A stretch of 64,000 nt of DNA from a virus, in the IMG/VR virus record IMGVR_UViG_3300009124_000005, positions 27,699 to 91,698 of that record; one strand, 5' to 3'. Below are positions 1-64,000 of this stretch, one piece after another. The position numbers and the translations under genes were made by a program. Below the pieces are notes generated by a model that was not told where the DNA came from, searched no databases, and saw only the letters and a program-made list of their open reading frames with translations. Positions within the stretch are counted from its first letter, which is position 1. Every line of letters begins with the position of its first letter.

Positions 1-19
1 CGAACTATCCTAAACATCC

Positions 20-913
20 ATGTCTAATTTCGCAGAACTTAAGCGCAAGTCCCAGACCAACTTTGACTTCCTTCAAAAGGAACTCACTAAATCCAGCACT
101 TCCTCTGGTGGTGCCGATGAACGTCTCTGGAAGCCCGAACTTGACGCTAGCGGTAACGGTTATGCAGTATTGCGTTTCCTTCCCGCTCCTGAAGGGGAAA
201 CCCTTCCCTGGGCGAAACTATACCGTCACGCCTTCCAAGGACCAGGCGGTTGGTTGATTGAAAACTGTCTCACTACTAATGGTGATCAGTGTCCCGTCTG
301 TGCTCACAATAACAAGTTGTGGAACAGTGGGGTTGAGAGTGACAAAGATGTTGCTCGTAAACAGAAGCGTAAACTGGAATACTATTCCAACGTTCTGGTT
401 GTGAGTGACCCCAAGCACCCTGAAAATGAAGGTAAAGTATTTCTTTATAAGTATGGCAAGAAGATTCATGATAAGATCATCGGTGCTATGCAACCTGAAT
501 TCCAAGACGAATCTCCTGTAAATGTATTTGACTTTTGGGAAGGTGCTAACTTCAAGCTGAAGATCCGTACCATTGCTGGTTACTGGAACTATGATGCTTC
601 GGAGTTCACTGCACCTGCTGCACTCTCTACTGATGATGACGAGATGGAATCATTGTGGAAGCAAGCATACAGTCTGGAAGCATTCACTGCTTCTAGCGAG
701 TTCAAAGAGTATGGAGCTATTGAGAACCGTTTGAATGCTGTGCTTGGTCTTTCGACTCCTCGTGCAGTAGCACAAGAACAACAGGAAGAAGAGTTTGAAC
801 CAGTTGCTACCACTACTATTGGTAGTAATGATTTCAACTCACCAGATATCACCGCATCATCTACTGATGATGACGATGCTCTATCTTACTTCCAAAAACT
901 TGCTGAAGAATGA
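20..913 (+). CDS. gp32: gp32 single-stranded DNA-binding protein
   Basis: T4 gp32-type ssDNA-binding protein of the replication, recombination and repair machinery; it coats ssDNA and recruits replisome partners. It has 297 aa (T4: 301). The basic N-terminal segment is followed by the OB-fold core. A zinc site is visible as H70, C83, C91 and C94, with the same 13-residue H-C spacing as T4 H64/C77. The C-terminus is strongly acidic (Asp run near residues 283-287), as expected for the partner-binding tail. A terminator follows directly. Confidence 0.96.
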   Translation: MSNFAELKRKSQTNFDFLQKELTKSSTSSGGADERLWKPELDASGNGYAVLRFLPAPEGETLPWAKLYRHAFQGPGGWLIENCLTTNGDQCPVCAHNNKLWNSGVESDKDVARKQKRKLEYYSNVLVVSDPKHPENEGKVFLYKYGKKIHDKIIGAMQPEFQDESPVNVFDFWEGANFKLKIRTIAGYWNYDASEFTAPAALSTDDDEMESLWKQAYSLEAFTASSEFKEYGAIENRLNAVLGLSTPRAVAQEQQEEEFEPVATTTIGSNDFNSPDITASSTDDDDALSYFQKLAEE

Positions 914-920
914 TACAGCG

Positions 921-947
921 AAGGGGGTCTATGACCCCCTTTTTTTA
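921..947. terminator. Terminator between converging gp32 and gp53
   Basis: An 8-bp GC-rich stem (AGGGGGTC / GACCCCCT) with a TAT loop is followed by seven T residues on the plus strand. It ends gp32 transcription. The minus-strand gp53 stop codon lies in its distal part, so the two converging transcription units share this site. Confidence 0.9.
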
Positions 948-1625
948 TACCCCTGTTTTCTTCAGACGTTTTGAAATAAAATCTGATGATTGTTTATAGT
1001 TATTTTCTTTTCTAAATTCAGATACAAACTGTGTAAGGTATCTTGATTTTAATAAGTAGATTTCTCTGTGACTATTATTTAAATCTTCTTCATGATCAAA
1101 CGCACTCACTGGATATGATACTGATGAACCAGGAACGGTTACAGTATTAGTTCCATCCCAATAGTTGAAAGATTTATTATAAAAAGATTCATCTACTTTT
1201 AAACCCGCTTCCAACACAATAACAGGTACTTTTCTGGGCGTAGCATCACCAGTTAATGATTGATTAGTTTTTACTTCTCTGGTCTTGTAATATAGTGGAG
1301 CATAAGGATTCTCATACTTCTTTTCGCAGTACTTTTGCAGAGCATAAGATGATATCGGCCAGTCAAATAGTGGGTTAATAATATTGTTGGTAAGTATCAC
1401 AACCCAGTCGTAGAATGGTGTGTCGTAAGCAGCATTAGAAATAGTTGCTGGAGTTTCTCCATCTTCTACTGCATACTTGTTGTAGTAAACAGAAGAACTA
1501 AAGATCTCCGGAACTATTTCATATCTTCTGAAGAAATTCTTTGCAGTTACAAAGTCTGAACTTGTAAAAGGATATCCGATAGGTTTAGTATCGTATTCTA
1601 TGTTAGGAATGAGATTAAAGTACAT
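945..1625 (-). CDS. gp53: gp53 baseplate wedge protein
   Basis: Baseplate wedge subunit of the T4 gp53 family, which joins neighbouring wedges late in baseplate assembly. It has 226 aa (T4: 196). The core, roughly residues 29-105, has the family pattern: FFRRY, then DGETPATIS, then a stretch of WVV-LTN-IINPLFDWP. It is last in a four-gene minus-strand unit; its ATG overlaps the end of the gp48 gene by one base. Confidence 0.85.
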   Translation of the reverse strand: MYFNLIPNIEYDTKPIGYPFTSSDFVTAKNFFRRYEIVPEIFSSSVYYNKYAVEDGETPATISNAAYDTPFYDWVVILTNNIINPLFDWPISSYALQKYCEKKYENPYAPLYYKTREVKTNQSLTGDATPRKVPVIVLEAGLKVDESFYNKSFNYWDGTNTVTVPGSSVSYPVSAFDHEEDLNNSHREIYLLKSRYLTQFVSEFRKENNYKQSSDFISKRLKKTGV

Positions 1626-2617
1626 TAGAAAGACGCTGCTCCAATAGTGATATCTTCTGCAAACAGCATCTTCAACTCTGCAAAGTTGATTGTTATGTTA
1701 GTAGCAACTGGTGCTCCTCCTTCATATGAAGACCATGAACCATCAGGTGTATAGTTAATGGATACATTAGTGATAGCACAAGGTTTAAACTGTGATACAA
1801 ATGGATTCGGACTGCTGCCTGTCATAAAAGTTACCCGTACTACATTTGGGACATTAATAAAAGCACCACCTCCAAATGATGGAAGTATATTTTTTTTAAA
1901 GGTGTTGCAAATCGCACGAATTTGATTTGTTTCTTCTACGTTAGACGCAAACATTTTGTAAGTCAATGAAAATGTTCTCATCTCTGGAGATTCATACATC
2001 ATTTCTACATTAGGATTCACAATCGTACCACCAATTCCTCCTAATGCTTGGTTGAGAGTCACTCCAGAACCTAATGCCTTGTTAGCATTACTTACGAGGA
2101 AGTCTGCTGCTTTTTTTCTTGCCTCGTCGCCAAGATCTGTAATAGTGTCTCCTAAATTGAAGTCTCCACTCATTGCTTTCATCAAACGACCAGCAAGAAA
2201 CCCAAAACCAGCACCAGACCAGTTTGCACCATATTCTGACTGAACATCTTCAGGCATATACATTATAATATTCTTGCCAGATTTGTCTCCTAAAATATTC
2301 TCGCTGTCATTAAAATCTATAGATTCTGAATATTCTTCTGCGTTACCTGACGCACCTCCAGTTTTAAACGGTGGCTTGTATTTAAAGAATTCAAATGTAA
2401 CGTAGTCAGTGTCTCCTTCGATTCGTGCGTTACTATATGGGTATCTATAAGTAGAAGATTCTAAATTTAAACTGCCGAATTTAGAGGGTTTAAGCTTAAG
2501 TTTTTTTACTGCTGCTACTGCTTCCGAAGCCGCTTCTGCCACTTCCTCTTGACGTTTTTTAGCAGCTCTTGCAGCAGCAGCGTCTCTTTCTTTTCTCTTT
2601 TGCTCGGACCTACCCAT
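1625..2617 (-). CDS. gp48: gp48 baseplate tail-tube cap protein
   Basis: Baseplate protein of the gp48 type, which together with gp54 forms the platform on which the tail tube grows. It has 330 aa. Residues 1-40 are a charged Lys/Arg/Ala/Glu helix; the middle carries a segment typical of cyanophage gp48 (IIMYMPEDVQ, then Gly-rich GAGFGFLAGR); the C-terminal third is beta-rich with a conserved NFAELKMLF near the end. In this phage gp48 is on the opposite strand from gp54. Assignment rests on sequence recognition and the gp53/gp4 neighbours. Confidence 0.75.
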   Translation of the reverse strand: MGRSEQKRKERDAAAARAAKKRQEEVAEAASEAVAAVKKLKLKPSKFGSLNLESSTYRYPYSNARIEGDTDYVTFEFFKYKPPFKTGGASGNAEEYSESIDFNDSENILGDKSGKNIIMYMPEDVQSEYGANWSGAGFGFLAGRLMKAMSGDFNLGDTITDLGDEARKKAADFLVSNANKALGSGVTLNQALGGIGGTIVNPNVEMMYESPEMRTFSLTYKMFASNVEETNQIRAICNTFKKNILPSFGGGAFINVPNVVRVTFMTGSSPNPFVSQFKPCAITNVSINYTPDGSWSSYEGGAPVATNITINFAELKMLFAEDITIGAASF

Positions 2618-3288
2618 TACTGTACCATCTCCTTGTCTGACTGTTTACCATAACCTTTGATAACTCGTTGTGCTTTGATACGATCCTGATCTTTTTTAGA
2701 AATTTCATCCCATACAGATTCTTTATCGTATGCAATGTTACCAGATCCTTTTGTAATAACGAAGTCTTCAACAGGTAAGAAGATAGATGTCTCCCACTCA
2801 TCTATAGCAAGATCCAAGAAAGGACTTTTACAATGTGTCTTTATATATTTATGTATGATTATCTTGGGTAGGTCAATGAATCCACGTTCTAGTTTCTGAA
2901 TTACTTTAACTCTTGCTTTGGGTCTTAAGTAATGTAAATTAGCACCATAAAATTCATTGCCAAAGTCTTTTATTACATAGACTAATGGAAACTTATCGTA
3001 GTATGGTAGACTCTTTGTTTTTGCTTCGTACTCAAACAAATATAAGTGACCATCTCTTACTGTGGTCCGTAAAATATTTTCATCTTGTTGAGTATCATAT
3101 CGATCACGTTTTTCGATTTCTAATACTCTTTGTGGTTCTGTTTTATATGTAGATGAAAGTGACTTTACCTTGTCCCTATACCAGGACACGGATTTTTTTT
3201 CTCCGTTCGTTGCATCACTAACTTTTTCAAAGATAGTTTTATATGTATTAGCAGTTCCTCCGAACCCTTTACTTTTTGTTTTTGCCAT
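2617..3288 (-). CDS. Conserved T4-like phage protein, function not assigned
   Basis: A 223-aa protein between gp4 and gp48. The N-terminal 60 residues are Lys/Ser-rich. The middle carries a recurring phage motif: LYLFEYEAK, LPYYDKFPLV, then G-NLHYL-P-AR, which I have a sense of seeing in myovirus head/tail regions without a firm function. It overlaps gp4 by 20 bases and shares one base with gp48, so it is made with them as a late structural or morphogenesis protein. DNA end protector (gp2, next to gp4 in T4) is possible, but I see no decisive motif. Confidence 0.6.
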   Translation of the reverse strand: MAKTKSKGFGGTANTYKTIFEKVSDATNGEKKSVSWYRDKVKSLSSTYKTEPQRVLEIEKRDRYDTQQDENILRTTVRDGHLYLFEYEAKTKSLPYYDKFPLVYVIKDFGNEFYGANLHYLRPKARVKVIQKLERGFIDLPKIIIHKYIKTHCKSPFLDLAIDEWETSIFLPVEDFVITKGSGNIAYDKESVWDEISKKDQDRIKAQRVIKGYGKQSDKEMVQ

Positions 3289-3733
3289 TAGATCTTCCTA
3301 CTCCTAAATGATCTTCGGTAAGGATTAAAAATTTCATCTGTCTATCCTCACAAAAGTCTTCAGCAGCGTCCCATTTGGCACGGTTCTTCATAAATGTAAA
3401 GACTTCTTTTTTCCAAGCGACAGTTTTGCGTTTGGGTTTTTCATTAGGTGGTTGTGTTTGTTTTTTAGGTTTCACTTCAATAATATACTTTTGATATTTA
3501 CCACTCTTATCTTTTACTTTGATGTAAAAGTCTGGATAATATCTATGTACTCTTCCGTCAGTAGGACACTTGTAAGGAATAATTATTTCCTCACTACCCC
3601 ACTCGATGATGCTACCATTATGATCACAGAAGAACATAAATTTACGCTCCCATAGCGAGCGATAAATTATTCTGGTTGGATTTCCTTTGTACTTCCGTGG
3701 GTTAGTTGGCTTATAAATGCCTGAATATGCCAT
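3269..3733 (-). CDS. gp4: gp4 head completion protein
   Basis: Head completion protein of the T4 gp4 (gp50/65) family, needed to finish filled heads before tail joining. It has 154 aa (T4: 150). It starts MAYSG like T4 gp4 and has the conserved sequence W-SE...IPY, then P67-D68 and E86-V87-K88 followed by PKK-TQPP. The P-D...E-x-K arrangement is a PD-(D/E)XK nuclease signature, so a DNA-trimming role is plausible. A late promoter box (CTAAATA) lies on the minus strand 28 bp upstream. Confidence 0.88.
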   Translation of the reverse strand: MAYSGIYKPTNPRKYKGNPTRIIYRSLWERKFMFFCDHNGSIIEWGSEEIIIPYKCPTDGRVHRYYPDFYIKVKDKSGKYQKYIIEVKPKKQTQPPNEKPKRKTVAWKKEVFTFMKNRAKWDAAEDFCEDRQMKFLILTEDHLGVGRSNGKNKK

Positions 3734-3734
3734 G

Positions 3735-3741
3735 CTAAATA
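3735..3741 (+). promoter_or_regulatory. Late promoter box for gp54
   Basis: CTAAATA on the plus strand. In T4-like phages the gp55-type late sigma reads TATAAATA-like -10 boxes; cyanophages often have CTAAATA. Initiation is expected about 6 bp downstream (near 3748). That places the ATG at 3745 before the transcript start and supports the GTG at 3769 as the gp54 start. Confidence 0.75.
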
Positions 3742-3760
3742 TAGATGGACCAACTATTTT

Positions 3761-3767
3761 TATTTAG
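3761..3767 (-). promoter_or_regulatory. Late promoter box for gp4 operon
   Basis: TATTTAG on the plus strand reads CTAAATA on the minus strand and sits 28-34 bp upstream of the gp4 start codon. It forms a mirror image of the gp54 box, so both divergent late units start from the same 33-bp stretch. Confidence 0.72.
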
Positions 3768-3768
3768 C

Positions 3769-4491
3769 GTGTCATTAGATACTTTCATACAATCTATTGC
3801 TAAACAGGGGGGGATGTCCTTCTCTAATGGTTATGATGTTGAGTTTAATCTTCCGAATAAGGATGAGAAAAAAGGTAGTGGGTTAGGGTTAACCGACTAC
3901 CTTAAAGAAAAATGTGGTATTGAAGGCATTGGTGGGTCCACTAATGCAACTAATATGGGTGGATTAGTTCAGATGCTTTGTGATGAAGCACAACTTCCTA
4001 ATGTACAGGCAGCAGTAGGACAGTTGAGTGGTAGAGTTATGGGAGAAAGTCAGATTAGTTATCCATATGCCAGATTTTACAGTGATTTGTCACTCACATG
4101 GATGTGTGATGCTAATATGATACCACTCAAATTTATTACGGGTTGGCATAACTATATCTTTGATGGTAATCAAAATGATTCTCCTATCAATAAGGAGAAA
4201 AGTAATTTAGAGGCAGTAAAGAATACACAACCCAATCCAATAACCAGAGCGATACGACTGAAATATCCTGAACAATATATGTGTCAGAAGGTAAAAATTA
4301 CCAAAACTGAAAAGGGTAGATCCGCTCCTAACTCCCGAGTACCGATTAGTTACATCTTGGAAAATGTTTATCCATATTCTATTGATTCTATTCCGTTGTC
4401 CTATGGTACTTCACAGATCACCAAGGTAACTGCTAACTTTTACTATCAAAAACATACTGTTGTTCTTAACGATGGTACTGATCAACACTAG
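3769..4491 (+). CDS. gp54: gp54 tail-tube initiator, tube-like fold
   Basis: Baseplate protein of the gp54/gp19 tube-protein family, which starts tail-tube polymerisation on the baseplate. From GTG it has 240 aa. The N-terminus (MSLDTFIQSIAKQ) resembles that of T4 gp54. Mid-protein motifs are the tube-family pattern: LPNVQAA-GQLSGR, then YPYARFYSDLSLTWMCDANM, then FITGWHNYIF. An in-frame ATG at 3745 would add eight residues but lies upstream of the predicted late transcript start, so I prefer GTG. It could be another tube-like protein, but the position next to gp4/gp48 and before gp26 fits gp54. Confidence 0.72.
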   Translation: MSLDTFIQSIAKQGGMSFSNGYDVEFNLPNKDEKKGSGLGLTDYLKEKCGIEGIGGSTNATNMGGLVQMLCDEAQLPNVQAAVGQLSGRVMGESQISYPYARFYSDLSLTWMCDANMIPLKFITGWHNYIFDGNQNDSPINKEKSNLEAVKNTQPNPITRAIRLKYPEQYMCQKVKITKTEKGRSAPNSRVPISYILENVYPYSIDSIPLSYGTSQITKVTANFYYQKHTVVLNDGTDQH

Positions 4492-4526
4492 TAAGGCAAA
4501 TTTGACTTTTCAGTTACAAAAAAGTC

Positions 4527-4577
4527 GAAAAAAAATCGCCACCAAAAATTGACTCAAAAAGTCGAACTAAATAAATA
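4527..4577 (+). promoter_or_regulatory. Late promoter with conserved upstream A-tract element (copy 1)
   Basis: The 14-bp element GAAAAAAAATCGCC (4527-4540) is followed exactly 40 bp later (start to start) by CTAAATA (4567-4573), with AAAAAGTCG between. An identical arrangement with the same spacing occurs at 16525-16571 and a degenerate one at 60041-60085. It precedes the gp26 operon; the ATG is 33 bp after the start of the box. Confidence 0.75.
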
Positions 4578-4599
4578 TACGATTTGAACTCACATATCA

Positions 4600-5313
4600 A
4601 TGGCATTACCTAAACTTGGCGTACCTACGTATGAACTTACGTTGCCTTCTACCGGGAAAACTGTAAAATATAGACCATTTCTTGTTAAAGAAGAAAAAGT
4701 ACTACTTTTAGCATTAGAATCTGATAATGAGAAAGAAGTAATTACTGCTGTAAAAAACACATTGCGAGCATGTGTATTATCTAGAGTAAAAGTTGATCAA
4801 CTACCATCATTCGATCTGGAGTACCTATTTCTTAAGATTCGTGCTGCTGCTGTCGGTGAAGTTATCGAAATGACGGTAACTTGTACTGATGATAACGAAA
4901 CTCAAGCAAAAGCATCAATCAATATTGATGAGGTTGAGGTAAAGAAAGATGATAAGCATAGTAGAAAGATTATGCTTACAGACGATATGGGGATTATGCT
5001 CAATTATCCAAGTATGGATAGATTTATTGAATCGCAGTTTCTCAACAAAGATTTAGATCCAGAGCATATTTTCAACTTTATTGCTGAACATATTGAGCAA
5101 ATTTTTGATGGTGAAGATGTATATGATTCTACAACTACCACAAAGAAAGAGTTTCGTGAGTTTGTTGAGGGGTTGACCAGCAAACAGTTTGAAGCAATTC
5201 AAAACTTTTATGAGACTATGCCTCGCTTACTACACACATTTAAGGTGTTGAATCCTAATACTGGTAATGAATGTGAGTATACTATTGAGGGATTGCAAAG
5301 TTTTTTCGCATAG
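4600..5313 (+). CDS. gp26: gp26 baseplate hub assembly protein
   Basis: T4 gp26-type protein, in T4 a small factor needed to assemble the baseplate hub. It has 237 aa (T4: 208). It begins MALPKLGVPTYELTLPSTG, with a beta-rich N-terminus that has the family pattern YRPFLVKEEK-LL-A, followed by helical segments. In T4 gp26 and gp51 are adjacent and hub-assembly specific; here a gp51-like tail follows in the -1 frame. The zero-frame stop (TAG 5311) comes only four bases after a slippery heptamer, so this gene probably also makes a longer gp26-gp51 fusion. Confidence 0.85.
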   Translation: MALPKLGVPTYELTLPSTGKTVKYRPFLVKEEKVLLLALESDNEKEVITAVKNTLRACVLSRVKVDQLPSFDLEYLFLKIRAAAVGEVIEMTVTCTDDNETQAKASINIDEVEVKKDDKHSRKIMLTDDMGIMLNYPSMDRFIESQFLNKDLDPEHIFNFIAEHIEQIFDGEDVYDSTTTTKKEFREFVEGLTSKQFEAIQNFYETMPRLLHTFKVLNPNTGNECEYTIEGLQSFFA

Positions 5314-5340
5314 CGGTCTTCCAGAATAGTTTGGAGGGCT
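5301..5340 (+). promoter_or_regulatory. -1 programmed ribosomal frameshift signal
   Basis: The heptamer T TTT TTC (5301-5307) is in phase with gp26 codons AGT TTT TTC. After an 8-base spacer there is an 8-bp stem (5316-5323 with 5332-5339, including two G-U pairs) with an 8-base loop; a G-U pair can extend it. The zero frame stops at 5311. The -1 frame stays open to 5498. Heptamer type, spacer and stem match the X XXY YYZ rule used by phage tail chaperones of the lambda G/GT type. Confidence 0.8.
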
Positions 5341-5498
5341 ATTACAAAACTAACTTTGCTTTGATGCAGTACCATAAATACTCTTTGACGGAGATTGAAC
5401 ACCTCATGCCGTGGGAAAGAGAAGTTTATACTGCTCTTCTAATTCAACATATTCAAGAGGAAAAGAAAAAAGCAGAGGAAGCAAAGGCTCGTAGATGA
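5307..5498 (+). CDS. gp51: gp51-like hub assembly protein, -1 frame extension of gp26
   Basis: A 63-codon reading frame continuing gp26 by -1 frameshift, giving a fusion of about 299 aa. It reads QNSLEGYYKTNFALMQYHK, then YSL-EIEHLMPWEREVY-ALL, then a Lys/Glu-rich helix. The M(L)PWERE-Y-ALL core is typical of short T4-like gp51 and of tail-chaperone C-terminal parts. The only in-frame ATG (5364) lacks a Shine-Dalgarno and would cut off the conserved N-terminal part; TTG 5331 is another weak option. The stop overlaps the next start (ATGA at 5495). Confidence 0.72.
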   Translation, partial: RIAVFQNSLEGYYKTNFALMQYHKYSLTEIEHLMPWEREVYTALLIQHIQEEKKKAEEAKARR

Positions 5499-8311
5499 AC
5501 TTCAACACCCCAGCACCAAAAGATATCGTAAGATGGTATAGGAAAGGTGTGCCTGGTGGTGGACAGAAGGATCGCATCTTTGATAGATTAAAAGCAAAGT
5601 TAACTGGCGGCACGGATGATAGTGGCACCAGTTACTTTTCTATGTTGGAGAAGAAACTCTCCGATAAAGATGCTGATATAATTATCAAGAATATGAAGAA
5701 GGATATCGATGGATATCCTATGTTTGAGACTGGTAGTACCAGTGGTCAGGATGAGAGAACATATCAAGAATGGATTGTTGAGAGATATTTAAAAACGGCT
5801 GGTACGGAAGGATTTACTGATACATCTGTTGCTGAAGAAAAGAAAGAAGAAGAAGTAGAAGAAGAAGCAGAAGAGATTGTAGAGGAAGCAGAAGAAGAAG
5901 TAAAAGAGAACATTGAAGAAGCAGTTGAGGTAGTAGACGAAGTAATAGAAGAAGCAGATGTATCGGAAGAAACGGGCGATATATCAGACATTACAGATAT
6001 TTTACCGCAATCATTTATCGATGCAGTAAATCAAAAGCAAGGAACAGATTATCAAAAGACAAAGAAATCTACTGGGGTATCAAACACCAAGATTTTATCA
6101 ACACTTGTTGGATCATTACAAAAAATCCAAGGACAACTTGGTAGTATTGATAATGAACTGAAAAAGCAGAATGCTCTTATTGGTGCTGCGTTAGGGACCA
6201 CTGTAAGCAATCTTAATCAGATTGAGACCAGTCATGATGGTCTTAATGATAGATTCGATGGTATTCTAGAAGCATTTGAAGCACAGACCGCATTAAAGAA
6301 AAAAGAACTTGATGATGCAGAAATTGATGCTGCTATTGATGAACAAGACGATGTTATTGATGCTGCAGGAACAGAAGATATAAAAGGTTTTGATCCTAGA
6401 AAAGCGGGATCACCTGGTTATATTACTGGGTGGATTAAGAAAGCTCTTGGTAAACTATGGAAAAAATTTGCTCCTAAAAAAGTACGAGCGATTGTTAGAC
6501 TTTTTAGAAATAAGTTAGCAAAATTTGCTCCTAAAAAACTTATACAATCTGTAACAAAAAAAGCACTTGGTATTAGTGCTGATGCTGGTAGACGTGGTGC
6601 TCAAAGAGTTGTAACTAGAAGTGCATTACAGATAGGAGGTAAGAAATTAGCCCAAGCAGGTGCTGTTAAAGCAACTCAAGCATTTGTTAAGAAAGCAGCA
6701 TTAGGATTGATGCGTCCTATTATAAAACGCATCCCTATCTTTGGTGGATTGATTGATTTTGCTGTCTCACTGATGTTAGGAGAACCTGTAGGTAGAGCAG
6801 CAGCAAAAGCAGTGGGTGCTACTCTTGGTGGAGTTTTAGGAACGTTCATCCCCATTCCATTTGTTGGAACTGTTATTGGTGGTGTTCTTGGAGATATGGT
6901 GGGTGGATTCTTGTATGATGCACTGACTGGCGGGGGTGGTTCTACACCTAAAAAACAAGAAACCCCACAACAGAAAGAAACTGGTGGTTTAACAAAACCT
7001 GGACCTGCAGTATTACATGGTACTGAAGCAATTATTCCTGCAGATCGGTATGAATCTGGTACAAAGAATCAAGATATGACAGGCAACGCACTGTCGCCTA
7101 TTGGTGGAGCATTGATTGGAGCATCTGCTAACTTCTTGACACAAGCAGGACCAGCAGCATCTTTAGTTGCTCCTATGTTTAAGCAATCTGCCAACGCATT
7201 GACAAAGTTCTTTGATGTACCTGCAACACTCGCACAGACAAATGTTGGTGGATCATTTGCTGGTATTGATACTACGATAAAAGATGCTAAAAAGAAGAGT
7301 GATGATGAAGAGAATATAAATCCAGATGAGTTTGGACCTGAAGGTGGAATAGCAGAAGAAAAAATGCTCGATAAAATGAAGGGTGGGGTGACCGGATTCT
7401 TTGGTGGTATGCTAAAGTTATTTGGCATAAGAATGCCACCCGAAGTTGACGTTAATGATGATGATGGTAATGGTGGTAAATTTGGAGGAAATGGTAAGTT
7501 TATTCAGGGCAACTCTGGAGCGTCTGGTGGCATACATTATCATATTGGTCCTGGTAGTTATCAAGATGGAAATATTACCTCTTCAGCTGGTAATGCTGAT
7601 GCAAGAGCAGTAGCAGAAAAAGTAGTTAAGCATTTCCAAGGTAAAAAGAGTATCTACATTGGTAGATTGGGGTACACTGTTAAAGAATCTGATACCCCAG
7701 CGATTATCAAAGAGAAAGTAAAACGAGGACAGGAGGTACATAGTTCTGGTCGTGGGTCACAAGGTGGTATTGACTTGCAGATTGGTGGTGCATCATATCC
7801 TGGAGCAAAAGTTCCTTTCCCATTAAAAACTGAAGGTCTTAAGTATCGTACTGGAGGTTTTGGTGTAACTGCTAAAGTTTCTGGTTCAAATGCATTTGTA
7901 GCACATGGACTGTATGATGAAAATGGTAAGCAAGCACCACAAGAAGACAGTGTAGTATATGGTGAAGGTGGGGATACTCCATCAGTACCAACACAGATTG
8001 TCGTTGGTGATAGAGGAAAAGAAAAGGTTATGAAAAACCTGGTTGCTTCTTTTAAACCAGTATCTGATATGCTTGATGCATTTAACGCAGCACAGTCAAC
8101 AGATGAGGTGATTGCTGCCACTAGAGCATATGCTCCTGAAGTTCTTATGTATGATGATGATGAAGAGGGTGGGATGGGACAACAGATTATTGTGGTAAAT
8201 AATACACCACCTATGGCACCGATGCCTATGGGTGGTGGTGGTACTATAGTAACAAGAAAACCTACTACATCAGCATCAAAAACTTTACTGATGCAAAAAC
8301 TATTTGCTTGA
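5495..8311 (+). CDS. Tail tape-measure candidate (gp29 position)
   Basis: A 938-aa tail protein, probably the tape measure. A short N-terminal globular region (1-110) is followed by a Glu-rich segment (about 115-160), a coiled coil (about 195-290) ending in QTALKKK, a basic helix (310-390) and a Gly-zipper hydrophobic stretch (about 405-480; GG-LG-FIPIPFVGTVIGG). Next comes GGL-KPGPAVLHGTEAIIP, a motif common in tape measures, and a Gly/Asp-rich C-terminal half. Position after gp26/gp51 corresponds to T4 27-28-29. It is paralogous in layout to the next gene. T4 gp29 is shorter (590 aa). Confidence 0.65.
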   Translation: MNFNTPAPKDIVRWYRKGVPGGGQKDRIFDRLKAKLTGGTDDSGTSYFSMLEKKLSDKDADIIIKNMKKDIDGYPMFETGSTSGQDERTYQEWIVERYLKTAGTEGFTDTSVAEEKKEEEVEEEAEEIVEEAEEEVKENIEEAVEVVDEVIEEADVSEETGDISDITDILPQSFIDAVNQKQGTDYQKTKKSTGVSNTKILSTLVGSLQKIQGQLGSIDNELKKQNALIGAALGTTVSNLNQIETSHDGLNDRFDGILEAFEAQTALKKKELDDAEIDAAIDEQDDVIDAAGTEDIKGFDPRKAGSPGYITGWIKKALGKLWKKFAPKKVRAIVRLFRNKLAKFAPKKLIQSVTKKALGISADAGRRGAQRVVTRSALQIGGKKLAQAGAVKATQAFVKKAALGLMRPIIKRIPIFGGLIDFAVSLMLGEPVGRAAAKAVGATLGGVLGTFIPIPFVGTVIGGVLGDMVGGFLYDALTGGGGSTPKKQETPQQKETGGLTKPGPAVLHGTEAIIPADRYESGTKNQDMTGNALSPIGGALIGASANFLTQAGPAASLVAPMFKQSANALTKFFDVPATLAQTNVGGSFAGIDTTIKDAKKKSDDEENINPDEFGPEGGIAEEKMLDKMKGGVTGFFGGMLKLFGIRMPPEVDVNDDDGNGGKFGGNGKFIQGNSGASGGIHYHIGPGSYQDGNITSSAGNADARAVAEKVVKHFQGKKSIYIGRLGYTVKESDTPAIIKEKVKRGQEVHSSGRGSQGGIDLQIGGASYPGAKVPFPLKTEGLKYRTGGFGVTAKVSGSNAFVAHGLYDENGKQAPQEDSVVYGEGGDTPSVPTQIVVGDRGKEKVMKNLVASFKPVSDMLDAFNAAQSTDEVIAATRAYAPEVLMYDDDEEGGMGQQIIVVNNTPPMAPMPMGGGGTIVTRKPTTSASKTLLMQKLFA

Positions 8312-8312
8312 A

Positions 8313-8320
8313 AATAAATA
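8313..8320 (+). promoter_or_regulatory. Late promoter box
   Basis: AATAAATA, 28 bp before the ATG of the lysozyme-domain gene; fits the NATAAATA late consensus. Confidence 0.6.
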
Positions 8321-8340
8321 AAGGCATAGAGGCATAACTA

Positions 8341-10896
8341 ATGGCAGCAGGAACAGTCGGCTTTAACGACACTTCTCAACCAGGAAAGGACCATATTGGG
8401 GCAATGATCTCCAAGGTTATTGCTGCGCGTAAATTTGCCAGAGAAGAGCGAGAGGCAGCAGAAGAAAAGGCAAAGAAAGCAGGATATGATAGTTTAGATG
8501 AACTTGGTGTAGAAAAAGGATTCTTTTTCAAGGCAGCACTGAAGAGTAAGTTCGGTGGATCATACATCAGTGGTAAGAAGCAAGACATTCAACAGACAGT
8601 TGATCGTGTCAAACTGCTGAAGAATCCCAAGGCACAGTTCTGGAACTTTGTAGACAATAGAGGCGCTGACGGTAAAGAGATAAAGAAACTGTCTGAAGTT
8701 GAAAGATTTCGAGAACAGTTTGATAACTATGCATTTGTAAGTGCCAAGAGAGCTCCTGAAAAGGTAGAATCATCCGAAGAGATGATACCTGATACGGCAG
8801 AAGAAACTGCATCATCAGCATCAGGAACTGGTAAGAGTAGAGTATCACGAGAAGATATTCTTACTGCAGTAAGTGCCATTGCATCATCACTTGAACAGAC
8901 TGCACAGTCTATCAATAATACACTTGGCGAGACAAAGAATATTGCCAGTGACGTACAGGCAATCAAGACTGATGTTATTGCTCAATTGAGTGAAAGAACT
9001 GATACTATTGAAGCAAAGTTAGATGCTATTGCTGCTGCTATTAATGCACAGACAGCATTACAAAAGAAAACCACTGATGATAAACAAGGTGCTCAAAAAA
9101 TGAGTGGTGGAGCAGCAGTTAAAAATGCTGCTGATAGTAATGTCGTTGATAATGTGATGACTCCTGAAGATGAAGGTGAAGAATCAGATTTAGATACAGA
9201 TAATATAGCAGATACACCTAGACAAGAACCTGATGCTGACGACCCCAACAAACCGCCAGAAGCAGAGACTGGTGGTATTGTTTCTGGTCCTGATAGTGGT
9301 TATCTTGCCAAGTTGCATGGCGATGAGATGGTTGTTCCATTAGACAACAACTATACTCAAGGTGAACCAAGTGCGATGGATGGTAAGGTAAGACCTGTAC
9401 CAGAAACTCCTGCTATGACGCCCAAAACTTCTGCAGTGTCATCTAAACCACAATCATTTGAGAAGGGAACATCTAACCTTGGTGGTAAGGTAGGATTTAC
9501 TGATTTAAATCTTGGTATGGCATCGAAATCTAGTAGTGGTTCTGATGCTATGACACAACCATTAATGGATGCAATGTCACTGCCTATGATGGTTGCTGGT
9601 GGTACAATACTATCATCCGTCACTAACTTGATGAATCAACTGGGACCAGAGGGTGATTCTTTTGCGGGTGAAATTGCCAAGGTAGCAAGACCTATCGCTG
9701 ATGTATTTGGGTTGCCTAATAGTCTTGCTAATAAAGTAACTGGACAAAAGAGTAGTAAGGGTGATTCTGATACTAAAAATAAAGATAAAACTGAAGCAAA
9801 GAAGAAAGGATTCTTTAGTAACTTATTTGAAAAGTTAAAGAAAGTTTCTGGTGGCGGTGGCGGCGGCGGAGGCGGCGGTGGTGGATCTACTACTGGTGGT
9901 GGCGGCAGTGGTGGTAGTGCTTCTCAAAAGGAAGTGGCCGATGTGATGGGAGCAGAGTTTGAAAAACAAGGATTATCTGAAGAAGGTGCAAAACTTGCCT
10001 TGGCAGAAATAGGACGAGAGAATAGTTTAAGTAGATCTCTTATTCTTGGTACTCATGATGATGGCGGCAAGACTGCATATGGTGCTGTTAGTTGGCAAGG
10101 CGGTCGGGAAAAAGTATTGTTGGATGAGTTAAAAGCAAGGGGGATTGATCCAACAGTAGCAGGACTTCAAGGTAGTGGAGACGAAGGTCTTCGCGCAAAT
10201 GCAGCGGCGATGATTAAAGAAATTGCTGCCAGAGGGCATACAGAACTGTTAGATTTACTTAAGAAACCAAATCTTACCGATGCAGAAAAAGATAAGGTAA
10301 GAAAACTATTTAAAGATCAATACTTTGTTTATAATAAAGGTATTTCGATACAAAGAAGTAGAGACTGGTATGAAACTGTTAGTAAGATGGGTCAAACTCC
10401 CCCATCAAGTACAGAAGACGATATCGTAGATTCTACAGATTCTCCGGAATCTATGATACCTACAGATTCACAATTAATTACCCAGAACTTCGGAGCAAAG
10501 ACAGGAGATAGAATACACTTTATGCATAATGGCAAAATGCATAATGCATATAAAACTACTAAAGGTTTTGCGTTGTTTTACCATAAGATGCCTATTGATA
10601 CAAGCAATGGTAAAAATGCTGCTGTAGTTAAATCTTTTATTAAAGAAGGTAAAAGACGATCAGCAATTAGTTCTCCAACTTCATCAGAAACACCTGGTCA
10701 GACACAAGCAGCACTACAGAAACCAGATAAAAATACTGGTGGGTCGGGTGCAACTCAAGTTGCTATGTTAAATACTTCTGCGGGGCAGCAACAATCTGCA
10801 GGCACGAATAAACCTCCAACACCACAACAAACTGTTGTTAAAGAGGGTGACACTAATAATTTAACATCCATGTTTGCATCACCACTAGTAGGATAA
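8341..10896 (+). CDS. Tail protein with lysozyme-like domain, paralogue of preceding gene
   Basis: An 851-aa tail-associated protein. Layout: charged helical N-terminus (1-130), coiled coil (about 175-240) ending in QTALQKK, acidic linker, GGIVSGPDSGYLAKLHGDE (about 315-330, like the previous protein's LHGTEAIIP site), a helical region, a long Gly run (about 504-530), then a domain at about 535-690 with the pattern of phage tail lysozymes (LALAEIGREN with candidate catalytic Glu, then AYGAVSWQGGRE). The C-terminus is Ser/Thr/Gln-rich. The gp5-type protein downstream has no lysozyme, so this gene may supply tail peptidoglycan cleavage. Confidence 0.68.
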   Translation: MAAGTVGFNDTSQPGKDHIGAMISKVIAARKFAREEREAAEEKAKKAGYDSLDELGVEKGFFFKAALKSKFGGSYISGKKQDIQQTVDRVKLLKNPKAQFWNFVDNRGADGKEIKKLSEVERFREQFDNYAFVSAKRAPEKVESSEEMIPDTAEETASSASGTGKSRVSREDILTAVSAIASSLEQTAQSINNTLGETKNIASDVQAIKTDVIAQLSERTDTIEAKLDAIAAAINAQTALQKKTTDDKQGAQKMSGGAAVKNAADSNVVDNVMTPEDEGEESDLDTDNIADTPRQEPDADDPNKPPEAETGGIVSGPDSGYLAKLHGDEMVVPLDNNYTQGEPSAMDGKVRPVPETPAMTPKTSAVSSKPQSFEKGTSNLGGKVGFTDLNLGMASKSSSGSDAMTQPLMDAMSLPMMVAGGTILSSVTNLMNQLGPEGDSFAGEIAKVARPIADVFGLPNSLANKVTGQKSSKGDSDTKNKDKTEAKKKGFFSNLFEKLKKVSGGGGGGGGGGGGSTTGGGGSGGSASQKEVADVMGAEFEKQGLSEEGAKLALAEIGRENSLSRSLILGTHDDGGKTAYGAVSWQGGREKVLLDELKARGIDPTVAGLQGSGDEGLRANAAAMIKEIAARGHTELLDLLKKPNLTDAEKDKVRKLFKDQYFVYNKGISIQRSRDWYETVSKMGQTPPSSTEDDIVDSTDSPESMIPTDSQLITQNFGAKTGDRIHFMHNGKMHNAYKTTKGFALFYHKMPIDTSNGKNAAVVKSFIKEGKRRSAISSPTSSETPGQTQAALQKPDKNTGGSGATQVAMLNTSAGQQQSAGTNKPPTPQQTVVKEGDTNNLTSMFASPLVG

Positions 10897-10897
10897 T

Positions 10898-12310
10898 ATG
10901 GCACAAGAAGATTTACAATACGCTTCTAGTTTTAAACCAAAGAAAGTAACTATTACTTCTGTCAGTGGTGATGAGAAAGTCATCACTGATTTGGTGCAGA
11001 ACTTTTATTACTTTGAGAATATCGCAATGCCTACTCTTGAGGCTATTGCTGTTATTTCTGACTCTGGTGGAAACCTGATTGCAAGTCTTCCTATTCAGGG
11101 GTATGAAGATATCGAGATTGTTCTTGAAGGACAAGATGAAGAAGAGATTGTATATAACTTTAAGGTGTTTAGAGTCTTTGATAGATTCAGTGCTGATAGA
11201 GTACAAGTATACAAACTTGGTATGATATCCAAAGAGGCATTGATTAATGAGACAATCAGATTACCTAAACTACTGACAGGTAAACCTGATGCTATTGTTA
11301 GTAGTTTGTTGAAAGAAAACTTATCTACAGAGAAAGAAATTAAGACAGATCCGACACTATTTAAAGTTAGATTTCATCCAGGAAAGAAGACTCCTTTTTC
11401 AATCATCAGCGGACTGTTACAAAAAACAGTAGCACAAGATGCAAATAATAGTAGTACTGCATCAGGCGGTGGTGCTGGTGGTGGAACGGATGGACAAGGT
11501 GGTGTTGCTGACATAGACTCTGGTTCTTACGGTAAGATGAGTGGCAGTGCCGGATACTTATTCTATGAGAACTATGATGGATATAATTTTAACTCTATTG
11601 ATAGATTAAACTCTCTTGAGAAAAATCCTCCAGTTATACAACTCTATCAAGAGAATAATGAACTTGGACAATCTAAATTAAATAAGATTTTATCTATTGA
11701 TTTTAAACAAGAGATTGATATGCTCACCAAGTTGAGAATGGGAACATTCTCTTCCGTAGTATGTTTCTATAACTACAGCACAGGTTCTTATGAAGAGTTT
11801 GCATTTTCATTAAAAGATTCGTTTAAAGATCAGAGTCATCTTGGTTCTCAATCTGGTTTGTTGAAAGGTCAATCTGATTTAGCATCTAAACCAACAAGAA
11901 TCATGTCAGCATTGATTGATCATGAAACTTGGTTTAATGAAAAAGAAATCGCATCTCCAGAGAAAAAAGATGGTGGTAGTAATGCTGCCGAGTTCCCTGA
12001 CTGGCAGAAGAGTTATATTTCCCAGTCTATTTCTCGGATGAATAGTATTAATAATCAAGAAGCAAAGATTACTATTCCATTGCATCCTGAACTCAAGGTA
12101 GGACAAACAGTTGAGATTTTTATTCCTAATATGATTGCCACACCTGACAGAAAAGAAGAACCATATGATCCAGAACATAGTGGTGTGTATCTGATTTCTA
12201 AACTGAATCACGCTTATGATTTCAAGAATATTAAAGGTAATACCCATCTTACGTTGATTCGTGATTCTTATGGTCGAAGAGATGAAGATTCAAAGGCAGA
12301 AACTGCCTAA
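10898..12310 (+). CDS. gp27: gp27-like baseplate hub protein
   Basis: A 470-aa protein with hub features: an N-terminal beta-rich domain with NFYYFENIAMPTLEA, VFRVFDRF and KLGMISKEALINE, which fits the gp27/VgrG-type hub barrel, and a C-terminal segment with ITIPLHPELKVGQTVEIF and GVYLISKLNHAY typical of hub proteins. A Gly-rich insert lies near residue 190. T4 gp27 is 391 aa. It sits directly upstream of the gp5-type OB protein, its expected partner. Confidence 0.78.
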   Translation: MAQEDLQYASSFKPKKVTITSVSGDEKVITDLVQNFYYFENIAMPTLEAIAVISDSGGNLIASLPIQGYEDIEIVLEGQDEEEIVYNFKVFRVFDRFSADRVQVYKLGMISKEALINETIRLPKLLTGKPDAIVSSLLKENLSTEKEIKTDPTLFKVRFHPGKKTPFSIISGLLQKTVAQDANNSSTASGGGAGGGTDGQGGVADIDSGSYGKMSGSAGYLFYENYDGYNFNSIDRLNSLEKNPPVIQLYQENNELGQSKLNKILSIDFKQEIDMLTKLRMGTFSSVVCFYNYSTGSYEEFAFSLKDSFKDQSHLGSQSGLLKGQSDLASKPTRIMSALIDHETWFNEKEIASPEKKDGGSNAAEFPDWQKSYISQSISRMNSINNQEAKITIPLHPELKVGQTVEIFIPNMIATPDRKEEPYDPEHSGVYLISKLNHAYDFKNIKGNTHLTLIRDSYGRRDEDSKAETA

Positions 12311-12316
12311 TAAATA
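12309..12316 (+). promoter_or_regulatory. Late promoter box
   Basis: AATAAATA overlapping the gp27 stop codon, 28 bp before the next ATG, with the same box-to-start distance as at 8313. Confidence 0.6.
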
Positions 12317-12336
12317 ATACGTAACTGCTGTTTGAT

Positions 12337-15300
12337 ATGGATCCCGTATTATCATCATTAATGCAGACTCACCAGGTTGGTGAAGATGGATTTCATTGGT
12401 GGATTGGTCAGGTTGAAACATCTAATACTGATGACCCAAAAGAGTCTGGAAGGTATCGTGTTAGAATTATAGGACATAACCTAAAGGACGCTACTCCTAC
12501 CAAGGATTTGCCTTGGGCACAGGTAATGTTGCCGGTTACGACACCATTTAGTGACGGTGGCGTTACGGGTGCGTCCGTAGAACTACGTGCAGGTAACTGG
12601 GTAACCGGATTCTTCCTTGATAATGATAAGCAAAAGCCAATCATTATGGGATCGATTGGTCACACTGCTGGTGCGACTGAAGTAAAACTTGATGAACCAC
12701 AAGACTCCGGTGAAGGTAAAGGATTAGTTACCTATACAGATCCAAAAACTAAATCACAGACACATCGTTCACAAGATAGACAAGGTGGTGTAGACGAAGA
12801 AACTGGGGGGAATTGTGATGGTGGTGAACCTGATGCTTGTCGTGCTAATCTAGAGGATGGTGCTCCCGCTATCATCGCTGCATTACGTGGTAAGCACAGT
12901 GAAGCAAACCCTATTGGAATGAAGACTTGTGTTACCCTCGCTAACCCTACTTGCGGTACGGAGAGTAACTTCGGCAAGCAACTGACTAACATCGTGGGTG
13001 ATATGTTGGCAGCAAACCAGGCATCTGGTGGTCAACTTGGAAGTTTTTATGTCAGTAAAGTAAATGGATTCTTGTATGATAAAGTAGCGATTGCTCGTTA
13101 TCATATTGGTAGAGTTACAAGACTTGTAAGAAGTCTTGTCGGTAGGATTCAGTCAGAAATCATTAGAAAAATTCGTGAAGGTATTGAATTTTTAGTTAAA
13201 GCAGCACTGGGTCTCAACGTACCAGAAGAGCAGAAAGAAAAAGTACCTGTAGATCCAAAATCAGATTTTGATACTGTTAAACCTAAAGGTAATATCTTAA
13301 AAAGAATCAAGAAAGTACTCGATAAAATCTTGCAAGCATTAGGTTGTGCTATTGAGGATTTGATTGATAAGTTAGTAAGTTGGTTGACGAACTTATTATT
13401 TGATTTCATTATGGAGATTTTCTCTCCAGCAGCATGTGCAATCAAAAACTTGATTGATGGTATTCTTAATCAAATCTTGTCGTTGATTGATGGGTTGATA
13501 TCAACAGTTCTAGGACCTATACAACAAATTTTATCTCTTATTGGTGGTTCTGTTGACCTAGTATCATCAGCAATCCAAAAAGTAATGTCTTTCCTTGGCA
13601 TCAACTGTAGTGGACCGAGTTCAAAGTGTGCTGAATCCACTAAAGAATGTAATGATTGTGGTACTGATGATGACGAGGAAGATTTCCTTGATAAGTTAAT
13701 AGGTCAAATTGAAGACGGTGATACTGGAGAGCGTTTGAATTGTCCAGAATCTTTAGATTATTTGGATCCGGAACCAACTAAAGTTATTTTTGTTGGTGGT
13801 GTTCCTACTTGGAATCCTCCGGAGATTCCTACCGGTGGTTCTAAACCACCTGGAAATCAATTCCCTGGCGAAGAGACTCCTGATAACTTCTTCCCGTCAA
13901 CAGCAGACGATCCTGCAAACGATCCTAATATCATTCCGCAGTTTCCTGATGATGATGATGATGATGACTTCTTCCCTGACGGACCTGGCACGGTGCCAGA
14001 TGGTACTTTTCCTGATGATGATGACGCTAATGATATAGTTGGTGAAGATGGTGAACCTGATCTGCCAAGAGATGCTGGTGGCACCCCATATTACACTGTA
14101 GTAGCTGACCCAACGTTTGTTACTGAAAGTGATATCATCACGTATACTGTTAGAACATCTAACGTACCTATTGGTACTATTCTTAAGTATAGATTGTCTG
14201 GCGATACTATTGTTCCTGAATATATTGTTGGTGAGTCTTTAACTGGAGATTTTGTTATCAACGAAATTGAAACTGTCACTGAAGATGTTGTTGATGATGA
14301 TGGTAATCTTGTACCAGTAGAAATCCCTCTTGGTATTGGTGTAATAACAGTACAACTTGCTGCGGATGATGTGTTGACATCTACCTATCAAGAAATGTTC
14401 TTCACTGTCATTGATGCCTCTGATGTAGATACTGATGCTGTTGCACAAGTTACTATTACTTATGATGCATATGGTTTAATCAATCCATTCTACAATCCAA
14501 ATACAGTACCTAGAGAGACTGTTTCTGTAGTATCAGACAAAGAACTATATTATGAAGGTGAAGATATTGTTTACACTATCACGTCAGAAAATATTCCTGA
14601 TGGCACGGTGTTAGAATATATTCTGTATGGAGACATCTCTCCAGATGATATTGTTCAAGATTCTACATCCGGTTCATTTGTTATCAGAGATAATGCTTCT
14701 AAAGTTACAGTTGGTATTATTGAAGATCTTCAAGAAGAATTTGACGAGAAAGTGTACTTCAAAGTAGTAGGTTACGATGCGTTCACTGATGCAACTATTG
14801 TAGGAACTGCTGTTGTTGATGATGGTACATCAACAGAAGAAGTCCGAGTTGAGTTAACGAAACCAACAGTATATCCTCCTATTACTGATGTTAGTGGCGG
14901 TATTATTAGTATTCCCGTCAAGGATTCTGGCGATTCTTATTTAGAAGCACCAAAAGTTATTATTAGTTCTGGAAATGGTTTTGGTGCAACTGCTATTGCA
15001 CTATTAGATACTAGAGGATATGTATCAGAGATTAGAGTTACTAGAAAAGGACTTGGGTACAAAGTAAACACTCCTGAATCTAATGGACTTCAATGCATTA
15101 TTGATTCATTCACTTTGATTGCTCCTGGCATTAGATATAGTAAAACTCCAACCGTATACATAAATGGTGAGGAAGGAATTGCTCAAGCAATTATTGATCC
15201 GAGAGGATATGTGATTAGTATACAGATCCTCGACAGAACTGTAAAATACACAGAAGCGCCCAAAGTAAAAATTATTGGTGGTGGCGGAAGTGGAGCAGTT

Positions 15301-15393
15301 GCTCTACCGAATATGGTGTGTCTTGATCCTGATGACCTCACTACAGTAGGATCTGTTAAGATTGGAACCGGTAAATATATTGATTGCCCATAA
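12337..15393 (+). CDS. gp5: gp5-type hub protein with OB domain, no lysozyme domain
   Basis: A 1018-aa hub/spike-base protein. Residues about 18-115 form a gp5/VgrG OB domain (FHWWIGQVE, GRYRVRIIGHN, LPWAQVMLPV, G-WVTGFFLDN, KPIIMGSIGH). A helical hydrophobic middle (about 250-430) follows, then a Cys/Asp/Pro-rich linker with Asp runs, two Calx-beta-like repeats (about 588-700 and 725-830) and C-terminal repeats of the type GYV-EIRV...G-GY...P-V-I (to 1018). The T4 gp5 lysozyme domain is not present. The needle follows as a separate gene. Confidence 0.75.
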   Translation: MDPVLSSLMQTHQVGEDGFHWWIGQVETSNTDDPKESGRYRVRIIGHNLKDATPTKDLPWAQVMLPVTTPFSDGGVTGASVELRAGNWVTGFFLDNDKQKPIIMGSIGHTAGATEVKLDEPQDSGEGKGLVTYTDPKTKSQTHRSQDRQGGVDEETGGNCDGGEPDACRANLEDGAPAIIAALRGKHSEANPIGMKTCVTLANPTCGTESNFGKQLTNIVGDMLAANQASGGQLGSFYVSKVNGFLYDKVAIARYHIGRVTRLVRSLVGRIQSEIIRKIREGIEFLVKAALGLNVPEEQKEKVPVDPKSDFDTVKPKGNILKRIKKVLDKILQALGCAIEDLIDKLVSWLTNLLFDFIMEIFSPAACAIKNLIDGILNQILSLIDGLISTVLGPIQQILSLIGGSVDLVSSAIQKVMSFLGINCSGPSSKCAESTKECNDCGTDDDEEDFLDKLIGQIEDGDTGERLNCPESLDYLDPEPTKVIFVGGVPTWNPPEIPTGGSKPPGNQFPGEETPDNFFPSTADDPANDPNIIPQFPDDDDDDDFFPDGPGTVPDGTFPDDDDANDIVGEDGEPDLPRDAGGTPYYTVVADPTFVTESDIITYTVRTSNVPIGTILKYRLSGDTIVPEYIVGESLTGDFVINEIETVTEDVVDDDGNLVPVEIPLGIGVITVQLAADDVLTSTYQEMFFTVIDASDVDTDAVAQVTITYDAYGLINPFYNPNTVPRETVSVVSDKELYYEGEDIVYTITSENIPDGTVLEYILYGDISPDDIVQDSTSGSFVIRDNASKVTVGIIEDLQEEFDEKVYFKVVGYDAFTDATIVGTAVVDDGTSTEEVRVELTKPTVYPPITDVSGGIISIPVKDSGDSYLEAPKVIISSGNGFGATAIALLDTRGYVSEIRVTRKGLGYKVNTPESNGLQCIIDSFTLIAPGIRYSKTPTVYINGEEGIAQAIIDPRGYVISIQILDRTVKYTEAPKVKIIGGGGSGAVALPNMVCLDPDDLTTVGSVKIGTGKYIDCP

Positions 15394-16511
15394 TGAGTAA
15401 CGTACACAATAAAACAGATACTGTTAAACCATCCGCTGGTGCTGCTGGTGTTGCTGCCGAGGGTGGTGCTGCAGAACCTCAAGCAAGGAAGGATACTGCA
15501 GATACAGAACAGTTTTGTGCAGTAAAACCAACAGTGCATTGGGTTTCCAATGGTTGGACTTGTATGGATTGGGAAGGTGATGACAACACTCCTGGTGGAT
15601 ACACTGTTACCAATGGTCAGAGTGCTTTGTTCTTTGATGAAACCGGTAATATGGTATTCACCACAGGACTTCCCTCTCAAGCAGGTTGTGGTGGTAAACT
15701 GATATTCAGTAGTGCAGGACAAATGCACAACGTATCAGGACCAATCTCTATTCAGTCTAAAGGTCCAAAAGATGCTACAAGGTCTGCTGATAGCAGTAGT
15801 AGAGGTGAATCTACTAAAGAATCTCATGCGTATTCTGTTTATGCAGAGGGAAAGGTTGCTATTGAAGCACAGGGAGAATCTTGTGACTTAAAAGGTGATA
15901 ACATCACTATTAATGCTCTTAAAACATTAACACTTAAAGCAGGAGAAGCAGTTAACATCGAAGTTGGTGATGGTAACGGTAAGATGAGCATCTTCACGGG
16001 TGACTACAATCTTAATACATCATTCAACAACAAAACTATTGGTAGTGCTGACTACACTGATGGTGCTGGCGAAAAAACACTGAATACTACGCAACCAGGA
16101 TCAGTTGAAGCTACCAATAGTATTGGAACTATCAACCGTACTATTAAGGGTAACTATTATCTTGGTGTGGCGGGTCACTACAACCTTCAGGCACTTTCTA
16201 ATATCAACTTAAAGTCAACTACAGGTGGATATGGTTTATCGACCACTGGCAATCACTATCTTTTTGCAGGAGGAACAAAGACGGAAGAGATTGCTGGTAT
16301 TGTTCCTGCTATTGGAGACAAACCACCTGTTGTAGGTGCATGTTGGGACTTAAAACTAGGACCAGGCAAGCAATCATTCTCGGCAAAGATGGCAAGCGGT
16401 GTTCAAATTCTTTCTACTCTTGGTGTGAACAAGATTACTATGGCGGGGGTAACATCCGCAACGTTTGCTGGTACACTTACTGTAAAAGCGATTACGATTT
16501 TCTTGAATTGA
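15393..16511 (+). CDS. Spike/needle-like baseplate protein
   Basis: A 372-aa protein from ATG 15393, overlapping the gp5-type stop by one base (TAATG). After an Ala/Gly-rich N-terminus, residues 45-150 carry a Trp/Gly domain (HWVSNGWTCMDWEGDDNTPGG), followed by short repeated beta segments (VAIEAQGE, NITINALKTLTLKAGEAVNIEVG and similar) resembling the beta-helical needle at the gp5 C-terminus. It is probably the detached central spike of the puncturing device, acting with the OB protein upstream and the PAAR tip at 61325. Confidence 0.65.
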   Translation: MSNVHNKTDTVKPSAGAAGVAAEGGAAEPQARKDTADTEQFCAVKPTVHWVSNGWTCMDWEGDDNTPGGYTVTNGQSALFFDETGNMVFTTGLPSQAGCGGKLIFSSAGQMHNVSGPISIQSKGPKDATRSADSSSRGESTKESHAYSVYAEGKVAIEAQGESCDLKGDNITINALKTLTLKAGEAVNIEVGDGNGKMSIFTGDYNLNTSFNNKTIGSADYTDGAGEKTLNTTQPGSVEATNSIGTINRTIKGNYYLGVAGHYNLQALSNINLKSTTGGYGLSTTGNHYLFAGGTKTEEIAGIVPAIGDKPPVVGACWDLKLGPGKQSFSAKMASGVQILSTLGVNKITMAGVTSATFAGTLTVKAITIFLN

Positions 16512-16514
16512 ATA

Positions 16515-16571
16515 CATAAATACCGAAAAAAAATCGCCTGTAAAAAATAGCAGAAAAAGTCGCTCTAAATA
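16515..16571 (+). promoter_or_regulatory. Tandem late boxes with upstream A-tract element (copy 2)
   Basis: CATAAATA (16515-16522) is followed by GAAAAAAAATCGCC (16525-16538), AAAAAGTCG, and CTAAATA (16565-16571). The A-tract element and the second box have the same 40-bp offset as copy 1 at 4527. The next ATG is 24 bp after the box. Confidence 0.75.
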
Positions 16572-16594
16572 ACAGTGGTGGAACGGATTCTTTA

Positions 16595-16909
16595 ATGTTA
16601 TCTACGCAATATAGACTACGACTTCAATTTATTTGCAAATGTATTGTTGCTGGTGAAGATGTCAAGTTATCTGATATGATCTGGGCAGAAAAACTTGCCA
16701 AATCGCACACACTTGCTAGGGATTGGTTACAAAAAGCACGACGCCAACATTCTCAAAACATCGAAGAGGGCAGTACAGACGATTTTCTGAATAGGATGGG
16801 TTTAGGAGATCCCGATCCATCCAATCATAAAAAGGGGTTTACATCTGCTGATGATATGTTAGAATGGTTTCGCCAAGACAAACCTGATGACTGGCGACAG
16901 AGAGATTAA
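16595..16909 (+). CDS. Conserved cyanophage protein, unknown function
   Basis: A 104-aa mostly helical protein. It starts MLSTQYRLRLQFIC, has MIWAEKLAKSHT and ends GFTSADDMLEWFRQDKPDDWRQRD. I recognise this pattern as widespread in T4-like cyanophages but know of no function. It is first in a chain of overlapping small genes under the late promoter at 16565. Confidence 0.75.
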   Translation: MLSTQYRLRLQFICKCIVAGEDVKLSDMIWAEKLAKSHTLARDWLQKARRQHSQNIEEGSTDDFLNRMGLGDPDPSNHKKGFTSADDMLEWFRQDKPDDWRQRD

Positions 16910-17085
16910 TGCCTAGCGAATTTGATTACGTCGAAGCACCTACTGAAGGTGAAGTTGATAAATGGGGATTTACGATCAAACCCTCTATCAGCGATAATGA
17001 GTTAATACGCAGATGTTTAAGGAATGCTCCTTGTGGTTGCGACAAGAAGCAAGTTGAACGCTTGATTAAAGAATATCATGACTAA
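16909..17085 (+). CDS. Small protein, unknown function
   Basis: 58 aa, starting in the stop codon of the previous gene (TAATG). It has a CGC cysteine pair near residue 43 followed by KKQVERLIKEYHD. No family is recognised; support is the tight coupling on both sides. Confidence 0.6.
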   Translation: MPSEFDYVEAPTEGEVDKWGFTIKPSISDNELIRRCLRNAPCGCDKKQVERLIKEYHD

Positions 17086-17182
17086 AAAACAATATAAACA
17101 ATTACTGCTGGATCACTTCACAGAGCAGTTGGATAAATTGACAGCAAAAGAACTCAAGGAACTTGCTGCGAGACACACATGA
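17078..17182 (+). CDS. Very small protein, unknown function
   Basis: 34 aa, Lys/Leu-rich amphipathic helix (MTKKQYKQLLLDHF...). It overlaps the preceding gene by 8 bases and the following one by 4 (ATGA), which is the main evidence that it is translated. Confidence 0.5.
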   Translation: MTKKQYKQLLLDHFTEQLDKLTAKELKELAARHT

Positions 17183-17310
17183 CGGATTATGTCTGTATCG
17201 CGACATGGGATCCTATTTTTGATATGATGCGCTATCATTGGGTACACAAGTCCGAAAAGGATCCTGTGCAATTCGTAAAAAGCCTCAACCCAGAGCAAGA
17301 AGTGCTATGA
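17179..17310 (+). CDS. Very small protein, unknown function
   Basis: 43 aa with an aromatic N-terminal half (WDPIFDMMRYHWVH). ATGA overlaps at both ends place it in the same translational chain. Confidence 0.5.
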   Translation: MTDYVCIATWDPIFDMMRYHWVHKSEKDPVQFVKSLNPEQEVL

Positions 17311-17600
17311 GACAACTGTTCCTAGTTCCCACTGGTGATGATAGATGTATCACTCATGATGGACACGTTCAAATGGGTAGCTTCAATCATTCTGTAGAGA
17401 AGCATCTTGAATTATGTCCTGATCAAGATTGGCAAGTAACATACTGGATGCCTGATCCATTAGGATTAAGATACAAGAGAGTGAACTATCAACATACTGT
17501 GAAAGCAAACGAAGGTTCTCCTAGAACTGATAATGCTTTGGATAGTCGTCCCAGAGACTTTCCTGACCAACCAACCGAAAGACTGGAAAGAGTATTGTGA
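17307..17600 (+). CDS. Small protein, unknown function
   Basis: 97 aa from ATG 17307, chosen because it overlaps the previous stop by four bases; the frame is open further upstream but those starts would overlap other genes. It has His/Asp-rich HDGHVQMGSFNHSVEKHLELCPDQDW and a charged, disordered-looking C-terminal third. No family is recognised. Confidence 0.6.
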   Translation: MRQLFLVPTGDDRCITHDGHVQMGSFNHSVEKHLELCPDQDWQVTYWMPDPLGLRYKRVNYQHTVKANEGSPRTDNALDSRPRDFPDQPTERLERVL

Positions 17601-17830
17601 AAAAAGTTAAGATTACTCCCGAAACTTATCAAAAGATGGAAGATGAGTTCCGAGAAGAAGGACTTGCTTTTACTATTACCATTCCTACACAGGAAACGAT
17701 TGATAAGTGGCAAAATGCTACTCCTATCCCTCAACCAGTAAGACATAACGTTGATATGGTTGCTGATATGTGGGCAGAGCATAATAGAATAGAAGAAGAA
17801 CGCAAACTACAATTAGAACTTGATTTATGA
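17597..17830 (+). CDS. Small protein, unknown function, GTG start
   Basis: 77 aa starting at GTG overlapping the previous stop (GTGA). Charged helices flank a Pro-rich centre (TPIPQPVRHN). No family is recognised. Confidence 0.6.
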   Translation: MKKVKITPETYQKMEDEFREEGLAFTITIPTQETIDKWQNATPIPQPVRHNVDMVADMWAEHNRIEEERKLQLELDL

Positions 17831-18030
17831 AAGACTTCAATACTCCAGGGTCCAATAAAAGTTGGATGGATGAAGGTTTTAAAAAATATATTGTAGAATG
17901 GCAACTGGAAAATGTTCGTAACGTGTTAAATGGGACATTAGAAAAGAAAATCCTTGTAAATAGCAAGGGAGAAGTATCCAAGCAAATTGTTATCAACTAC
18001 ACCGAAAATGAAGACATCAGTAATTTATAG
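17827..18030 (+). CDS. Small protein, unknown function
   Basis: 67 aa, ATGA overlap with the previous gene. It resembles many short cyanophage proteins with KSWMDEGFKKYIVEW-LENVR. It overlaps the glutaredoxin-like gene by 23 bases. Confidence 0.6.
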   Translation: MKDFNTPGSNKSWMDEGFKKYIVEWQLENVRNVLNGTLEKKILVNSKGEVSKQIVINYTENEDISNL

Positions 18031-18253
18031 TAACGGAAATCAAGAGTGTGAGCGTATTGCAATGCTTTTGAGATCTCTTGGTGGTGAATTTCACGAATAT
18101 GTTTTAGATTTTGATTTTGATGATCATCAATTTAGAATGGAATTTGGTCCAGATGCAACATATCCACAGGTTGCAATAGGCAACTTTCACGTAGGTAATA
18201 TGCATGATACACTGGAATATCTAAAAAATATGGGTCTGCTCGACGAAAGTTGA
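18008..18253 (+). CDS. Glutaredoxin-like protein with unusual active site
   Basis: 81 aa, the size of a phage glutaredoxin. The order is beta strand (TSVIYSNG), active-site loop N11-Q12-E13-C14, helix, and the conserved cis-Pro motif TYPQVAIG (51-58) followed by NMHDTLEYL. Classical glutaredoxins have CPYC; here only the last-position cysteine is retained. It may be a redox factor for ribonucleotide reductase or a degenerate binding version. ATG 18008 is preferred to an upstream TTG because it fits the fold start. Confidence 0.65.
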   Translation: MKTSVIYSNGNQECERIAMLLRSLGGEFHEYVLDFDFDDHQFRMEFGPDATYPQVAIGNFHVGNMHDTLEYLKNMGLLDES

Positions 18254-18278
18254 CAGATCAGGGCACATACGTTATAAT
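18250..18278 (+). promoter_or_regulatory. Perfect sigma70 promoter before tRNA-Leu
   Basis: TTGACA (18250-18255), a 17-bp spacer and TATAAT (18273-18278) match the bacterial consensus exactly. Initiation is expected near 18285, seven bases before the tRNA-Leu. The -35 box overlaps the stop of the glutaredoxin-like gene. Confidence 0.9.
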
Positions 18279-18291
18279 ATGAGGGTCCCAA

Positions 18292-18376
18292 GGGGCGGTG
18301 GCGGAATCGGTAGACGCACCTGACTTAAAATCAGTTGGGCATTATGCCTGTGAGAGTTCAAGTCTCTCTCGCCCCA
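18292..18376 (+). tRNA. tRNA-Leu (anticodon UAA)
   Basis: 85 bases. The acceptor stem GGGGCGG pairs with TCGCCCC, discriminator A. The anticodon loop CTTAAAA has TAA in the anticodon position. A long variable arm (GGGCATTATGCCT region) marks a class II tRNA. The T arm is GAGAG-TTCAAGT-CTCTC. CCA is not clearly encoded beyond the discriminator. Confidence 0.93.
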
Positions 18377-18385
18377 TGTCCATTA

Positions 18386-18392
18386 CTAAATA
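18386..18392 (+). promoter_or_regulatory. Late promoter box
   Basis: CTAAATA ten bases after the tRNA-Leu. The expected start near 18399 argues that the next gene starts at ATG 18412 rather than GTG 18400. Confidence 0.65.
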
Positions 18393-18411
18393 ATCCGTAG
18401 TGGAAAAAGTC

Positions 18412-18678
18412 ATGAAATACGAACTTTCCCAATCATATTGTTTCTTTATGGGACAAGTGGTAAGAATGTATTTCATACAAGGTATTCCATATACCTTTGA
18501 TGAACTACCGCAAATCATTCAAGATCACCCATCAGTACAAACCGAAGCATTGCAAGGTTGTGATTGGGATGATGAAGAATTATATAAGTGGTCTTCATAT
18601 CTTGCTGAAGAGGAGTGTCATCCTCTAATGTTTGATATTGAAGTTAATGATCCTGAACTATTACCCAAAGATGATTGA
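18412..18678 (+). CDS. Conserved small protein upstream of cpeT
   Basis: 88 aa from ATG 18412 (92 aa from GTG 18400). It is acidic, with SYCFFMGQVVRMYFIQ then DELPQIIQDHP and CDWDDEELYKWSSYLAEEE. No function is recognised. It overlaps cpeT by 8 bases, so the two are likely cotranslated. Confidence 0.65.
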   Translation: MKYELSQSYCFFMGQVVRMYFIQGIPYTFDELPQIIQDHPSVQTEALQGCDWDDEELYKWSSYLAEEECHPLMFDIEVNDPELLPKDD

Positions 18679-19195
18679 TATATTTAATGAATGGTTTGAG
18701 GGAACGTGGGAGAATAAAGTTCAAGCATTTTCATATCCTTCAAAGTTTGCTATGGTCCGTCTGGTCCATAAAAAAATCCAAGGTACAGAATCAATGTACT
18801 ATGGTGAGCAAGCATATAACTATTCGATAGATGCACCTTATCGTCAATTTATTGTGGAAGCACTAGAAGATAATGGGTCAATACGAGTAAAAAACTATGA
18901 TTTTGATAAAAACTTCCATCTGGGGTTTAAAAATTTAGAATCTCGTCCTGAAGGGTTGACTCATAAAGAGTCTTGTGATATAATGTTTACATTCGACGGT
19001 GATTCATTCCAAGGTTCACTCCAAGGATGTAGTTGTTACGTCGAATGGCAAGATCAAATAACCTATATCAAAAATGATATCTTTCTATCGAAAGAACAAT
19101 ATAATGTAGTTGATAGAGGTTATTTGGTGGATACCGACAAACAAGTTTGGGGTGGCAAACACGGTCACTTCAAATTTTTAAAGACGCCCCTGTAG
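18671..19195 (+). CDS. cpeT: CpeT-type phycobiliprotein chromophore lyase
   Basis: A 174-aa CpeT/CpcT-family protein. In cyanobacteria these attach phycobilin chromophores to cysteine in phycobiliproteins; the phage copy is an auxiliary metabolic gene likely to act on host light harvesting. Family motifs are in order: NEWFEGTWENKVQAFSYPS near the N-terminus, YYGEQAYNY, PYRQFIVE, GFKNL, SCDIMFTF, GCSCYVEW, DRGY and WGGKHGHFKF. Start ATG 18671 gives the normal family N-terminus. The last codons and the stop lie inside the following tRNA-Thr. Confidence 0.9.
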   Translation: MIDIFNEWFEGTWENKVQAFSYPSKFAMVRLVHKKIQGTESMYYGEQAYNYSIDAPYRQFIVEALEDNGSIRVKNYDFDKNFHLGFKNLESRPEGLTHKESCDIMFTFDGDSFQGSLQGCSCYVEWQDQITYIKNDIFLSKEQYNVVDRGYLVDTDKQVWGGKHGHFKFLKTPL

Positions 19196-19257
19196 CTCAG
19201 CGGTAGAGCAGTGCTTTTGTAAAGCAAAGGTCATCAGTTCAAATCTGTTCGGGGGCT
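19186..19257 (+). tRNA. tRNA-Thr (anticodon UGU)
   Basis: 72 bases. The acceptor GCCCCTG pairs with CGGGGGC, discriminator T. The D arm is GCTCAGCGGTAGAGC; the anticodon loop TTTGTAA has TGT. The T arm has TTCAAAT, with one mismatch in the T stem and one at the base of the anticodon stem. Nucleotides 8-10 (TAG) serve as the cpeT stop codon. Confidence 0.9.
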
Positions 19258-19278
19258 CTCGATCCTCTATTTAAAATA

Positions 19279-19800
19279 ATGAAATATCAAATTTTTGACA
19301 ACTATATGCCTGCAGGTTGGCATTCCGAACTGTGTGAGATGGTTATCAAAAATCCAATGTTTCAATGGTTTGATAGTACCGTTTTAGAAAAAGAATCTGC
19401 GGTTGAAGATAAGTATAATCAACATTTTGTGCATATCTTATATAAAGAAATGCAAGTTAAGAGTTATGCTTTTGAGTTTTTTGAACCATTGTTTAGAAAA
19501 CTCAAGGTCGATATGATCTATAGATCTCAACTTAACATGACATTATGTACTCCAAAAATACGTGAATATGGTTACCATATTGACAATTATATTGATAATG
19601 ATTATATGAAATACTGTAAGACAGCAGTATATTATATCAATACATGTGATGGATATACTGGATTTGAAAGTGGTGAGAAAGTTAATAGTGTTGGTAATCG
19701 CTTGGTATCATTTCCCAGTGATTTGAGGCATACAAGTACAACAACTACTGATACTAGATCGAGATATGTAATTAATATTAATTACTTTGGTGGCGTGTAG
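19279..19800 (+). CDS. 2-oxoglutarate/Fe(II) oxygenase
   Basis: A 173-aa 2OG-Fe(II) dioxygenase-like protein. Candidate iron ligands are H100-x-D102 (GYHIDN) and H151 (LRHTS), with R162 (RYVINI) for 2-oxoglutarate, in the right order on the expected jelly-roll strands (TAVYYINT, FESGEKV, VGNRLVSFPS). Substrate is unknown. It lies between two tRNAs and its stop TAG forms nucleotides 8-10 of tRNA-Asn. Confidence 0.8.
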   Translation: MKYQIFDNYMPAGWHSELCEMVIKNPMFQWFDSTVLEKESAVEDKYNQHFVHILYKEMQVKSYAFEFFEPLFRKLKVDMIYRSQLNMTLCTPKIREYGYHIDNYIDNDYMKYCKTAVYYINTCDGYTGFESGEKVNSVGNRLVSFPSDLRHTSTTTTDTRSRYVININYFGGV

Positions 19801-19862
19801 CACAATGGCAGTGCGAGGAGCTGTTAACTCCTAGGTTGCAAGTTCGAGTCTTGCCACGCCAG
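19791..19862 (+). tRNA. tRNA-Asn (anticodon GUU)
   Basis: 72 bases. The acceptor TGGCGTG pairs with CACGCCA, discriminator G. The anticodon stem GGAG/CTCC holds loop CTGTTAA with GTT. The T arm is TGCAAG-TTCGAGT-CTTGC. The 5' end overlaps the oxygenase stop. Confidence 0.93.
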
Positions 19863-19903
19863 TTGGCGATTATCGTCAAATCAAAACCCCTTCCGTGTGC
19901 TTG

Positions 19904-19931
19904 AAACCTCCCTCACAAGGGGAGGTTTTAT
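19904..19931 (+). terminator. Terminator after tRNA-Asn
   Basis: A 9-bp stem (AAACCTCCC / GGGAGGTTT) with a 7-base loop is followed by a short T run. It separates the tRNA/cpeT unit from the late structural unit. Confidence 0.8.
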
Positions 19932-19933
19932 TG

Positions 19934-19941
19934 TATAAATA
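19934..19941 (+). promoter_or_regulatory. Late promoter, perfect TATAAATA
   Basis: TATAAATA matches the T4 late consensus exactly. A good Shine-Dalgarno (AAGGA near 19963) precedes the ATG at 19980. It drives the giant structural gene and probably the fibre genes behind it. Confidence 0.85.
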
Positions 19942-19979
19942 ATCCAAGAAGAAATAGTCCTAGAAGGAACGGGTTAATT

Positions 19980-22900
19980 ATGCCTCTTACAAGACTTGAT
20001 AATCTTTACTCAAGTAAAACGGGTAAGTATCTATATGTATCTCCAGATGACTTTAATGCGACTGATGAGTTAGACAATAGAGGTAACTCCCCACTACGTC
20101 CATTCAAGACGATCCAGAGAGCATTTATTGAGGTATCACGTTACTCTTACCTGCCTGGTAAGGATAATGATAGGTTTGACCAGTTCAGTGTAATGCTGAT
20201 GCCTGGTAATCACTTTATTGATAACCGTCCTGGTCTTGTAGATGCAGCAACCCCAGTATCACGTAATTTTGACGCTGGTAACCTGATTGAGGCCAATACA
20301 CAAGAAATTATTGACCGTGCTGCTGCTGAAATTGCTGTTCAGCACCCCGATTTTTACTATCCTGGTGATAATCAAACTGATGATGGATCTAGATATGCTG
20401 ATTCATATCGTCTGATTCAGTTAAACAGACAAGAAATTATTGACAATGCATATGCTGTAGTAGCAGCAAATCCTCCTGTTCCTGCACCTCCTGATCTTGA
20501 GAACAAGTGTAAGATTGACATTGGACGCTTCATCGACGCTGTTTCTCTTGATGTAGCACAGGCTGGTGGTAACGTATATACCCGTAAACTTCTTCAAAAT
20601 TACTTCAATGAAGCAGGAACTGCTTGGATTGATGATAGTTTAGAAGGTGAAGTAACAGAGTCTATTGCTGCATTTGAGTCGGCAAGAGACAATATGCTTC
20701 TTGCTATCACCAACCAACTGACTGTAAAAGATCTTACTATCACTGCTGATCCTGCAACTGGTGATAACGAAGATCCTGCTTCCTGTGCAGATGTTCAGAC
20801 TTTTATCAATAATTTGACCACAGTTGTCACAACTGTATTGTCTGATGAAAATCTATCAAATCTTCCTGCAGAAACAGTATCGGATCACGAAACTGCTGGT
20901 GAGCAGAAGTGTAAGCGCGACCTTGGATATGTTGTAGAAGCTGTCATTGCTGACATTCGTAACGGTGGTAATGCTAATACTATTTCTGCTACCAAAAATT
21001 ATTTCGACCGTGATGGTAATCCTGTTGCTGACGGATTAGTTGGGGAAATTACTGAATCAGTAACTTCCTTCAACAAAGCAAGAGACATGATGAAACTTGC
21101 TGTAACTAACTCGCTGTATGAGAAGGATCTTACTATATCTCCAGGTCCTGCAATTGCAGGTCAGGCAACGCCGACTATTGAATACAACGCATCAGGCAAT
21201 ATCGCTACCTGCGTTGATGTTCAGTCATCCATCACAACACTTGTTGCTATTCTCACTGATACCCTCACTGCAGGTACGCTTACAGGTCTCGCTGCAGTTC
21301 AGGTTACTGGTACTGTGCCTGTATTTGATTACAACAGAGCACTGGAAGAATGGCAGGATGATTCGATTCTTGATCTTTCCAATCCAGACAACGTTCTCTA
21401 CAAGTTTAACTCCACGACTGGTGGCACTATCGTTCCCAGAGGTTGTTCGCTGATTGGTTATGACCTTCGACGCACGATTGTCAGACCTCTGTTTGTTCCT
21501 GATCCCGTAGATGGTGCTTATGGAAGAACTTCTATCTTTAACTTGACCGGTGGTTGTTATCTGTGGCAGTTCACTATCAAGGATGGTGATCTTTCCGAGA
21601 ACTCTCCTTTGTATGATCAGGCAGATCGTGTTGGTAAGGTATACAACAATCCATCCGATTTCTCTTCATTAGCGATTCCCGAGTATTCGCACCATAAGAT
21701 CACTATCATGACTTATGCGGATAATGCTGAACTCGATCGTTATTACGAGAAAGTTGGTAGAGCATTCGCACAGTTCCAACCCACCATCGATGATGGCGAT
21801 TTAGAAGCACTGGTACAAGAGAATAGGATTGTTGGTCCTCTATCTGATACCAGAACAATCGAGAGTATCGAGATTGTAGACATTGCTCCTGGATCTTCTG
21901 CTCGAATTACTGTATCCACAAAGATTGACCACGGATATTTTAGGGGTCAGTACATCGCTGTTATCAATAGTGGATTATCAGAGAATGTCAACGGTACATT
22001 CAAGGTTGACACAGTTGATCAGGATAATCCCAAAGTATTCTCCTATACTATTCCCATCAATGCTGCTGGTCTGGGATTAGTTTCTGGTACAACATACACA
22101 GCTGCTAATGGTCTTGGCACTAACGGTGTTATCCAAGCAGAAATTGACTCGGTTGAGTCTGCATCACCATATGTCTTTAACTGCTCTATTAGATCCACCT
22201 GGGGACAGTGTGGTATGTGGGCAGATGGATCCAAGGCAACTGGATTCAAGTCGATGGTTGTTGCACAGTACACGGGTGTTTCGCTACAGAAAGATGACAG
22301 AGCGTTCATTCGTTACGATAGATTTACTAACACTTGGAATCAAGCAGCACTCACTGATGCATTTGCTACCATTCCTTATCACACTAAAGGTGATGCATAC
22401 TGGAAGGATGATTGGAGAAACTTCCACATTCGTGCAACGGATGACTCTTTCATTCAGTGCGTCTCGGTCTTCGCTGTTGGTTTCCACGATCACTTCCTGA
22501 TGGAAAGTGGTGGTGACATGTCTATCACCAACTCGAACTCCAACTTCGGTAATACATCACTTCACGCAATTGGTTTTAAAGGATTCTCCTTCAACCAAGA
22601 TAAAGGTGGTTATATTGATGCTATCATTCCTCCAAAAGTTGTTAATACTTCTGCCACAGCAATTGTTAAGCAGCAATACTATACGATTGATATTGAAGCA
22701 TCTAACGATCAAGGTAATAATACTAGTCTGTATCTTGCCGGAGACACTAATCAAGATCCTGCAGACAGACCTGCAGCTACTATTGGTGGATATCGTATTG
22801 GTGCCAAAACTGGAGATAGATTATATGTTAAACTGCCTTCTGGTGGCGTAGGTGGTAAGCAAACTTATTCTGCTGAACTATCTCCAAGTGGATTCCAGAC

Positions 22901-25900
22901 ATTTACTACATCACTCTCTACGTTAACTCCAGCAGGACTTAACATCAATCTTGATGTTGATGGTGATGGTAATGACGATTTTAATTACGCACAAGATGCG
23001 GCAAATCAAATTGAAAGGAATAGAGTATGGTTACAGCAAGAGACCTATGGTCATATTACTGCCAAGTATCCCGCACTATTAACTAATCCTAATATCACGA
23101 TTGGTAAGTGTGAAAGAGACATCGGATACTTTGTTGATGCAACTGTCAAGGACTTGCGTCTTGGTGGTAACATCAATACAATTCTTGCTGCCGAAGGTTA
23201 TCTAGTTGGTGGTCAGTTAGACTTCATCGACAACGAACTGACTGAAACTTTAGAAGCATATGATTACCTGAAGCGCCTGATGATCGGCGCAATGCGTAAC
23301 TTCAACTTCTTGATTAAAAATTGTACAACAACCGATGGTAGTGCAACTGTTGTAGTTGGAGATACTTCAGGTCTTGTTCCTGGTATGAGAGTTATTGAAT
23401 ATGATCAAGACGATTATACAAATGGTCTTCTTGATGACGGAGCGGTTTCGCTTCCTGACAACATTAACGTTAATACTGCTATCATTGGCGAGATTGTAAA
23501 CTCAACTACAATCACATTGGTAGATCAGGCAACAGGTGTAGCATATAATGCAGTTGGAACAACTAATACTGCATGGTTGTATTTTGAGAATCTTTCCCAA
23601 TATGCTCAAACATTCCAGTATGCCAATAATGATATTACCCAGGATACAAATTATCCAGAGTGTGCCAACATTGCTACAGCAATTGAAGGATACTTTGATA
23701 ATGTTAACCTGGTTTTGTCTGGTAACGGTAGTCAAGCAGTAAGAGTAGAAGCACCTATCGAGTCTCGCTCTTTAACTGGACGTGCAACTTTATTTTCTAT
23801 TAATACGGGTGGATTACAATCTGATCCCCATGGATTACAAACTGGTACACCGGTAAGACTTGTTCCAAGAGCATTGACAGTTGACACTGATAAGCGTCTT
23901 GTTAGATTGCCTCGTGGATTTGAAACCAATAGACCTTACTATGTAATCGCTCCTGGTAGAGATACATATCCATATTCATTCAATAATACTAGTGAGTTTG
24001 ATACAACTGCTGGAACAGGTTTATTACTTGCTGCCACTAAAGAAAACGCAGCTGCTGGTATTTACATCTACTCGCCAGAAACTGAAGCAATTGATCCTGG
24101 AGTAGAGATTGTTCTACAGCAGTATGTTCTTGACGAGTCATATGACTTGCATCGCTATGTCACTAATGTGAGTGGAATATATCTTGAGACAGATATTCCT
24201 CACGTCTTTGATGTTCCCCTACCTAACGTACCCGCACAAACTATTTTCTTCAGAACTTCTTCTGATGCTAACTCATCACTTCCTGATATTGCTGGTGGTG
24301 GACCAGTAGAAACTGATGTTTATTACTATCCTCGCTATGTAACCAAGACGAAGTTCTCGGTTCATACATCTCAAGCAGATGCACAAGCAGGTGTAAACGC
24401 AGTTATCTTTACTGCTAACAGTGGTAGTGACTTCATTGTATATGGAGATAAGAAAACATCTCCGTTGAAGTTTGATGCTTCTAACTTCAATAGATGGTAT
24501 CTTAACGTTATCGATGAATCTTCGGGTGGTCAAAATCAAAACGGTATTCTTACAAGATTCCATGATCCTGATTTTGTTGATGGAACCGGTAATCTATTCA
24601 CCCCAGATACATGGTATGAGAGATATTCTGATGATAGAAACGAACTCGATAGAATCTATCGTTTGCGTTATGTTGTTCCACAATATCTTGATAACGTCCG
24701 TGAACCTCTTAATGGTTATGTTATTAAGACTAGAACTGATGATAGAAGAAGACTTCGCCCACAAAAGTTAACTCTGGAACCATATAGCAGTGGAGCTCCT
24801 GCTGTAGCACAATTCTTCAACCCATCACAACCTACAGAACAACTTGGTGCTTCTTTAGCAGATTTGAATACTGCTGGTATTGATATCGGTTCGCCCGAGG
24901 ATCTATATGATCCATATGAAAATCCTCTTCAGATTGAGTTCCAATCAAAGATTGCAACTACCATTCAAAGTGCAAGAACTGTCACGAATGATCTTGGCGA
25001 AAGCAGATTAGAATTAACTGTATTTGATCATACTATTACTAATCAGAGTTTAAAGAACGAAATCTTTACTATTATTGAAATTTCTGCTCCTCAAGGTGCT
25101 GGTATTGAAGAAGATTTATTCAATAGTGATGATGACAACTACGTAACTTGGAGTGGTTATTGCACTGGTTCTGCATATGTTCATGCATATTTCCCAGCAG
25201 CTATTGAAGCAACAGCATTTGTTATTCTTAAGAATGTCACTGGCAAACTTGATTTCAACACTGCTGGTGCGGGATACGTTGGCAATACTGTTACAACATT
25301 CACACAATCGAATGGAACTTTCTGGGAATTATTAGGTGAACCTGATAGTTGGAATAACACAACTCCTTATCAAGGAGCATCTAGATCTACTAGAGATAAC
25401 TTCCTCTATAGAATTGAGGGAGCAAATCTTTATACAGTTGTTCCTGGTGATAGAGTAACAACTCCTGGCGGTGATACTTATACAGTATCAAATATTTCTG
25501 ATGTTCCTGAAATTGAAGATAGTTTCTATATTTTTGACGTTGAACAGATTCAAGAAGTTATTCCTGCACAACAGGATGGTATCTACTATCTAACCGCTGT
25601 CCGTGGTAACATCTCTCCATATCCAACTGGTGCTGGTGTTGGTGATAACTTTAGAAACTATAAGTTCTCTCAACCAATCTCCAATCTGTATCCATTAGAT
25701 TACAAGAATGATCCACTGTGGTTCCAGGTTCAAGATGACGGAACCAGAGATGTATCCATTGTTGATCCTCCTGCATCATCAGCTGCGGCAGATAACTATG
25801 TTCATGGTCTTGTAACACTTAATGATTACAAGTATAGTGAGACAAAAGAATCAGTTTCAGATCTTCTTGCTACTGATCCACTTCTTTCCTATCAATTTAC

Positions 25901-28900
25901 GAACACTACATCAAATGTTGATGGAAATATTGTTGATAACAGATTGAGAGCACAAGAAGGTAATGCTTCTATCGGTTCAGAAAACAGAAAGATCCCCATC
26001 AATGGTGACTCTGTATATCCTCTAGATGGTAGATACTATGTTGAGTTGCGTCGTCCATCGATTGCAAGATCTGGTAACCACACCTTTGAATATCTTGGTT
26101 TCGGTCCTGGTAACTACTCAACTGGTTTCCCACTTCGTCAGGAAGTTGTTCTATCTGATAAGCAAGACTTCTACGCACAAGCAAAACGTGAAGACGGCGG
26201 TATTGTCTTCTACACGGGTCTAAACTCTAACGGTGACCTCTATATTGGTAATCGTAAGATCAACGCTATCACAGGCGAAGAGACGTTCCTTGAGCAGGCA
26301 GTTCTAGGTGATAGCGGTGATGATAGTGATACTATTGGAGCACTTGTCACTACATTTGACACTGCAGTTACATTTAATGACAAAGTAACAGTTGAAGGAG
26401 ATTTGTTCCTCAACAACCCAGTAACAATTAATGTTGACCCATTCGAGGGAGATTCACTTCGCATCCTATCATTGGTTGGTGCTGGTGATGACCCAACTCT
26501 TGATAGATCTTCTTTCAGAGACAATAAAGACGGCGACATTGTTCTAACCAAGAACGAAGTTAAAGCAGGTGTATTTAAACTTAATCCTCGCGGTAATGTA
26601 GGTGCTCAAGGTCAGGTTTATAGTATTAGAACACATTATACTGGTGGTACTCCTTCTAATGTAACACCAAATAATACTGGTTTAGTTGCTAATGGCGGTT
26701 CTGCTTGGTATTCTTTGCAGAATATTACTTACGGTTCTTCTATCATTCCTAATGCTGGTGATATTATTTGGAAAGGCGAGGAAGTTGGTTATTCTGGATC
26801 TTTGGGTTGGATTTACTCAAACTTCTTTACCGAGATTGGAGATGGTCAAATCTTTACTATTACTACTGACAATTCTACTGCTGTTACAATTCAGTGGGCT
26901 GTTGGTGTTACTAACCAAGACCTGAAGGTTAAAGTTGGTGAGAAACTTCGTATTTCTTCTTTCAGTAACAACTTCTTTGACGGAACTTGGAATGTAATTA
27001 GTGCAGTAGATGTAGAAAATACATGTCAGATCAGACTCTTTAACGAGATTGCTGCAAATACATACAACTGGGAAGACGAAGGTCCTGGTGCGAAGATTGA
27101 AGTTTCTGAATCCATCTGGAAAGAAACTGGTGTACTTGGAGCAGAAGCATTACGTACATACACTAATATCCCTGGTGACTATAAGTTAGGCATCAATACA
27201 GTTGGTAGAACTAATCAAGAAGCATCATTGACCGCTAATGTATCTTCTGATTCAGATCCTCGTGCTAACTTGGATGTTGTTGGTAATGCGTTCATCAGTG
27301 GTAAGAATTTAGTAACATATGATGCTCTTGGTGCAGTTTCCGCTAATAACTATCTGGGCGAACCTTCTAACAATAAGGTATACTTCCCACTTACTAATGC
27401 ATTCTTGGTTGGTGGTGATAGTTCTGATGGAGATGACTTCGCAACATTACGTGTTTCTACAACAGATCTCGCGGTTGTTGATCAATCCGCTACTTATAGA
27501 GTAGGTGGTCGCGTTGGTGTTAACACCAGCATCGGATTAGATCCTTCAACTGAACTCGATAAGAACTTCGTTGTTATCGGTGATTCCAGATTTACTGGAA
27601 ACGTGCAGATTCAAGATGACTTGAGTGTGGATGGTGGAGATCTTAACTCTACTGCAGAATCATTCCAGTTCTTAACAAATAATGTTGATTTCTTCGTCGG
27701 TTTAAATCAAGCAGAGTCGATTATTCTTGGTAACTCTACTGCAAATTCTCAATCGATCAGTATCGGTGATTCTGTCGGTAGTTCATCAACTCAAACTGTC
27801 AGAATTGGTTCTAATGCGGGATCAACTAACCTTAAAATTCATGAAAGATCGCAGAATGCGGTAGTTGATATTGCTACAGTTGAGGATGATGTTACTAGTA
27901 ACTGTGATGTCAGACTTGGCGGTGGAGCACCTAACCTTGCTTCTAGCACATATATTGGTACATATCAGACTAAACTTGCTGGCACACTTGAAGTTGCTGC
28001 TTTTGCTGGCACATCTTCTGCTCGTATCTTTACTCCTGCAGCAACACTTAATATCGGTGATGGTCAGTCAACAACTGCATTAAAACTTGGAGTTAACGCT
28101 TCCCAAGTTACTATTGCATCGTTGGGTGGTAAGACTACTATTAGAAACTCTCTTGATGTTCTTGCAACTGCCACTGTTTTTGGTAACCTTAAACTTGATG
28201 GTGGATTGAGTGCTGGTATTGTCGAACTTGAAAGAGCAAGATTCGCGACTAGCCCATCCGATCACATTGTTGGTTCACTGGAAAATCCAAATGTTACATT
28301 CCTTAAGTTCTCACAAACAGGAAAAGTAATTGATACTGCTGGTGTTGGTCTTTGGGGTGGTTCTTCTTTCTTACTTGGTGGTGGTCAGATTGCTGCTATT
28401 GATAACATCAATCCTACTCAAAGTGCAACTTGGGTTGCTAACACCACATATTCTTTCATCGAAGCAACTGGTGGAACTGGTGAAGGTGGATTGTTCACTA
28501 TTCAAGTATTGAGTGATGGTACTGCCGTTGTTGAATTAGTATCTCCTGGTTCTGGTTATAGCAACAATGATCTTCTTACTATTCCTGCTGCTGTTTTAGG
28601 TAATCCAGCTGGCGATGATTTAACTTTCCAGGTTTCTGGAGTTAATGCTGCTGGTAATCTTTACAACTTACCGATCACTCAACCATCTGTTAGTGATTTC
28701 CAGATTGGTGATTTGCTTCTGATTGATAGAGCAGATCCCCTATCTCCTGATAGTATTGATGGCACTGGTGCTACTTTACCAAAGGATCAATCACAAACGG
28801 AAATTGTTCAGGTTGTTGGACTAACTAATATCACCAACCCGAATGATCCTAGTGGTTTCCGTATCTCGGTTTCTCGTGCTGACTCTGGCACAACAGCAAG

Positions 28901-30425
28901 AACGGATCACCCTGATGGTTGTGTAATCAATAAGTTAGATAAGCAAACAAATGCTTCATTTATTACTGGATTTGACTTCGATTACAACGGTGAATTAGAT
29001 CCTGTATCAAGTGTACTCATTACTGATGCACAAGTTCAGAAGATTGTTTCTGACGGCACTGACATTGTTACGATTCATTGGCAGAGTGAAACAAACTCTA
29101 CACTTAATGTTGATTATGGTGAGTTTATCAGAATCTCTGGCACAAACGTAAGTGAACTGAATGGTGATTGGCCTGTACAATCAAGCATTGTTGCTAATGC
29201 TAGTACGGTAGAAGTTAGACTTTCTAATACACTTGCTGCTGCTGAATATCTCTGGTCTGATCAATCTTCTGATGCAGAAGTTAGACTGCAGAGTGCATCT
29301 GGTCTTCTTGCTGATACTGCTAATGTTCGTATTGGTATTTCTGAATTCGGTGGAGTTTTAACAACTAGTGATTACTTACTTCTTTCTAATAGTGAGATTG
29401 TTAAAGTTGTTGAACTAGTATCTACAGACATTCAATCATTCATTGTTACTGATGGTGGTACGCCAGAGTCTGTTAACTTTAAGATTGAATCTACAACCGG
29501 TAATACATTCGGTAGCGGAGATCTTAACTTCGGTCAAGGATTTAATAAGTTAGTTGTTGATGGTCCTACAGGTAATACTGCTATTGCAGGAACACTTACT
29601 ACCGAGAACACACTTACGATCAACGGTTCTACAATCGAAGGTCAGCAGTTCTTTACAATCACCAACGGTGGTCCTTCTTACCTATCTGATGGAACAACTG
29701 TTGCGGTTCCGTTCAGAAAAACATTCCAGATTGATACTGCAACAGGTGATTTGATCTTGAATGGTGGTAACTTCAATATCTATAGTGTTGATGGAACTAC
29801 ACCGAGACTTACCTTTGATAATTCTTCTGGAGATTTTACCACATACGGTTCATTCTCTGCTTTAGGAACAGGAACAAGTACATTTGGCGGATCATTAGCA
29901 ATTGCTGGTGATGTTACGATCAATGGTGGTGACCTAACTATTAACTCTGGAGGAAACCAATCCTTCGCTATTCGTGCTGATAAAGCGATTACACTTGGTG
30001 GAATTACTAACTACTTCTCACCTACAGGTGGCCGCAGATGGGATTATTCCGATTCCTTTGTTGTTGAAGCCGACGCAAACGTAAATTACTTCTTAAATGT
30101 AAGTCAGAACACGGTTGTTAAACTTCCTGATAATGCAAAATTGGGCGACATGATTAGGATTATAGATATTGGTGGTATCCTGACCTATAACTTATCACTT
30201 GTTGTTAGAGCACCAAGTAATGTTAGAGTTCAGAATTCTGCTAGTAACACAGGATCTATAATGCTTTCTGGTAACTCCGCAAATCTTTCTGGATGGAATG
30301 GTGGTGAACTTATTGTTCAAACACCTTATGCAGGATTTGCTCTTGTGTATGCAGGAGCATCTGATCCTGACGGAAATACCGCTGTTTCTACCTCCAAAGT
30401 TGGTTGGTATCTAATCGAAGTATAA
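19980..30425 (+). CDS. Giant virion structural / tail-fibre-like protein
   Basis: A 3,481-aa protein, the largest in the window. The N-terminus (NLYSSKTGKYLYVSPDDF...SPLRPFKTIQRA) is typical of a very long cyanophage structural protein and resembles right-handed beta-helix pectate-lyase-like starts. An internal module (KC-D-G--V-A---D---GGN, then E-TES--AF--AR) occurs three times, at about residues 175-255, 310-390 and 1040-1110. The second half consists of Gly/Asn/Thr-rich beta repeats. It is followed by collar-domain fibres, so it is probably a distal tail or fibre component. No catalytic motif is seen. Confidence 0.75.
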   Translation: MPLTRLDNLYSSKTGKYLYVSPDDFNATDELDNRGNSPLRPFKTIQRAFIEVSRYSYLPGKDNDRFDQFSVMLMPGNHFIDNRPGLVDAATPVSRNFDAGNLIEANTQEIIDRAAAEIAVQHPDFYYPGDNQTDDGSRYADSYRLIQLNRQEIIDNAYAVVAANPPVPAPPDLENKCKIDIGRFIDAVSLDVAQAGGNVYTRKLLQNYFNEAGTAWIDDSLEGEVTESIAAFESARDNMLLAITNQLTVKDLTITADPATGDNEDPASCADVQTFINNLTTVVTTVLSDENLSNLPAETVSDHETAGEQKCKRDLGYVVEAVIADIRNGGNANTISATKNYFDRDGNPVADGLVGEITESVTSFNKARDMMKLAVTNSLYEKDLTISPGPAIAGQATPTIEYNASGNIATCVDVQSSITTLVAILTDTLTAGTLTGLAAVQVTGTVPVFDYNRALEEWQDDSILDLSNPDNVLYKFNSTTGGTIVPRGCSLIGYDLRRTIVRPLFVPDPVDGAYGRTSIFNLTGGCYLWQFTIKDGDLSENSPLYDQADRVGKVYNNPSDFSSLAIPEYSHHKITIMTYADNAELDRYYEKVGRAFAQFQPTIDDGDLEALVQENRIVGPLSDTRTIESIEIVDIAPGSSARITVSTKIDHGYFRGQYIAVINSGLSENVNGTFKVDTVDQDNPKVFSYTIPINAAGLGLVSGTTYTAANGLGTNGVIQAEIDSVESASPYVFNCSIRSTWGQCGMWADGSKATGFKSMVVAQYTGVSLQKDDRAFIRYDRFTNTWNQAALTDAFATIPYHTKGDAYWKDDWRNFHIRATDDSFIQCVSVFAVGFHDHFLMESGGDMSITNSNSNFGNTSLHAIGFKGFSFNQDKGGYIDAIIPPKVVNTSATAIVKQQYYTIDIEASNDQGNNTSLYLAGDTNQDPADRPAATIGGYRIGAKTGDRLYVKLPSGGVGGKQTYSAELSPSGFQTFTTSLSTLTPAGLNINLDVDGDGNDDFNYAQDAANQIERNRVWLQQETYGHITAKYPALLTNPNITIGKCERDIGYFVDATVKDLRLGGNINTILAAEGYLVGGQLDFIDNELTETLEAYDYLKRLMIGAMRNFNFLIKNCTTTDGSATVVVGDTSGLVPGMRVIEYDQDDYTNGLLDDGAVSLPDNINVNTAIIGEIVNSTTITLVDQATGVAYNAVGTTNTAWLYFENLSQYAQTFQYANNDITQDTNYPECANIATAIEGYFDNVNLVLSGNGSQAVRVEAPIESRSLTGRATLFSINTGGLQSDPHGLQTGTPVRLVPRALTVDTDKRLVRLPRGFETNRPYYVIAPGRDTYPYSFNNTSEFDTTAGTGLLLAATKENAAAGIYIYSPETEAIDPGVEIVLQQYVLDESYDLHRYVTNVSGIYLETDIPHVFDVPLPNVPAQTIFFRTSSDANSSLPDIAGGGPVETDVYYYPRYVTKTKFSVHTSQADAQAGVNAVIFTANSGSDFIVYGDKKTSPLKFDASNFNRWYLNVIDESSGGQNQNGILTRFHDPDFVDGTGNLFTPDTWYERYSDDRNELDRIYRLRYVVPQYLDNVREPLNGYVIKTRTDDRRRLRPQKLTLEPYSSGAPAVAQFFNPSQPTEQLGASLADLNTAGIDIGSPEDLYDPYENPLQIEFQSKIATTIQSARTVTNDLGESRLELTVFDHTITNQSLKNEIFTIIEISAPQGAGIEEDLFNSDDDNYVTWSGYCTGSAYVHAYFPAAIEATAFVILKNVTGKLDFNTAGAGYVGNTVTTFTQSNGTFWELLGEPDSWNNTTPYQGASRSTRDNFLYRIEGANLYTVVPGDRVTTPGGDTYTVSNISDVPEIEDSFYIFDVEQIQEVIPAQQDGIYYLTAVRGNISPYPTGAGVGDNFRNYKFSQPISNLYPLDYKNDPLWFQVQDDGTRDVSIVDPPASSAAADNYVHGLVTLNDYKYSETKESVSDLLATDPLLSYQFTNTTSNVDGNIVDNRLRAQEGNASIGSENRKIPINGDSVYPLDGRYYVELRRPSIARSGNHTFEYLGFGPGNYSTGFPLRQEVVLSDKQDFYAQAKREDGGIVFYTGLNSNGDLYIGNRKINAITGEETFLEQAVLGDSGDDSDTIGALVTTFDTAVTFNDKVTVEGDLFLNNPVTINVDPFEGDSLRILSLVGAGDDPTLDRSSFRDNKDGDIVLTKNEVKAGVFKLNPRGNVGAQGQVYSIRTHYTGGTPSNVTPNNTGLVANGGSAWYSLQNITYGSSIIPNAGDIIWKGEEVGYSGSLGWIYSNFFTEIGDGQIFTITTDNSTAVTIQWAVGVTNQDLKVKVGEKLRISSFSNNFFDGTWNVISAVDVENTCQIRLFNEIAANTYNWEDEGPGAKIEVSESIWKETGVLGAEALRTYTNIPGDYKLGINTVGRTNQEASLTANVSSDSDPRANLDVVGNAFISGKNLVTYDALGAVSANNYLGEPSNNKVYFPLTNAFLVGGDSSDGDDFATLRVSTTDLAVVDQSATYRVGGRVGVNTSIGLDPSTELDKNFVVIGDSRFTGNVQIQDDLSVDGGDLNSTAESFQFLTNNVDFFVGLNQAESIILGNSTANSQSISIGDSVGSSSTQTVRIGSNAGSTNLKIHERSQNAVVDIATVEDDVTSNCDVRLGGGAPNLASSTYIGTYQTKLAGTLEVAAFAGTSSARIFTPAATLNIGDGQSTTALKLGVNASQVTIASLGGKTTIRNSLDVLATATVFGNLKLDGGLSAGIVELERARFATSPSDHIVGSLENPNVTFLKFSQTGKVIDTAGVGLWGGSSFLLGGGQIAAIDNINPTQSATWVANTTYSFIEATGGTGEGGLFTIQVLSDGTAVVELVSPGSGYSNNDLLTIPAAVLGNPAGDDLTFQVSGVNAAGNLYNLPITQPSVSDFQIGDLLLIDRADPLSPDSIDGTGATLPKDQSQTEIVQVVGLTNITNPNDPSGFRISVSRADSGTTARTDHPDGCVINKLDKQTNASFITGFDFDYNGELDPVSSVLITDAQVQKIVSDGTDIVTIHWQSETNSTLNVDYGEFIRISGTNVSELNGDWPVQSSIVANASTVEVRLSNTLAAAEYLWSDQSSDAEVRLQSASGLLADTANVRIGISEFGGVLTTSDYLLLSNSEIVKVVELVSTDIQSFIVTDGGTPESVNFKIESTTGNTFGSGDLNFGQGFNKLVVDGPTGNTAIAGTLTTENTLTINGSTIEGQQFFTITNGGPSYLSDGTTVAVPFRKTFQIDTATGDLILNGGNFNIYSVDGTTPRLTFDNSSGDFTTYGSFSALGTGTSTFGGSLAIAGDVTINGGDLTINSGGNQSFAIRADKAITLGGITNYFSPTGGRRWDYSDSFVVEADANVNYFLNVSQNTVVKLPDNAKLGDMIRIIDIGGILTYNLSLVVRAPSNVRVQNSASNTGSIMLSGNSANLSGWNGGELIVQTPYAGFALVYAGASDPDGNTAVSTSKVGWYLIEV

Positions 30426-30429
30426 AAAA

Positions 30430-31911
30430 ATGCCTTTCTATCAAGAAACTAAAACTGCAAGAGGTGCTGCTATTGGCACGATTATGCCATGGACTGGGGG
30501 ATTGACATCAATCCCCTCTGGATGGATTATTTGTGATGGTCAGAGTATCTCTGCTAATGATTTTCCGTTATTAGCACAAGCAATTGGAGACACTTATAAT
30601 GCTGGCAACAGCGATTTTGATGGTAATTTTCCTGGTTATGTGGGTAACATTAAAATGCCTAACCTCAACGGTAAAACGTTGATTGATATTGAGTCATCGT
30701 ATTTTGCCGATTTTAGTGCTGGTGGTACTGGTCGTCTTGCGGATGTAGATCCAAAAGCGTTGATCTTAATGGACCCTATCATCGGAACAAATGAAGATGC
30801 TGGAGTAACTACTATTTTTACTGATGTTTTTGTTGATTTAGTTTTTAATATTAATAATGATGACAGATCTGGATATCTAGGTAGAATACAAGGAAATACA
30901 AAAATTGATGGGGAAGGATTTATAACTATTTACCCTGGACCAAGAAAGTTAGGTAGAGCGCATATTAAGAGACATACTCATTTAGGATCTTTAGAAACTG
31001 TTGATAGTCGTAATAAAACTAAACCTGGACAAGGAGTAATTCCTTATGATCCGGTTTATTATACTCTTTTTGCTCAAGGTACTGATAACGATGGACAATC
31101 GGCAGATAGTGATGATGACGTCAGTACTGATGAAGCAAAAGGAGTTGCTTTTTACTTTGGTTGGTCTGACGACGAAGGTTGGCAAAATGATTCCCCAGCT
31201 GGCACGGGTACAGATACCTCTAACATATCTGCATCTCTACCTCGTCTTGTCCCTTCCACCGATACCGACGGTAACGAAGACTCTAACATATATGGTGGTA
31301 TCGTAGCTGGTAGATTGACGAGTGCTGGCTCGACCGGTGCAAACAGCCCTGCACCACAAGATGCTAATGTTGTTGATACATGGACTTTACAATGGCCCAT
31401 TGGCAATGATATTCCTAGTGGTTTTGGTGAAGGTCAACCTGGTAAAGTTCTTGCAAAAGCACGTTCAGAGCAACCGCCTATTAATATGAAACCAAGATAC
31501 GTAACTGGAACTCCCCTAACTGACGAATTTATTGACTATGATGGATTTGATAAGTATATTTCGGACAGGGTTCCTGCGGGTATCGGAGGAAATACTGTTA
31601 GCATTCCTGAAGGATTTACAAATTATTATACAACATCTGACACTACCGTTGGTGATACACTTGTGAGTAATCCTGGACTTGGTTTTATTGGAAATAATGA
31701 ATCTCCTGGTGCTCCGATTGTTGCACATACTCATGACGAGTTTGATGTATCATTTGATAGTAGTAGAATGAGACCTCAAAGCAACTTAACTGCAAGTGTT
31801 AGCATGCCAAATGCTACCCTTGATAATGTGGCAAATCGAAATGCATTACAAATTGATTTTAATATTCAACAACCAAGAGTAACTTCAATATACATTATCA
31901 GGGCATACTAA
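30430..31911 (+). CDS. Tail-collar-domain fibre protein
   Basis: A 493-aa fibre protein. Residues about 15-85 form a phage tail collar domain (GTIMPWTGGLTSIPSGWIIC-DG, then MPNLNGKTLI). The rest is beta-rich with His-containing segments near residue 180 (RAHIKRHTHLG) and 435 (VAHTHDEFD), which may bind metal as in T4 gp12-type fibres. It follows the giant gene by four bases. Confidence 0.8.
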   Translation: MPFYQETKTARGAAIGTIMPWTGGLTSIPSGWIICDGQSISANDFPLLAQAIGDTYNAGNSDFDGNFPGYVGNIKMPNLNGKTLIDIESSYFADFSAGGTGRLADVDPKALILMDPIIGTNEDAGVTTIFTDVFVDLVFNINNDDRSGYLGRIQGNTKIDGEGFITIYPGPRKLGRAHIKRHTHLGSLETVDSRNKTKPGQGVIPYDPVYYTLFAQGTDNDGQSADSDDDVSTDEAKGVAFYFGWSDDEGWQNDSPAGTGTDTSNISASLPRLVPSTDTDGNEDSNIYGGIVAGRLTSAGSTGANSPAPQDANVVDTWTLQWPIGNDIPSGFGEGQPGKVLAKARSEQPPINMKPRYVTGTPLTDEFIDYDGFDKYISDRVPAGIGGNTVSIPEGFTNYYTTSDTTVGDTLVSNPGLGFIGNNESPGAPIVAHTHDEFDVSFDSSRMRPQSNLTASVSMPNATLDNVANRNALQIDFNIQQPRVTSIYIIRAY

Positions 31912-31912
31912 A

Positions 31913-32812
31913 ATGGTAACGAGAACTAGTAACTATACTCACAACAAATCTAACTGGGGCGGAATTCCCGGAACCATTCAAATGCATACCGTTCATGGTT
32001 TGGGATTTAACAATGATCCAACTACTGCAATATTTAAAAATACCATGCCTGGGGGATTTTTAAAATGTGATGGAACCGTAAAGAATGCAAAAGATTTTTA
32101 CTTGTTATCACAAATTTTGGGAGTAGGAGACAACTCTAGATTCAAAAAAGATTCGGTTCTTGTGAGAAATCCTGATATTGCAACAAATGATCTTGGTCAG
32201 TTTCAACTTCCCGATTTAGGATCAAAAGTAATTATTGGTAGTAGAGGATCGGGAGAGTATTTTTCTACAACTTTGGAAGATGATGCTGGTGTTAGTAAAG
32301 TCGGTGTTGAAGTAGAACCTCTCACCAATATTGGAGATAGAGCAACAGTAAACTATATCGGAAATATGGTAATCGCCTCTGATATTGCTAACTTTAATGG
32401 AAGTCCTAGGTTTACTATTCCTAGAAATACCAGTTCAACCACTCTTTCTATTGATGAATTTCAAGGTCATTATCATAATGCTGGTGGCGGCGGTGGATTT
32501 ACAGTTTTAAATAAAACAGTTACTCATGCTACTGGTGGTGACGGTAAAGGACCTAGAGCTAACACCGCAAATGCTTCTGCGGGAAATAGTCTAGAAGAAA
32601 CTTCTTTAAATGTTCCTACAGGTGAACCGGGACACGATCACACAATTACAAGACCCTATACATATACTAGTGATTTTACATATACGTATAACAATATTGA
32701 TGTTCCTCTAGATGATATGGAATCTTATGTAGATGTGGATGTTGAAAATTTAAATGTATTGAATCAAGTCGTTACGCCATTTATTTTAGTTCATTATATT
32801 ATCAAATTTTAG
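31913..32812 (+). CDS. Tail-collar-like fibre protein
   Basis: A 299-aa fibre protein with a collar-type segment: MPGGFLKCDGTVKNAKDFYLLSQILG then FQLPDLGSKVIIGSRG (residues about 42-118). Histidines at HYHNAGG (near 185) and PGHDHTITR (near 240) repeat the paired-His pattern of the preceding protein. One base separates the two genes. Confidence 0.75.
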   Translation: MVTRTSNYTHNKSNWGGIPGTIQMHTVHGLGFNNDPTTAIFKNTMPGGFLKCDGTVKNAKDFYLLSQILGVGDNSRFKKDSVLVRNPDIATNDLGQFQLPDLGSKVIIGSRGSGEYFSTTLEDDAGVSKVGVEVEPLTNIGDRATVNYIGNMVIASDIANFNGSPRFTIPRNTSSTTLSIDEFQGHYHNAGGGGGFTVLNKTVTHATGGDGKGPRANTANASAGNSLEETSLNVPTGEPGHDHTITRPYTYTSDFTYTYNNIDVPLDDMESYVDVDVENLNVLNQVVTPFILVHYIIKF

Positions 32813-32824
32813 CGGTAATATTTT

Positions 32825-34417
32825 ATGGGACGGTATTCTATAGGTAGATCTGGTAGTGGTTACATTAGTGTACCATCAGATGTAAAGACCATGACTTATA
32901 TCACTGTAGCTGGTGGTGGCGGTGGTGGTTATCCTAACATTCCTAATTTACCTAGACCTGGATTCACGGCACCATCGGCAGGTGGATATACTTGTGCCGG
33001 TGGAGTTATATCTTATGGTGGTGGAGGAGGTAGTTTATACAGTCCTGGATATGGTGGTAGTGGTAACTGGCGTAGTGGTCAATCAGGTAGATTCGGTGGT
33101 GGTCCGTGGAATAGAGCTGCCTCTGGATATTCGAGTTATGGATCTGGTGGATCTGGTCAGTGGAGAGGAACATCTAGTTCATATGGTGGAGGAGGCGGTG
33201 GTGCATCTTGCTGTACAAAATCTAGAGGAACTAGTGGTGCTGTAGCAGGACAACAGATTTATGTTCGTATAGGATACGGAGGAACACAAGGAGGAAGTGG
33301 TAACTGTAGATATGGTGCTTCTGGAGGATTTTTTGGGTGTGTTTGTACATATGATGCACCGTTACCATCAATCAGTGCTAATCCTGGTGCTTTTCGATTA
33401 AATGGAACTGATGGAAATAATGCTCGAACAACGTTATCTTGGACGGTTGGTGGTGGGGATTCTACATCAGAAGTATTGGAAAGACTGCGAAATGGCTCTG
33501 TTGTTGAATCATATGGACAAGTAAATAGGACTAATAACTCGTTTGTCGTTGCTCCTACAGAAACTAGTGAATTTAGATTAACCGCTTCAAACCCTGCATA
33601 TAGTAGGTCAGATTCAGTTATTGTTAACGTTTATGTAGAACCGGTAGTAACATTTTCAGCATCCTCTGGTAATCAGGACCCAGGATCCAACCCACCAACT
33701 TATACGATAGTACAAGGAAACAGTATTATATTGTCTTGGAGCGTAACTGGCGATGCTTCCTCATTAAATATTTCACCTGGTGTTGGGTCTTCTGTTCTTA
33801 ATAGTCAAACGGTAGTATCTCCGACCATAACGACAACATATACTGCTACTGCTTCAGGATTAGGAGGAACTGGTTCTTCTGAATTACTAATAACAGTTTT
33901 GCAACCATCATCTATCAATGTAAGTGGACCTATTAATATATTGTATGGAGAAAATGTACCAATAACTATTACCGCTACAAATTCTGATGGTGGTATTAGT
34001 TACATTGCTGAATATCTATATCTAGATGGAACTAACGAGTTTAAACCTTCTGTAGCAATACCTAATACTACTGGAGATGAAGTAGAAGTAGATCCATATA
34101 ATATTCCTATTGAATATAATGATTTTGGTCCATTTAAAGTGCGACTAGTGTTTACTGTAGATGGATATGGTAGTTTGGCAGCAACTGATACTATTGAAGT
34201 TCCTGTCATTATCGACCAACTGCCTGATGCCATTGACATTCCAGAAACTGATGATACTTTTAAGAATGAAGAACCTGTCGTAACACCTGATGTTGAAGTT
34301 ACGACAGATCAAATTGTTATTGATGATATTGATATACCTGTTGAAGTTAAAGCAGATTATCCAATACAGATTGAGATTGATGACAGCGGAACATTCATTA
34401 ATGTGAGGGAAATCTAA
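32825..34417 (+). CDS. Gly-rich adhesin-like protein 1
   Basis: 530 aa. Residues 1-175 are extremely Gly/Ser/Tyr-rich (SIGRSGSGYISVP, VAGGGGGG, repeated GGSG), comparable to Gly-rich receptor-binding domains of T-even adhesins. Two Ig/PKD-like beta domains follow (about 178-270 and 272-360), with the repeated phrase ILSWSVTGDASS and TTTYTATASGLGG. The C-terminal 65 residues form the module shared with the next two genes. It probably forms part of a receptor-binding tip. Confidence 0.7.
   Translation: MGRYSIGRSGSGYISVPSDVKTMTYITVAGGGGGGYPNIPNLPRPGFTAPSAGGYTCAGGVISYGGGGGSLYSPGYGGSGNWRSGQSGRFGGGPWNRAASGYSSYGSGGSGQWRGTSSSYGGGGGGASCCTKSRGTSGAVAGQQIYVRIGYGGTQGGSGNCRYGASGGFFGCVCTYDAPLPSISANPGAFRLNGTDGNNARTTLSWTVGGGDSTSEVLERLRNGSVVESYGQVNRTNNSFVVAPTETSEFRLTASNPAYSRSDSVIVNVYVEPVVTFSASSGNQDPGSNPPTYTIVQGNSIILSWSVTGDASSLNISPGVGSSVLNSQTVVSPTITTTYTATASGLGGTGSSELLITVLQPSSINVSGPINILYGENVPITITATNSDGGISYIAEYLYLDGTNEFKPSVAIPNTTGDEVEVDPYNIPIEYNDFGPFKVRLVFTVDGYGSLAATDTIEVPVIIDQLPDAIDIPETDDTFKNEEPVVTPDVEVTTDQIVIDDIDIPVEVKADYPIQIEIDDSGTFINVREI
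34210..34290 (+). repeat. Shared adhesin C-terminal module, copy 1 (5' part)
   Basis: Encodes DQLPDAIDIPETDDTFKNEE. From about 34224 the DNA matches 35911 onward almost base for base over about 70 bp (one difference CGTC/TGTT-type). The further part GATATACCTGTTGAAGTTAA is also repeated in both. A diverged third copy starts near 37465. Confidence 0.8.
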
Positions 34418-36108
34418 TGCCAAGTTATTCGGGAAGGGGATATGGACAGAGAACTATTCAAATACCAGCAGGATCTACGAATGTAAGATTTAGTATAGGA
34501 GCTGCATCAGGTGGTGGATCAGCATCTACTACATGGAATTATTCTCGTGGTGGTTTTGGTAGATCTGGTGATTTTAGATTAACTAGTCGTGACTATACAT
34601 ATAATCTGACGTTTTACATGGGTCGAGAAGGATCAAAAGGACAAGGACCAGCTAACCCTGGTGGATATGGTGGCAGTTCCCCGATTGCAAGCGGTGGTAA
34701 TGGTTACCGTTCTGGTGGCGGTGGAGGTGGAGCATCAGGAGTATATGACGGTGGATTGAACAGATATACTGTCATTGTTGGTGGTGGTGGCGGCGCTGGT
34801 AGATTTGATAACAATACTGGTTATGGTGGATATTATACTGCCGGTCGTGGTATTGGTGGCGGAGGTACAACAAGTGGAATAGGTGGAAGAAATGGTGGGA
34901 ATGCTCCTGCAGGTCACCGTGGTGGTGGCGGTGGAGGATCTTCTACTGGCGGTGCCGGTGGGTTAGGTGGTGCAACAACCACCAATGGATATGCTGGTAT
35001 TGGAGGAAATTCTGCTTGGTATAGCAATGGAAGTTATTATCAATGGACTTATAATAGTGGATATAGTAATTTTGGTGACGGATTCTATACGTTGTCGTTT
35101 GATTATGCTAGACCAAATATTCAGTATTTTACAATTAGTCCTGATCAAATTGTTCGAGGCGGCAGTGCTCAACTAACATATCAAATTAATGGTTATGTAA
35201 CTAATGTTTCTTTGACTGATTTTAGTGGCAATCAACCACAAAATCAGTCACCTCCTGGTGTTACAATATCACCTGTTAATGATAGAACATATACGTTAAG
35301 TGCATTTGGACCTGGAGGAACTACTTCGCAATCCGTAAGTGTTGATGTTCTTATTCCACCAACCGCTACTCTTACAACAACTGCTACTGATAATACAATA
35401 ATACAAGGGCAATCTACCTTTTTAGAATATACTATTACTGGAGATGTTTCTTCAGCACAAATTTCTCCTGGCATTGGTCCTATTAATATTCAGTCAACTC
35501 CAATCCAAATATCTCCAACTGTAACTACGACATATACAATAACTGCTTCTCATCCATTAGCAGGTCAAGGTTCTAATCAAGTTACTGTTACTGTTATTAC
35601 ACCTCCTGTAATAACATTAACGTATCCTTTATCTGTTGATTATGGTGAAGATATTAATCTCAATGTACAATCCGAAAATGCTACCACATCTCTACAATTA
35701 TTAGTAAGATATTATTACGCTGACAATACATATACTGACTATGAACTTGTGGAAGATCTTCCTATTGCAGATGTAGTTGATCGAGATGTGATACACACAC
35801 CAACTTATAATAATCTTGGACCTACTATTATAGAATATAAATTATATGCTATAGGTGAGGGTTCATTGACTGCGGAAGATATTGAACAAGTATCAATCAA
35901 CATTGACAGAATGCCTGATGCCATTGACATTCCAGAAACTGATGATACTTTTAAGAATGAAGAACCTGTTGTAACACCTGATATCGCAGTTACTAGTCAG
36001 CGACTTCTTGTTGATGGTATTGATATACCTGTTGAAGTTAAAGCAGATTATCCAATACAGATTGAGATTGGTGATAGTGGAATCTACGTAGATATCAGGG
36101 AGATTTAG
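34417..36108 (+). CDS. Gly-rich adhesin-like protein 2
   Basis: 563 aa, overlapping the previous stop by one base. It has the same plan: Gly-rich N-terminus (1-225; GGGGGGASG, GGGGGAGR, RGGGGGGSSTGG), two Ig/PKD-like domains (about 228-310 and 315-395) and the shared C-terminal module, nearly identical in DNA to that of adhesin 1. Confidence 0.7.
   Translation: MPSYSGRGYGQRTIQIPAGSTNVRFSIGAASGGGSASTTWNYSRGGFGRSGDFRLTSRDYTYNLTFYMGREGSKGQGPANPGGYGGSSPIASGGNGYRSGGGGGGASGVYDGGLNRYTVIVGGGGGAGRFDNNTGYGGYYTAGRGIGGGGTTSGIGGRNGGNAPAGHRGGGGGGSSTGGAGGLGGATTTNGYAGIGGNSAWYSNGSYYQWTYNSGYSNFGDGFYTLSFDYARPNIQYFTISPDQIVRGGSAQLTYQINGYVTNVSLTDFSGNQPQNQSPPGVTISPVNDRTYTLSAFGPGGTTSQSVSVDVLIPPTATLTTTATDNTIIQGQSTFLEYTITGDVSSAQISPGIGPINIQSTPIQISPTVTTTYTITASHPLAGQGSNQVTVTVITPPVITLTYPLSVDYGEDINLNVQSENATTSLQLLVRYYYADNTYTDYELVEDLPIADVVDRDVIHTPTYNNLGPTIIEYKLYAIGEGSLTAEDIEQVSINIDRMPDAIDIPETDDTFKNEEPVVTPDIAVTSQRLLVDGIDIPVEVKADYPIQIEIGDSGIYVDIREI
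35897..35977 (+). repeat. Shared adhesin C-terminal module, copy 2 (5' part)
   Basis: Near-identical counterpart of 34210-34290. The high DNA identity inside otherwise diverged genes suggests recent recombination or gene conversion. Confidence 0.8.
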
Positions 36109-36110
36109 AT

Positions 36111-37664
36111 ATGGGAACTTCAGGCAATTTACATACATTCGATTCTTTTTACGGCGTTTTCAATCCTGGTTATTATAGAGCGGATACTTTCTATACTTCA
36201 AACCCAGGTGGTGAATCAATCACCGCATATTCTCCTGTAGCCACTCGTGTTTGGAATCTTTTTATGTCTGGTAGCGTTCCTGGAATCGTTGGGAGTGTTT
36301 CACCTGTATACAGATTTTGGAATCCCACTCAATATAATCACTTTTACAAAACTAATTCCGGCACTCCTTCTGGTTATGTTTATGAAGGTGTTATTGGTTA
36401 TGCATATACTGGTCCTGGAGCATATCGTGTACCAGTTTATAGATTTTATAATGCTCAACTGGTAGATCATAAGTTTGAGACCAGTTCTTCTGCGCCATCG
36501 GGATACAGCTTTGTAGGTGTTGCGTGGTATTCTCCTGTATTTGTATATGGTTGTAAAGACTCTAGTGCTAATAATTTTAACCCATATGCAAATCAGGTCA
36601 GCACAGGATGTACATATAATGTCTATGGATGCACTGATAGTCGTGCTAGTAACTACAATCCAAGTGCTAATGTTAATAGTGGATGTTCCTATCCTACTCC
36701 CAGTATTAGTTTTTCGATATCACCATCATCTATTATTCAAGGACAAAATGCTACATTATCTTGGTCTATTAGTAATGCTACTAGTAGATCATTAAGTGGT
36801 GTAGGTGCTATTGTTGCTAGTGATTCTACTGTTGTATCTCCTAATGATGATACGACATATACTATAAGCGCATCTTATTATGGCATCACTAGTAATACTA
36901 GTACTGAAACTTTAGTAGTTTATGTCCCCCCAAATATTACATTATCACTAGATTCGCAATCTATTAATTTGGGTCAGTCTACTATATTGTCTTGGACTAC
37001 TACTGGTGACGCCTCAACTAATAACATACAACCTGGAATTGGTTCTTCTAATTTAGTATCCCAGGTAACAGTTTCTCCAACTGTAACTACAACATATACT
37101 GCAACTGTGTCTGGTTTGGGGGGAACCGATAGTGATGAGATTACCTTGACTGTATTTCCTCCACCAGAAGTTGATTTAACAGTTCCTTTAAATGTTAGTT
37201 ATGGGAATAGTTTAGAGTTGGGGTATACATCTATTAATGCTACGGTATCACTAAAGATAGTACCATATTACTACTCGTTAGATGGTGTAGAAACTATTGG
37301 TGCGGATGTGGTATTACCAATAGGGGATGATGTTAGTGGTACTATTACGCATACTCCTGTATGGGATAATCGAGGACCTACGAGAATCGAGTACAAGTTA
37401 CTTGCAGAGGGAGTTGGTTCATTAACATCTGAAGATGTTGAAATAGTTCCTGCTATAATAGATCAACTTCCGGATGCTATTACAGTACCAGAATCGGATG
37501 ATAAAATTAAATCTGAAGTACCCGTGGTAACTCCTGACATACAGTTAACAACAGAAGAACTATTAGTTACTGATATTGATATTCCTGTGGAAATCAAATC
37601 GGATTATCCTATTCAGGTACAGATTGACAATAATGGTGTGTGGATTGACGTAGAGAACGTATAA
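36111..37664 (+). CDS. Adhesin-like protein 3 with DUF5648-like and GC-D repeats
   Basis: 517 aa. The N-terminal part differs from the other two adhesins: residues about 45-140 have repeats PVYRFWNPTQYNHFYKT / PVYRFYNAQLVDHKFET, the pattern of DUF5648-type surface domains. Two copies of GC-DS-A-N-NP-A follow, the short Cys motif seen in secreted marine bacterial proteins (residues about 144-195). Ig/PKD-like domains (197-365) and the shared C-terminal module complete it. Confidence 0.68.
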   Translation: MGTSGNLHTFDSFYGVFNPGYYRADTFYTSNPGGESITAYSPVATRVWNLFMSGSVPGIVGSVSPVYRFWNPTQYNHFYKTNSGTPSGYVYEGVIGYAYTGPGAYRVPVYRFYNAQLVDHKFETSSSAPSGYSFVGVAWYSPVFVYGCKDSSANNFNPYANQVSTGCTYNVYGCTDSRASNYNPSANVNSGCSYPTPSISFSISPSSIIQGQNATLSWSISNATSRSLSGVGAIVASDSTVVSPNDDTTYTISASYYGITSNTSTETLVVYVPPNITLSLDSQSINLGQSTILSWTTTGDASTNNIQPGIGSSNLVSQVTVSPTVTTTYTATVSGLGGTDSDEITLTVFPPPEVDLTVPLNVSYGNSLELGYTSINATVSLKIVPYYYSLDGVETIGADVVLPIGDDVSGTITHTPVWDNRGPTRIEYKLLAEGVGSLTSEDVEIVPAIIDQLPDAITVPESDDKIKSEVPVVTPDIQLTTEELLVTDIDIPVEIKSDYPIQVQIDNNGVWIDVENV

Positions 37665-37674
37665 ACCATTGCCC

Positions 37675-37681
37675 CTAAATA
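37675..37681 (+). promoter_or_regulatory. Late promoter box
   Basis: CTAAATA 11 bp after the adhesin 3 stop and 44 bp before the next ATG; it starts a separate fibre/oxygenase unit. Confidence 0.65.
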
Positions 37682-37724
37682 AGATTAGGATAATCCATTA
37701 CGTGGAAAGCAGTAACTTTAGTCC

Positions 37725-40700
37725 ATGACATATTCTTTTTCTAATACACCAGTATATGTAAGCGAAGGACAAACAGTTCGCTTTAAATTTAAAGCACCCT
37801 CGCAGTGGAACACTACTCAAAGTGTAACTATTCAGATTGGTGAGCAAACAACGGTCTGGTATATCACTACGATACCAGAAGATTTTGCTCCTGATCCATA
37901 TCCATTTCAGACTCTTGATGATGCAGATGCAGGTATCATGTATGTCTATGGAGATGGAAGTAGACCCGGAGAAAGCATTCTCACTATTGTTGGTTTAACT
38001 ACGTCTACAGAAGCAAGCGTTACTGTTACTGGATCTGCTCCTGCATTATCCGAAAACTTCTCTATCAGATATAAGAAAGTATCAGATGGAGAAACAGAAT
38101 TTAGTGATTGGCAGCTGCCTGCTCCAGGAGCACTTACTGTAAAGAATACAGATCAAATCCAAACTAGGTTAAAATCTAATTCTATTCCTGGATTATCGTC
38201 ATATGTTGATCTTACTATTGGAGCAAGGTCAGAACGTTGGACTATTAATGCGAAAGTAACACCTCCTAATGTTCCTGTACCATTTCCAGACTTCGATGAT
38301 CTTACTAATCAACCATTAAATACGGCTGTTTACAGTAATATTATACAAGTTCAGGGATTAAATGATACTGCAATAATTGCATCAACAAACTCTAATTTAT
38401 ACGTAGGAGTATCTGATACTAATACATTTTTCACTGATACAAATGGTTATGAGATTTTAAGTAATACTGTTTTTGAATTAGTATCCGACGTTCCTGCACC
38501 AACAATTAATAACGGTCAATATTTGCAGTTGTATATTGTAACTGAAAATACTGCAGGTGCTGTGTCGTCAAATCCACTATCTATTGGTGATGAGGCAAGT
38601 GGATCTATCTGGAGTGTAACCAATGGAAATTTTCCATCAACTACGCCAGATAATTTTAGTTTTGTTAATAAAACTGATGTATTAGAAGATGCATTAATTG
38701 CCTCTGATCCTACTCCACTTCCTAATGGTATCACCGGTTTGGGTACAGGTACTGAAGTTGATGTTGTGTTAGTAAGCAGTACTTCTTCTAATGATTCTGG
38801 TGGAGATGAACCAAGAATTAAGATTCAGTATGCAGAGGGAGGTGAGAGTTCTATCGGATTGTTCCCAACAAAAGCAAATAATGGAGATAAGATTGTACTA
38901 TACAATAGGTCTTCAGAAACATTTTCAACTTCTTTAACGCCATCAGTAGTATCAACTACTATTAAAGTCGGTCAGAGAGTTATTAATCCTTGGAGTATTA
39001 CTACTAATTCTGGACCAGATACTGATGCTTTATTTTCAGTACCTACTAATCTTACTAATCAAGTTCCTAATACAGAAGTATTGAGTAGTATTGTCAGTGT
39101 TGCGGGTATCAATAGACCAATCACCATCAATGCAACAAATGGTGGTCTTATTTCTATTGACTTTGCTACTCCAGTTGCAGGTCCGGTTACATTTGATCCT
39201 ACTATTCATACTTCATTCCGTATTTTTGTTACTACCGGCAGTGCATTGTCTGAATCAAAGCAAGTAACAGTTACTGTTGGTACTGGATCGCCAAATCAAT
39301 TTATTTGGCAAGTAAGTAACTATTCTGTTGCTCCACCTCCACCAGAATTAAAAGGTGCCTGGTATAGTAAGAAAGGTGCTTTTGTTGATAGCAACGGTGA
39401 TATTAAAGAAAGCAAAGAAGATGGTCATGCTATCGGTACTGTTCTCACTATTCTCAAGCAACCTAATGGTTCTTATGGTTTATTAGATGGTACTAGACAA
39501 TCGCGATATCCAGGATATTATGAGTGTGCGGGCCAAACATTAGATAAAGATGATTATCCATTCTTATTTGATGTCATTGGTTATGATTATGGTGGTGCTG
39601 GTAGTAGTTTTAAGTTACCAGATTACAGAAATAGAAAACTTTCGGGAACTGGTGTAGTTGATGGAAATAAAGCATCATCAGCATTTCTTCCTATTGATGG
39701 CGGTAGTAGTATATACGAACCAGGCGGAACTGGTGGTTGGTGGTATGTTGATGATGTTGATGTTGCTGGAGATAATCCATATGAAATCATTGTATCTGAT
39801 GATACTGATGATACAACAGGAATTGAGAGTAACTTCTTCTCTATTGGTACAGTAAAAACAGTATTTGCACAAGATCTTACTCAAGATGTTGACTTTACTG
39901 TTGCTGCTAGCAGTAGTGTAACTGCTCTAGTTGGACCACTTTTAGATACTTCGGTTAATGTTCCTATTCATAGTCACTTATATGTCGCTGCACTTTCTGA
40001 TGGAATAACTGGAGATCCTCTAATCCAATGGGGCACTAGAGGATCATCTAAATTAGGCAATCACACCGTTTCTGGTGGAGGTGTTGGTCAGGGAACGCAC
40101 GCTATCGTACCTGATGCTCCGGACGCATTTGACGCCGGAACAATTGCAAATGCGTGGATCGCACGATTGAGCGATGTTGGCGGTGCTGGACAGTTTGAAA
40201 CTGAATGGAATCAAATCGCCAATCAACCTGATTTAATAACTTTAGTTACGGAGATGATTCAATCACTTAACCCAAATAATATCGAGTCTAGTGACAGAGC
40301 TGCTTTAGTAATTTCGGCAAATACCTGGTGGCCATCACCATATTCTGTTGTTGATGATCGTTACTTTGAGGTCGCTGCAGATGCACCTGGCCCCTTCTAT
40401 GACGTCAATGGCACACCTGGAACTGGTGCTCGTGACGTTTCATGTATTATTGATACTAATCAGTATTTTACAAGAATAGACCCTTATTCTCCACCTGTTC
40501 TTGATGGTGACGACGGAAGTATACAAACTCATGCTCATTTAATTACGCTACAACCAGTTCTTGATCCAACCGAAGATTATACATACGGAAATACGTCAGG
40601 TGCTGGCAATGGTAAAGAAGGTTTAGGAGCAGCGCAGACTACACTTAACATCACATTTAATCAGAGTGATGTTGGCATGGAATTAAATCCTGGATTATTT

Positions 40701-40814
40701 ACACTAAATACATCAGTTAAGAAACCTATTCCTGACGTAGTATTTTCTCCTAACAGGACAGTGCCATTAGCACCAGAGTTTCATAAAGCAAAGTATATTA
40801 TTAAAGCATTCTAG
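37725..40814 (+). CDS. Large tail fibre protein with collar domain
   Basis: 1029 aa. Residues 1-540 consist of repeated beta domains (each about 100 aa, with TI-VGTGSPN--WQVSN-type ends). A tail-collar-like domain lies at about 580-645 (RYPGYYECAGQTLDKDDYP, then FKLPDYRNRKLSGTG). His-rich segments VPIHSHLYVA (near 745) and IQTHAHLITLQP (near 930) are similar to trimeric fibre metal sites. Three oxygenase genes and a chaperone-like gene follow at once. Confidence 0.75.
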   Translation: MTYSFSNTPVYVSEGQTVRFKFKAPSQWNTTQSVTIQIGEQTTVWYITTIPEDFAPDPYPFQTLDDADAGIMYVYGDGSRPGESILTIVGLTTSTEASVTVTGSAPALSENFSIRYKKVSDGETEFSDWQLPAPGALTVKNTDQIQTRLKSNSIPGLSSYVDLTIGARSERWTINAKVTPPNVPVPFPDFDDLTNQPLNTAVYSNIIQVQGLNDTAIIASTNSNLYVGVSDTNTFFTDTNGYEILSNTVFELVSDVPAPTINNGQYLQLYIVTENTAGAVSSNPLSIGDEASGSIWSVTNGNFPSTTPDNFSFVNKTDVLEDALIASDPTPLPNGITGLGTGTEVDVVLVSSTSSNDSGGDEPRIKIQYAEGGESSIGLFPTKANNGDKIVLYNRSSETFSTSLTPSVVSTTIKVGQRVINPWSITTNSGPDTDALFSVPTNLTNQVPNTEVLSSIVSVAGINRPITINATNGGLISIDFATPVAGPVTFDPTIHTSFRIFVTTGSALSESKQVTVTVGTGSPNQFIWQVSNYSVAPPPPELKGAWYSKKGAFVDSNGDIKESKEDGHAIGTVLTILKQPNGSYGLLDGTRQSRYPGYYECAGQTLDKDDYPFLFDVIGYDYGGAGSSFKLPDYRNRKLSGTGVVDGNKASSAFLPIDGGSSIYEPGGTGGWWYVDDVDVAGDNPYEIIVSDDTDDTTGIESNFFSIGTVKTVFAQDLTQDVDFTVAASSSVTALVGPLLDTSVNVPIHSHLYVAALSDGITGDPLIQWGTRGSSKLGNHTVSGGGVGQGTHAIVPDAPDAFDAGTIANAWIARLSDVGGAGQFETEWNQIANQPDLITLVTEMIQSLNPNNIESSDRAALVISANTWWPSPYSVVDDRYFEVAADAPGPFYDVNGTPGTGARDVSCIIDTNQYFTRIDPYSPPVLDGDDGSIQTHAHLITLQPVLDPTEDYTYGNTSGAGNGKEGLGAAQTTLNITFNQSDVGMELNPGLFTLNTSVKKPIPDVVFSPNRTVPLAPEFHKAKYIIKAF

Positions 40815-40818
40815 ATTT

Positions 40819-41481
40819 ATGTCAACTAATGAACTTGCGCCTTATAGGCCACTTGAATTGATGTTAGATTCTAATCTGACATCATCAGATTTTGAAGATT
40901 TTATTGGAGTATGGAAAGGATTTGTTCCCAAAGCATTCTGTGATCAACTTATTAAGTATGGTAATGATGTTTTAGATGATACAGTAGCTCATAGTATTGG
41001 TACAGGAGCTCTTGATATTATGGATGGATCGAGCGGATATAATGGAAAACAAAATCGTCATGATAGGGCATTTATGCTAAACTATCATAGTAGCAAATGG
41101 GGCACTCAAGTAAATCAGTTTTTAAAATCGTGTGCTCTTCATTATGTTCAAGAGTATTCTCAACTAAAGAAAGTTGGGTTAGTATCAAATGATATCAAAT
41201 TTCAACGTACACCTCCTGGCGGTGGATATCACTTGTGGCATTATGAAAATGCATCATCATCGTATTCTCATAGAGAACTTACTTGGATGATTTATCTAAA
41301 TGACATAGAAGATGGGGGAGAAACGGAGTTTCAATATCAACTGCGTAGGATTAAACCTACCACTGGGACAGTAGTTATATTCCCTGCGGGAATGACTCAT
41401 GTGCATAAAGGCAATTTAGTTATGGGTGAGCAGAATAAATACATAGTAACAGGTTGGTATATCAAATCGGGGTCAACTTAA
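40819..41481 (+). CDS. 2OG-Fe(II) oxygenase, prolyl-hydroxylase-like
   Basis: A 220-aa dioxygenase with the cyanophage prolyl-4-hydroxylase pattern: YHLWHYEN (H141-x-E143), MIYLND-EDGGETEF (156-171), P-TGTVVIFPAGMTHVHKG (H194) and KYIVTGW (K207). It lies four bases downstream of the large fibre gene and one base overlaps the chaperone-like gene. A peptide or fibre protein is a reasonable substrate guess, not shown. Confidence 0.85.
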   Translation: MSTNELAPYRPLELMLDSNLTSSDFEDFIGVWKGFVPKAFCDQLIKYGNDVLDDTVAHSIGTGALDIMDGSSGYNGKQNRHDRAFMLNYHSSKWGTQVNQFLKSCALHYVQEYSQLKKVGLVSNDIKFQRTPPGGGYHLWHYENASSSYSHRELTWMIYLNDIEDGGETEFQYQLRRIKPTTGTVVIFPAGMTHVHKGNLVMGEQNKYIVTGWYIKSGST

Positions 41482-42425
41482 TGGCGGAATACGTAGATAA
41501 GACATGTAAACTAGAGGTAGATTTTCTCAACTGTATGGTTTTGAATATGTCTAATGTTATCACTTTAGATAACGGAACCAAGATCGCTAATTCTGCCCAA
41601 AAATACGATAAAGAGATTTTAACTAGATTTTTAGAATCTCTGGATGTATTTTGGCATGATGAAAAAGATCAACTTCAATATCTTTCATTTTTTAATGACA
41701 ATACTTTATTTTGTCAAAGAAAAAAATACAAATATGATTTTGCAAATGCACAACAAGTGTATTCAACTTATACATTCACTGGATTTACTGAAGAGCAAGT
41801 CTCTGATTTATATGATAAAGTTCTAGCTTTCCTTGATGCACACAATGTTGTAAGGGAACTCAAAGTTAATAAGTATGTAACCAAAGTTGATGAAAATATC
41901 CTCTTTTTTGAGAAAACATATCTAAAAAGAATTTCAGAAAAGAATGCTATTCTAGCAGCAACTGATTGGCGTATTCTTCCTGATGTTGTTGATTCTTATC
42001 CTGGTGAAAAAGATAGATGGATTTCATATCGTCAAAAAGTTAGATCTTTAGTAGTTCCATCTCTTGATGAACATCCATCTTCTTTAGATTTCTTCAAAGC
42101 CATCAAAACGTTAAGATGGCCTATTGATCCCAAAAACTTTAAAGATTTATATCCTGATGGTGTAGATGTTAATGGAAATGTGGTAGAATACTTGGGAACG
42201 GATAATCAATGGGTAGAAAGAGATACTGATTCATCAAGAGATTTGATTGAGTCTAGACTATCAAATATCATTGCAATGCGACAGGATTACGCTAAATCAG
42301 AAAGGACAACAACTACTGCTGTTAAAGAAATGATGAAACTACTACGCATTGAAGATTTTGTCGAAGGCGGCATTGATTACAATAAGATTTATACCATAGA
42401 GGAATTAAATGATATGGCAGAGTGA
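41481..42425 (+). CDS. Tail-fibre assembly chaperone-like protein
   Basis: A 314-aa protein from ATG 41481. Residues about 158-200 have the phage tail-assembly-chaperone pattern: RISEKNAILAATDWRILPDVV...W-SYRQKVRSLV. Similar C-terminal parts occur in tail-fibre assembly proteins of many phages. Flanking regions are not recognised. It overlaps the neighbouring oxygenase genes (1 and 17 bases). Confidence 0.7.
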   Translation: MAEYVDKTCKLEVDFLNCMVLNMSNVITLDNGTKIANSAQKYDKEILTRFLESLDVFWHDEKDQLQYLSFFNDNTLFCQRKKYKYDFANAQQVYSTYTFTGFTEEQVSDLYDKVLAFLDAHNVVRELKVNKYVTKVDENILFFEKTYLKRISEKNAILAATDWRILPDVVDSYPGEKDRWISYRQKVRSLVVPSLDEHPSSLDFFKAIKTLRWPIDPKNFKDLYPDGVDVNGNVVEYLGTDNQWVERDTDSSRDLIESRLSNIIAMRQDYAKSERTTTTAVKEMMKLLRIEDFVEGGIDYNKIYTIEELNDMAE

Positions 42426-43044
42426 TCTACTATCTCCCGATATTGTAGAATATATTACATCATACTATAAAGATAATAACTTCCAGAGTGGTAATATCAG
42501 TAATCCTGATACATCTGTAAAACAGAGTTTGATGATGAAGTGGACTGATCCTTATAATAGATTAGTTAATGGTGTATGGTCCGAAATAAAGAAAAAGGAT
42601 AACTTCACCAAGATATACTTAATCAAGCAAATGTCCCAGTTATACTTTCTATGGTATAAGCAGGGACATTTTTATAACTGGCATATGGATGAATATCCTT
42701 GTGGTGGTGTAAATGCTGATATGAGTATGACTATTTTCTTAAATGATGACTATGAAGGTGGTGAACTAGTAATCAAAGTGGGTAATATAGAGACAACTCA
42801 TAAACCAAAGGCAGGAACTGTTATTTTGTATAATACAGGGTTAATGCATAAGATAAACCCGGTAACCAAAGGAGATAGGAAAGTAATTGTTGGTTGGATA
42901 GAATCTGATGTGCAAGATAGTTTTATGCGTTCTCATCTTATAGAATATTCTGAAGTTGTGGATGCTATGGATGCTGATAATCCACACCTGGTGCAGTTAG
43001 AACAGTTGAGATTGAATTTGATTAGACAATATGAAAACCGTTGA
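42409..43044 (+). CDS. 2OG-Fe(II) oxygenase, PKHD/PiuC-like
   Basis: A 211-aa dioxygenase. Iron ligands are H92-x-D94 (NWHMDEYP) and H147 (GLMHKINPV), 2-oxoglutarate Arg is R157 (GDRKVIVGW). The conserved DMSMTIFLNDDYEGGEL lies between them. The pattern fits PKHD-type hydroxylases. Substrate unknown. It overlaps genes on both sides. Confidence 0.85.
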   Translation: MIWQSDLLSPDIVEYITSYYKDNNFQSGNISNPDTSVKQSLMMKWTDPYNRLVNGVWSEIKKKDNFTKIYLIKQMSQLYFLWYKQGHFYNWHMDEYPCGGVNADMSMTIFLNDDYEGGELVIKVGNIETTHKPKAGTVILYNTGLMHKINPVTKGDRKVIVGWIESDVQDSFMRSHLIEYSEVVDAMDADNPHLVQLEQLRLNLIRQYENR

Positions 43045-43576
43045 TGAACTATTGAGTGATAATCTGGTAGTATATGATCATATGTTTGATCAAGATACTT
43101 TTATTAAGATCATCAATATACTGCAAGAACCTAAATGGGAGTTCGGGCATACATCATATCATCCCAGTGACCCTAACCATAAACGGTGTTACAAGTTTTG
43201 GAAGAGGGATTTGAGTGATAATCTGTTCTTCACTGATTATCTTCTAAATAAGATACAGGAAAAGACGCAACAGTCTTTTACTCTCGAATATGTTTATGCC
43301 AACGGACATACTTATGGTTTAGATGGCATCTTTCATCAAGATTGTTATGATGAATATGGAAGAACATTTTTGTTATGTGCAAACTCTCAATGGGCAAATG
43401 AATGGGGAGGGGGAACACAGTTTTATACTGATACTACCGAACTTCGCACCGTAATGTTTCAACCTAACAGAGGAATGTTATTTCCTGGTGTTGTATATCA
43501 TTCCGCAGCACCAACAACACGTTTATTCAATGATCTTCGTATTACTGTCGCCTGGAAACTAACAAAGAATGAATAA
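43031..43576 (+). CDS. 2OG-Fe(II) oxygenase
   Basis: A 181-aa dioxygenase: H102-x-D104 (IFHQDCYDE), WANEWGGGTQFY, G-LFPGVVYHSA (H157) and R170 in LRITVAWKL. It resembles cyanophage 2OG oxygenases without a closer subfamily. It overlaps the preceding oxygenase by 14 bases, giving three in one unit. Confidence 0.85.
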   Translation: MKTVDELLSDNLVVYDHMFDQDTFIKIINILQEPKWEFGHTSYHPSDPNHKRCYKFWKRDLSDNLFFTDYLLNKIQEKTQQSFTLEYVYANGHTYGLDGIFHQDCYDEYGRTFLLCANSQWANEWGGGTQFYTDTTELRTVMFQPNRGMLFPGVVYHSAAPTTRLFNDLRITVAWKLTKNE

Positions 43577-43916
43577 CACAGAATATCAAATTTATGACTT
43601 GCAGACATTTATTGGTAGATACGCTGCATTAGCAGGTAAACCTCTAATTTTCTTTCGAGTATATGGATGGAACAATAGCACTGATGTAGATGCTATTAAC
43701 TCGTCTATTGAATTATATACAGGTATGCTTCCTTTAGATTTTACTACTCTTTTCAGAGATAGTGAATATCTAGTTGTGGAAATGGAATCTATTTTAGAAG
43801 CAGAGAAGTTTCTTTTAGATAATTTCCCATTAACACAGGAAGGAACTCCTAAAGAACAGTATATTTTCTATGCTTTATATAATGATCAGGGTCAAGTTAT
43901 TATGGATAACGAATGA
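43569..43916 (+). CDS. Unknown protein in fibre/oxygenase unit
   Basis: 115 aa, acidic and aromatic, alpha/beta by eye (PLIFFRVYGWNN; SEYLVVEMES; YIFYALYNDQGQV). No family is recognised. It overlaps upstream by 8 and downstream by 4 bases, so it belongs to the same transcript. Confidence 0.65.
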   Translation: MNNTEYQIYDLQTFIGRYAALAGKPLIFFRVYGWNNSTDVDAINSSIELYTGMLPLDFTTLFRDSEYLVVEMESILEAEKFLLDNFPLTQEGTPKEQYIFYALYNDQGQVIMDNE

Positions 43917-44857
43917 TATTCTCCGATATCTATACAGTACACGAAAGATATAGTTTGATAAGCGGCGAACGTTTATCTGACTACTCTATGATGCCGTGGT
44001 TATACACATCGTTGGTTGATAGTCAATACAAACCTGTCATTCCAGTGTCAGTAAAAAATACTCTCAATAGAGTGTTTGAATATGATTACTTCATTGCTGA
44101 TGTGAATTCGATTATGGACGAGATTAAACATCTCGGTGTATATTCAGTTGATGATCAAATACAGTCATATAATAGTATTTTGATGCTTCAGTACGCTACA
44201 GTTAAAAAGTACTTAAGAGATTTCAAGATAAAAACAGCAACTTTGGAAATGACTGATATCTATCAGAAGATCGATGATGTTATTCTAGAAAAGCATGATG
44301 ATCACACTTCGATTATTGGTGCCGAACATAGTTTAAATGGAGAGATAACTGGGTTATCGTTTCAGAGTAGAAACTATGATGTATCATCATATAATAATCC
44401 TTTACTTGAGAAAGTTGTTAGACACTCAAAACTGATACCAAACTATTGTAAGGGCATTTTAACAATCAAACAAAATGATGAAGTATCTTTCTACTCTTCA
44501 TTTGTTTATCCAAAATATATAACTGAAATTCCTAATGAGGACTTTCATAGTAATATATTAAAAGTTGCTAGTCCGACCTATAAAAAGAAAGTTTCTAATA
44601 GATTGGCAACTAGAAATCATATTGGTGCGTATTTGGCTAATAATATTCTTACGATTGAGCAAGTCGATGTGATAAACTCGTTAGAAGCGGTAACTGATAC
44701 TCGCAAAGAGTTGAGATTGCAGGTAGAGCATGTATTCAAAGGATCGGAACTGATCGATGTCATTCTCAATGTGGTAAAGTACAATGAGTTTGAGAATACT
44801 AGTGGTGAAAAGATGTGGTATATTACATATGATGAAAATGGGAATCCAATTTGGTGA
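43913..44857 (+). CDS. Unknown protein, end of fibre/oxygenase unit
   Basis: 314 aa, mixed helical, ending in a beta hairpin MWYITYDENGNPIW of the sort found at the end of some tail or fibre-assembly proteins. The N-terminal ERYSLISGERLSDYSMMPW is not recognised. A terminator follows. A role in fibre assembly is only an inference from position. Confidence 0.65.
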   Translation: MIFSDIYTVHERYSLISGERLSDYSMMPWLYTSLVDSQYKPVIPVSVKNTLNRVFEYDYFIADVNSIMDEIKHLGVYSVDDQIQSYNSILMLQYATVKKYLRDFKIKTATLEMTDIYQKIDDVILEKHDDHTSIIGAEHSLNGEITGLSFQSRNYDVSSYNNPLLEKVVRHSKLIPNYCKGILTIKQNDEVSFYSSFVYPKYITEIPNEDFHSNILKVASPTYKKKVSNRLATRNHIGAYLANNILTIEQVDVINSLEAVTDTRKELRLQVEHVFKGSELIDVILNVVKYNEFENTSGEKMWYITYDENGNPIW

Positions 44858-44877
44858 GTCAGTCAGCAAACTGTCAC

Positions 44878-44903
44878 AGCACTCTTGACGGGGTGCTTTT
44901 TTT
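44878..44903 (+). terminator. Terminator after fibre/oxygenase unit
   Basis: A 7-bp stem (AGCACTC / GGGTGCT, one G-U) with a 6-base loop is followed by seven T residues. Confidence 0.85.
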
Positions 44904-44913
44904 GTGTCATACT
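44885..44913 (+). promoter_or_regulatory. Sigma70-type promoter for the helicase gene
   Basis: TTGACG (44885-44890), 17-bp spacer, CATACT (44908-44913). The -35 box lies in the loop and arm of the preceding terminator, so termination and initiation share DNA. CATACTGTATTCAT resembles the CTATACT..ATTCAT leaders at 53300 and 53579. Confidence 0.6.
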
Positions 44914-44935
44914 GTATTCATATCAGACGTACAGC

Positions 44936-46186
44936 ATGCAACTCCGCCCTCATCAGACCCGCGCTCTCGCTGCTATGCAGCGTAACAAGTTCGGGCAGAT
45001 CATTGTCCCTACTGGCGGTGGTAAGACTATGATTATGATCAAAGACCTTGCGGATCGCTTTGCTAATGCAGAGCGTCCTATGACTATTGCTGTTGTTGCT
45101 CCGCGCATTCTCCTCGCTACACAACTGTGTGAGGAGTTTTTTGCTGATGCTGGTATCAATCGTCCTGATGTAGTTCCTGCTCACATTCATAGTGGCGAGA
45201 CAGTACACTTTCATACTACCAAGGTAGATCGTATCGGTCTCTTCAATGATATGTGTGATGCTATGCAAGCACATCGTATCTTCTTCACTACATACAACTC
45301 CTTGCGTCGTCTCAATGAGGCAGGTATTGAGTTTGATGTAGCATACTTTGATGAAGCACACAATGCTACCAAGAAGAACTTCTTCGAGGAAGTAGGTAAC
45401 TGCAACGCCAAGCGTTATTACTATTTCACTGCAACACCAAAGCATACACGTTCTCCCTATGCTAATGGTATGAACAACTATGTGGTGTTCGGTGACATCA
45501 TTGAACAGTGTCCTGCTCCTGAACTGATTAACAACGGTTCTATTCTTCCTCCTACTGTTGATGCCTATGAGGTTGACTTCGAGCGTCAGAAGGGCGTACA
45601 GGCGTGTGAGGGCGACCGTGAGACCCTGGTGGGCATACTTGATAAACTGAACGATACAACAGCACACAAGATCCTTGTGGCAGCACCTAACAGTCGTATC
45701 ATGTATAATCTTCTCACCAAGACTGATATCATCGATCAGTGTAAGGATCGTGGGTTTGAAGTGATGCATATCACCAGCAAGTATGGTGCTTATGTCAACA
45801 CACTCAAGGTCAATCGTGAGCAGTTCTTTCACCAGTTTGATCAGTGGGGTCGTGACCCTAACAAAAAGTTCATCATCTTCCACTATTCTATTCTGTCTGA
45901 AGGTATCAACGTCCACGGTCTCACCCAGACTATCTTCCTTCGCAATCTGAATGTGATTGAGATGGCACAGACTATTGGTCGTGTCATCCGTGTTAATCGT
46001 GATGATGCTGCTGATATGGCAACAGGCAAACTTACACCTGGTGCGTGTCAGATGTATCGTAAGACTACAGGATTCGTAACTGTACCTGTGTTCAAAAATT
46101 ACGGTGTAAATACTATTAAGCGGTTGCAGAATTTGGTGGATACTATTTTCGTCAAAGGATTGCCTGCTATTCACGTTACTGATTGA
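44936..46186 (+). CDS. SF2 DEAD/DEAH-type helicase
   Basis: 416 aa from ATG 44936. It carries an N-terminal Q-type start (LRPHQTRAL), Walker A PTGGGKT (about 25-31), VAPRILL (Ia), FTTYNSLRR, DEAH (about 139-142), YFTATPKHTR (III), ILVAAPNSR (IV) and QTIGRVIRVN (VI). All superfamily 2 motifs are present, so it is likely active. It resembles restriction-subunit-type helicases and cyanophage helicases more than T4 UvsW. A role in recombination or DNA unwinding is likely. Codon use is more GC-rich than the adjacent fibre genes. Confidence 0.85.
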   Translation: MQLRPHQTRALAAMQRNKFGQIIVPTGGGKTMIMIKDLADRFANAERPMTIAVVAPRILLATQLCEEFFADAGINRPDVVPAHIHSGETVHFHTTKVDRIGLFNDMCDAMQAHRIFFTTYNSLRRLNEAGIEFDVAYFDEAHNATKKNFFEEVGNCNAKRYYYFTATPKHTRSPYANGMNNYVVFGDIIEQCPAPELINNGSILPPTVDAYEVDFERQKGVQACEGDRETLVGILDKLNDTTAHKILVAAPNSRIMYNLLTKTDIIDQCKDRGFEVMHITSKYGAYVNTLKVNREQFFHQFDQWGRDPNKKFIIFHYSILSEGINVHGLTQTIFLRNLNVIEMAQTIGRVIRVNRDDAADMATGKLTPGACQMYRKTTGFVTVPVFKNYGVNTIKRLQNLVDTIFVKGLPAIHVTD

Positions 46187-46190
46187 TATA

Positions 46191-46370
46191 ATGTATAAGG
46201 AACTCAACTGTTTTGAAGAGGCACTTAAGCACTTTGGAACAAGAGTAGAGATCATCACTGCCATGGAAATGGCAAAGAAAATATCACCTGAAGATGCCTA
46301 TCGGATGATTAAGGATGAACTCAAAGAAGTTAAATTATGTCGTAAACAATTCAAAAATAAGGAGTGCTGA
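46191..46370 (+). CDS. Conserved small cyanophage protein
   Basis: 59 aa: FEEALKHFGTRVEIITAMEMAKKISPEDAYRMIKDELKEV. I recognise this helical pattern from other T4-like cyanophages, without known function. It starts five bases after the helicase stop. Confidence 0.7.
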   Translation: MYKELNCFEEALKHFGTRVEIITAMEMAKKISPEDAYRMIKDELKEVKLCRKQFKNKEC

Positions 46371-46373
46371 ATC

Positions 46374-46604
46374 ATGTCACAACCACGTCAACGCGACCCA
46401 CAAGATCCACTTTATGATCCTAATGATAAGTGGAATGAATACAAGGTAGACTTTCACGCTAATGAATCACATTCATCTGATGAGTGGGATCCAAAGACAG
46501 AAGGTAAGATTGCTGATCCAAAGAATCGCCACCAAGATAAGGTGTTAGATAAGTTCTGTGATGATCACCCTGGTTCACCTATGTGTAAGGTATTCGATGA
46601 CTAA
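46374..46604 (+). CDS. CP12-like protein
   Basis: 76 aa, the usual CP12 length. The C-terminal part KVLDKFC62-DDHPGSPM-C71-KVFDD matches the CP12 C-terminal loop: two Cys eight residues apart followed by a (R/K)V(Y/F)DD end. CP12 binds GAPDH and PRK and inhibits the Calvin cycle in the dark; phage copies are thought to steer host carbon toward the pentose phosphate pathway. Canonical N-terminal Cys pair is absent; residues 1-40 are Asp/Pro-rich and look disordered. Other proteins could share such a loop, so I call it CP12-like. Confidence 0.6.
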   Translation: MSQPRQRDPQDPLYDPNDKWNEYKVDFHANESHSSDEWDPKTEGKIADPKNRHQDKVLDKFCDDHPGSPMCKVFDD

Positions 46605-46815
46605 AGAACAAAAGCGAATAGATGCTCTTGGGTTATTCTACGAGAGCGTACTCAAAGCAGATCATGATCTACGTGACTGTGCTCACAATCAGGAATGTTA
46701 TCATGAACTGATGGAGTGGAGAGAGGAAGTGTTAGAATATTTAAATGTTCGACGCAAGGAAGAGTTTAATCATCGACATGCACCAACATCAAATCAATGG
46801 AGAGCAAGTGACTGA
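46597..46815 (+). CDS. Small helical protein, unknown function
   Basis: 72 aa from ATG 46597, overlapping the CP12-like stop by 8 bases. It is helical and charged (ALGLFYESVLKADHDLRDC; YHELMEWREEVLEYL). No family is recognised. Confidence 0.65.
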   Translation: MTKEQKRIDALGLFYESVLKADHDLRDCAHNQECYHELMEWREEVLEYLNVRRKEEFNHRHAPTSNQWRASD

Positions 46816-47056
46816 AGAAGTAACAGAGGTTATTGTACCTAAAGGTGCAGAACTCATCGATGAATGTTTCTACGTCTGGGAAACCAGGTATGGATTGTAT
46901 TCTACAATGACAAAGGAAGGTCGTCAGATGATGACTGGTGCTACTAAAGATGGTGTCACTGTTATGACACGCTGGCATCTTAAATGTGAACAAGAGGGTA
47001 CATTACATTTGTATACGAGAGTGGTTGGAAGTGCCATCGTCAGTGGTAAACTGTAG
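46808..47056 (+). CDS. Conserved small cyanophage protein
   Basis: 82 aa from GTG 46808, which overlaps the previous stop by 8 bases; ATG 46778 would add ten residues. It has VIVPKGAELIDECFYVWETRYGLYSTMTKEG and RWHLKCEQEGTLHLYTRVVG, a pattern I associate with T4-like cyanophages. Function unknown. Confidence 0.7.
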   Translation: MTEEVTEVIVPKGAELIDECFYVWETRYGLYSTMTKEGRQMMTGATKDGVTVMTRWHLKCEQEGTLHLYTRVVGSAIVSGKL

Positions 47057-47076
47057 AGTATGTGAGCACATGTGAT

Positions 47077-47589
47077 ATGAACATCTTTGTCACCAATGAA
47101 TATCCAGCCGAGAGTGCCATATGTTTGCCTGACAAGCACATTGTCAAGATGCCGTTAGAATGCTGTCAAATGCTTGCTATCGTAGCATCAGACAAGTGGG
47201 GTCATGGTTATGGCACTCTACCCAAAACAGATGGTACACCATACAAAACAGAGAAGGGAGCATTCAGGAATCATCCTTGTACTATATGGGCAAGGGAAAC
47301 TATCGACAATGCGTGGTGGTTAATCAAGCATGGTATGAATCTATGTGATGAGTACACATTACGATACGATAAGCAACATTCGTGCTATAATACTTTAGTT
47401 CATGCATATTATCTCTTTCCGGAGGGCAGTGTGAATAGTGTCACTCCATTTGTCAGAGCAATGCCTGACGAATTCAAGTTTGACGATAGTATAGATACAT
47501 TTACAGCATATAAAATGTATATTGCATCTAAACCGTGGGTAAAAGATAACTACCTTCGTATGCCACAACGTAAACCATACTGGATCTAA
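47077..47589 (+). CDS. Conserved phage protein, possible pyrimidine-dimer glycosylase relative
   Basis: 170 aa from ATG 47077. The N-terminus MNIFVTNEYP...CLPDKHIVKMPLECCQMLAIV follows a phage family (D-DP--AA---CDKHVVKM-LE--QML) sometimes linked to DNA N-glycosylases of the endonuclease V (DenV) type. Further motifs are NHPCTIWARET-DNAWWL and TPFVRAMPDEFK. I am sure of the family and not of the activity. Confidence 0.65.
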   Translation: MNIFVTNEYPAESAICLPDKHIVKMPLECCQMLAIVASDKWGHGYGTLPKTDGTPYKTEKGAFRNHPCTIWARETIDNAWWLIKHGMNLCDEYTLRYDKQHSCYNTLVHAYYLFPEGSVNSVTPFVRAMPDEFKFDDSIDTFTAYKMYIASKPWVKDNYLRMPQRKPYWI

Positions 47590-47590
47590 T

Positions 47591-47776
47591 ATGAAAGATG
47601 CCATTACAGACTTCTGGACTACTCCTGATAAACAAAGATACATTGTTCCTGTCGATGATGAGGGTGTGCTTACATTCCCAGATGAATTGATGGATGCATT
47701 GGATTGGCATGAAGGGGATGTATTAGAATGGATTGACAACAAAGACGGATCATTTTCACTAAAGAAACAAAACTAA
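47591..47776 (+). CDS. AbrB/MazE-like small protein
   Basis: 61 aa with a swapped-hairpin AbrB pattern: VDDEGVLTFPDELMDALDWHEGDVLEWIDNKDGSFSL. Such proteins bind DNA or act as antitoxins; no toxin partner is evident nearby. It ends in a TAATGG junction with the next gene. Confidence 0.65.
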   Translation: MKDAITDFWTTPDKQRYIVPVDDEGVLTFPDELMDALDWHEGDVLEWIDNKDGSFSLKKQN

Positions 47777-47997
47777 TGGCACTATCAAAATCAGTTAACG
47801 ACTCATTAGAGGATGCAGAAGCAAGTCTGCGTAATGCATTAGCATATGCTGCGAGACAAGAGAAACCATTCATTTGTAGCGGTATTGCTGAACTTATGAG
47901 TAAGATTGAGTCAATGAAGACTATGGATAGTATATTTGATAAGCTGGAGAGTAGACAGGAGGGAGATAGTGGTACGTGGGGACCACTCATTGATTAA
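47776..47997 (+). CDS. Conserved small cyanophage protein
   Basis: 73 aa: LSKSVNDSLEDAEASLRNALAYAARQEKP then ISKIESM-like helix. This helical pattern recurs in cyanophages; function unknown. Overlaps the previous stop by one base. Confidence 0.68.
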   Translation: MALSKSVNDSLEDAEASLRNALAYAARQEKPFICSGIAELMSKIESMKTMDSIFDKLESRQEGDSGTWGPLID

Positions 47998-48007
47998 ATA
48001 GTAAATA
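47993..48007 (+). promoter_or_regulatory. Possible late-type box pair
   Basis: ATTAAATA followed by GTAAATA overlaps the previous stop and ends about ten bases before the next ATG. It resembles the late box, but the start codon is close and its role is uncertain. Confidence 0.35.
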
Positions 48008-48016
48008 AAGAATCTA

Positions 48017-48199
48017 ATGGGACTAACTAAACGACAAGCAGTGTGGATTTGTCGGCGCATGATGAAGATCTGGCATAAAGACATGCGCGGAGATATGTCA
48101 GCAAAGCAAGAATACTGGGAGTATTTCCTTGACATTATGGCAGATTCAGGGTATATTGATCGTAATGACCGCGAAACCTGGACATGTCCATTCAAGTAA
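48017..48199 (+). CDS. Small protein, unknown function
   Basis: 60 aa, basic N-terminus (LTKRQAVWICRRMMKIWHKDM), EYWEYFLDIMADSGYID and WTCPFK end. No family is recognised. Overlaps the next gene by 16 bases. Confidence 0.6.
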   Translation: MGLTKRQAVWICRRMMKIWHKDMRGDMSAKQEYWEYFLDIMADSGYIDRNDRETWTCPFK

Positions 48200-48390
48200 C
48201 ACTGACTGATAGTGAGTTGTTCATGCTTACATGCTCACTACAGTATCTCGAACGCACCGCACAAATGCGTATTGAGGAAGAAATGGGTGCAATCGCGCCA
48301 CTATACAATAAACTGGCGTCATTGCGAGAAAATAGGACAGTTGATGATCTGTCCACTCCACGACACGGGGGCGATATGGATGCGCTATGA
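48184..48390 (+). CDS. Small protein, unknown function
   Basis: 68 aa: LTDSELFMLTCSLQYLERTAQMRIEEE, mainly one long helix, then a Gly/Asp end. Function unknown. Confidence 0.6.
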   Translation: MSIQVTLTDSELFMLTCSLQYLERTAQMRIEEEMGAIAPLYNKLASLRENRTVDDLSTPRHGGDMDAL

Positions 48391-48416
48391 TTACAAAGTA
48401 ATCGAGAGATGCGCCA

Positions 48417-48575
48417 ATGACCACCAAGTTCAAGATCACTATCACGTCTGATAGTGGTAAATTCGTACAAGAGCACATTGTGTCGCGCAACGTAGCAGAT
48501 ACAATGTGCTCCTACATCAACAACAATGGTACATTTAACGATGTCAAAACAGTCACAGTTGAACAAAATGTTTGA
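48417..48575 (+). CDS. Small protein, unknown function
   Basis: 52 aa, beta/alpha (KFKITITSDSGKFVQEHI; DVKTVTVEQNV), similar in style to small phage proteins that take part in protein binding. It overlaps the next ORF by 35 bases in another frame. Confidence 0.55.
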   Translation: MTTKFKITITSDSGKFVQEHIVSRNVADTMCSYINNNGTFNDVKTVTVEQNV

Positions 48576-48684
48576 AGATGCTGACAATGAGGACAGTTTG
48601 GACGCCGCATTTGTTGCAGCAATCGAAGAACGCGCTAAACTACTGGAGGTTACCGTAGATTATTACATGGAAGAATTCATGTAA
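48541..48684 (+). CDS. Small acidic protein, unknown function
   Basis: 47 aa, acidic helix (MFEDADNEDSLDAAFVAAIEERAKLLEV). It starts within the previous gene. No family is recognised. Confidence 0.5.
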   Translation: MSKQSQLNKMFEDADNEDSLDAAFVAAIEERAKLLEVTVDYYMEEFM

Positions 48685-48718
48685 TACTACATAATCACGT
48701 AGACCTTACTTTTCTACT

Positions 48719-48862
48719 ATGACTGACATAGAAACTTCAATGGTTAATGAGATGAAAGCTCTCATTAAAGATCAAAACGAAATGATTTGTGTCCAAGATG
48801 CTTACATTGAAGAGTTGAAACAGCAAATGTCCGACATGCACGATAGATACTATGACTGCTGA
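48719..48862 (+). CDS. Small coiled-coil protein
   Basis: 47 aa with heptad-like sequence (MVNEMKALIKDQNEMICVQDAYIEELKQQ). Overlaps the next gene by 11 bases. Function unknown. Confidence 0.5.
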   Translation: MTDIETSMVNEMKALIKDQNEMICVQDAYIEELKQQMSDMHDRYYDC

Positions 48863-49100
48863 TATTATACATGACCTTGAATCACATTTAGATAGTGGTC
48901 ATGTGTGGAAAGTTGAACTTGAACAACCATGGCAAGATGATCAAGCAGAACCACCTAATGGTGTGTATAATGTTGAAACATATCTCATCGCACCTGATAG
49001 AGATCTAGCACAGTACATTGCTCACAAATTGTACCCTGACACTGACTTCCTCATCATTAATGATCAACCAATCACCAGACAAAGTTACACCAAACGATGA
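48852..49100 (+). CDS. Small protein, unknown function
   Basis: 82 aa, acidic first half (DIIHDLESHLDSGHVWKVELEQPWQDD), then YNVETYLIAPDRDLAQYIAHKLYPD. No family is recognised; consistent single reading frame within the run of small genes. Confidence 0.6.
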   Translation: MTADIIHDLESHLDSGHVWKVELEQPWQDDQAEPPNGVYNVETYLIAPDRDLAQYIAHKLYPDTDFLIINDQPITRQSYTKR

Positions 49101-49104
49101 ACCA

Positions 49105-49299
49105 ATGTTACCTGTAGGCACACAAGTAGAATTTGATGGGGTGTTGGGATTTGTAAAATTTGTAGATCCAACGGGTGAATGTATGACTATTTGCACCAAG
49201 GTATTTCCCGATGAACCAGTAAGAAATGTATGTCGGGTGATATACAAGCACCAGTTTGATGATGTAAAACTTGTAATCGGAAACAACACACACAACTGA
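49105..49299 (+). CDS. Conserved small cyanophage protein
   Basis: 64 aa from ATG 49105; ATG 49060 is in frame but lies inside the upstream gene. VEFDGVLGFVKFVDPTGECMTICTK...CRVIYKHQFDDVKLV matches a beta-rich family seen in many T4-like cyanophages. Function unknown. Confidence 0.65.
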   Translation: MLPVGTQVEFDGVLGFVKFVDPTGECMTICTKVFPDEPVRNVCRVIYKHQFDDVKLVIGNNTHN

Positions 49300-49305
49300 T
49301 TTATT

Positions 49306-49434
49306 ATGAACGAAATTAACTTTGACAACTGGGCTGACGATCCTGCAATCCGTGATGCTATCTTACGAGAGGCATCGCAGGAGATTCTGTGGGACAGTGA
49401 GGAAACTGTACCACCAGAACTGGACGACTTCTGA
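49306..49434 (+). CDS. Small acidic protein, unknown function
   Basis: 42 aa, highly acidic (NWADDPAIRDAILREASQEILWDSEE). Starts 6 bases after the previous stop. No family is recognised. Confidence 0.5.
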   Translation: MNEINFDNWADDPAIRDAILREASQEILWDSEETVPPELDDF

Positions 49435-49449
49435 CCACAGACTATACTG

Positions 49450-49710
49450 ATGCTATCAACACCAGAACAAATGCTGATCGACACCCAACTGCTCTCCATC
49501 ATCGAGTCCCTCCAGAATGCCCTGCAAGTGGGCGAGAACGCTACTGACAGTGATTCCCCTGTAGACTCTGATGGAAACGCTCTGAAGGACTTTCTAGACG
49601 ACTCTCCTGCTCCTTCATACGCATATGCATATGGATGGACTTCTTCTAGCATCAAATCTGCGGTATTTTCACTCGAAACTATTCGTACTCAACTGATCAA
49701 TGCGACTTGA
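49450..49710 (+). CDS. Small protein, unknown function
   Basis: 86 aa; helical N-terminus, Ser/Asp-rich middle, then a Tyr/Ala segment (APSYAYAYGWTSSSIKSAVFSL). Overlaps the membrane-protein gene by 11 bases. Confidence 0.6.
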   Translation: MLSTPEQMLIDTQLLSIIESLQNALQVGENATDSDSPVDSDGNALKDFLDDSPAPSYAYAYGWTSSSIKSAVFSLETIRTQLINAT

Positions 49711-49912
49711 TAGTAAAGCAAGAGTGTTAGGTAGTGTTGGTGTCATCACTGCCTATTTTTGTGTCTTGCACGTTAATGTATTACTTGGGGTGATCATCAA
49801 CCTCATATCTGACACCATCAGTATTCCATACTTCATCCGAACAAAGTCTTGGGATGTAGTCATCGCTCTATCATTCTTGTTAGTCATCAGTCTAACCAAA
49901 CTTACATCATGA
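49700..49912 (+). CDS. Small membrane protein
   Basis: 70 aa with two predicted membrane segments (about 10-33: SVGVITAYFCVLHVNVLLGV; about 51-67: WDVVIALSFLLVISL). A pattern common in cyanophages, role unknown. Confidence 0.65.
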   Translation: MRLDSKARVLGSVGVITAYFCVLHVNVLLGVIINLISDTISIPYFIRTKSWDVVIALSFLLVISLTKLTS

Positions 49913-50112
49913 ACAAATACACAAAAGAACAACTGATTGATGCACTTTGCCACGAGTGGGACTATCTTTGTCACGATGATCCTGATCCTGATGATGACAC
50001 ACCTGAAGAGTATCGTCTGAAGTTAGAGTGTTATTCATTGGAAGATCTGATCGAAGAAACATCAACTGGTGAAGGTTACACACTCGATGAGTTCATGGAG
50101 AACCACGGGTGA
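49909..50112 (+). CDS. Small acidic protein, unknown function
   Basis: 67 aa from ATG 49909 (ATGA overlap with the previous stop). Very acidic (HDDPDPDDDTPEEYR; LEDLIEET). No family is recognised. Confidence 0.6.
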   Translation: MNKYTKEQLIDALCHEWDYLCHDDPDPDDDTPEEYRLKLECYSLEDLIEETSTGEGYTLDEFMENHG

Positions 50113-50129
50113 CAGTTTAAGAAGTGTAT

Positions 50130-50155
50130 ACCATTCCCCCATGGGGAGTGGTTTT
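50130..50155 (+). terminator. Intergenic terminator hairpin
   Basis: A 9-bp stem (CCATTCCCC / GGGGAGTGG, one G-U) with a 3-base loop, followed by TTTT. Confidence 0.75.
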
Positions 50156-50177
50156 CGTGTATATTAGTAGAGTCAAA
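50156..50177 (+). promoter_or_regulatory. Promoter-leader cassette (copy 1 of CGTGTATATTA..AGAGTCAAAG)
   Basis: CGTGTATATTAG then AGAGTCAAAG, with a TATATT -10 candidate at 50160-50165. Almost the same sequence lies at 53088-53110 before another small gene. No good -35 is seen. Confidence 0.5.
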
Positions 50178-50193
50178 GCAATCCGAGCAACCC

Positions 50194-50376
50194 ATGACTA
50201 CCTTCGACTTTGAAACCGAGTATCACTGGGGTGCTCTTATGGTCAAACTTGTTCCTATGTTTTGCATGGATGTTTACAGAGCATCTGATGATGAGTTGGT
50301 GTGGGTATATGACGTGAACAATGTCAAGAATGGTTATCATGTCCCTGCTCGCAATCTCTCCACCTATTCTTATTGA
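50194..50376 (+). CDS. Small protein, unknown function
   Basis: 60 aa, aromatic-rich (FDFETEYHWGALMVKLVPMF; ELVWVYDVNNV), looks like a small beta fold. First gene of a unit that continues into the EcoRI-like endonuclease, two bases away. Confidence 0.6.
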   Translation: MTTFDFETEYHWGALMVKLVPMFCMDVYRASDDELVWVYDVNNVKNGYHVPARNLSTYSY

Positions 50377-50378
50377 TT

Positions 50379-50924
50379 ATGACTAGATTCAACGGCGGTA
50401 TTCAGCAAGGCACTGTAGCCACTGATCCCCGAGCTCGTAAACTTGATGATCAATGCAAACAACTAAAAAGAGAAATCTTCAAGGAGTTGAAACATGCTTA
50501 TCCTCAACTGAAGATGCAAGCAAAGCTGCGTCAGGATCAGATTCCTGGTGGGATTGGTGGTTGTGCTCCTGATGGTGGTGCATGGTTCTACAATGATGTG
50601 CTGATTGCAGTGTTTGAAGGTAAGAAACAGCAGGACAAAGGTAATGCTATCGAGCGTTGGTTCAAGAATAACTATATCTGTCGTATGATCAATCCTGATG
50701 TTTCCTATGTTACGTTTTGCACTGGTGAAGGTGCTTATCATAATGGACAGATAGGTAAAGCACTGAATGTTGCTCACCTTACTGGTATCAATCAATATAA
50801 TCCAGGTGATAATAGTGTATATCTTACAACTGAATATGGATTTACAAAACAGTTCATCAGTGATATAATGGTTGAAACTATAACTGAACGAATCAATACT
50901 CTGTTCCCTCAAAACACTCTCTGA
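50379..50924 (+). CDS. EcoRI-family PD-(D/E)XK endonuclease
   Basis: A 181-aa restriction-type endonuclease, from ATG 50379. Catalytic motif: P64-D65-G66-G67, then E80-G-K82 (EcoRI: P90-D91-G-G, E111-A-K113). Directly after is G88-N-A-I-E-R93, the same as EcoRI GNAIER (140-145), which contacts the AATT core. An earlier YPQL (41-44) also matches EcoRI. EcoRI is 277 aa; here the roughly 24-residue stretch between the catalytic Lys and GNAIER is missing, as is the C-terminal part. All catalytic residues are present. The target may be GAATTC-like. Host DNA breakdown or exclusion of other phages are possible roles. Confidence 0.78.
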   Translation: MTRFNGGIQQGTVATDPRARKLDDQCKQLKREIFKELKHAYPQLKMQAKLRQDQIPGGIGGCAPDGGAWFYNDVLIAVFEGKKQQDKGNAIERWFKNNYICRMINPDVSYVTFCTGEGAYHNGQIGKALNVAHLTGINQYNPGDNSVYLTTEYGFTKQFISDIMVETITERINTLFPQNTL

Positions 50925-50926
50925 TT

Positions 50927-51112
50927 ATGCACCAAACTGTTCTTCGTATTAATAAAAAGTCCTGGTCTTCTGGTACAGATTATCATGTAGGAATGAAAGG
51001 ACTTGATGTAACTTTCACACACAAACCTGGGTGGACAATCAAAACTGAAATGATTATTGACAATCAAGGTTATCCAGGTTTGCGAGTCTGGCACGAAAAG
51101 GTTGACAACTGA
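50927..51112 (+). CDS. Small protein, unknown function
   Basis: 61 aa, beta-rich and basic (TVLRINKKSWSSGTDYHVGMKGLDVTFTHKPGWTI). Two bases downstream of the endonuclease. No family is recognised. Confidence 0.6.
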   Translation: MHQTVLRINKKSWSSGTDYHVGMKGLDVTFTHKPGWTIKTEMIIDNQGYPGLRVWHEKVDN

Positions 51113-51130
51113 CTAAAAAAGTTGTATAAT
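51102..51130 (+). promoter_or_regulatory. Perfect sigma70 promoter for parB-like/dam operon
   Basis: TTGACA (51102-51107), 17-bp spacer, TATAAT (51125-51130). The -35 box overlaps the end of the previous gene. Confidence 0.9.
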
Positions 51131-51136
51131 TATTAT

Positions 51137-51177
51137 GTTGGTGCCGCAATGGCATTTACCAACACTAAACAAAGGAG
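51137..51177 (+). promoter_or_regulatory. Leader hairpin and strong ribosome binding site
   Basis: GTTGGT / ACCAAC (51137-51142 with 51158-51163) encloses an inner GCC/GGC stem, in the first bases of the transcript. AAAGGAG (51171-51177) lies six bases before ATG 51184. A 5' hairpin may stabilise the message. Confidence 0.6.
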
Positions 51178-51183
51178 AACAAA

Positions 51184-52203
51184 ATGAACTACGATTCCCA
51201 AAATGATGGTCTGGTAAACTTGCTGGACTTTGCAAATAATCTTGGTATTGTTGGAATAAGAAAAGAAATAAAACCAGATGATTTTCCTCCCATCGAAGAT
51301 GTGATGTTAAGTGAACTCCACATTGATGAGAAATATCAACGACTTCTCAATGAATCTATGATTAAAAAGGCAGGACAGTTCAAACCTGAACTTTATAGTC
51401 CTTTACGTCTTTATCATCGTCCAGACGGAAAATTTGCTATTGTTGATGGACAACACGAGAGTGTATTAGCAGCAATTTACTGCATGAATCCAGAGATGAT
51501 GGCACTTCAAGCACAAGTATTTGAGCATGATTCAAATGCTAGTAACGAAGAATGTGTGGAAGTAGAGGCAAAACTATTCAAAGGAGTTAATGTCAACCGC
51601 ACAACAGTAAGTCAGGTTGCTCAACTTCGCACAGATATTGCTGCTAGTGTTAAAGAAGCACTGGAAGTTCGTAATACTCTAGATGAACTGGGTGTTCATG
51701 TTGAAAAAATTGGTCATCCAGAAGGATTTTCTGTAAAAGGTTATGCTAAACTGATGGAAGCAGTGAATACTTATGAACTTTCAACAGTAAAAGAAGCAAT
51801 CGATTACTACAATCAACTTCTTACTTCCACTAAATCAGCAAGCAAGTGGAAAACTAAAAAGAGTGTTGATCTTCAGGGTTCAATGATTGGAGGTCTCTCT
51901 GCTGTCATTTATCTCAAAAATTCATTGAATAAAGGTACATCAAGACGCACTGGGTTAGTGAACTTTATGGAATCTGAACTCATTGCAAATAAACTCACTC
52001 CCAAAGAACTTGCAGATAAAACCGCAGGAAACACTCAATTTGTGTTGATTGCCCGTCGTTTTGTTGATGAGTATCGTTCTGCTCTTGCATATGGTGCGAT
52101 TGAAGGTGCTCCAATAGGGGAAGATACACTCGGTAACTATGGTTTAGGAGATCCATCTAAAGTTAAGACTGCAAACAATAAAACCGAAGAAGATTCTGAA
52201 TGA
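51184..52203 (+). CDS. ParB/Srx-domain protein
   Basis: A 339-aa protein. Residues about 40-130 show a ParB-like N domain: LSELHIDEKYQRLLN then FAIVDGQHESVLAAI (D88-G-Q-H91). The rest is helical, with no clear DNA-binding motif. Such domains bind nucleotides (CTP/ATP) and serve as adaptor or nuclease parts in phages. It overlaps the Dam-like gene by four bases, suggesting a joint function. Confidence 0.72.
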   Translation: MNYDSQNDGLVNLLDFANNLGIVGIRKEIKPDDFPPIEDVMLSELHIDEKYQRLLNESMIKKAGQFKPELYSPLRLYHRPDGKFAIVDGQHESVLAAIYCMNPEMMALQAQVFEHDSNASNEECVEVEAKLFKGVNVNRTTVSQVAQLRTDIAASVKEALEVRNTLDELGVHVEKIGHPEGFSVKGYAKLMEAVNTYELSTVKEAIDYYNQLLTSTKSASKWKTKKSVDLQGSMIGGLSAVIYLKNSLNKGTSRRTGLVNFMESELIANKLTPKELADKTAGNTQFVLIARRFVDEYRSALAYGAIEGAPIGEDTLGNYGLGDPSKVKTANNKTEEDSE

Positions 52204-53054
52204 AACCTCTGTTTATTTGGGCAGGTGGTAAAACAAAGGTGCTAAAACATTATGCACCTTTTATGCCATCATCCTTTGAAACTTACTACGAACCATTCTT
52301 TGGTGGTGGTGCTATGTTTGTCCATGTGATGAACAGATACCGACCAAAGAATGCTGTGATCAATGACATCAACCCCAGCGTGATGAACATTTATCGTAGC
52401 ATTCGTGATGACTACGATGCATTCACCTCACGTCTAGATGCACTTGAAGCAATATATCTTCCCAAGACCAAGGAAGATAGGAAGAAGTATTACATGGAGG
52501 TGAGGTATCAACATGCCTATGATTATGAGAGTTGGGATACAACATATGAGGCAGCAACATTATACTTCTTGATGAAGACTGGGTTCAACGGTATATGGCA
52601 GATCAACAAGAATACCAACGGTAGGTACGGAACTCCTGCTGGATTGCTGAACCAGAAGGATAAAGTATATGATCGTGATGTGCTCAACTGGTGGCATAAT
52701 ACTCTTCAAGTTGTTGATATCAAGACTGGTGATTGGAAGACTGTAGTTGATACTGATCCTAATGGTTTCTTCTTCTTTGATCCACCCTATCGTGATAGTT
52801 TTGCTGATTATGGCAATGCATTTGGTGAGGATGCCCTATTGGACCTGATCGACTTTGCCGATGCACAAAAAAGAGTTTTTGTTGCCAACCGTGCGGATGA
52901 TGACTGGTTTGATGGTAAATCAAAGTCTTTATCAGTTCATTACTTCAACATAACATACACTGCGGGGCGTAGAAAGAAAACAGAGGACGGATATGCTGCT
53001 AAAAAAGCAAGAGAAATCCTACTACACAAGACAGACCGTGTGACACTAGTCTAA
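52200..53054 (+). CDS. dam: Dam-type N6-adenine DNA methyltransferase
   Basis: A 284-aa methylase of the D12/alpha class. The N-terminal FIWAGGKTK (5-13) and EPFFGGGAMF (31-40) form the AdoMet-binding part, and FDPPY (193-197) is the catalytic motif IV. A typical Dam is about 270 aa. Target GATC is common for the family but not proven here. It could protect phage DNA from host or own nucleases. Confidence 0.88.
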   Translation: MKPLFIWAGGKTKVLKHYAPFMPSSFETYYEPFFGGGAMFVHVMNRYRPKNAVINDINPSVMNIYRSIRDDYDAFTSRLDALEAIYLPKTKEDRKKYYMEVRYQHAYDYESWDTTYEAATLYFLMKTGFNGIWQINKNTNGRYGTPAGLLNQKDKVYDRDVLNWWHNTLQVVDIKTGDWKTVVDTDPNGFFFFDPPYRDSFADYGNAFGEDALLDLIDFADAQKRVFVANRADDDWFDGKSKSLSVHYFNITYTAGRRKKTEDGYAAKKAREILLHKTDRVTLV

Positions 53055-53068
53055 ACTGTCCACTATTG
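53042..53068 (+). repeat. Direct repeat with 57317-57341 (GACACTAGT..AACTGTCCA)
   Basis: GACACTAGT, then AACTGTCCA, then TATT. It overlaps the dam stop codon. GACA/TGTC arms allow a short hairpin. The other copy is at 57317. Confidence 0.65.
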
Positions 53069-53087
53069 TGGCACAGCACCCCAAAAC

Positions 53088-53110
53088 CGTGTATATTAAG
53101 AGAGTCAAAG
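53088..53110 (+). promoter_or_regulatory. Promoter-leader cassette (copy 2)
   Basis: CGTGTATATTAAGAGAGTCAAAG, 21 of about 23 bases like 50156-50177; -10 candidate TATATT (53092-53097). Confidence 0.5.
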
Positions 53111-53121
53111 GAACCACACCA

Positions 53122-53286
53122 ATGCTCGTCTCTGAATACTACAAGGTCAGTGCTGTCACTCCTGAAGATGGTGAAGTATCTTATGAGACTCTTGATCAGC
53201 AGTTCGCACGTAGCCTACATTCTGAATTGCTCTGCCGTCAACTGAATAAGGACGGTACGCATAGTGTCACAGTCAGTAAGGGCTAA
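53122..53286 (+). CDS. Small protein, unknown function
   Basis: 54 aa from ATG 53122, after the cassette at 53088; an upstream GTG (53068) would lie before the promoter. VSEYYKVSAVTPEDGEVSYETL; function unknown. Confidence 0.55.
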   Translation: MLVSEYYKVSAVTPEDGEVSYETLDQQFARSLHSELLCRQLNKDGTHSVTVSKG

Positions 53287-53299
53287 CGCTCTCCATACG

Positions 53300-53320
53300 C
53301 TATACTATATTCATCAGCAA
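53300..53320 (+). promoter_or_regulatory. Promoter-leader cassette CTATACT..ATTCATCAGCAA (copy 1)
   Basis: TATACT (53301-53306) and ATTCATCAGCAA precede ATG 53328. A second copy lies at 53579-53599. Confidence 0.5.
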
Positions 53321-53327
53321 GGCACCC

Positions 53328-53558
53328 ATGACAGTCACAGCAGTCAAGCACTCTCACTACAAGATCGTCGTCAAGCCTCTCGCGTCCCCACAGCACCCTA
53401 TCACGTACTTCCGCAAGTGTGGCAAGTGTACGACTGCCAAGGGCATGGAGAGGCAGATGGAGCGTATGGTGCAAGAGGCATGTGATGCATGGAGAGCCTA
53501 TGAGATCAAGAGTTTCACTGTCTCCCGTGTGCCAGCAGACGAAGTGCCCACTAACTGA
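53328..53558 (+). CDS. Small protein, unknown function
   Basis: 76 aa, basic, with a CGKC pair (residues 31-34) that might bind metal or be redox active. Competing frames exist here; this one is chosen because it follows the leader cassette. Confidence 0.55.
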   Translation: MTVTAVKHSHYKIVVKPLASPQHPITYFRKCGKCTTAKGMERQMERMVQEACDAWRAYEIKSFTVSRVPADEVPTN

Positions 53559-53563
53559 CCCAC

Positions 53564-53599
53564 AGGGCACCAGATGCCCTATACTTAATTCATCAGCAA
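53564..53599 (+). promoter_or_regulatory. Hairpin followed by cassette copy 2
   Basis: AGGGCA/TGCCCT (53564-53569, 53575-53580) with a 5-base loop touches TATACT (53580-53585), then ATTCATCAGCAA. A terminator-like stem and promoter are joined. Confidence 0.5.
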
Positions 53600-53612
53600 C
53601 CAACCCACTCAA

Positions 53613-53867
53613 ATGCAACTCACCAACACCATCGTCACTGTTGACTTCTTTCCCGAGGCATTCATCGCTGAAGAGTCTGGCACAGTTGTTAAGCGTTTCC
53701 AGAAACGTGTCATCTTCAACGCTAACGGTCAGAAGTCCTACAGCACTGTCACAGCACTCACAGCACGTAATGAGTGGAATGAGCGTATCGCTAGCGGTGC
53801 TACGGTTACAGGTTACAACGTAGAGCAAATGCCACGCTCCGAGTATGCTCCAATGGCAGTAGGTTGA
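53613..53867 (+). CDS. Small protein, unknown function
   Basis: 84 aa: TVDFFPEAFIAEESGTVVKRFQKRVIF...KSYSTVTALTARNEW, beta-rich. Preceded by the cassette. No family is recognised. Confidence 0.6.
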   Translation: MQLTNTIVTVDFFPEAFIAEESGTVVKRFQKRVIFNANGQKSYSTVTALTARNEWNERIASGATVTGYNVEQMPRSEYAPMAVG

Positions 53868-53902
53868 TTCCCCTCACTCACTGCAAACTCTTATCTAACA
53901 TC

Positions 53903-54076
53903 ATGATCTTCGATCTCCCAGTTTACAAGAAACAACTCCCACAAATCTGGATGGAAGATGGTAAGTTCATCATCGAATCAGACTCGTTTCGTTATGTCAT
54001 TGAAGATGACCTGAAACTATTGTTCAAGTTATGTCGCCGTTTCAAGTCTCAAGCTATCGCACAAACCTATGAGTAA
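53903..54076 (+). CDS. Small protein, unknown function
   Basis: 57 aa from ATG 53903 (an upstream TTG in the same frame is less likely). YKKQLPQIWMEDGKFIIESDSFRYVI then a basic helix. Overlaps the next gene by 8 bases. Confidence 0.55.
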   Translation: MIFDLPVYKKQLPQIWMEDGKFIIESDSFRYVIEDDLKLLFKLCRRFKSQAIAQTYE

Positions 54077-54203
54077 AGTCACGCAATTTGGTCTCTCGGG
54101 TATTATTGTTGTCTTTGCTCTTGGGAGTTATCTTAACTTCCTAGCAGAACGTGACACCAAAATGCTGAACTACTACGAATCAACCATTCAACAAAAAAAA
54201 TGA
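54069..54203 (+). CDS. Small single-pass membrane protein
   Basis: 44 aa. Residues about 8-25 (GLSGIIVVFALGSYLNFL) form a membrane segment, followed by a charged tail. ATG overlaps the previous stop and the stop overlaps the next ATG. Confidence 0.55.
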   Translation: MSKVTQFGLSGIIVVFALGSYLNFLAERDTKMLNYYESTIQQKK

Positions 54204-54394
54204 TTAATCTCACCGACAAACAACTCCGTATCATTCTTGATGCAGTTGAAGATTATGCAGTATTAACTGATGAGGATACTGCTGATGATTGCGGTGAGAT
54301 TCTAGACATCATTGAGGCTTATCTGATGATTCAAACAGGAAGTATTTCTGCATTAGAATCAACTGCCGTTGATCCTATGGGTATTGGTAAATGA
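54200..54394 (+). CDS. Small acidic protein, unknown function
   Basis: 64 aa, acidic helices (KQLRIILDAVEDYAVLTDEDTADDCGEILDIIEAYL). Coupled by ATGA overlaps on both sides. Confidence 0.6.
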   Translation: MINLTDKQLRIILDAVEDYAVLTDEDTADDCGEILDIIEAYLMIQTGSISALESTAVDPMGIGK

Positions 54395-55110
54395 TCGAAC
54401 TACCAACTGATTTTCCACATATTCCACCAGAGGGTTATAGTTATGAAACGAAAGAGTTTAAAACAAATATCATTGGCATTTGGATTAGGAATCACTCTCG
54501 GTATAGTTACACTAATGATCCTATCAAATCAATTTGGGGATTCTACAACACCAAAAAACGATGCTACATTGCGCCAATCAATCATAAACGTCCCGGTAAG
54601 ATCGTAACATTAGATAAAACTTCCGCATACAGTGCTATGCCACTCCTCAAACTGGCACTCGACACCACTGATGACGCATCAGTACCTGCTATGATTGATT
54701 CATCAACAAAGGACACCACCTTGACCACCACCTTCACTGACTTTCAAGCACAACAGGATGCTCGTAACAGCATCCAACTGAAGGTACGTGAGTATTCCTT
54801 GATGCTCTGTGATGCTCTTGAAGACAACTTCAAGTCACGTAACCGTGGTGCTCTCGCTGGTCGTCCTGCTCCCGAGTACAAGTTTACTGTAGAGTCTGGA
54901 CGTAAGTATCACAAAATCATGATGACTACCGATGGTGGTTCACGTTCTATTCATGCTTTTGTTGACATGAAAACAGGTGATGTATACAAACCAGCATCTA
55001 TCAAAGCACCTGCAAAGGGAGTACGTTTTAACTTGCTCATCATCACTGATCGTGAATGGTTATTGGAGAATGCTGACTGGGCTGGCGGTTATCTCTACCG
55101 TAGAGGTTGA
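54391..55110 (+). CDS. Possible fusion of two small cyanophage proteins
   Basis: 239 aa. Residues 1-85 (IELPTDFPHIPPEGYSYETKEF...WIRNHSRYSYTN...IWGFYNTKK, ending YSAMPL) look like a stand-alone small cyanophage protein. Residues about 115-239 (FQAQQDARNSIQLK...TVESGRKYHKIMM...VYKPASIKAPAKGVRFNLL) look like another one. A Thr/Asp linker joins them. Function of both is unknown. Confidence 0.6.
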   Translation: MIELPTDFPHIPPEGYSYETKEFKTNIIGIWIRNHSRYSYTNDPIKSIWGFYNTKKRCYIAPINHKRPGKIVTLDKTSAYSAMPLLKLALDTTDDASVPAMIDSSTKDTTLTTTFTDFQAQQDARNSIQLKVREYSLMLCDALEDNFKSRNRGALAGRPAPEYKFTVESGRKYHKIMMTTDGGSRSIHAFVDMKTGDVYKPASIKAPAKGVRFNLLIITDREWLLENADWAGGYLYRRG

Positions 55111-55135
55111 CAACACAGCACAACCGTGCTAAATT
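55107..55135 (+). promoter_or_regulatory. Sigma70-like promoter
   Basis: TTGACA (55107-55112), 17-bp spacer, TAAATT (55130-55135). The AGCAC/GTGCT hairpin lies within the spacer. Confidence 0.6.
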
Positions 55136-55159
55136 ACTATAGTTCTTTCATCACCAATC

Positions 55160-55396
55160 ATGTTCTACCTCGTTGCTGCTGGTAATGCTTACGCGATGGA
55201 TTCTTCTACTGATACAATGTATGGTATGACCTGTTATGATGATAACACGGTTGATATCGATGATGCATACGATATTGCTTATGATGAACTTGATGAAGAT
55301 GAACAAGAGTATCTTGCACATCTTGCTTATCACATGCAACAAATCGCTAAACTCACTGAAGAACACACCAAAGACATCAAGGTATTTGTTAAATGA
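55160..55396 (+). CDS. Small acidic protein, unknown function
   Basis: 78 aa, strongly acidic (DDNTVDIDDAYDIAYDELDEDEQEY). First of a six-gene chain. No family is recognised. Confidence 0.6.
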   Translation: MFYLVAAGNAYAMDSSTDTMYGMTCYDDNTVDIDDAYDIAYDELDEDEQEYLAHLAYHMQQIAKLTEEHTKDIKVFVK

Positions 55397-55614
55397 ATCT
55401 TATCTCATCACATGTACAAGAGTTAGTTCAACTTATCTCACTCACTCCTACTACTTATCATCCTCAACCTAATGATGTTGACCCAGAGAAATACTGGCGT
55501 TACTTCTCAAAGTTCCCTAATGAGTTTGCATCCGGTCTTGCACTTAAACTAAAGGAACAACAACAAGAGTTTCTCTCCTACGATCACCTCCAAAACAAAC
55601 TCACAATCAAATGA
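55393..55614 (+). CDS. Small protein, unknown function
   Basis: 73 aa (DPEKYWRYFSKFPNEFASGLALKLKEQQQEF), four-base overlaps with both neighbours. Confidence 0.6.
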   Translation: MNLISSHVQELVQLISLTPTTYHPQPNDVDPEKYWRYFSKFPNEFASGLALKLKEQQQEFLSYDHLQNKLTIK

Positions 55615-55841
55615 CTGATCAAGAACTTATCTCCAGACGCTTTGATATCATCATGGAGAACAGAACACGACGCTTTAAGTTCCTTATTCGTAAAGAACGT
55701 CTAGATGATGCCTTTGCTCTTGCTGATGAGTTCTATGAATGGTTACACCCTGATCATAAAGATGATGATGACCTAATCGTATTCTATAATGCCAAAGAAC
55801 TCGAAGACCTCTACATCCAAAAAACAAAAGATCTACGATAG
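55611..55841 (+). CDS. Small charged protein, unknown function
   Basis: 76 aa: RRFDIIMENRTRRFKFLIRKERLDDAF, then DHKDDDDLIVFYNAKELEDL. Its end overlaps the next gene by 53 bases in another frame. Confidence 0.6.
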   Translation: MTDQELISRRFDIIMENRTRRFKFLIRKERLDDAFALADEFYEWLHPDHKDDDDLIVFYNAKELEDLYIQKTKDLR

Positions 55842-56091
55842 ACGTAAACCTATCACTGATTGGCCTACACATGCTGTTACCTTCCCTTATCGTCTGGAAT
55901 ACATTGATAAAAACGATAAGATTATTGCTCACTTTGAATGTCAAGAGCATCTCGATAAACACCTTAAACGATACAACCTTAACCCTAAAAACTCTAGAGT
56001 AGATATCTACCCAGATTATAAGCATACTCTCCCAAAGAAATACAAAAAGAATAAACTCTTCTCTACTCTAAATGACTTCTTCAATCTATGA
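55789..56091 (+). CDS. Small basic protein, unknown function
   Basis: 100 aa, Lys-rich (MPKNSKTSTSKKQKIYDRRKPI; PKKYKKNK). The first 17 codons overlap the previous gene; the start could be later, but no other ATG is available before residue 100's core. Confidence 0.6.
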   Translation: MPKNSKTSTSKKQKIYDRRKPITDWPTHAVTFPYRLEYIDKNDKIIAHFECQEHLDKHLKRYNLNPKNSRVDIYPDYKHTLPKKYKKNKLFSTLNDFFNL

Positions 56092-56269
56092 CTTCAATGG
56101 TCTAGAACGTCTACCCGCTAACATACTACGTCTCATATCAGAACTCGAAGGATCATCACAGTTGCTTAAGTACATGGGGTTTGAAGATGACATGCATACA
56201 ATTAATACAATGAAACAATACTACTACAAGTTATACTTCAAAACAAAAAAACAATACAATGAACTATGA
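56072..56269 (+). CDS. Small protein, unknown function
   Basis: 65 aa (YDFNGLERLPANILRLISELEGSSQLLKYMGF), helical. It overlaps both neighbours. Confidence 0.55.
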   Translation: MTSSIYDFNGLERLPANILRLISELEGSSQLLKYMGFEDDMHTINTMKQYYYKLYFKTKKQYNEL

Positions 56270-56471
56270 CTTACCACTATACTCTCCCTATACTGATGTA
56301 CTGATGGGTAAACTGACAACTAGACAATGGCAACTCATTCATTCTATAGTCACAGATAAACAACAGTCTGTAATGAAAACATCTAATAGTTATACTGAAC
56401 TATCAGACATACTAGACATGTTATATCCTCTTGCTTATCAACATGATACTACTATACTAGGTGATAAGTAA
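56259..56471 (+). CDS. Small protein, unknown function
   Basis: 70 aa (YDLPLYSPYTDVLMGKLTTRQWQLIHSIVTDKQQ), helical. Last gene before the non-coding region. Confidence 0.55.
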   Translation: MNYDLPLYSPYTDVLMGKLTTRQWQLIHSIVTDKQQSVMKTSNSYTELSDILDMLYPLAYQHDTTILGDK

Positions 56472-56546
56472 CTATACAGGTACTCCACAGTTACTATACA
56501 GTAGCTCCACAGTGATACCAACATATCTTAAGAATCTCTTTAGTAG

Positions 56547-56569
56547 TTTTCCACAACTCCTGTGGAAAA
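56547..56569. other. Inverted pair of DnaA-box-like sites
   Basis: TTTTCCACA (56547-56555) and its reverse complement TGTGGAAAA (56561-56569), with 5 bases between. TTTTCCACA is the reported cyanobacterial DnaA box type. It is also a possible hairpin; no T run follows, so a terminator is unlikely. Confidence 0.55.
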
Positions 56570-56600
56570 ACTCTAACTATTCTTAATGTATTAAAAAACA

Positions 56601-56640
56601 TAGGTATTGTGTGATATTGTGCGGTAATGTTTGGTAATGT
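56601..56640. repeat. Four tandem imperfect 10-bp repeats
   Basis: TAGGTATTGT, GTGATATTGT, GCGGTAATGT, TTGGTAATGT, then GCGG. The consensus is NNGGTAWTGT with a one-turn period, as in protein-binding iterons. Confidence 0.65.
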
Positions 56641-56721
56641 GCGGAGGTCTTGTTGGCTTAGCGCCCCAACACTCAAAAGTCAACCCGATGTATGACAGTT
56701 CTCCAAGTGTCCCCCAGACCC

Positions 56722-56750
56722 TTGACAACCACTGGGTTTTCTGTTATTAT
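56722..56750 (+). promoter_or_regulatory. Sigma70-type promoter
   Basis: TTGACA (56722-56727), 17-bp spacer, TATTAT (56745-56750). It would give a long leader of about 100 bases to the gene at 56860. Confidence 0.75.
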
Positions 56751-56803
56751 AGAAATATAGAAAAGACAGAAACTTGACTTTTTGAGTTTTTTGACTTTTT
56801 TAA

Positions 56804-56841
56804 AAATCTTAAATTTTAACATTTTTCAATAGTTAAGATTT
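56804..56841. repeat. 9-bp inverted repeat near start of next gene
   Basis: AAATCTTAA (56804-56812) and TTAAGATTT (56833-56841) with a 20-base AT-rich spacer. It could be an operator or part of a melting region. Confidence 0.55.
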
Positions 56842-56859
56842 AACCTATTCTATACTATA

Positions 56860-57105
56860 ATGATTCTCAAAACATTGAAATATACTGATATCAAATCAAC
56901 AGCTATCAAAGAAATTGATATTAATGGTAAATCTTTGATAATTGTGTTTAGTTCTAGTGATAAACAATATAGTTACACTATTAATGATAGTAACTTCGTA
57001 GAATTGCTCGATAAAACAATCAAACAAGGTGAAAGTGTTGGTAAACTAGTCAATTCTTCTTTGAAAGCAAAGAATATCGAACTAATCTCAACTGATTCTA
57101 AATAA
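56860..57105 (+). CDS. Small protein, KTSC-like pattern
   Basis: 81 aa: KSTAIKEIDINGKSLIIVFSSSDKQYSYTI...GESVGKLVNSSLK. Resembles small KTSC-type domains (S-AI, central beta strands, G---N--I), a family of unknown role in phages and bacteria. Weak match. Confidence 0.55.
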   Translation: MILKTLKYTDIKSTAIKEIDINGKSLIIVFSSSDKQYSYTINDSNFVELLDKTIKQGESVGKLVNSSLKAKNIELISTDSK

Positions 57106-57140
57106 TATCACTTATTATTAGGTAAAAGTCCCAATAAACA

Positions 57141-57299
57141 ATGAAAAACAATCGTAAGTTCAATCCAGAAACAATCAACCGCCAAGAAGCGTTTGAAAAT
57201 GATTACGAAGACTTCGGATACGATGTTAAGAATGCAAAGCGTTTGAAAAGTAAGAACAAACGTAATGCCAAGTTCAGAAACTACGATGAATATGATTGA
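57141..57299 (+). CDS. Small basic protein, unknown function
   Basis: 52 aa, Lys/Arg/Asn-rich (KNAKRLKSKNKRNAKFRN), probably disordered, possibly nucleic-acid binding. Confidence 0.55.
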   Translation: MKNNRKFNPETINRQEAFENDYEDFGYDVKNAKRLKSKNKRNAKFRNYDEYD

Positions 57300-57316
57300 T
57301 TTGTCAATAGGTAGTG

Positions 57317-57341
57317 GACACTAGTTGAACTGTCCATTATT
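57317..57341 (+). repeat. Second copy of GACACTAGT..AACTGTCCA repeat
   Basis: GACACTAGT (57317-57325) and AACTGTCCA (57328-57336), as at the dam stop (53042). GGACA/TGTCC here forms a 5-bp stem. Confidence 0.65.
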
Positions 57342-57343
57342 AC

Positions 57344-57373
57344 TTGCATTTTAAACTGTATCGTGTATTGTAT
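57344..57373 (+). promoter_or_regulatory. Promoter-leader cassette TGTATTGTAT (copy 1)
   Basis: TTGCAT (57344-57349), 16 bp, TATTGT (57366-57371) within TGTATTGTAT, then ACAGTTCAAAC before ATG 57395. The second copy lies at 57572-57601. Confidence 0.5.
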
Positions 57374-57394
57374 AGACAGTTCAAACAAAATCCA

Positions 57395-57568
57395 ATGAGA
57401 GTTATCACTACTCCAACACAACGTTCGGGTTACATAGTGACCAAACATCGCACACAGGATGTTGATCAACGTACATTGGTTGATAACTTTGGAGCAGCAA
57501 TGATTGTTGCCCATAACATAAGTGAAATCGAGGGTTGCCGTGTGACGGTTGACAAGGTGGCACGGTAG
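57395..57568 (+). CDS. Small protein, unknown function
   Basis: 57 aa from ATG 57395 (the upstream in-frame ATG would lie before the promoter). RVITTPTQRSGYIVTKHRTQDVDQRTLVDNF. Function unknown. Confidence 0.55.
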   Translation: MRVITTPTQRSGYIVTKHRTQDVDQRTLVDNFGAAMIVAHNISEIEGCRVTVDKVAR

Positions 57569-57571
57569 GGG

Positions 57572-57601
57572 TTGATTTCTCCTCTCGTTCCTGTATTGTA
57601 T
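57572..57601 (+). promoter_or_regulatory. Promoter-leader cassette TGTATTGTAT (copy 2)
   Basis: TTGATT (57572-57577), 16 bp, TATTGT within TGTATTGTAT (57592-57601), then ACAAGTCAAAC before ATG 57629. Confidence 0.5.
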
Positions 57602-57628
57602 TAACAAGTCAAACAACCGACACCAATC

Positions 57629-57955
57629 ATGCGTAAGATCGAATTCGAGATGAACGCCGCCATCCACGGCAACGCCAACTGGTCTAAAGCAAACACATCT
57701 GTTACCACCACCGATGGTGTTTCTGAAGTGCGTTTGCATGGTAACTTGATTGCAAAGGTTGGTGATGATTTTGTCACTGTATTTGATGGAGGTTGGCAGT
57801 CTGTCACCACAAAGTCTCGTTTGAATGCTATCATCAACGAATTCTGCAATGCATTCACTGATGGTGTCTTTCAAAAAGATTATCAGTGGTTCGTTCGTGA
57901 TAACAAAGTCGTGAATGATTTCGTCAACGGTTACACCTTTGCCGAGTTTGCTTGA
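57629..57955 (+). CDS. Conserved phage protein, unknown function
   Basis: 108 aa: RKIEFEMNAAIHGNANWSKANTSV, then VSEVRLHGNLIAKVGDDFVTVFDGGWQSVTTKSRLNAI, typical of a small phage beta-rich family (substrate unknown). A terminator follows. Confidence 0.68.
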   Translation: MRKIEFEMNAAIHGNANWSKANTSVTTTDGVSEVRLHGNLIAKVGDDFVTVFDGGWQSVTTKSRLNAIINEFCNAFTDGVFQKDYQWFVRDNKVVNDFVNGYTFAEFA

Positions 57956-57958
57956 GTG

Positions 57959-57983
57959 AGAGGGGTATATCCCCTCTTTTTTA
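57959..57983 (+). terminator. Rho-independent terminator
   Basis: A 7-bp stem (AGAGGGG / CCCCTCT), loop TATAT, followed by six T. Confidence 0.9.
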
Positions 57984-58005
57984 TTGTCCCTACTATCTAA
58001 CATCA

Positions 58006-58179
58006 ATGAACAATCAACTTGACATGTTAATGAGTAGAGAACAGTTGATGGAAGACATTGACGCTATCGTTGAAGAGTTTCACCTGAAATGGATCCCTTG
58101 GAATATAGATTATGATACTAGAGATGATTTAACTCGTGCCTTATGTGATGCTGTCTGCAAGAACTTTCCCACTAAATGA
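58006..58179 (+). CDS. Small acidic protein, unknown function
   Basis: 57 aa from ATG 58006 (longer upstream reading passes through the terminator). MLMSREQLMEDIDAIVEEFHLKWIPWNIDYDTRDDL. Confidence 0.55.
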   Translation: MNNQLDMLMSREQLMEDIDAIVEEFHLKWIPWNIDYDTRDDLTRALCDAVCKNFPTK

Positions 58180-58226
58180 TACCCAGGTCAGCTGCCGATG
58201 GACGATCGACCTAGTGGCACAAGGTT

Positions 58227-58255
58227 TTGGCACTGCCTCTCACAGCACCTATAAT
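58227..58255 (+). promoter_or_regulatory. Sigma70-type promoter, TTGGCA-17-TATAAT
   Basis: TTGGCA (58227-58232), 17 bp, TATAAT (58250-58255), immediately followed by AAGGA and ATG 58262. The last 25 bases recur at 58485-58509. Confidence 0.8.
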
Positions 58256-58261
58256 AAGGAC

Positions 58262-58459
58262 ATGAACAAAACAACTTACGAGATCACCTGCCCTGCCCTT
58301 GGGGAGACCGAGACCACGACCGACCTGGATCGTGCGATGGACCTTTGTTTCTCAATGCACGATGAGTCAGATTCATACGCTTTCATTCGTGATTCATTCG
58401 GTGACATCGTAGGCGAGTATGGTGACATTATGCAAGCGGTTTCAGACCACTTGGTTTAG
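58262..58459 (+). CDS. Small acidic protein, unknown function
   Basis: 65 aa from ATG 58262, which follows the -10 box and AAGGA; TTYEITCPALGETETTTDLDRAMDLCF. The transcript leader is extremely short. Confidence 0.6.
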   Translation: MNKTTYEITCPALGETETTTDLDRAMDLCFSMHDESDSYAFIRDSFGDIVGEYGDIMQAVSDHLV

Positions 58460-58466
58460 TGTCACA

Positions 58467-58507
58467 TAGGGGCAGGCGATGCCCCTCACAACCCCTATAA
58501 TAAGGAC
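58467..58507 (+). promoter_or_regulatory. Hairpin plus TATAATAAGGACATG cassette (copy 2)
   Basis: GGGGCA/TGCCCC stem (about 58469-58484), then TATAAT (58496-58501), AAGGA and ATG 58508. No good -35. Confidence 0.6.
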
Positions 58508-58720
58508 ATGAAAAACATTCAACGCCACGGCATGTTCATCACTACTGGTGACCCCTCCCCCCTGATGCAGAAGGTCATGGAAGACATCCAACGCCAACAC
58601 CAGGCAGAGGCAGCACGTCGCAAGGCAGTTCGGGAGTGTCGCGAGGCAGAGTCAGATTTCCCATCATGGGGACCTGCTATGGGACAGTGGGGACACTGGA
58701 ACATCAGCGACAGACATTAG
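58508..58720 (+). CDS. Small protein, unknown function
   Basis: 70 aa: charged helix (DIQRQHQAEAARRKAVRECREAESD), then a Trp/Gly end (SWGPAMGQWGHWNI). No family is recognised. Confidence 0.55.
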   Translation: MKNIQRHGMFITTGDPSPLMQKVMEDIQRQHQAEAARRKAVRECREAESDFPSWGPAMGQWGHWNISDRH

Positions 58721-58761
58721 ACCCTGACCCTGTAGACTAAACTCAAGAAACAAAACAAACA

Positions 58762-59016
58762 ATGGATCAACCAACCTACGCCGTCCAACCTGCAGCATGG
58801 GGCAACTTCGATGGATGGGGTTGTGACTATGCCGTCAACATCTCCCACGCTTACAAGATCGCTGGCATCTGGCGTTCGATGAATGAGCGGCATGGGCAGG
58901 GAGAAGACATGATGATTTTCAAGATCTATCCAGGTGGAAACCCTATCGCTTGGGTTCGGGTCTACGCTGACGAATCTGTTGACGCTGTGACGGATGAGGC
59001 ACTGGCACTGCTTTGA
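58762..59016 (+). CDS. Small protein, unknown function
   Basis: 84 aa, Trp/Gly-rich N-terminus (AAWGNFDGWGCDYAVNISHAYKIAG). More GC-rich than the genes before 57 kb. Function unknown. Confidence 0.6.
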   Translation: MDQPTYAVQPAAWGNFDGWGCDYAVNISHAYKIAGIWRSMNERHGQGEDMMIFKIYPGGNPIAWVRVYADESVDAVTDEALALL

Positions 59017-59071
59017 TAGGCAACGCCCCTCTACCGACTACAATACAAGAGAACACAACACAGGACACAGC

Positions 59072-59293
59072 ATGAACGGTTGGGCAACTTACGAAACTTG
59101 GAACGCTGCACTGTGGATCGGCAACGATGAGACGATCTACCGTCACGCCAAACAAAACAAGAATTTAGGGTATCGCAAGTGGGCAAAGCGTTGGATTGAC
59201 GAGTACGGCGAGTACATCACGGGCGACGGCGTGGCATGGTTGCATGACGACATCGACCAAGATGAGATGGATGCCATGCTCGCTGAACTGTAA
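59072..59293 (+). CDS. Conserved phage protein (NGWATYETWN family)
   Basis: 73 aa beginning MNGWATYETWNAALWIGNDE, an N-terminal motif common to small proteins of many phages. The rest is helical with W and acidic residues. No function known to me. Confidence 0.72.
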   Translation: MNGWATYETWNAALWIGNDETIYRHAKQNKNLGYRKWAKRWIDEYGEYITGDGVAWLHDDIDQDEMDAMLAEL

Positions 59294-59319
59294 GGGGGCG
59301 ACCCCTTCCATGCTACAAT
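59292..59319 (+). promoter_or_regulatory. Hairpin and -10-like box before nuclease gene
   Basis: AAGGGG/CCCCTT stem (59292-59307) at the previous stop, then TACAAT (59314-59319) 24 bp before ATG 59343. No clear -35. Confidence 0.45.
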
Positions 59320-59342
59320 AAACAAGAACACAACCCCACACC

Positions 59343-59912
59343 ATGAACGCCACCGCTTTTAATCTCGACAACGCCGTTCGGATCTATGATGAGAGGATCG
59401 CCCCTCTTCATGCTCGCTACCTGTCAGAAGACAATGCAGGAGGCAAGATGAGAGCATCCATGGGCGACCTCTATGAGGACGTGGCACAGGCAGTGATCTA
59501 TGCAGTCGATCCATCCATCGTGTGCAAGCACAACGATTACATCATGATTGAGAGCAGGGGCGGCAAGTCATATAAGAAAACACAGGTGGACATCCATGCC
59601 TATAAGGACGGCGAACTGATCTTTATTGTAGAGGGCAAGACCTATCTAGACTCCTCCATGCTGGACCGTGCCTGCAGTGAGTTTGACAAGATCCGCCGTG
59701 TCTACCCTGGCATCCCTGCCGCTGTCTTCACAGGACAGGACGCCACCGACCCAGACTCTGCCGCTTGGTTTGCTGATGAGACAGAGCATCAAGTCTTTGT
59801 CGTCAACCAGACCAAGCAACGCAGAAGCACAGCGCCGATCTTTGAGACTGCCGACCCGCTCGACATGATGGCACTGCAAGCGTTCGCCCGTTGGGTTGAC
59901 GCTGCAATCTGA
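59343..59912 (+). CDS. PD-(D/E)XK nuclease-like protein
   Basis: 189 aa. An active-site pattern of restriction-type nucleases is seen: E45 in GDLYEDVAQ, D83 in TQVDIHAYKDGE, E97-G-K99 in IFIVEGKTY. The rest contains a Rossmann-like tail (VYPGIPAAVFTGQ). I cannot assign a known enzyme. GC content and codon use are higher than most neighbours, so recent acquisition is possible. Confidence 0.65.
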   Translation: MNATAFNLDNAVRIYDERIAPLHARYLSEDNAGGKMRASMGDLYEDVAQAVIYAVDPSIVCKHNDYIMIESRGGKSYKKTQVDIHAYKDGELIFIVEGKTYLDSSMLDRACSEFDKIRRVYPGIPAAVFTGQDATDPDSAAWFADETEHQVFVVNQTKQRRSTAPIFETADPLDMMALQAFARWVDAAI

Positions 59913-59925
59913 CAGTATACCACAC

Positions 59926-59950
59926 CGGGGGCGGACTGTATTATGCCCCC
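59926..59950 (+). terminator. GC-rich hairpin after nuclease gene
   Basis: GGGGGC/GCCCCC (6 bp, 12-base loop) with no T tract. It probably closes the early block. Confidence 0.45.
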
Positions 59951-60022
59951 CTATGCCCCCTAGGCGTCCCGCCGTACCAAAAAAGTACCTTCTTCCTAAC
60001 CTACAAAGTGTTACCCAAACGA

Positions 60023-60085
60023 GATAAATATTTCAAGGAAATCAAAAAAATTTCCGCCAGAAAAAATAGGTCAAAATAGTCGAGT
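60023..60085 (+). promoter_or_regulatory. Late box with degenerate A-tract element (copy 3)
   Basis: GATAAATA (60023-60030) followed by AAAAAAATTTCCGCC, AAAAAATAG and CAAAATAGTCG. The latter resembles the elements at 4527 and 16525, but no CTAAATA follows at the same offset. ATG 60087 follows directly. Confidence 0.55.
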
Positions 60086-60086
60086 T

Positions 60087-60266
60087 ATGAAAGATTACGA
60101 TAACTATCTGAATAAGCAAGCAGAAGTATTGAATGAGTTCGATGATTTCTGCGAGCAGTTTGAGCAGCGAGCTGCCGAGAACTTTAAGAACCCAAAGAAA
60201 GAGGATGCAAGATTTGAACTACTCAAAGAAATCGTCGAACCCAGTGAAGAGCAATCTGACAGTTGA
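60087..60266 (+). CDS. Small acidic helical protein
   Basis: 59 aa (YLNKQAEVLNEFDDFCEQFEQRAAENF). Start at ATG 60087. It overlaps the next gene by up to 62 bases in another frame. Confidence 0.6.
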   Translation: MKDYDNYLNKQAEVLNEFDDFCEQFEQRAAENFKNPKKEDARFELLKEIVEPSEEQSDS

Positions 60267-60432
60267 ACAAGTGCTTGAGTATGCATTAGAGGAGATCAAT
60301 GTGCTAAAGCAAGAGGTTGAGCGTCTAAAATCTCCTCAACTCATGTATAAGCGTCCCGGATCAGAGAAGCATGAAAAGATCACTGAATTCTTTGATGATG
60401 TAGAGATACGCTTACAAAAGTTAGAGAAGTAA
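60205..60432 (+). CDS. Small coiled-coil protein
   Basis: 75 aa from ATG 60205 (an earlier ATG at 60133 would give a longer overlap). LTVEQVLEYALEEINVLKQEVERLKS forms a coiled coil, with DDVEIRLQKLEK at the end. The stop overlaps the next ATG by one base. Confidence 0.6.
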   Translation: MQDLNYSKKSSNPVKSNLTVEQVLEYALEEINVLKQEVERLKSPQLMYKRPGSEKHEKITEFFDDVEIRLQKLEK

Positions 60433-61325
60433 TGGCAGTACTAGTACCAGGTCCAGGTTTCATTAATGTTGGTGGTATGTGGGAGATCTTACCAAGTCCT
60501 GGTGTAGGGCAGTTTGGTACATTTCGAGAAAGCGTATCATTAAATATCTACGAAAACATCAACCCTGTTCCGATTACGGCGCAGGGTAATCTAGTATGTC
60601 CTGGCGGCACTCCTTTTTCTCCCGTACAACCATCACAAGAGATGATCACAGGCATCAGTATTGCCCCTGGAAGCAGCGCAGGGCGTACTGGGGTAGGTGT
60701 AACCGTATTGATGTCTCGGGGCGGTGTAGGGAACATTCCAGAGATGTCTATGCCAATCTATAGTGAACCTTATATAAAGTATTTAAATATTACATCAAGT
60801 CCAGTACCTACTTTAGTGTTACCTATACCGTTAACAGGGTATGTTACCGAGAAATACTTTTGGGATGGAGATGCAGGATTCTCTGAATTATATCAAGGTA
60901 AAGAAACTCCATTAGTTAGAGATAATATCCGAGGTGCTTCACGACAGGGTGGTGTTGGTATTGTAAAGACTCCAGGGTTTCCGAGAGATAAAGGAATTAG
61001 CGTACAGAAGAATATACCGGGGAGCGGAACTCTGCCCATCAGTATGAATGAGGTGGGTCCAGGTGCTGCTGCCATAACCAGAGGTTCTGCTGCTACAGAA
61101 CAAGCATCAGTGAATAGTAGTTATATGTGGTCAATGAAACCTTCACAAATACAAGTGGAGCGATTATTCTTTACGATTACTGTAACTAGTACATGTCCAC
61201 CATACACTTGGGCATTTCCTGCATATATGGATGTTGATAATAATTGGACACCACATGGCGAACGTATTAAGTACAGAATAAATAGACAGAAGAGAGCATT
61301 ACCGGGAGAGGAGGCAAAGTTCTAA
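60432..61325 (+). CDS. Unknown structural protein upstream of PAAR
   Basis: 297 aa, Gly/Pro/Ile-rich beta protein (PGPGFINVGGMWEILPSPG; ITGISIAPGSSAGRTGVGV; SYMWSMKPSQIQVERLFFTI). No family is recognised. It shares one base with the PAAR gene and so is probably a baseplate or spike-associated protein. Confidence 0.65.
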   Translation: MAVLVPGPGFINVGGMWEILPSPGVGQFGTFRESVSLNIYENINPVPITAQGNLVCPGGTPFSPVQPSQEMITGISIAPGSSAGRTGVGVTVLMSRGGVGNIPEMSMPIYSEPYIKYLNITSSPVPTLVLPIPLTGYVTEKYFWDGDAGFSELYQGKETPLVRDNIRGASRQGGVGIVKTPGFPRDKGISVQKNIPGSGTLPISMNEVGPGAAAITRGSAATEQASVNSSYMWSMKPSQIQVERLFFTITVTSTCPPYTWAFPAYMDVDNNWTPHGERIKYRINRQKRALPGEEAKF

Positions 61326-61636
61326 TGGTAGGATCTGGAATGAGTCGTCTTGGCGATTTCGAGAGTGGGCATGGGTGTTGGCATCCAGTACCCATTGCAA
61401 GCACTGTAGCTACAGTATTAGTTAATAAGATACCTGCTGCACAAGTGGGGGATGTAACTGCACCACATATCTGTCCAAAGAAATCTCCCCATATTGATCA
61501 GATTTCAAAAGGATCTAAAACCATCTTTGTAAATAAGAGACCAGCAGCACGTATCGGTGATACTCTACAAAGTCTTGGTCCTGGTGGTGTTGCAGTTTTG
61601 GCACAAGGATCTCATTCGGTATTGGCAGGCGGTTAA
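61325..61636 (+). CDS. PAAR-repeat spike-tip protein
   Basis: A 103-aa PAAR protein, which forms a sharp cone tip on the central spike of contractile tails. Two PAAR units are visible: VLVNKIPAAQVGDVTAPHIC (about 38-57) and IFVNKRPAARIGDTL (about 70-84), with H17/C20/H22 and H52/C54-type ligands. T4 uses gp5.4. Confidence 0.88.
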   Translation: MVGSGMSRLGDFESGHGCWHPVPIASTVATVLVNKIPAAQVGDVTAPHICPKKSPHIDQISKGSKTIFVNKRPAARIGDTLQSLGPGGVAVLAQGSHSVLAGG

Positions 61637-61650
61637 TTTTGTGGTATAAT
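61622..61650 (+). promoter_or_regulatory. Sigma70-type promoter, TTGGCA-17-TATAAT
   Basis: TTGGCA (61622-61627), 17 bp, TATAAT (61645-61650), same boxes and spacing as at 58227. The -35 lies within the PAAR gene end. Confidence 0.78.
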
Positions 61651-61673
61651 AACGGTAGTTCACACTAAAACTC

Positions 61674-61820
61674 ATGGCACGTCGTCCAAGTCTGACTAGT
61701 AACATTACAATCGAACCACAACCCAAGAAGACCCGACAGGGTATGGGTAAGCACACGAAGTATACTCCGACTTCACGCAACAAAGCAAAGAAGCGTTATC
61801 GTGGTCAAGGTCGCGGTTGA
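61674..61820 (+). CDS. Small highly basic conserved protein
   Basis: 48 aa, Arg/Lys-rich (RRPSLTSNITIEPQPKKTRQ; SRNKAKKRYRGQGRG). Recognised as common in T4-like cyanophages. Its basic nature suggests nucleic-acid binding. It is a single gene between a sigma70 promoter and a terminator. Confidence 0.75.
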   Translation: MARRPSLTSNITIEPQPKKTRQGMGKHTKYTPTSRNKAKKRYRGQGRG

Positions 61821-61826
61821 TTTACT

Positions 61827-61848
61827 GGGGGTAATACCCCCTTTTTTT
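61827..61848 (+). terminator. Rho-independent terminator
   Basis: GGGGGT/ACCCCC stem, AAT loop, seven T. Confidence 0.9.
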
Positions 61849-61881
61849 AATAAATTATAATATAAACTACAGGAGAATACA

Positions 61882-62010
61882 ATGGGTAACTCACCAACAG
61901 ATAAAAGTAAAGATTTTATCAAAAGAGGTATGACATTAATCACTCAAGTTGAATCTGATAAATTTTTAAAGAAGGTAGAAGAAGAGAAGAAAGAAAATCC
62001 TACTAAATAA
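61882..62010 (+). CDS. Small charged protein, unknown function
   Basis: 42 aa, preceded by AGGAGA. Lys/Glu-rich helix (SPTDKSKDFIKRGMTLITQ; KKVEEEKKEN). Its last codons contain the gp25 late promoter box. Confidence 0.6.
   Translation: MGNSPTDKSKDFIKRGMTLITQVESDKFLKKVEEEKKENPTK
62003..62009 (+). promoter_or_regulatory. Late promoter box for gp25
   Basis: CTAAATA, followed by AAATAAAAG; 20 bp before the gp25 start. Confidence 0.72.
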
Positions 62011-62028
62011 AAATAAAAGTGTCCTGTT

Positions 62029-62424
62029 GTGCCAGATCTCGCTCCTTTTAAGGATTTAAAGGTTAATTTTAAACCACATCCGATTACTGGTGATTTGCAA
62101 GTATCCAAAGAGGATGCTGCAATCAAACAGTCAATTATCAATTTACTAATGACTGTTCCTGGCGAGCGTCCCTTTCAACCAGATTTGGGATCTGGATTAT
62201 CGGAGTTGTTGTTTGAACAACTAGATTTTGGCGTGGCAGCACTTATTAAGAATGAGATTAATGACACTGTTCGTAAATACGAACCAAGAGTGAACGTAGT
62301 TGGGTTGACAGTAGAACCTAACTTTGTTGATAATGCATTTGATGTAAATTTTGAATTTGAGATTCGTGGTCGTGAAGACACTACACCACTACAAATTAAC
62401 TTCCTTCTGCAGAGAACTCAATAA
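62029..62424 (+). CDS. gp25: gp25 baseplate wedge protein
   Basis: 131 aa (T4: 132), GTG start. gp25 is a structural wedge component at the sheath-baseplate contact. The family motif is seen: AAIKQSIINLLMTVPGERPFQPDLGSG, with E-R-P-F central to sheath initiation. The stop overlaps the next ATG (TAATG). Confidence 0.93.
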   Translation: MPDLAPFKDLKVNFKPHPITGDLQVSKEDAAIKQSIINLLMTVPGERPFQPDLGSGLSELLFEQLDFGVAALIKNEINDTVRKYEPRVNVVGLTVEPNFVDNAFDVNFEFEIRGREDTTPLQINFLLQRTQ

Positions 62425-64000
62425 TGAAGTACGTTCAGGTTAGTAATTTAGATTTTACCGATATCAAGACCGAACTCAAGGATTACTTGAGATCAAAGTC
62501 AGATTTTACTGATTTTGATTTTGAAGGTTCTGTATGGGCAAACCTATTAGATGTATTAGCATATAATACATACTATACTGCATTCAACACCAATATGGTG
62601 ACGAATGAGTTGTTTCTTGAGTCTGCTACTTTAAGAGATAATGTAATCACACTAGCGAAACAACTAGGATATAAACCAAAATCTGTTGTTTCACCTCAAG
62701 CAGTAGTTAATTTTAAAGTAACGTTTCCTGGTACGACACCTTCTAATATTATTCTTAAGAAGGGTACGGGATTTGTAACTACATTTGATGATAAACTGTA
62801 TCGTTATGTTGCTATTGATGATATTAAAGTACCTGTAGCAAATAACGAGGCATTCTTCACAAACGTACCTGTGTATGAAGGTAGTTTAATTACAAACCAA
62901 TTTGTAGTTGATACTTCTTTGTCCAGGCAACAATATATTTTATCCAACTCAAATACCGATACGAGCACTATTAGGGTGAGAGTATTTGAGTCTCCAACGT
63001 CATCGTCGTTTGTATATTACAACCAAATCGATACTATTATCGATGTTACCTCTGAAGATAACATTTATTATGTTGATGAGTCATTAGATGAACAGTATCA
63101 GTTATTCTTTGGGGATAACGTTATTGGCAGGGCATTAGATAATGATCAAGTAGTTGATGTATCATATTTGATTACAAGTGGTGAGGCGACTAATGGTGCT
63201 TCCCAGTTTACTTTTGCTGGTACTTTACTTGATGAGTCTGATCAAGTATATCCAGTAGTTGTCACTAATATTGTAACTGTCTCCAAATCTTCTGGTGGTG
63301 CAAATATTGAATCCATTGATAAAATTAAATTCAATGCTCCGAAACAATATGCAACACAAAACAGAGCAGTAACTGCTAAAGACTATGCAGCAATTGTAAG
63401 AAAGATTTATCCAGCAGTATCTGACATCATTGTATATGGTGGTGAAGAGGAAAGATATCCAGAATATGGTAAGGTAAAGATTATTATCAAGCCAAATAGT
63501 GGTTCTTCACTATCAACATTCACAAAACAACAAATTAGTGAAGGTCTGAAAGATTATGCAGTTGCATCAGTCACTGCAGACATTTTAGATCCTTCCGTAG
63601 TTTATATTGAGATTACTAGTTCAGTATATTATAATACTAGAGAGACTACACAATTTCCAGAAGAAATTAGATCTAAAGTTATTAGTGCTGTAGATGAGTA
63701 TACTAAACTATCAGAAACCGAGCAGTTTAATGGTAAGTTTAGATATAGTAAGTATGTTGGTGTGATTGACGAATCTGATGTGTCTATCAACTCAAACACT
63801 ACCAGTATTATGTTGCGTAAGGATTTTTATCCTGCAATGAATTCTACTTATTATTATGAGTTATGTTTTCAAAATTCCTTCAGAAAATCTTGTGATGGAC
63901 CTGTACTACAAAGTACTGGTTTTAAGGTTAGTGAGTATCCCACTTATACTGTATATTTTGAAGATCGGGATGGAAAAATTGTCCTATATAGAATCTGTCT
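62424..64000 (+). CDS. gp6: gp6 baseplate wedge protein (truncated by window edge)
   Basis: At least 525 aa, still open at the end. gp6 forms the ring connecting the six wedges. The N-terminus (LDFTDIKTELKDYLRSKSDFTDFDFEGSVWANLLDVLAYNT) and LFFGDNVIGR, then KFNAPKQYATQNRAVTAKDYAAIVRKIYP match the gp6/J family. T4 gp6 is 660 aa. Order gp25-gp6 matches cyanophage synteny. Confidence 0.92.
   Translation, partial: MKYVQVSNLDFTDIKTELKDYLRSKSDFTDFDFEGSVWANLLDVLAYNTYYTAFNTNMVTNELFLESATLRDNVITLAKQLGYKPKSVVSPQAVVNFKVTFPGTTPSNIILKKGTGFVTTFDDKLYRYVAIDDIKVPVANNEAFFTNVPVYEGSLITNQFVVDTSLSRQQYILSNSNTDTSTIRVRVFESPTSSSFVYYNQIDTIIDVTSEDNIYYVDESLDEQYQLFFGDNVIGRALDNDQVVDVSYLITSGEATNGASQFTFAGTLLDESDQVYPVVVTNIVTVSKSSGGANIESIDKIKFNAPKQYATQNRAVTAKDYAAIVRKIYPAVSDIIVYGGEEERYPEYGKVKIIIKPNSGSSLSTFTKQQISEGLKDYAVASVTADILDPSVVYIEITSSVYYNTRETTQFPEEIRSKVISAVDEYTKLSETEQFNGKFRYSKYVGVIDESDVSINSNTTSIMLRKDFYPAMNSTYYYELCFQNSFRKSCDGPVLQSTGFKVSEYPTYTVYFEDRDGKIVLYRIC

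Follow-up and report, generated by a model that had tools for sequence, protein, structure and literature searches.

A compact EcoRI-like nuclease gene beside an adenine methyltransferase gene in cyanophages: a likely AATT restriction-modification module

Introduction

Bacteriophages are described as seldom carrying type II restriction enzymes (PMC4081073). In EcoRI, the motifs read from the sequence in a plasmid record are YPQL at residues 50–53, PDGG at 90–93, the pair E111/K113 and GNAIER at 140–145; within the last of these, N141, A142 and R145 read the AATT core of the recognition site (PMC4081073). MunI recognizes CAATTG. Among eukaryotic viruses, the systems of the marseilleviruses have been proposed to exclude competitors rather than to degrade host DNA (PMC7253447). 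In bacteriophages, one copy of the family studied here (gp11 of S-CREM2) is already labelled 'restriction endonuclease EcoRI'. The paper on S-CREM2 does not mention EcoRI, its remark on the methylase concerning DNA stability, and the corresponding family phrog_2400 is without an assigned function in PHROGs.

We analysed a stretch of 64,000 nucleotides (hereafter, the window) from a 91.7 kb virus contig, which carries a member of this family. Many cyanophages were found to carry such a small EcoRI-like nuclease, mostly beside a DNA methylase.

Results

The nuclease gene and its conserved motifs

The ORF starts with ATG and is translated into a product of 181 aa; its position and those of the other features are listed in Table 1. 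The YPQL, PDGG, ExK and GNAIER motifs are arranged in the identical order in this ORF and EcoRI, while the spacing from the catalytic Lys to GNAIER is 5 residues in the phage nuclease and 26 in EcoRI. Homologues were collected by two scans of viral sequences, down to about 35% identity. In the alignment of 42 homologues (35–77% identity), 16 columns are invariant, and the invariant residues include P64, D65, E80, K82, Q84, G88, N89, A90, E92, R93, W94, K96 and N97; the PD, ExK and GNA-ER elements are invariant or nearly so. The likeness of the motifs is not due to chance, because these 16 columns are invariant and the family profile retrieves EcoRI from the PDB.

The gene is present in 65 phage records (nearly all S-RIM2 isolates, plus S-CREM2), and the closest annotated relatives are Synechococcus phages. 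No cellular homologue was found in one scan of genome contigs with two narrow patterns.

Table 1 Positions of the features of the window and of nuclease or candidate nuclease genes at other loci
Feature	Position	Strand	Evidence or remark
Predicted EcoRI/MunI-branch PD-(D/E)xK endonuclease gene, 181 aa	50379..50924	+	phrog_2400, E 1.7e-93
YPQL, residues 41–44	50499..50510	+	common to EcoRI 50–53
PDGG, residues 64–67, catalytic Asp65	50568..50579	+	P64, D65 invariant, n = 42 homologues
E80-x-K82 catalytic pair	50616..50624	+	invariant, n = 42 homologues
GNAIER, residues 88–93	50640..50657	+	counterpart of the EcoRI AATT-core-reading element
61-aa ORF	50927..51112	+	no PHROG match; near-identical ORF in L230 between nuclease and ParB-like gene
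ParB-like protein gene	51184..52203	+	phrog_2558; weak ParB match phrog_1033
Dam/DpnM-type (D12) adenine methyltransferase, proposed protective partner	52200..53054	+	PF02086, E 5.9e-31
Gln134 codon of methyltransferase; Arg in T4Dam (R116) and DpnM	52599..52601	+	alignment
DPPY catalytic motif of methyltransferase, residues 194–197	52779..52790	+	alignment
MunI-family proteins of virus contigs, encoded immediately ahead of a methyltransferase of the same subfamily	L276:2507-2992, L286:2060-2611, L289:4444-5001		PF11407 over cut-off in L276, L289
288-aa family, RGIxGHxAAxRF + D...ELKxDG stretch, beside the same methyltransferase subfamily	L234:3029-3892; also L233, L236, L248, L257, L261, L275		

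Relationship to EcoRI and MunI

When the 42-homologue profile was searched against the PDB with hmmsearch, EcoRI gave the sole matches (E 6.9e-6 to 7.1e-5), and hhalign of the nuclease family against four EcoRI-family sequences gave a probability of 95.7% (E 8.6e-9). The latter alignment stops at EcoRI residue 190–191, and the C-terminal region of EcoRI past about residue 190 is missing in the phage protein. The 42-sequence set was needed for this result: a profile built from closer relatives alone did not reach EcoRI, and a single-sequence phmmer search of the PDB with the nuclease returned chance matches only. Likewise, the window protein did not match PF02963 (EcoRI), to which 4 of 30 members had matches (best E 0.027), none being significant singly. 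As for MunI, the chain of which reads EGKDPSAGRGNAHER, the window protein did not match PF11407, and hhalign between the GNAIER family and the phage MunI-like set gave only 25%, a weak link.

The AlphaFold2 model of the nuclease is confident (pLDDT 90.1, pTM 0.84). In the model, D65 precedes a strand, E80 and K82 lie on the next strand, and GNAIER opens the following helix; this order fits the PD-(D/E)xK superfamily core, with the catalytic residues on adjacent strands. The BFVD structure matches were phage proteins, one of them named PD-(D/E)XK nuclease domain-containing (E 5e-4). The sequence link to EcoRI is good, but structural identity with EcoRI remains unproven, because Foldseek gave no strong match in the PDB (top match E 0.11).

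The sequence-only reading had proposed a compact EcoRI-like endonuclease in a phage, on the grounds that PDGG (64–67), E80/K82, GNAIER (88–93) and YPQL stand in the EcoRI order within 181 aa; it had also noted that the Lys–GNAIER insert and the C-terminal region of EcoRI are missing. Both observations held. The proposal itself is supported by the profile search, in which EcoRI was matched at E 6.9e-6, by hhalign and by the confident model, but EcoRI was not among the 50 PDB matches listed by Foldseek. One refinement is that the motif spacing is nearer to that of MunI (EGK-x6-GNAHER) than to that of EcoRI. The evidence thus supports an EcoRI-like PD-(D/E)xK nuclease as the product of the phage ORF, its cleavage activity being inferred.

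The methyltransferase partner

Downstream of the nuclease gene lies an adenine methyltransferase gene, which the sequence-only reading had overlooked. Its product matches TIGR00571 (Dam; E 1.6e-39), and the closest solved structure is DpnM (PDB; E 1.7e-25). The ParB-like gene sits between the two, as it does in several relatives.

The survey of the nuclease covered 86 loci, which form 40 clusters when grouped at 80% identity, with a partner defined as a gene within 2.5 kb or fused. An adenine methyltransferase adjoins or is fused to the nuclease in 36 of the 40 clusters, so that the criterion for a type II restriction-modification system, namely, the genes for the restriction enzyme and the methyltransferase together, is met there. 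The partners comprise 34 D12 enzymes (in L088 encoded upstream of the nuclease), one fusion (L037) and one MT-A70 enzyme (L089). The last, which is unrelated to D12 (PF05063, E 2.7e-27), occupies the partner position, and this non-homologous replacement favours a functional coupling of the nuclease and the methyltransferase. The fusion, a single ORF of 470 residues on one metagenomic contig, could be the artefact of a single indel, because the two genes often overlap; its single-sequence folding gave no usable model (pLDDT 30). No methyltransferase adjacent to the nuclease was found in the L032, L066, L073 and L082 clusters. In G013 (locus L078), the nuclease is likewise alone, but a D12 gene of the same methyltransferase subfamily is located, unlinked, about 19 kb away.

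Several other genes were observed at these loci. The interval from the nuclease to the methyltransferase repeatedly encodes ParB-like proteins, which differ from one another (window 51184-52203, L005:3939-4871, L230:690-1673, L242:903-1886) and might have a regulatory function. Directly upstream of the EcoRI-like nuclease in L005 (1770-3112), a protein of 191 aa with a weak match to HSDR_N (E 0.06) is followed by a CcrM-like beta-class methyltransferase, which could be a second restriction-modification pair in the same locus. In S-CREM2 (L040:3296-5905, 8528-9772), the nuclease and the methylase are flanked by genes annotated as a Cas9/Csn1-like endonuclease and a SAM hydrolase; it is unusual for the latter to accompany a methyltransferase. 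In G008 (L143:6421-7971), an ORF resembles, judging by its start alone, the annotated tryptophan halogenases of cyanophage syn9.

Occurrence of AATT in genomes with and without the nuclease

Cleavage of AATT by the phage enzyme would predict that this sequence is missing from phages that have no methyltransferase. With the expected counts taken from a second-order Markov model, AATT occurs 0 times against 233 expected in G007 (73,883 bp) and 0 times against 340 expected in G008 (111,864 bp). Both carry the nuclease, and no methyltransferase candidate was detected on these incomplete contigs. Since they are incomplete, a methyltransferase elsewhere is not excluded, and the two represent one lineage. 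Phages carrying both the nuclease and the methyltransferase retain AATT, though depleted, and the depletion is partial in the remaining nuclease-bearing genomes (observed/expected ratio, O/E, 0.12–0.78).

The median O/E of AATT was 0.30 in 15 nuclease-bearing genomes or contigs and 0.91 in 15 cyanophages without the nuclease (p 1.3e-5, U-test), and AATT was the most different of the 136 strand-symmetric tetranucleotides between the two sets. The absence of the nuclease was judged by a phrog_2400 search, which recovers the gene in G000. The U-test counts related genomes as independent (the G007/G008 and G004/G005 lineages), and several genomes were sampled partly; the p-values are overstated because genomes within groups are related, yet the pattern recurs over many lineages. 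As a closer control, 80 related loci were collected by way of the helicase next to the G008 nuclease: the O/E values were 0, 0, 0 and 0.13 in the 4 loci with the nuclease, and 0.50–1.08 in the 76 without it.

One might suppose that AATT-recognizing restriction enzymes of the hosts drive the loss, the phage nuclease having another target. In favour of this explanation, phages commonly avoid host restriction sites (PMC6286503), and CCGG is missing in many cyanophages regardless of the nuclease. However, the loss of AATT tracks the nuclease, with neither the 76 related loci nor the 15 nuclease-less cyanophages being similarly depleted, and the AATT-reading motif of EcoRI is present in the phage nuclease. 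We consider this explanation unlikely.

It is similarly unlikely that the target is a longer or degenerate xAATTx site, e.g., GAATTC or CAATTG. EcoRI and MunI do read six bases around the AATT core; however, AATT has gone from G007 and G008 in every context, not in one hexamer alone, the GAATTC and CAATTG counts in the window record match those expected given AATT, and the EcoRI regions beyond the shared core are missing. The site statistics thus indicate AATT in any flanking context as the target, although this evidence is indirect and cleavage is inferred. The sequence-only reading had counted at least ten GAATTC in the window and concluded that either the DNA is modified or the specificity is different. 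The count held: GAATTC occurs 12 times, including all six positions that it had listed (497, 2387, 30233, 47470, 57641 and 60385), and AATT occurs 257 times. The genome of the isolate S-RIM2 (KX349231) contains 11 GAATTC and 13 CAATTG. For the two alternatives, there is now evidence for both, because the gene for an adenine methyltransferase lies shortly downstream and the site statistics favour AATT over GAATTC.

Two groups of loci deviate from the simple pattern. One consists of L066/L067 and G012 (the L073 cluster), in which the nuclease occurs alone and AATT is kept (O/E 0.66–0.80). No D12 gene was found on the partial L066 and G012 contigs; an unlinked methyltransferase as in G013, or a changed specificity, may account for the retention. 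The other consists of 14 loci that carry the methyltransferase subfamily without a recognized nuclease and are also depleted in AATT (pooled O/E 0.46), which might reflect unrecognized nucleases nearby or past ones.

These 14 loci, together with the fact that orphan phage methyltransferases are common, could be taken to mean that selection acts on the methyltransferase, as a shield from restriction by the host, and that the nuclease merely travels with it, as an incidental or selfish element, or has no activity. Against this idea, the catalytic residues of the nuclease are invariant at 35–77% identity, contigs with the nuclease alone occur, and an inactive nuclease would not have caused the complete loss of AATT in one such lineage, that of G007 and G008. 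A passenger nuclease is therefore improbable.

Other sequences are also avoided by these phages. CCGG is absent from many T4-like cyanophages, namely, S-RIM2 (L104-L112; 0 against 144 expected), G007, G008, G012, G013, syn9 (L156), S-SSM4 (L158) and S-RIM8 (L155), and AGCT and GGCC are strongly depleted too. As the absence of CCGG is seen both with and without the nuclease gene, it is unlinked to it, and CCGG was rejected as the target.

Specificity of the methyltransferase

A search based on the methyltransferase revealed the same subfamily beside several nuclease types, including the GNAIER family. One is a DGG...E(N/H)K-x-Q...NA(C/V)ER family, which hhalign relates to the GNAIER family at 93.6%. 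Another is the MunI-family proteins (PF11407, 30.8 bits against the cut-off of 25); since MunI cuts CAATTG, a second AATT-core enzyme type shares the same methyltransferase subfamily. A further one is the 288-aa RGIxGHxAAxRF family, which had no Pfam match at E 0.01 and may be an unrecognized restriction enzyme.

The linked methyltransferases examined have Gln at the position of T4Dam R116 and the DpnM Arg. In the T4Dam and EcoDam structures, that Arg contacts the outer G:C pair of GATC, and Gln in its place would, by inference, suit an outer A:T pair. This change is supporting evidence only, because Gln also occurs in the methyltransferases of S-N03, where the nuclease is absent, and of Raoultella phage Ro1, where no listed nuclease adjoins. 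K9 of E. coli Dam was dropped as a specificity marker: T4Dam is without that Lys, and the S-CREM2 methyltransferase has one. From the MunI-type partners and the Arg-to-Gln change, we infer that the methyltransferase targets AATT, the methylation itself being inferred as well.

The relationship to Dam and DpnM, namely, DpnM being the closest solved structure and the TIGR00571 match, might instead suggest a module that methylates and cuts GATC. However, GATC avoidance is no different between genomes with and without the nuclease (median O/E 0.83 and 0.87; p 0.48), G007 and G008 contain 426 and 673 GATC, respectively, and the Arg reading the outer G is replaced by Gln in this subfamily. This explanation is thus very unlikely, and GATC was rejected as the target on the site counts. 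Separately, S-RIM8 (L155, 31993-32811), without an EcoRI-like nuclease, encodes a DNA adenine methylase of its own close to the helicase and shows a GATC O/E of 0.11, possibly a different specificity at the same genomic position.

Discussion

The gene pair, its conservation, its relationship to EcoRI and the loss of AATT tied to the nuclease are shown by the present data. The likely explanation is a phage-borne AATT restriction-modification module composed of an EcoRI/MunI-branch nuclease and a Dam/DpnM-type methyltransferase, in which cleavage, AATT methylation and the role are inferred. In this module, the compact restriction endonuclease would recognize the four bases AATT and, with the downstream methyltransferase, would form a type II restriction-modification system. 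The nuclease would cut unmodified AATT in other DNA inside the infected cell, while the phage would be protected by methylation of its own AATT or, in lineages without the methyltransferase, by the loss of AATT from the genome. The role would be host DNA breakdown, exclusion of competing phages, or both; use against the DNA of the host or of rival viruses is likely, but it is inferred and both roles fit. We also lean, by a small margin, toward a bolder reading: an offensive AATT module, widespread among phages including the T4-like cyanophages, in which nucleases of EcoRI-like, MunI-like and further types have been swapped around one methyltransferase subfamily and some AATT-free phages use the nuclease without the methyltransferase.

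Most lineages of the nuclease family have a methyltransferase partner, and the carriers are phages of marine Synechococcus, among them the S-RIM2 group, which has been isolated. The AATT-free phages with the nuclease alone (G007, G008) and the methyltransferase-bearing phages that keep AATT constitute a natural experiment, and the predicted AATT specificity is testable by one restriction digest of virion DNA. If the module is real, a weapon against the DNA of the host or of competing viruses would be added to cyanophage biology.

Comparison with known systems

The window nuclease belongs to the same family as S-CREM2 gp11 (phrog_2400, E 1.7e-93). It shares with EcoRI (PF02963), the sole PDB match of the family profile, the PD...ExK, GNAIER and YPQL motifs and their order, whereas it is about 100 aa shorter and lacks the Lys–GNAIER insert and the C-terminal third; its partner is a D12 enzyme, while EcoRI plasmids carry an EcoRI-type adenine methyltransferase, and its predicted site is AATT. 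With MunI (PF11407), it shares a compact layout (EGK-x6-GNAHER in MunI, EGK-x5-GNAIER in the phage) and, by prediction, the AATT core, and MunI-family enzymes in other phages adjoin the same methyltransferase subfamily; however, the profile link is weak (25%) and the MunI site is CAATTG. The window methyltransferase has the D12 fold family, DPPY and an FNG motif in common with DpnM and T4Dam, but has Gln for the Arg reading the outer G:C pair, and GATC is unavoided. Finally, the Chlorella virus and marseillevirus systems likewise consist of a virus-encoded restriction enzyme and an adenine methyltransferase, with a proposed exclusion of other viruses (PMC7253447); those belong to eukaryotic giant viruses and act on GATC and other sites, whereas here the carriers are bacteriophages and the enzyme is of the EcoRI/MunI type.

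Follow-up and report, generated by a model that had tools for sequence, protein, structure and literature searches.

The window, meaning the whole 64,000-nucleotide stretch of DNA analyzed here, corresponds to positions 27699-91698 of a 91,698-base virus record; among named phages it is closest to S-CAM3 and S-CAM1, both T4-like cyanophages. The interval 56472-56859 had been described as gene-free in a sequence-only reading of this DNA, and this description holds: the open reading frames inside it are unconserved, 41-60 amino acids long and none of them credible, and S-CAM3 and S-CAM1 have corresponding gaps that are unannotated. The interval and its borders comprise the following features, in window coordinates.

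56472..56859, + strand: intergenic origin-like element running from a box array to a promoter leader, with no credible open reading frame; matching gaps occur in S-CAM3, S-CAM1, S-RIM32, Sf-CH11, S-PM2d and others
56467..56510, + strand: direct repeat of 22 bp in two copies, each with CTCCAC(AG) at its end and possibly a weak site, absent from the earlier note
56547..56555, + strand: candidate DnaA box 1, exact TTTTCCACA; relatives have a box at the same aligned position, in either orientation
56561..56569, - strand: candidate DnaA box 2, exact TTTTCCACA; an aligned box is present in all six box-bearing relatives of an eight-element alignment
56589..56605, + strand: A/T element TATTAAAAAACATAGGT adjoining the boxes, a candidate unwinding site, kept in relatives with and without boxes
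56602..56644, + strand: iteron-like repeats of the GTAATGTGCG type, unit length about 10 bp, varying in copy number among relatives
56657..56683, + strand: 27-bp core CTTAGC-N16-GTCAA, likely a protein-binding site
56694..56711, + strand: inverted motif GACA...TGTC, which relatives have in a fuller form (TGTGACA...TGGCACA)
56722..56750, + strand: sigma70-type promoter TTGACA-17-TATTAT, an 11/12 match with a TG, full -35 and -10
56744..56843, + strand: the 100 bp with the highest AT content in the window, a candidate downstream unwinding element
56860..57105, + strand: 81-amino-acid open reading frame 3' of the promoter, PHROG 4357, function unknown

An IMG/VR search with the protein downstream of the element found no relative, and one with the upstream protein returned two contigs, in both of which another gene comes next. 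Approximately 3.5 kb upstream of the element, 51184-53054 holds a gene that weakly matches ParB and, after it, one for a DNA adenine methylase. No credible RNA element was found in an Rfam search of the region, and the 27-bp core shows no RNA structure (z 0.65).

The inverted pair of TTTTCCACA 9-mers reported by the sequence-only reading is present at its two positions on opposite strands. The window contains three copies of this 9-mer against 0.96 expected, a number reached in 7 of 100 shuffles, so that the copy number is unremarkable by itself; the third copy, at 54411, falls within an open reading frame. What is significant is the 14-bp pairing of the two copies and its recurrence in other records. 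Whole-record scans of 25 cyanophages and T4 (26 records in total), with a pair defined as two boxes within 40 bp, revealed TTTTCCACA-type pairs in 13 of the 26 records against 0.12 expected when the same numbers of boxes are placed at random. In five of the 13 (S-CAM3, S-CAM1, S-RIM32, Sf-CH11, and S-PM2d) two or three exact boxes lie in a gap between small hypothetical genes. The other eight (Syn9, S-SM2, S-SSM5, Syn19, S-ShM2, Syn1, S-RIM2, and DSL-LC02) were matched by shared motifs and not by annotated synteny; a similar position of the element near 48-59 kb adds to the match in all of them but DSL-LC02, which has two exact boxes and two near ones. Many T4-like cyanophages carry two to four exact boxes per element, and a second pair is present in S-RIM32 and S-ShM2. 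In the T4 genome, none of the 23 boxes of the E. coli type (TTWTNCACA) pairs with another within 40 bp. In the S-PM2 record NC_006820 (L160, 17414-19333), the annotated tRNA genes overlap coding genes and reach into the element; no tRNA is predicted by ARAGORN in 1-40000, so these coordinates look misplaced.

The boxes are one part of a module with a fixed order. The core motif lies 3' of the box cluster in the same orientation in 13/13 records, at +32 to +121 (+87 in the window), and reads CTTAGC in 11 of them, TTTAGC in one and CTAAGC in one. When searched as CTTAGC-N6-14-W-N-GTCAA it is always 27 bp long at the element, while most matches elsewhere have other lengths. Alignment of eight elements showed conservation of the A/T element (TTAAAAAAyATAGG across cyanophages), the core and the -10 region. 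The tandem 10-bp repeats of the earlier reading are real and keep a 10-bp register (56602-56638), but they are degenerate. The TGTGACA palindrome does not recur genome-wide: four genomes have it at 0, 0, 4, and 2 loci.

Could the 9-mers form an RNA hairpin or bind some other protein, their likeness to DnaA boxes being a coincidence? The window pair does fold well as RNA (z -3.7). However, S-CAM1, S-SM2, Sf-CH11, and Syn1 have only direct copies, which cannot form this hairpin, and the 9-mer is identical to the oriC box of the host family. A single aligned box position is occupied on the + strand in S-CAM3, S-RIM32, and S-PM2d and on the - strand in Sf-CH11 and Syn1. Across relatives the number and orientation of the boxes vary, as does their spacing (12-34 bp), while the 9-mers stay exact; the boxes are therefore read as protein-binding sites and not as a hairpin, and we regard the coincidental explanation as improbable.

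Metagenomic records extend the distribution. An IMG/VR scan with the A/T-core motif, in which boxes were not part of the query, found boxes upstream in 17 of 23 contigs and none in six, among the matches listed; this is the unbiased figure for box presence. The core pattern as a regular expression gave 46 unique matches, 33 of them with a box, a biased count as many of the 33 came via the box search; the other 13 comprise five box-less relatives and eight apparent chance matches. A scan for tandem boxes returned at least 120 stretches. Among the stretches listed, 25 of 121 scored rows have both core motifs and 95 of 121 have neither, so tandem boxes alone also occur outside this module. Three viral contigs (L066, L099, and L104) combine DnaA boxes with short repeats of the AATGCCT or AATGTG type and are possibly related origins in another phage group. 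Two MAG contigs titled Gammaproteobacteria and Euryarchaeota (L263 and L305) contain cyanobacterial or cyanophage psbA, which is probably binning contamination.

A lack of conserved boxes in relatives had been named by the sequence-only reading as a refuting outcome, and the comparison did not refute the idea: boxes recur in many genera. Some relatives do lack them at the site, which counts against the origin reading. The box cluster is absent from 12 of 25 cyanophages, and six of these, the Synechococcus phages S-CAM4, ACG-2014e, ACG-2014i, ACG-2014j, Sf-CH1b, and S-B43, retain the rest of the element without boxes at the main site. Whole-record scans found no box pair in S-SSM7, S-SKS1, and S-RSM4, the last of which retains the A/T and core motifs, nor in P-SSM2, P-SSM4, and P-HM2, though low-GC genomes of the host family share the box type. 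In the box-less elements (L010, L015, L139, and similar) the slot of the boxes holds TTGGATACTACCCAA or TTCTCCCC...CTCGGTGAA motifs, which are perhaps the sites of another initiator. An exact box with a near-inverted partner lies approximately 1 kb downstream of the main site in S-CAM4 (54134), ACG-2014e (59072), and ACG-2014j (59511), and a second box site at this distance is also seen in S-RIM32 (61859-61880, L225) and Syn1 (59749). This second site is an inverted pair, either exact or with one exact and one one-mismatch box, just before another small gene.

The assignment of TTTTCCACA to the cyanobacterial DnaA box type, made in the earlier reading, agrees both with passages of PMC4674748, which give this box experimental support, and with the host family itself. 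Among 41 host-family genomes dnaN was found in 39; 30 loci were taken and one with an unrecognisable start was dropped, leaving 29, three of which had less than 400 bp of upstream sequence. Counting sites with no more than one mismatch in the 400 bp preceding dnaN, at least one is present in 28/29 regions and at least two in 23/29, with an exact site in 13/29. The 95 sites in total compare with 2.3 in shuffled sequence and eight for the reversed pattern. A cluster of host-type consensus boxes is a criterion for a DnaA-dependent origin and is present in the phage element. Do the phages encode an initiator of this kind themselves? The DnaA C-terminal domain was found in 0/26 phage records, the same search being positive in the host WH7803. 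Pfam gp59 models matched only S-B43, DSL-LC02, and T4, and DnaA was considered as a substitute for a missing helicase loader. This idea was dropped: gp59 is annotated in eight model-negative phages (Syn9, P-SSM4, P-HM2, S-SM2, S-SSM5, Syn19, S-ShM2, and S-RIM2), so the models simply miss cyanophage gp59 and DnaA is not needed to supply a loader.

In WH7803 the only boxes by dnaN are off-consensus (TTTTCCACG and TTTTCCCCA), a point against an origin that uses host DnaA. The exact phage boxes would probably have higher affinity than these oriC boxes. Such a difference would suit a DnaA sink, in which amplified phage DNA titrates host DnaA and blocks host re-initiation in the manner of a small datA. 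However, each cluster has only two to four boxes, always beside the same core and usually beside the same A/T element, and a sink would not require a fixed architecture; this explanation therefore appears quite improbable.

A DnaA-dependent origin also requires an A/T-rich unwinding-type region beside the boxes, and a candidate is present. A DnaA-trio motif next to the boxes, defined in passages of PMC8287927, is a further criterion for such an origin. The strongly AT-rich stretch of the sequence-only reading contains the top 50 bp (0.88, from 56787) and the top 100 bp (0.83, from 56744) of the 64 kb, but at 150 bp several loci are higher. In S-CAM3, S-CAM1, S-PM2d, and ACG-2014e the gap region coincides with or adjoins one of the two highest AT peaks of the genome at 150 bp. 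Nearest-neighbor duplex stability is low at the site and lower at several other loci, so it is not the genome minimum. A change of GC skew, proposed earlier as a check, did not appear: no switch occurs at the site in these four genomes, so that GC skew lends an origin no support. Recombination-dependent replication could erase a shift in strand composition at an origin.

The sigma70-type promoter noted in the earlier reading is near-consensus and recurs in relatives, with a strict match in 8 of 13 complete box-cluster relatives in addition to the window, but promoter-like sites in the region number 11 against 12.9 by chance. Its position, 152 bp past box 2, raises the possibility that the interval is the regulatory region of a strong early operon and no origin at all, with host DnaA acting as a transcription factor upstream of the promoter and tying early transcription to the host cell cycle. 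The occurrence of boxes near another small gene approximately 1 kb downstream in some phages would fit this explanation. However, the downstream gene differs, on inspection, between the group of the window and that of Syn9 while boxes and core persist, and in two elements (L018 and L128) an A-rich leader begins immediately after the core, and no promoter is evident close behind the core. The boxes also lie approximately 150 bp upstream of the promoter, which is far for a DnaA-regulated promoter. Early-operon regulation is thus rather unlikely, albeit with a real share of the probability.

T4-like phages serve as the textbook example of replication that starts from transcription- and recombination-primed origins and does without host DnaA. 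The gene-free stretch is probably a start of virus DNA copying, and we lean, by a slight degree, toward a T4-like cyanophage replication origin that uses the host initiator DnaA. As the element joins a promoter and A/T region, variable repeats and host-type DnaA boxes, it can be read as a hybrid origin, in which DnaA would mark or open the left side and transcription would open and prime the right. Host DnaA would bind both exact boxes, of which relatives have two to four, and open or help to open the adjoining A/T element, or keep it accessible for loading of the phage helicase. The repeats and the 27-bp core would bind further factors, probably phage-encoded. From the early-type sigma70 promoter on the right, transcription would enter the stretch of the region richest in A/T, and the transcript may there form an R-loop that primes leading-strand synthesis in the manner of T4 oriF. 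The comparisons show exact and recurring boxes, a constant module order, the host box type and no DnaA C-terminal domain in the scanned phages; DnaA binding, unwinding, R-loop priming and origin activity are inferred. A broader proposal is that lytic T4-like cyanophages recruit host DnaA to a hybrid origin made of boxes, phage core and R-loop promoter, and that box-less relatives have swapped in a different palindrome at the position of the boxes; we advance it tentatively, at somewhat less than even chances. If true, the choice of initiator would be a swappable module. Within the openly licensed PubMed Central literature searched, no description of DnaA boxes in T4-like cyanophages was found, and the literature found describes no origin for these abundant phages. 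A recurring element with host DnaA boxes offers a precise, testable location for one, and would couple replication of the phage to the control of initiation in its host.

How does this element compare with known systems? Passages of PMC13250531 describe the T5 injection stop signal as containing repeats, palindromes and DnaA boxes, and the same ingredients occur together in the cyanophage DNA. The T5 signal serves a two-step DNA entry, and a genome-entry pause of this kind at the cyanophage element is highly improbable. As T4-like genomes are generally circularly permuted, DNA entry would not be expected to start at one fixed point, and the site lies approximately 50-60 kb into the T4-like genomes in most records. 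The Pseudomonas phage vB_PseuGesM_254 is similar in having Ori-Finder-predicted DnaA boxes and an A/T region, but this is a single-genome prediction in a different phage. Cyanobacterial oriC next to dnaN shares TTTTCCACA-type boxes in short arrays that include inverted pairs, whereas the phage element has no dnaN beside it. T4 oriE is described in passages of PMC3016281 as 12-nt iterons with an early promoter; the cyanophage element likewise has iteron-like repeats and an early-type promoter upstream of baseplate gene 6. It differs in that the T4 iterons are 12 nt long, oriE lies within gene 5, and the passages on oriE include no host DnaA boxes. The idea of synteny with oriE was dropped, the correspondence being only loose, with both upstream of gp6. 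According to the same source, T4 oriF and oriG depend on a promoter with an A/T-rich element behind it in which an R-loop forms, and the cyanophage element, also of a T4-like phage, has a promoter leading directly into a candidate A/T-rich unwinding element. The T4 promoter is a middle-mode MotA promoter while that of the cyanophage element is sigma70-like, and DnaA boxes, absent from those passages on T4 oriF and oriG, are present in the cyanophage element.
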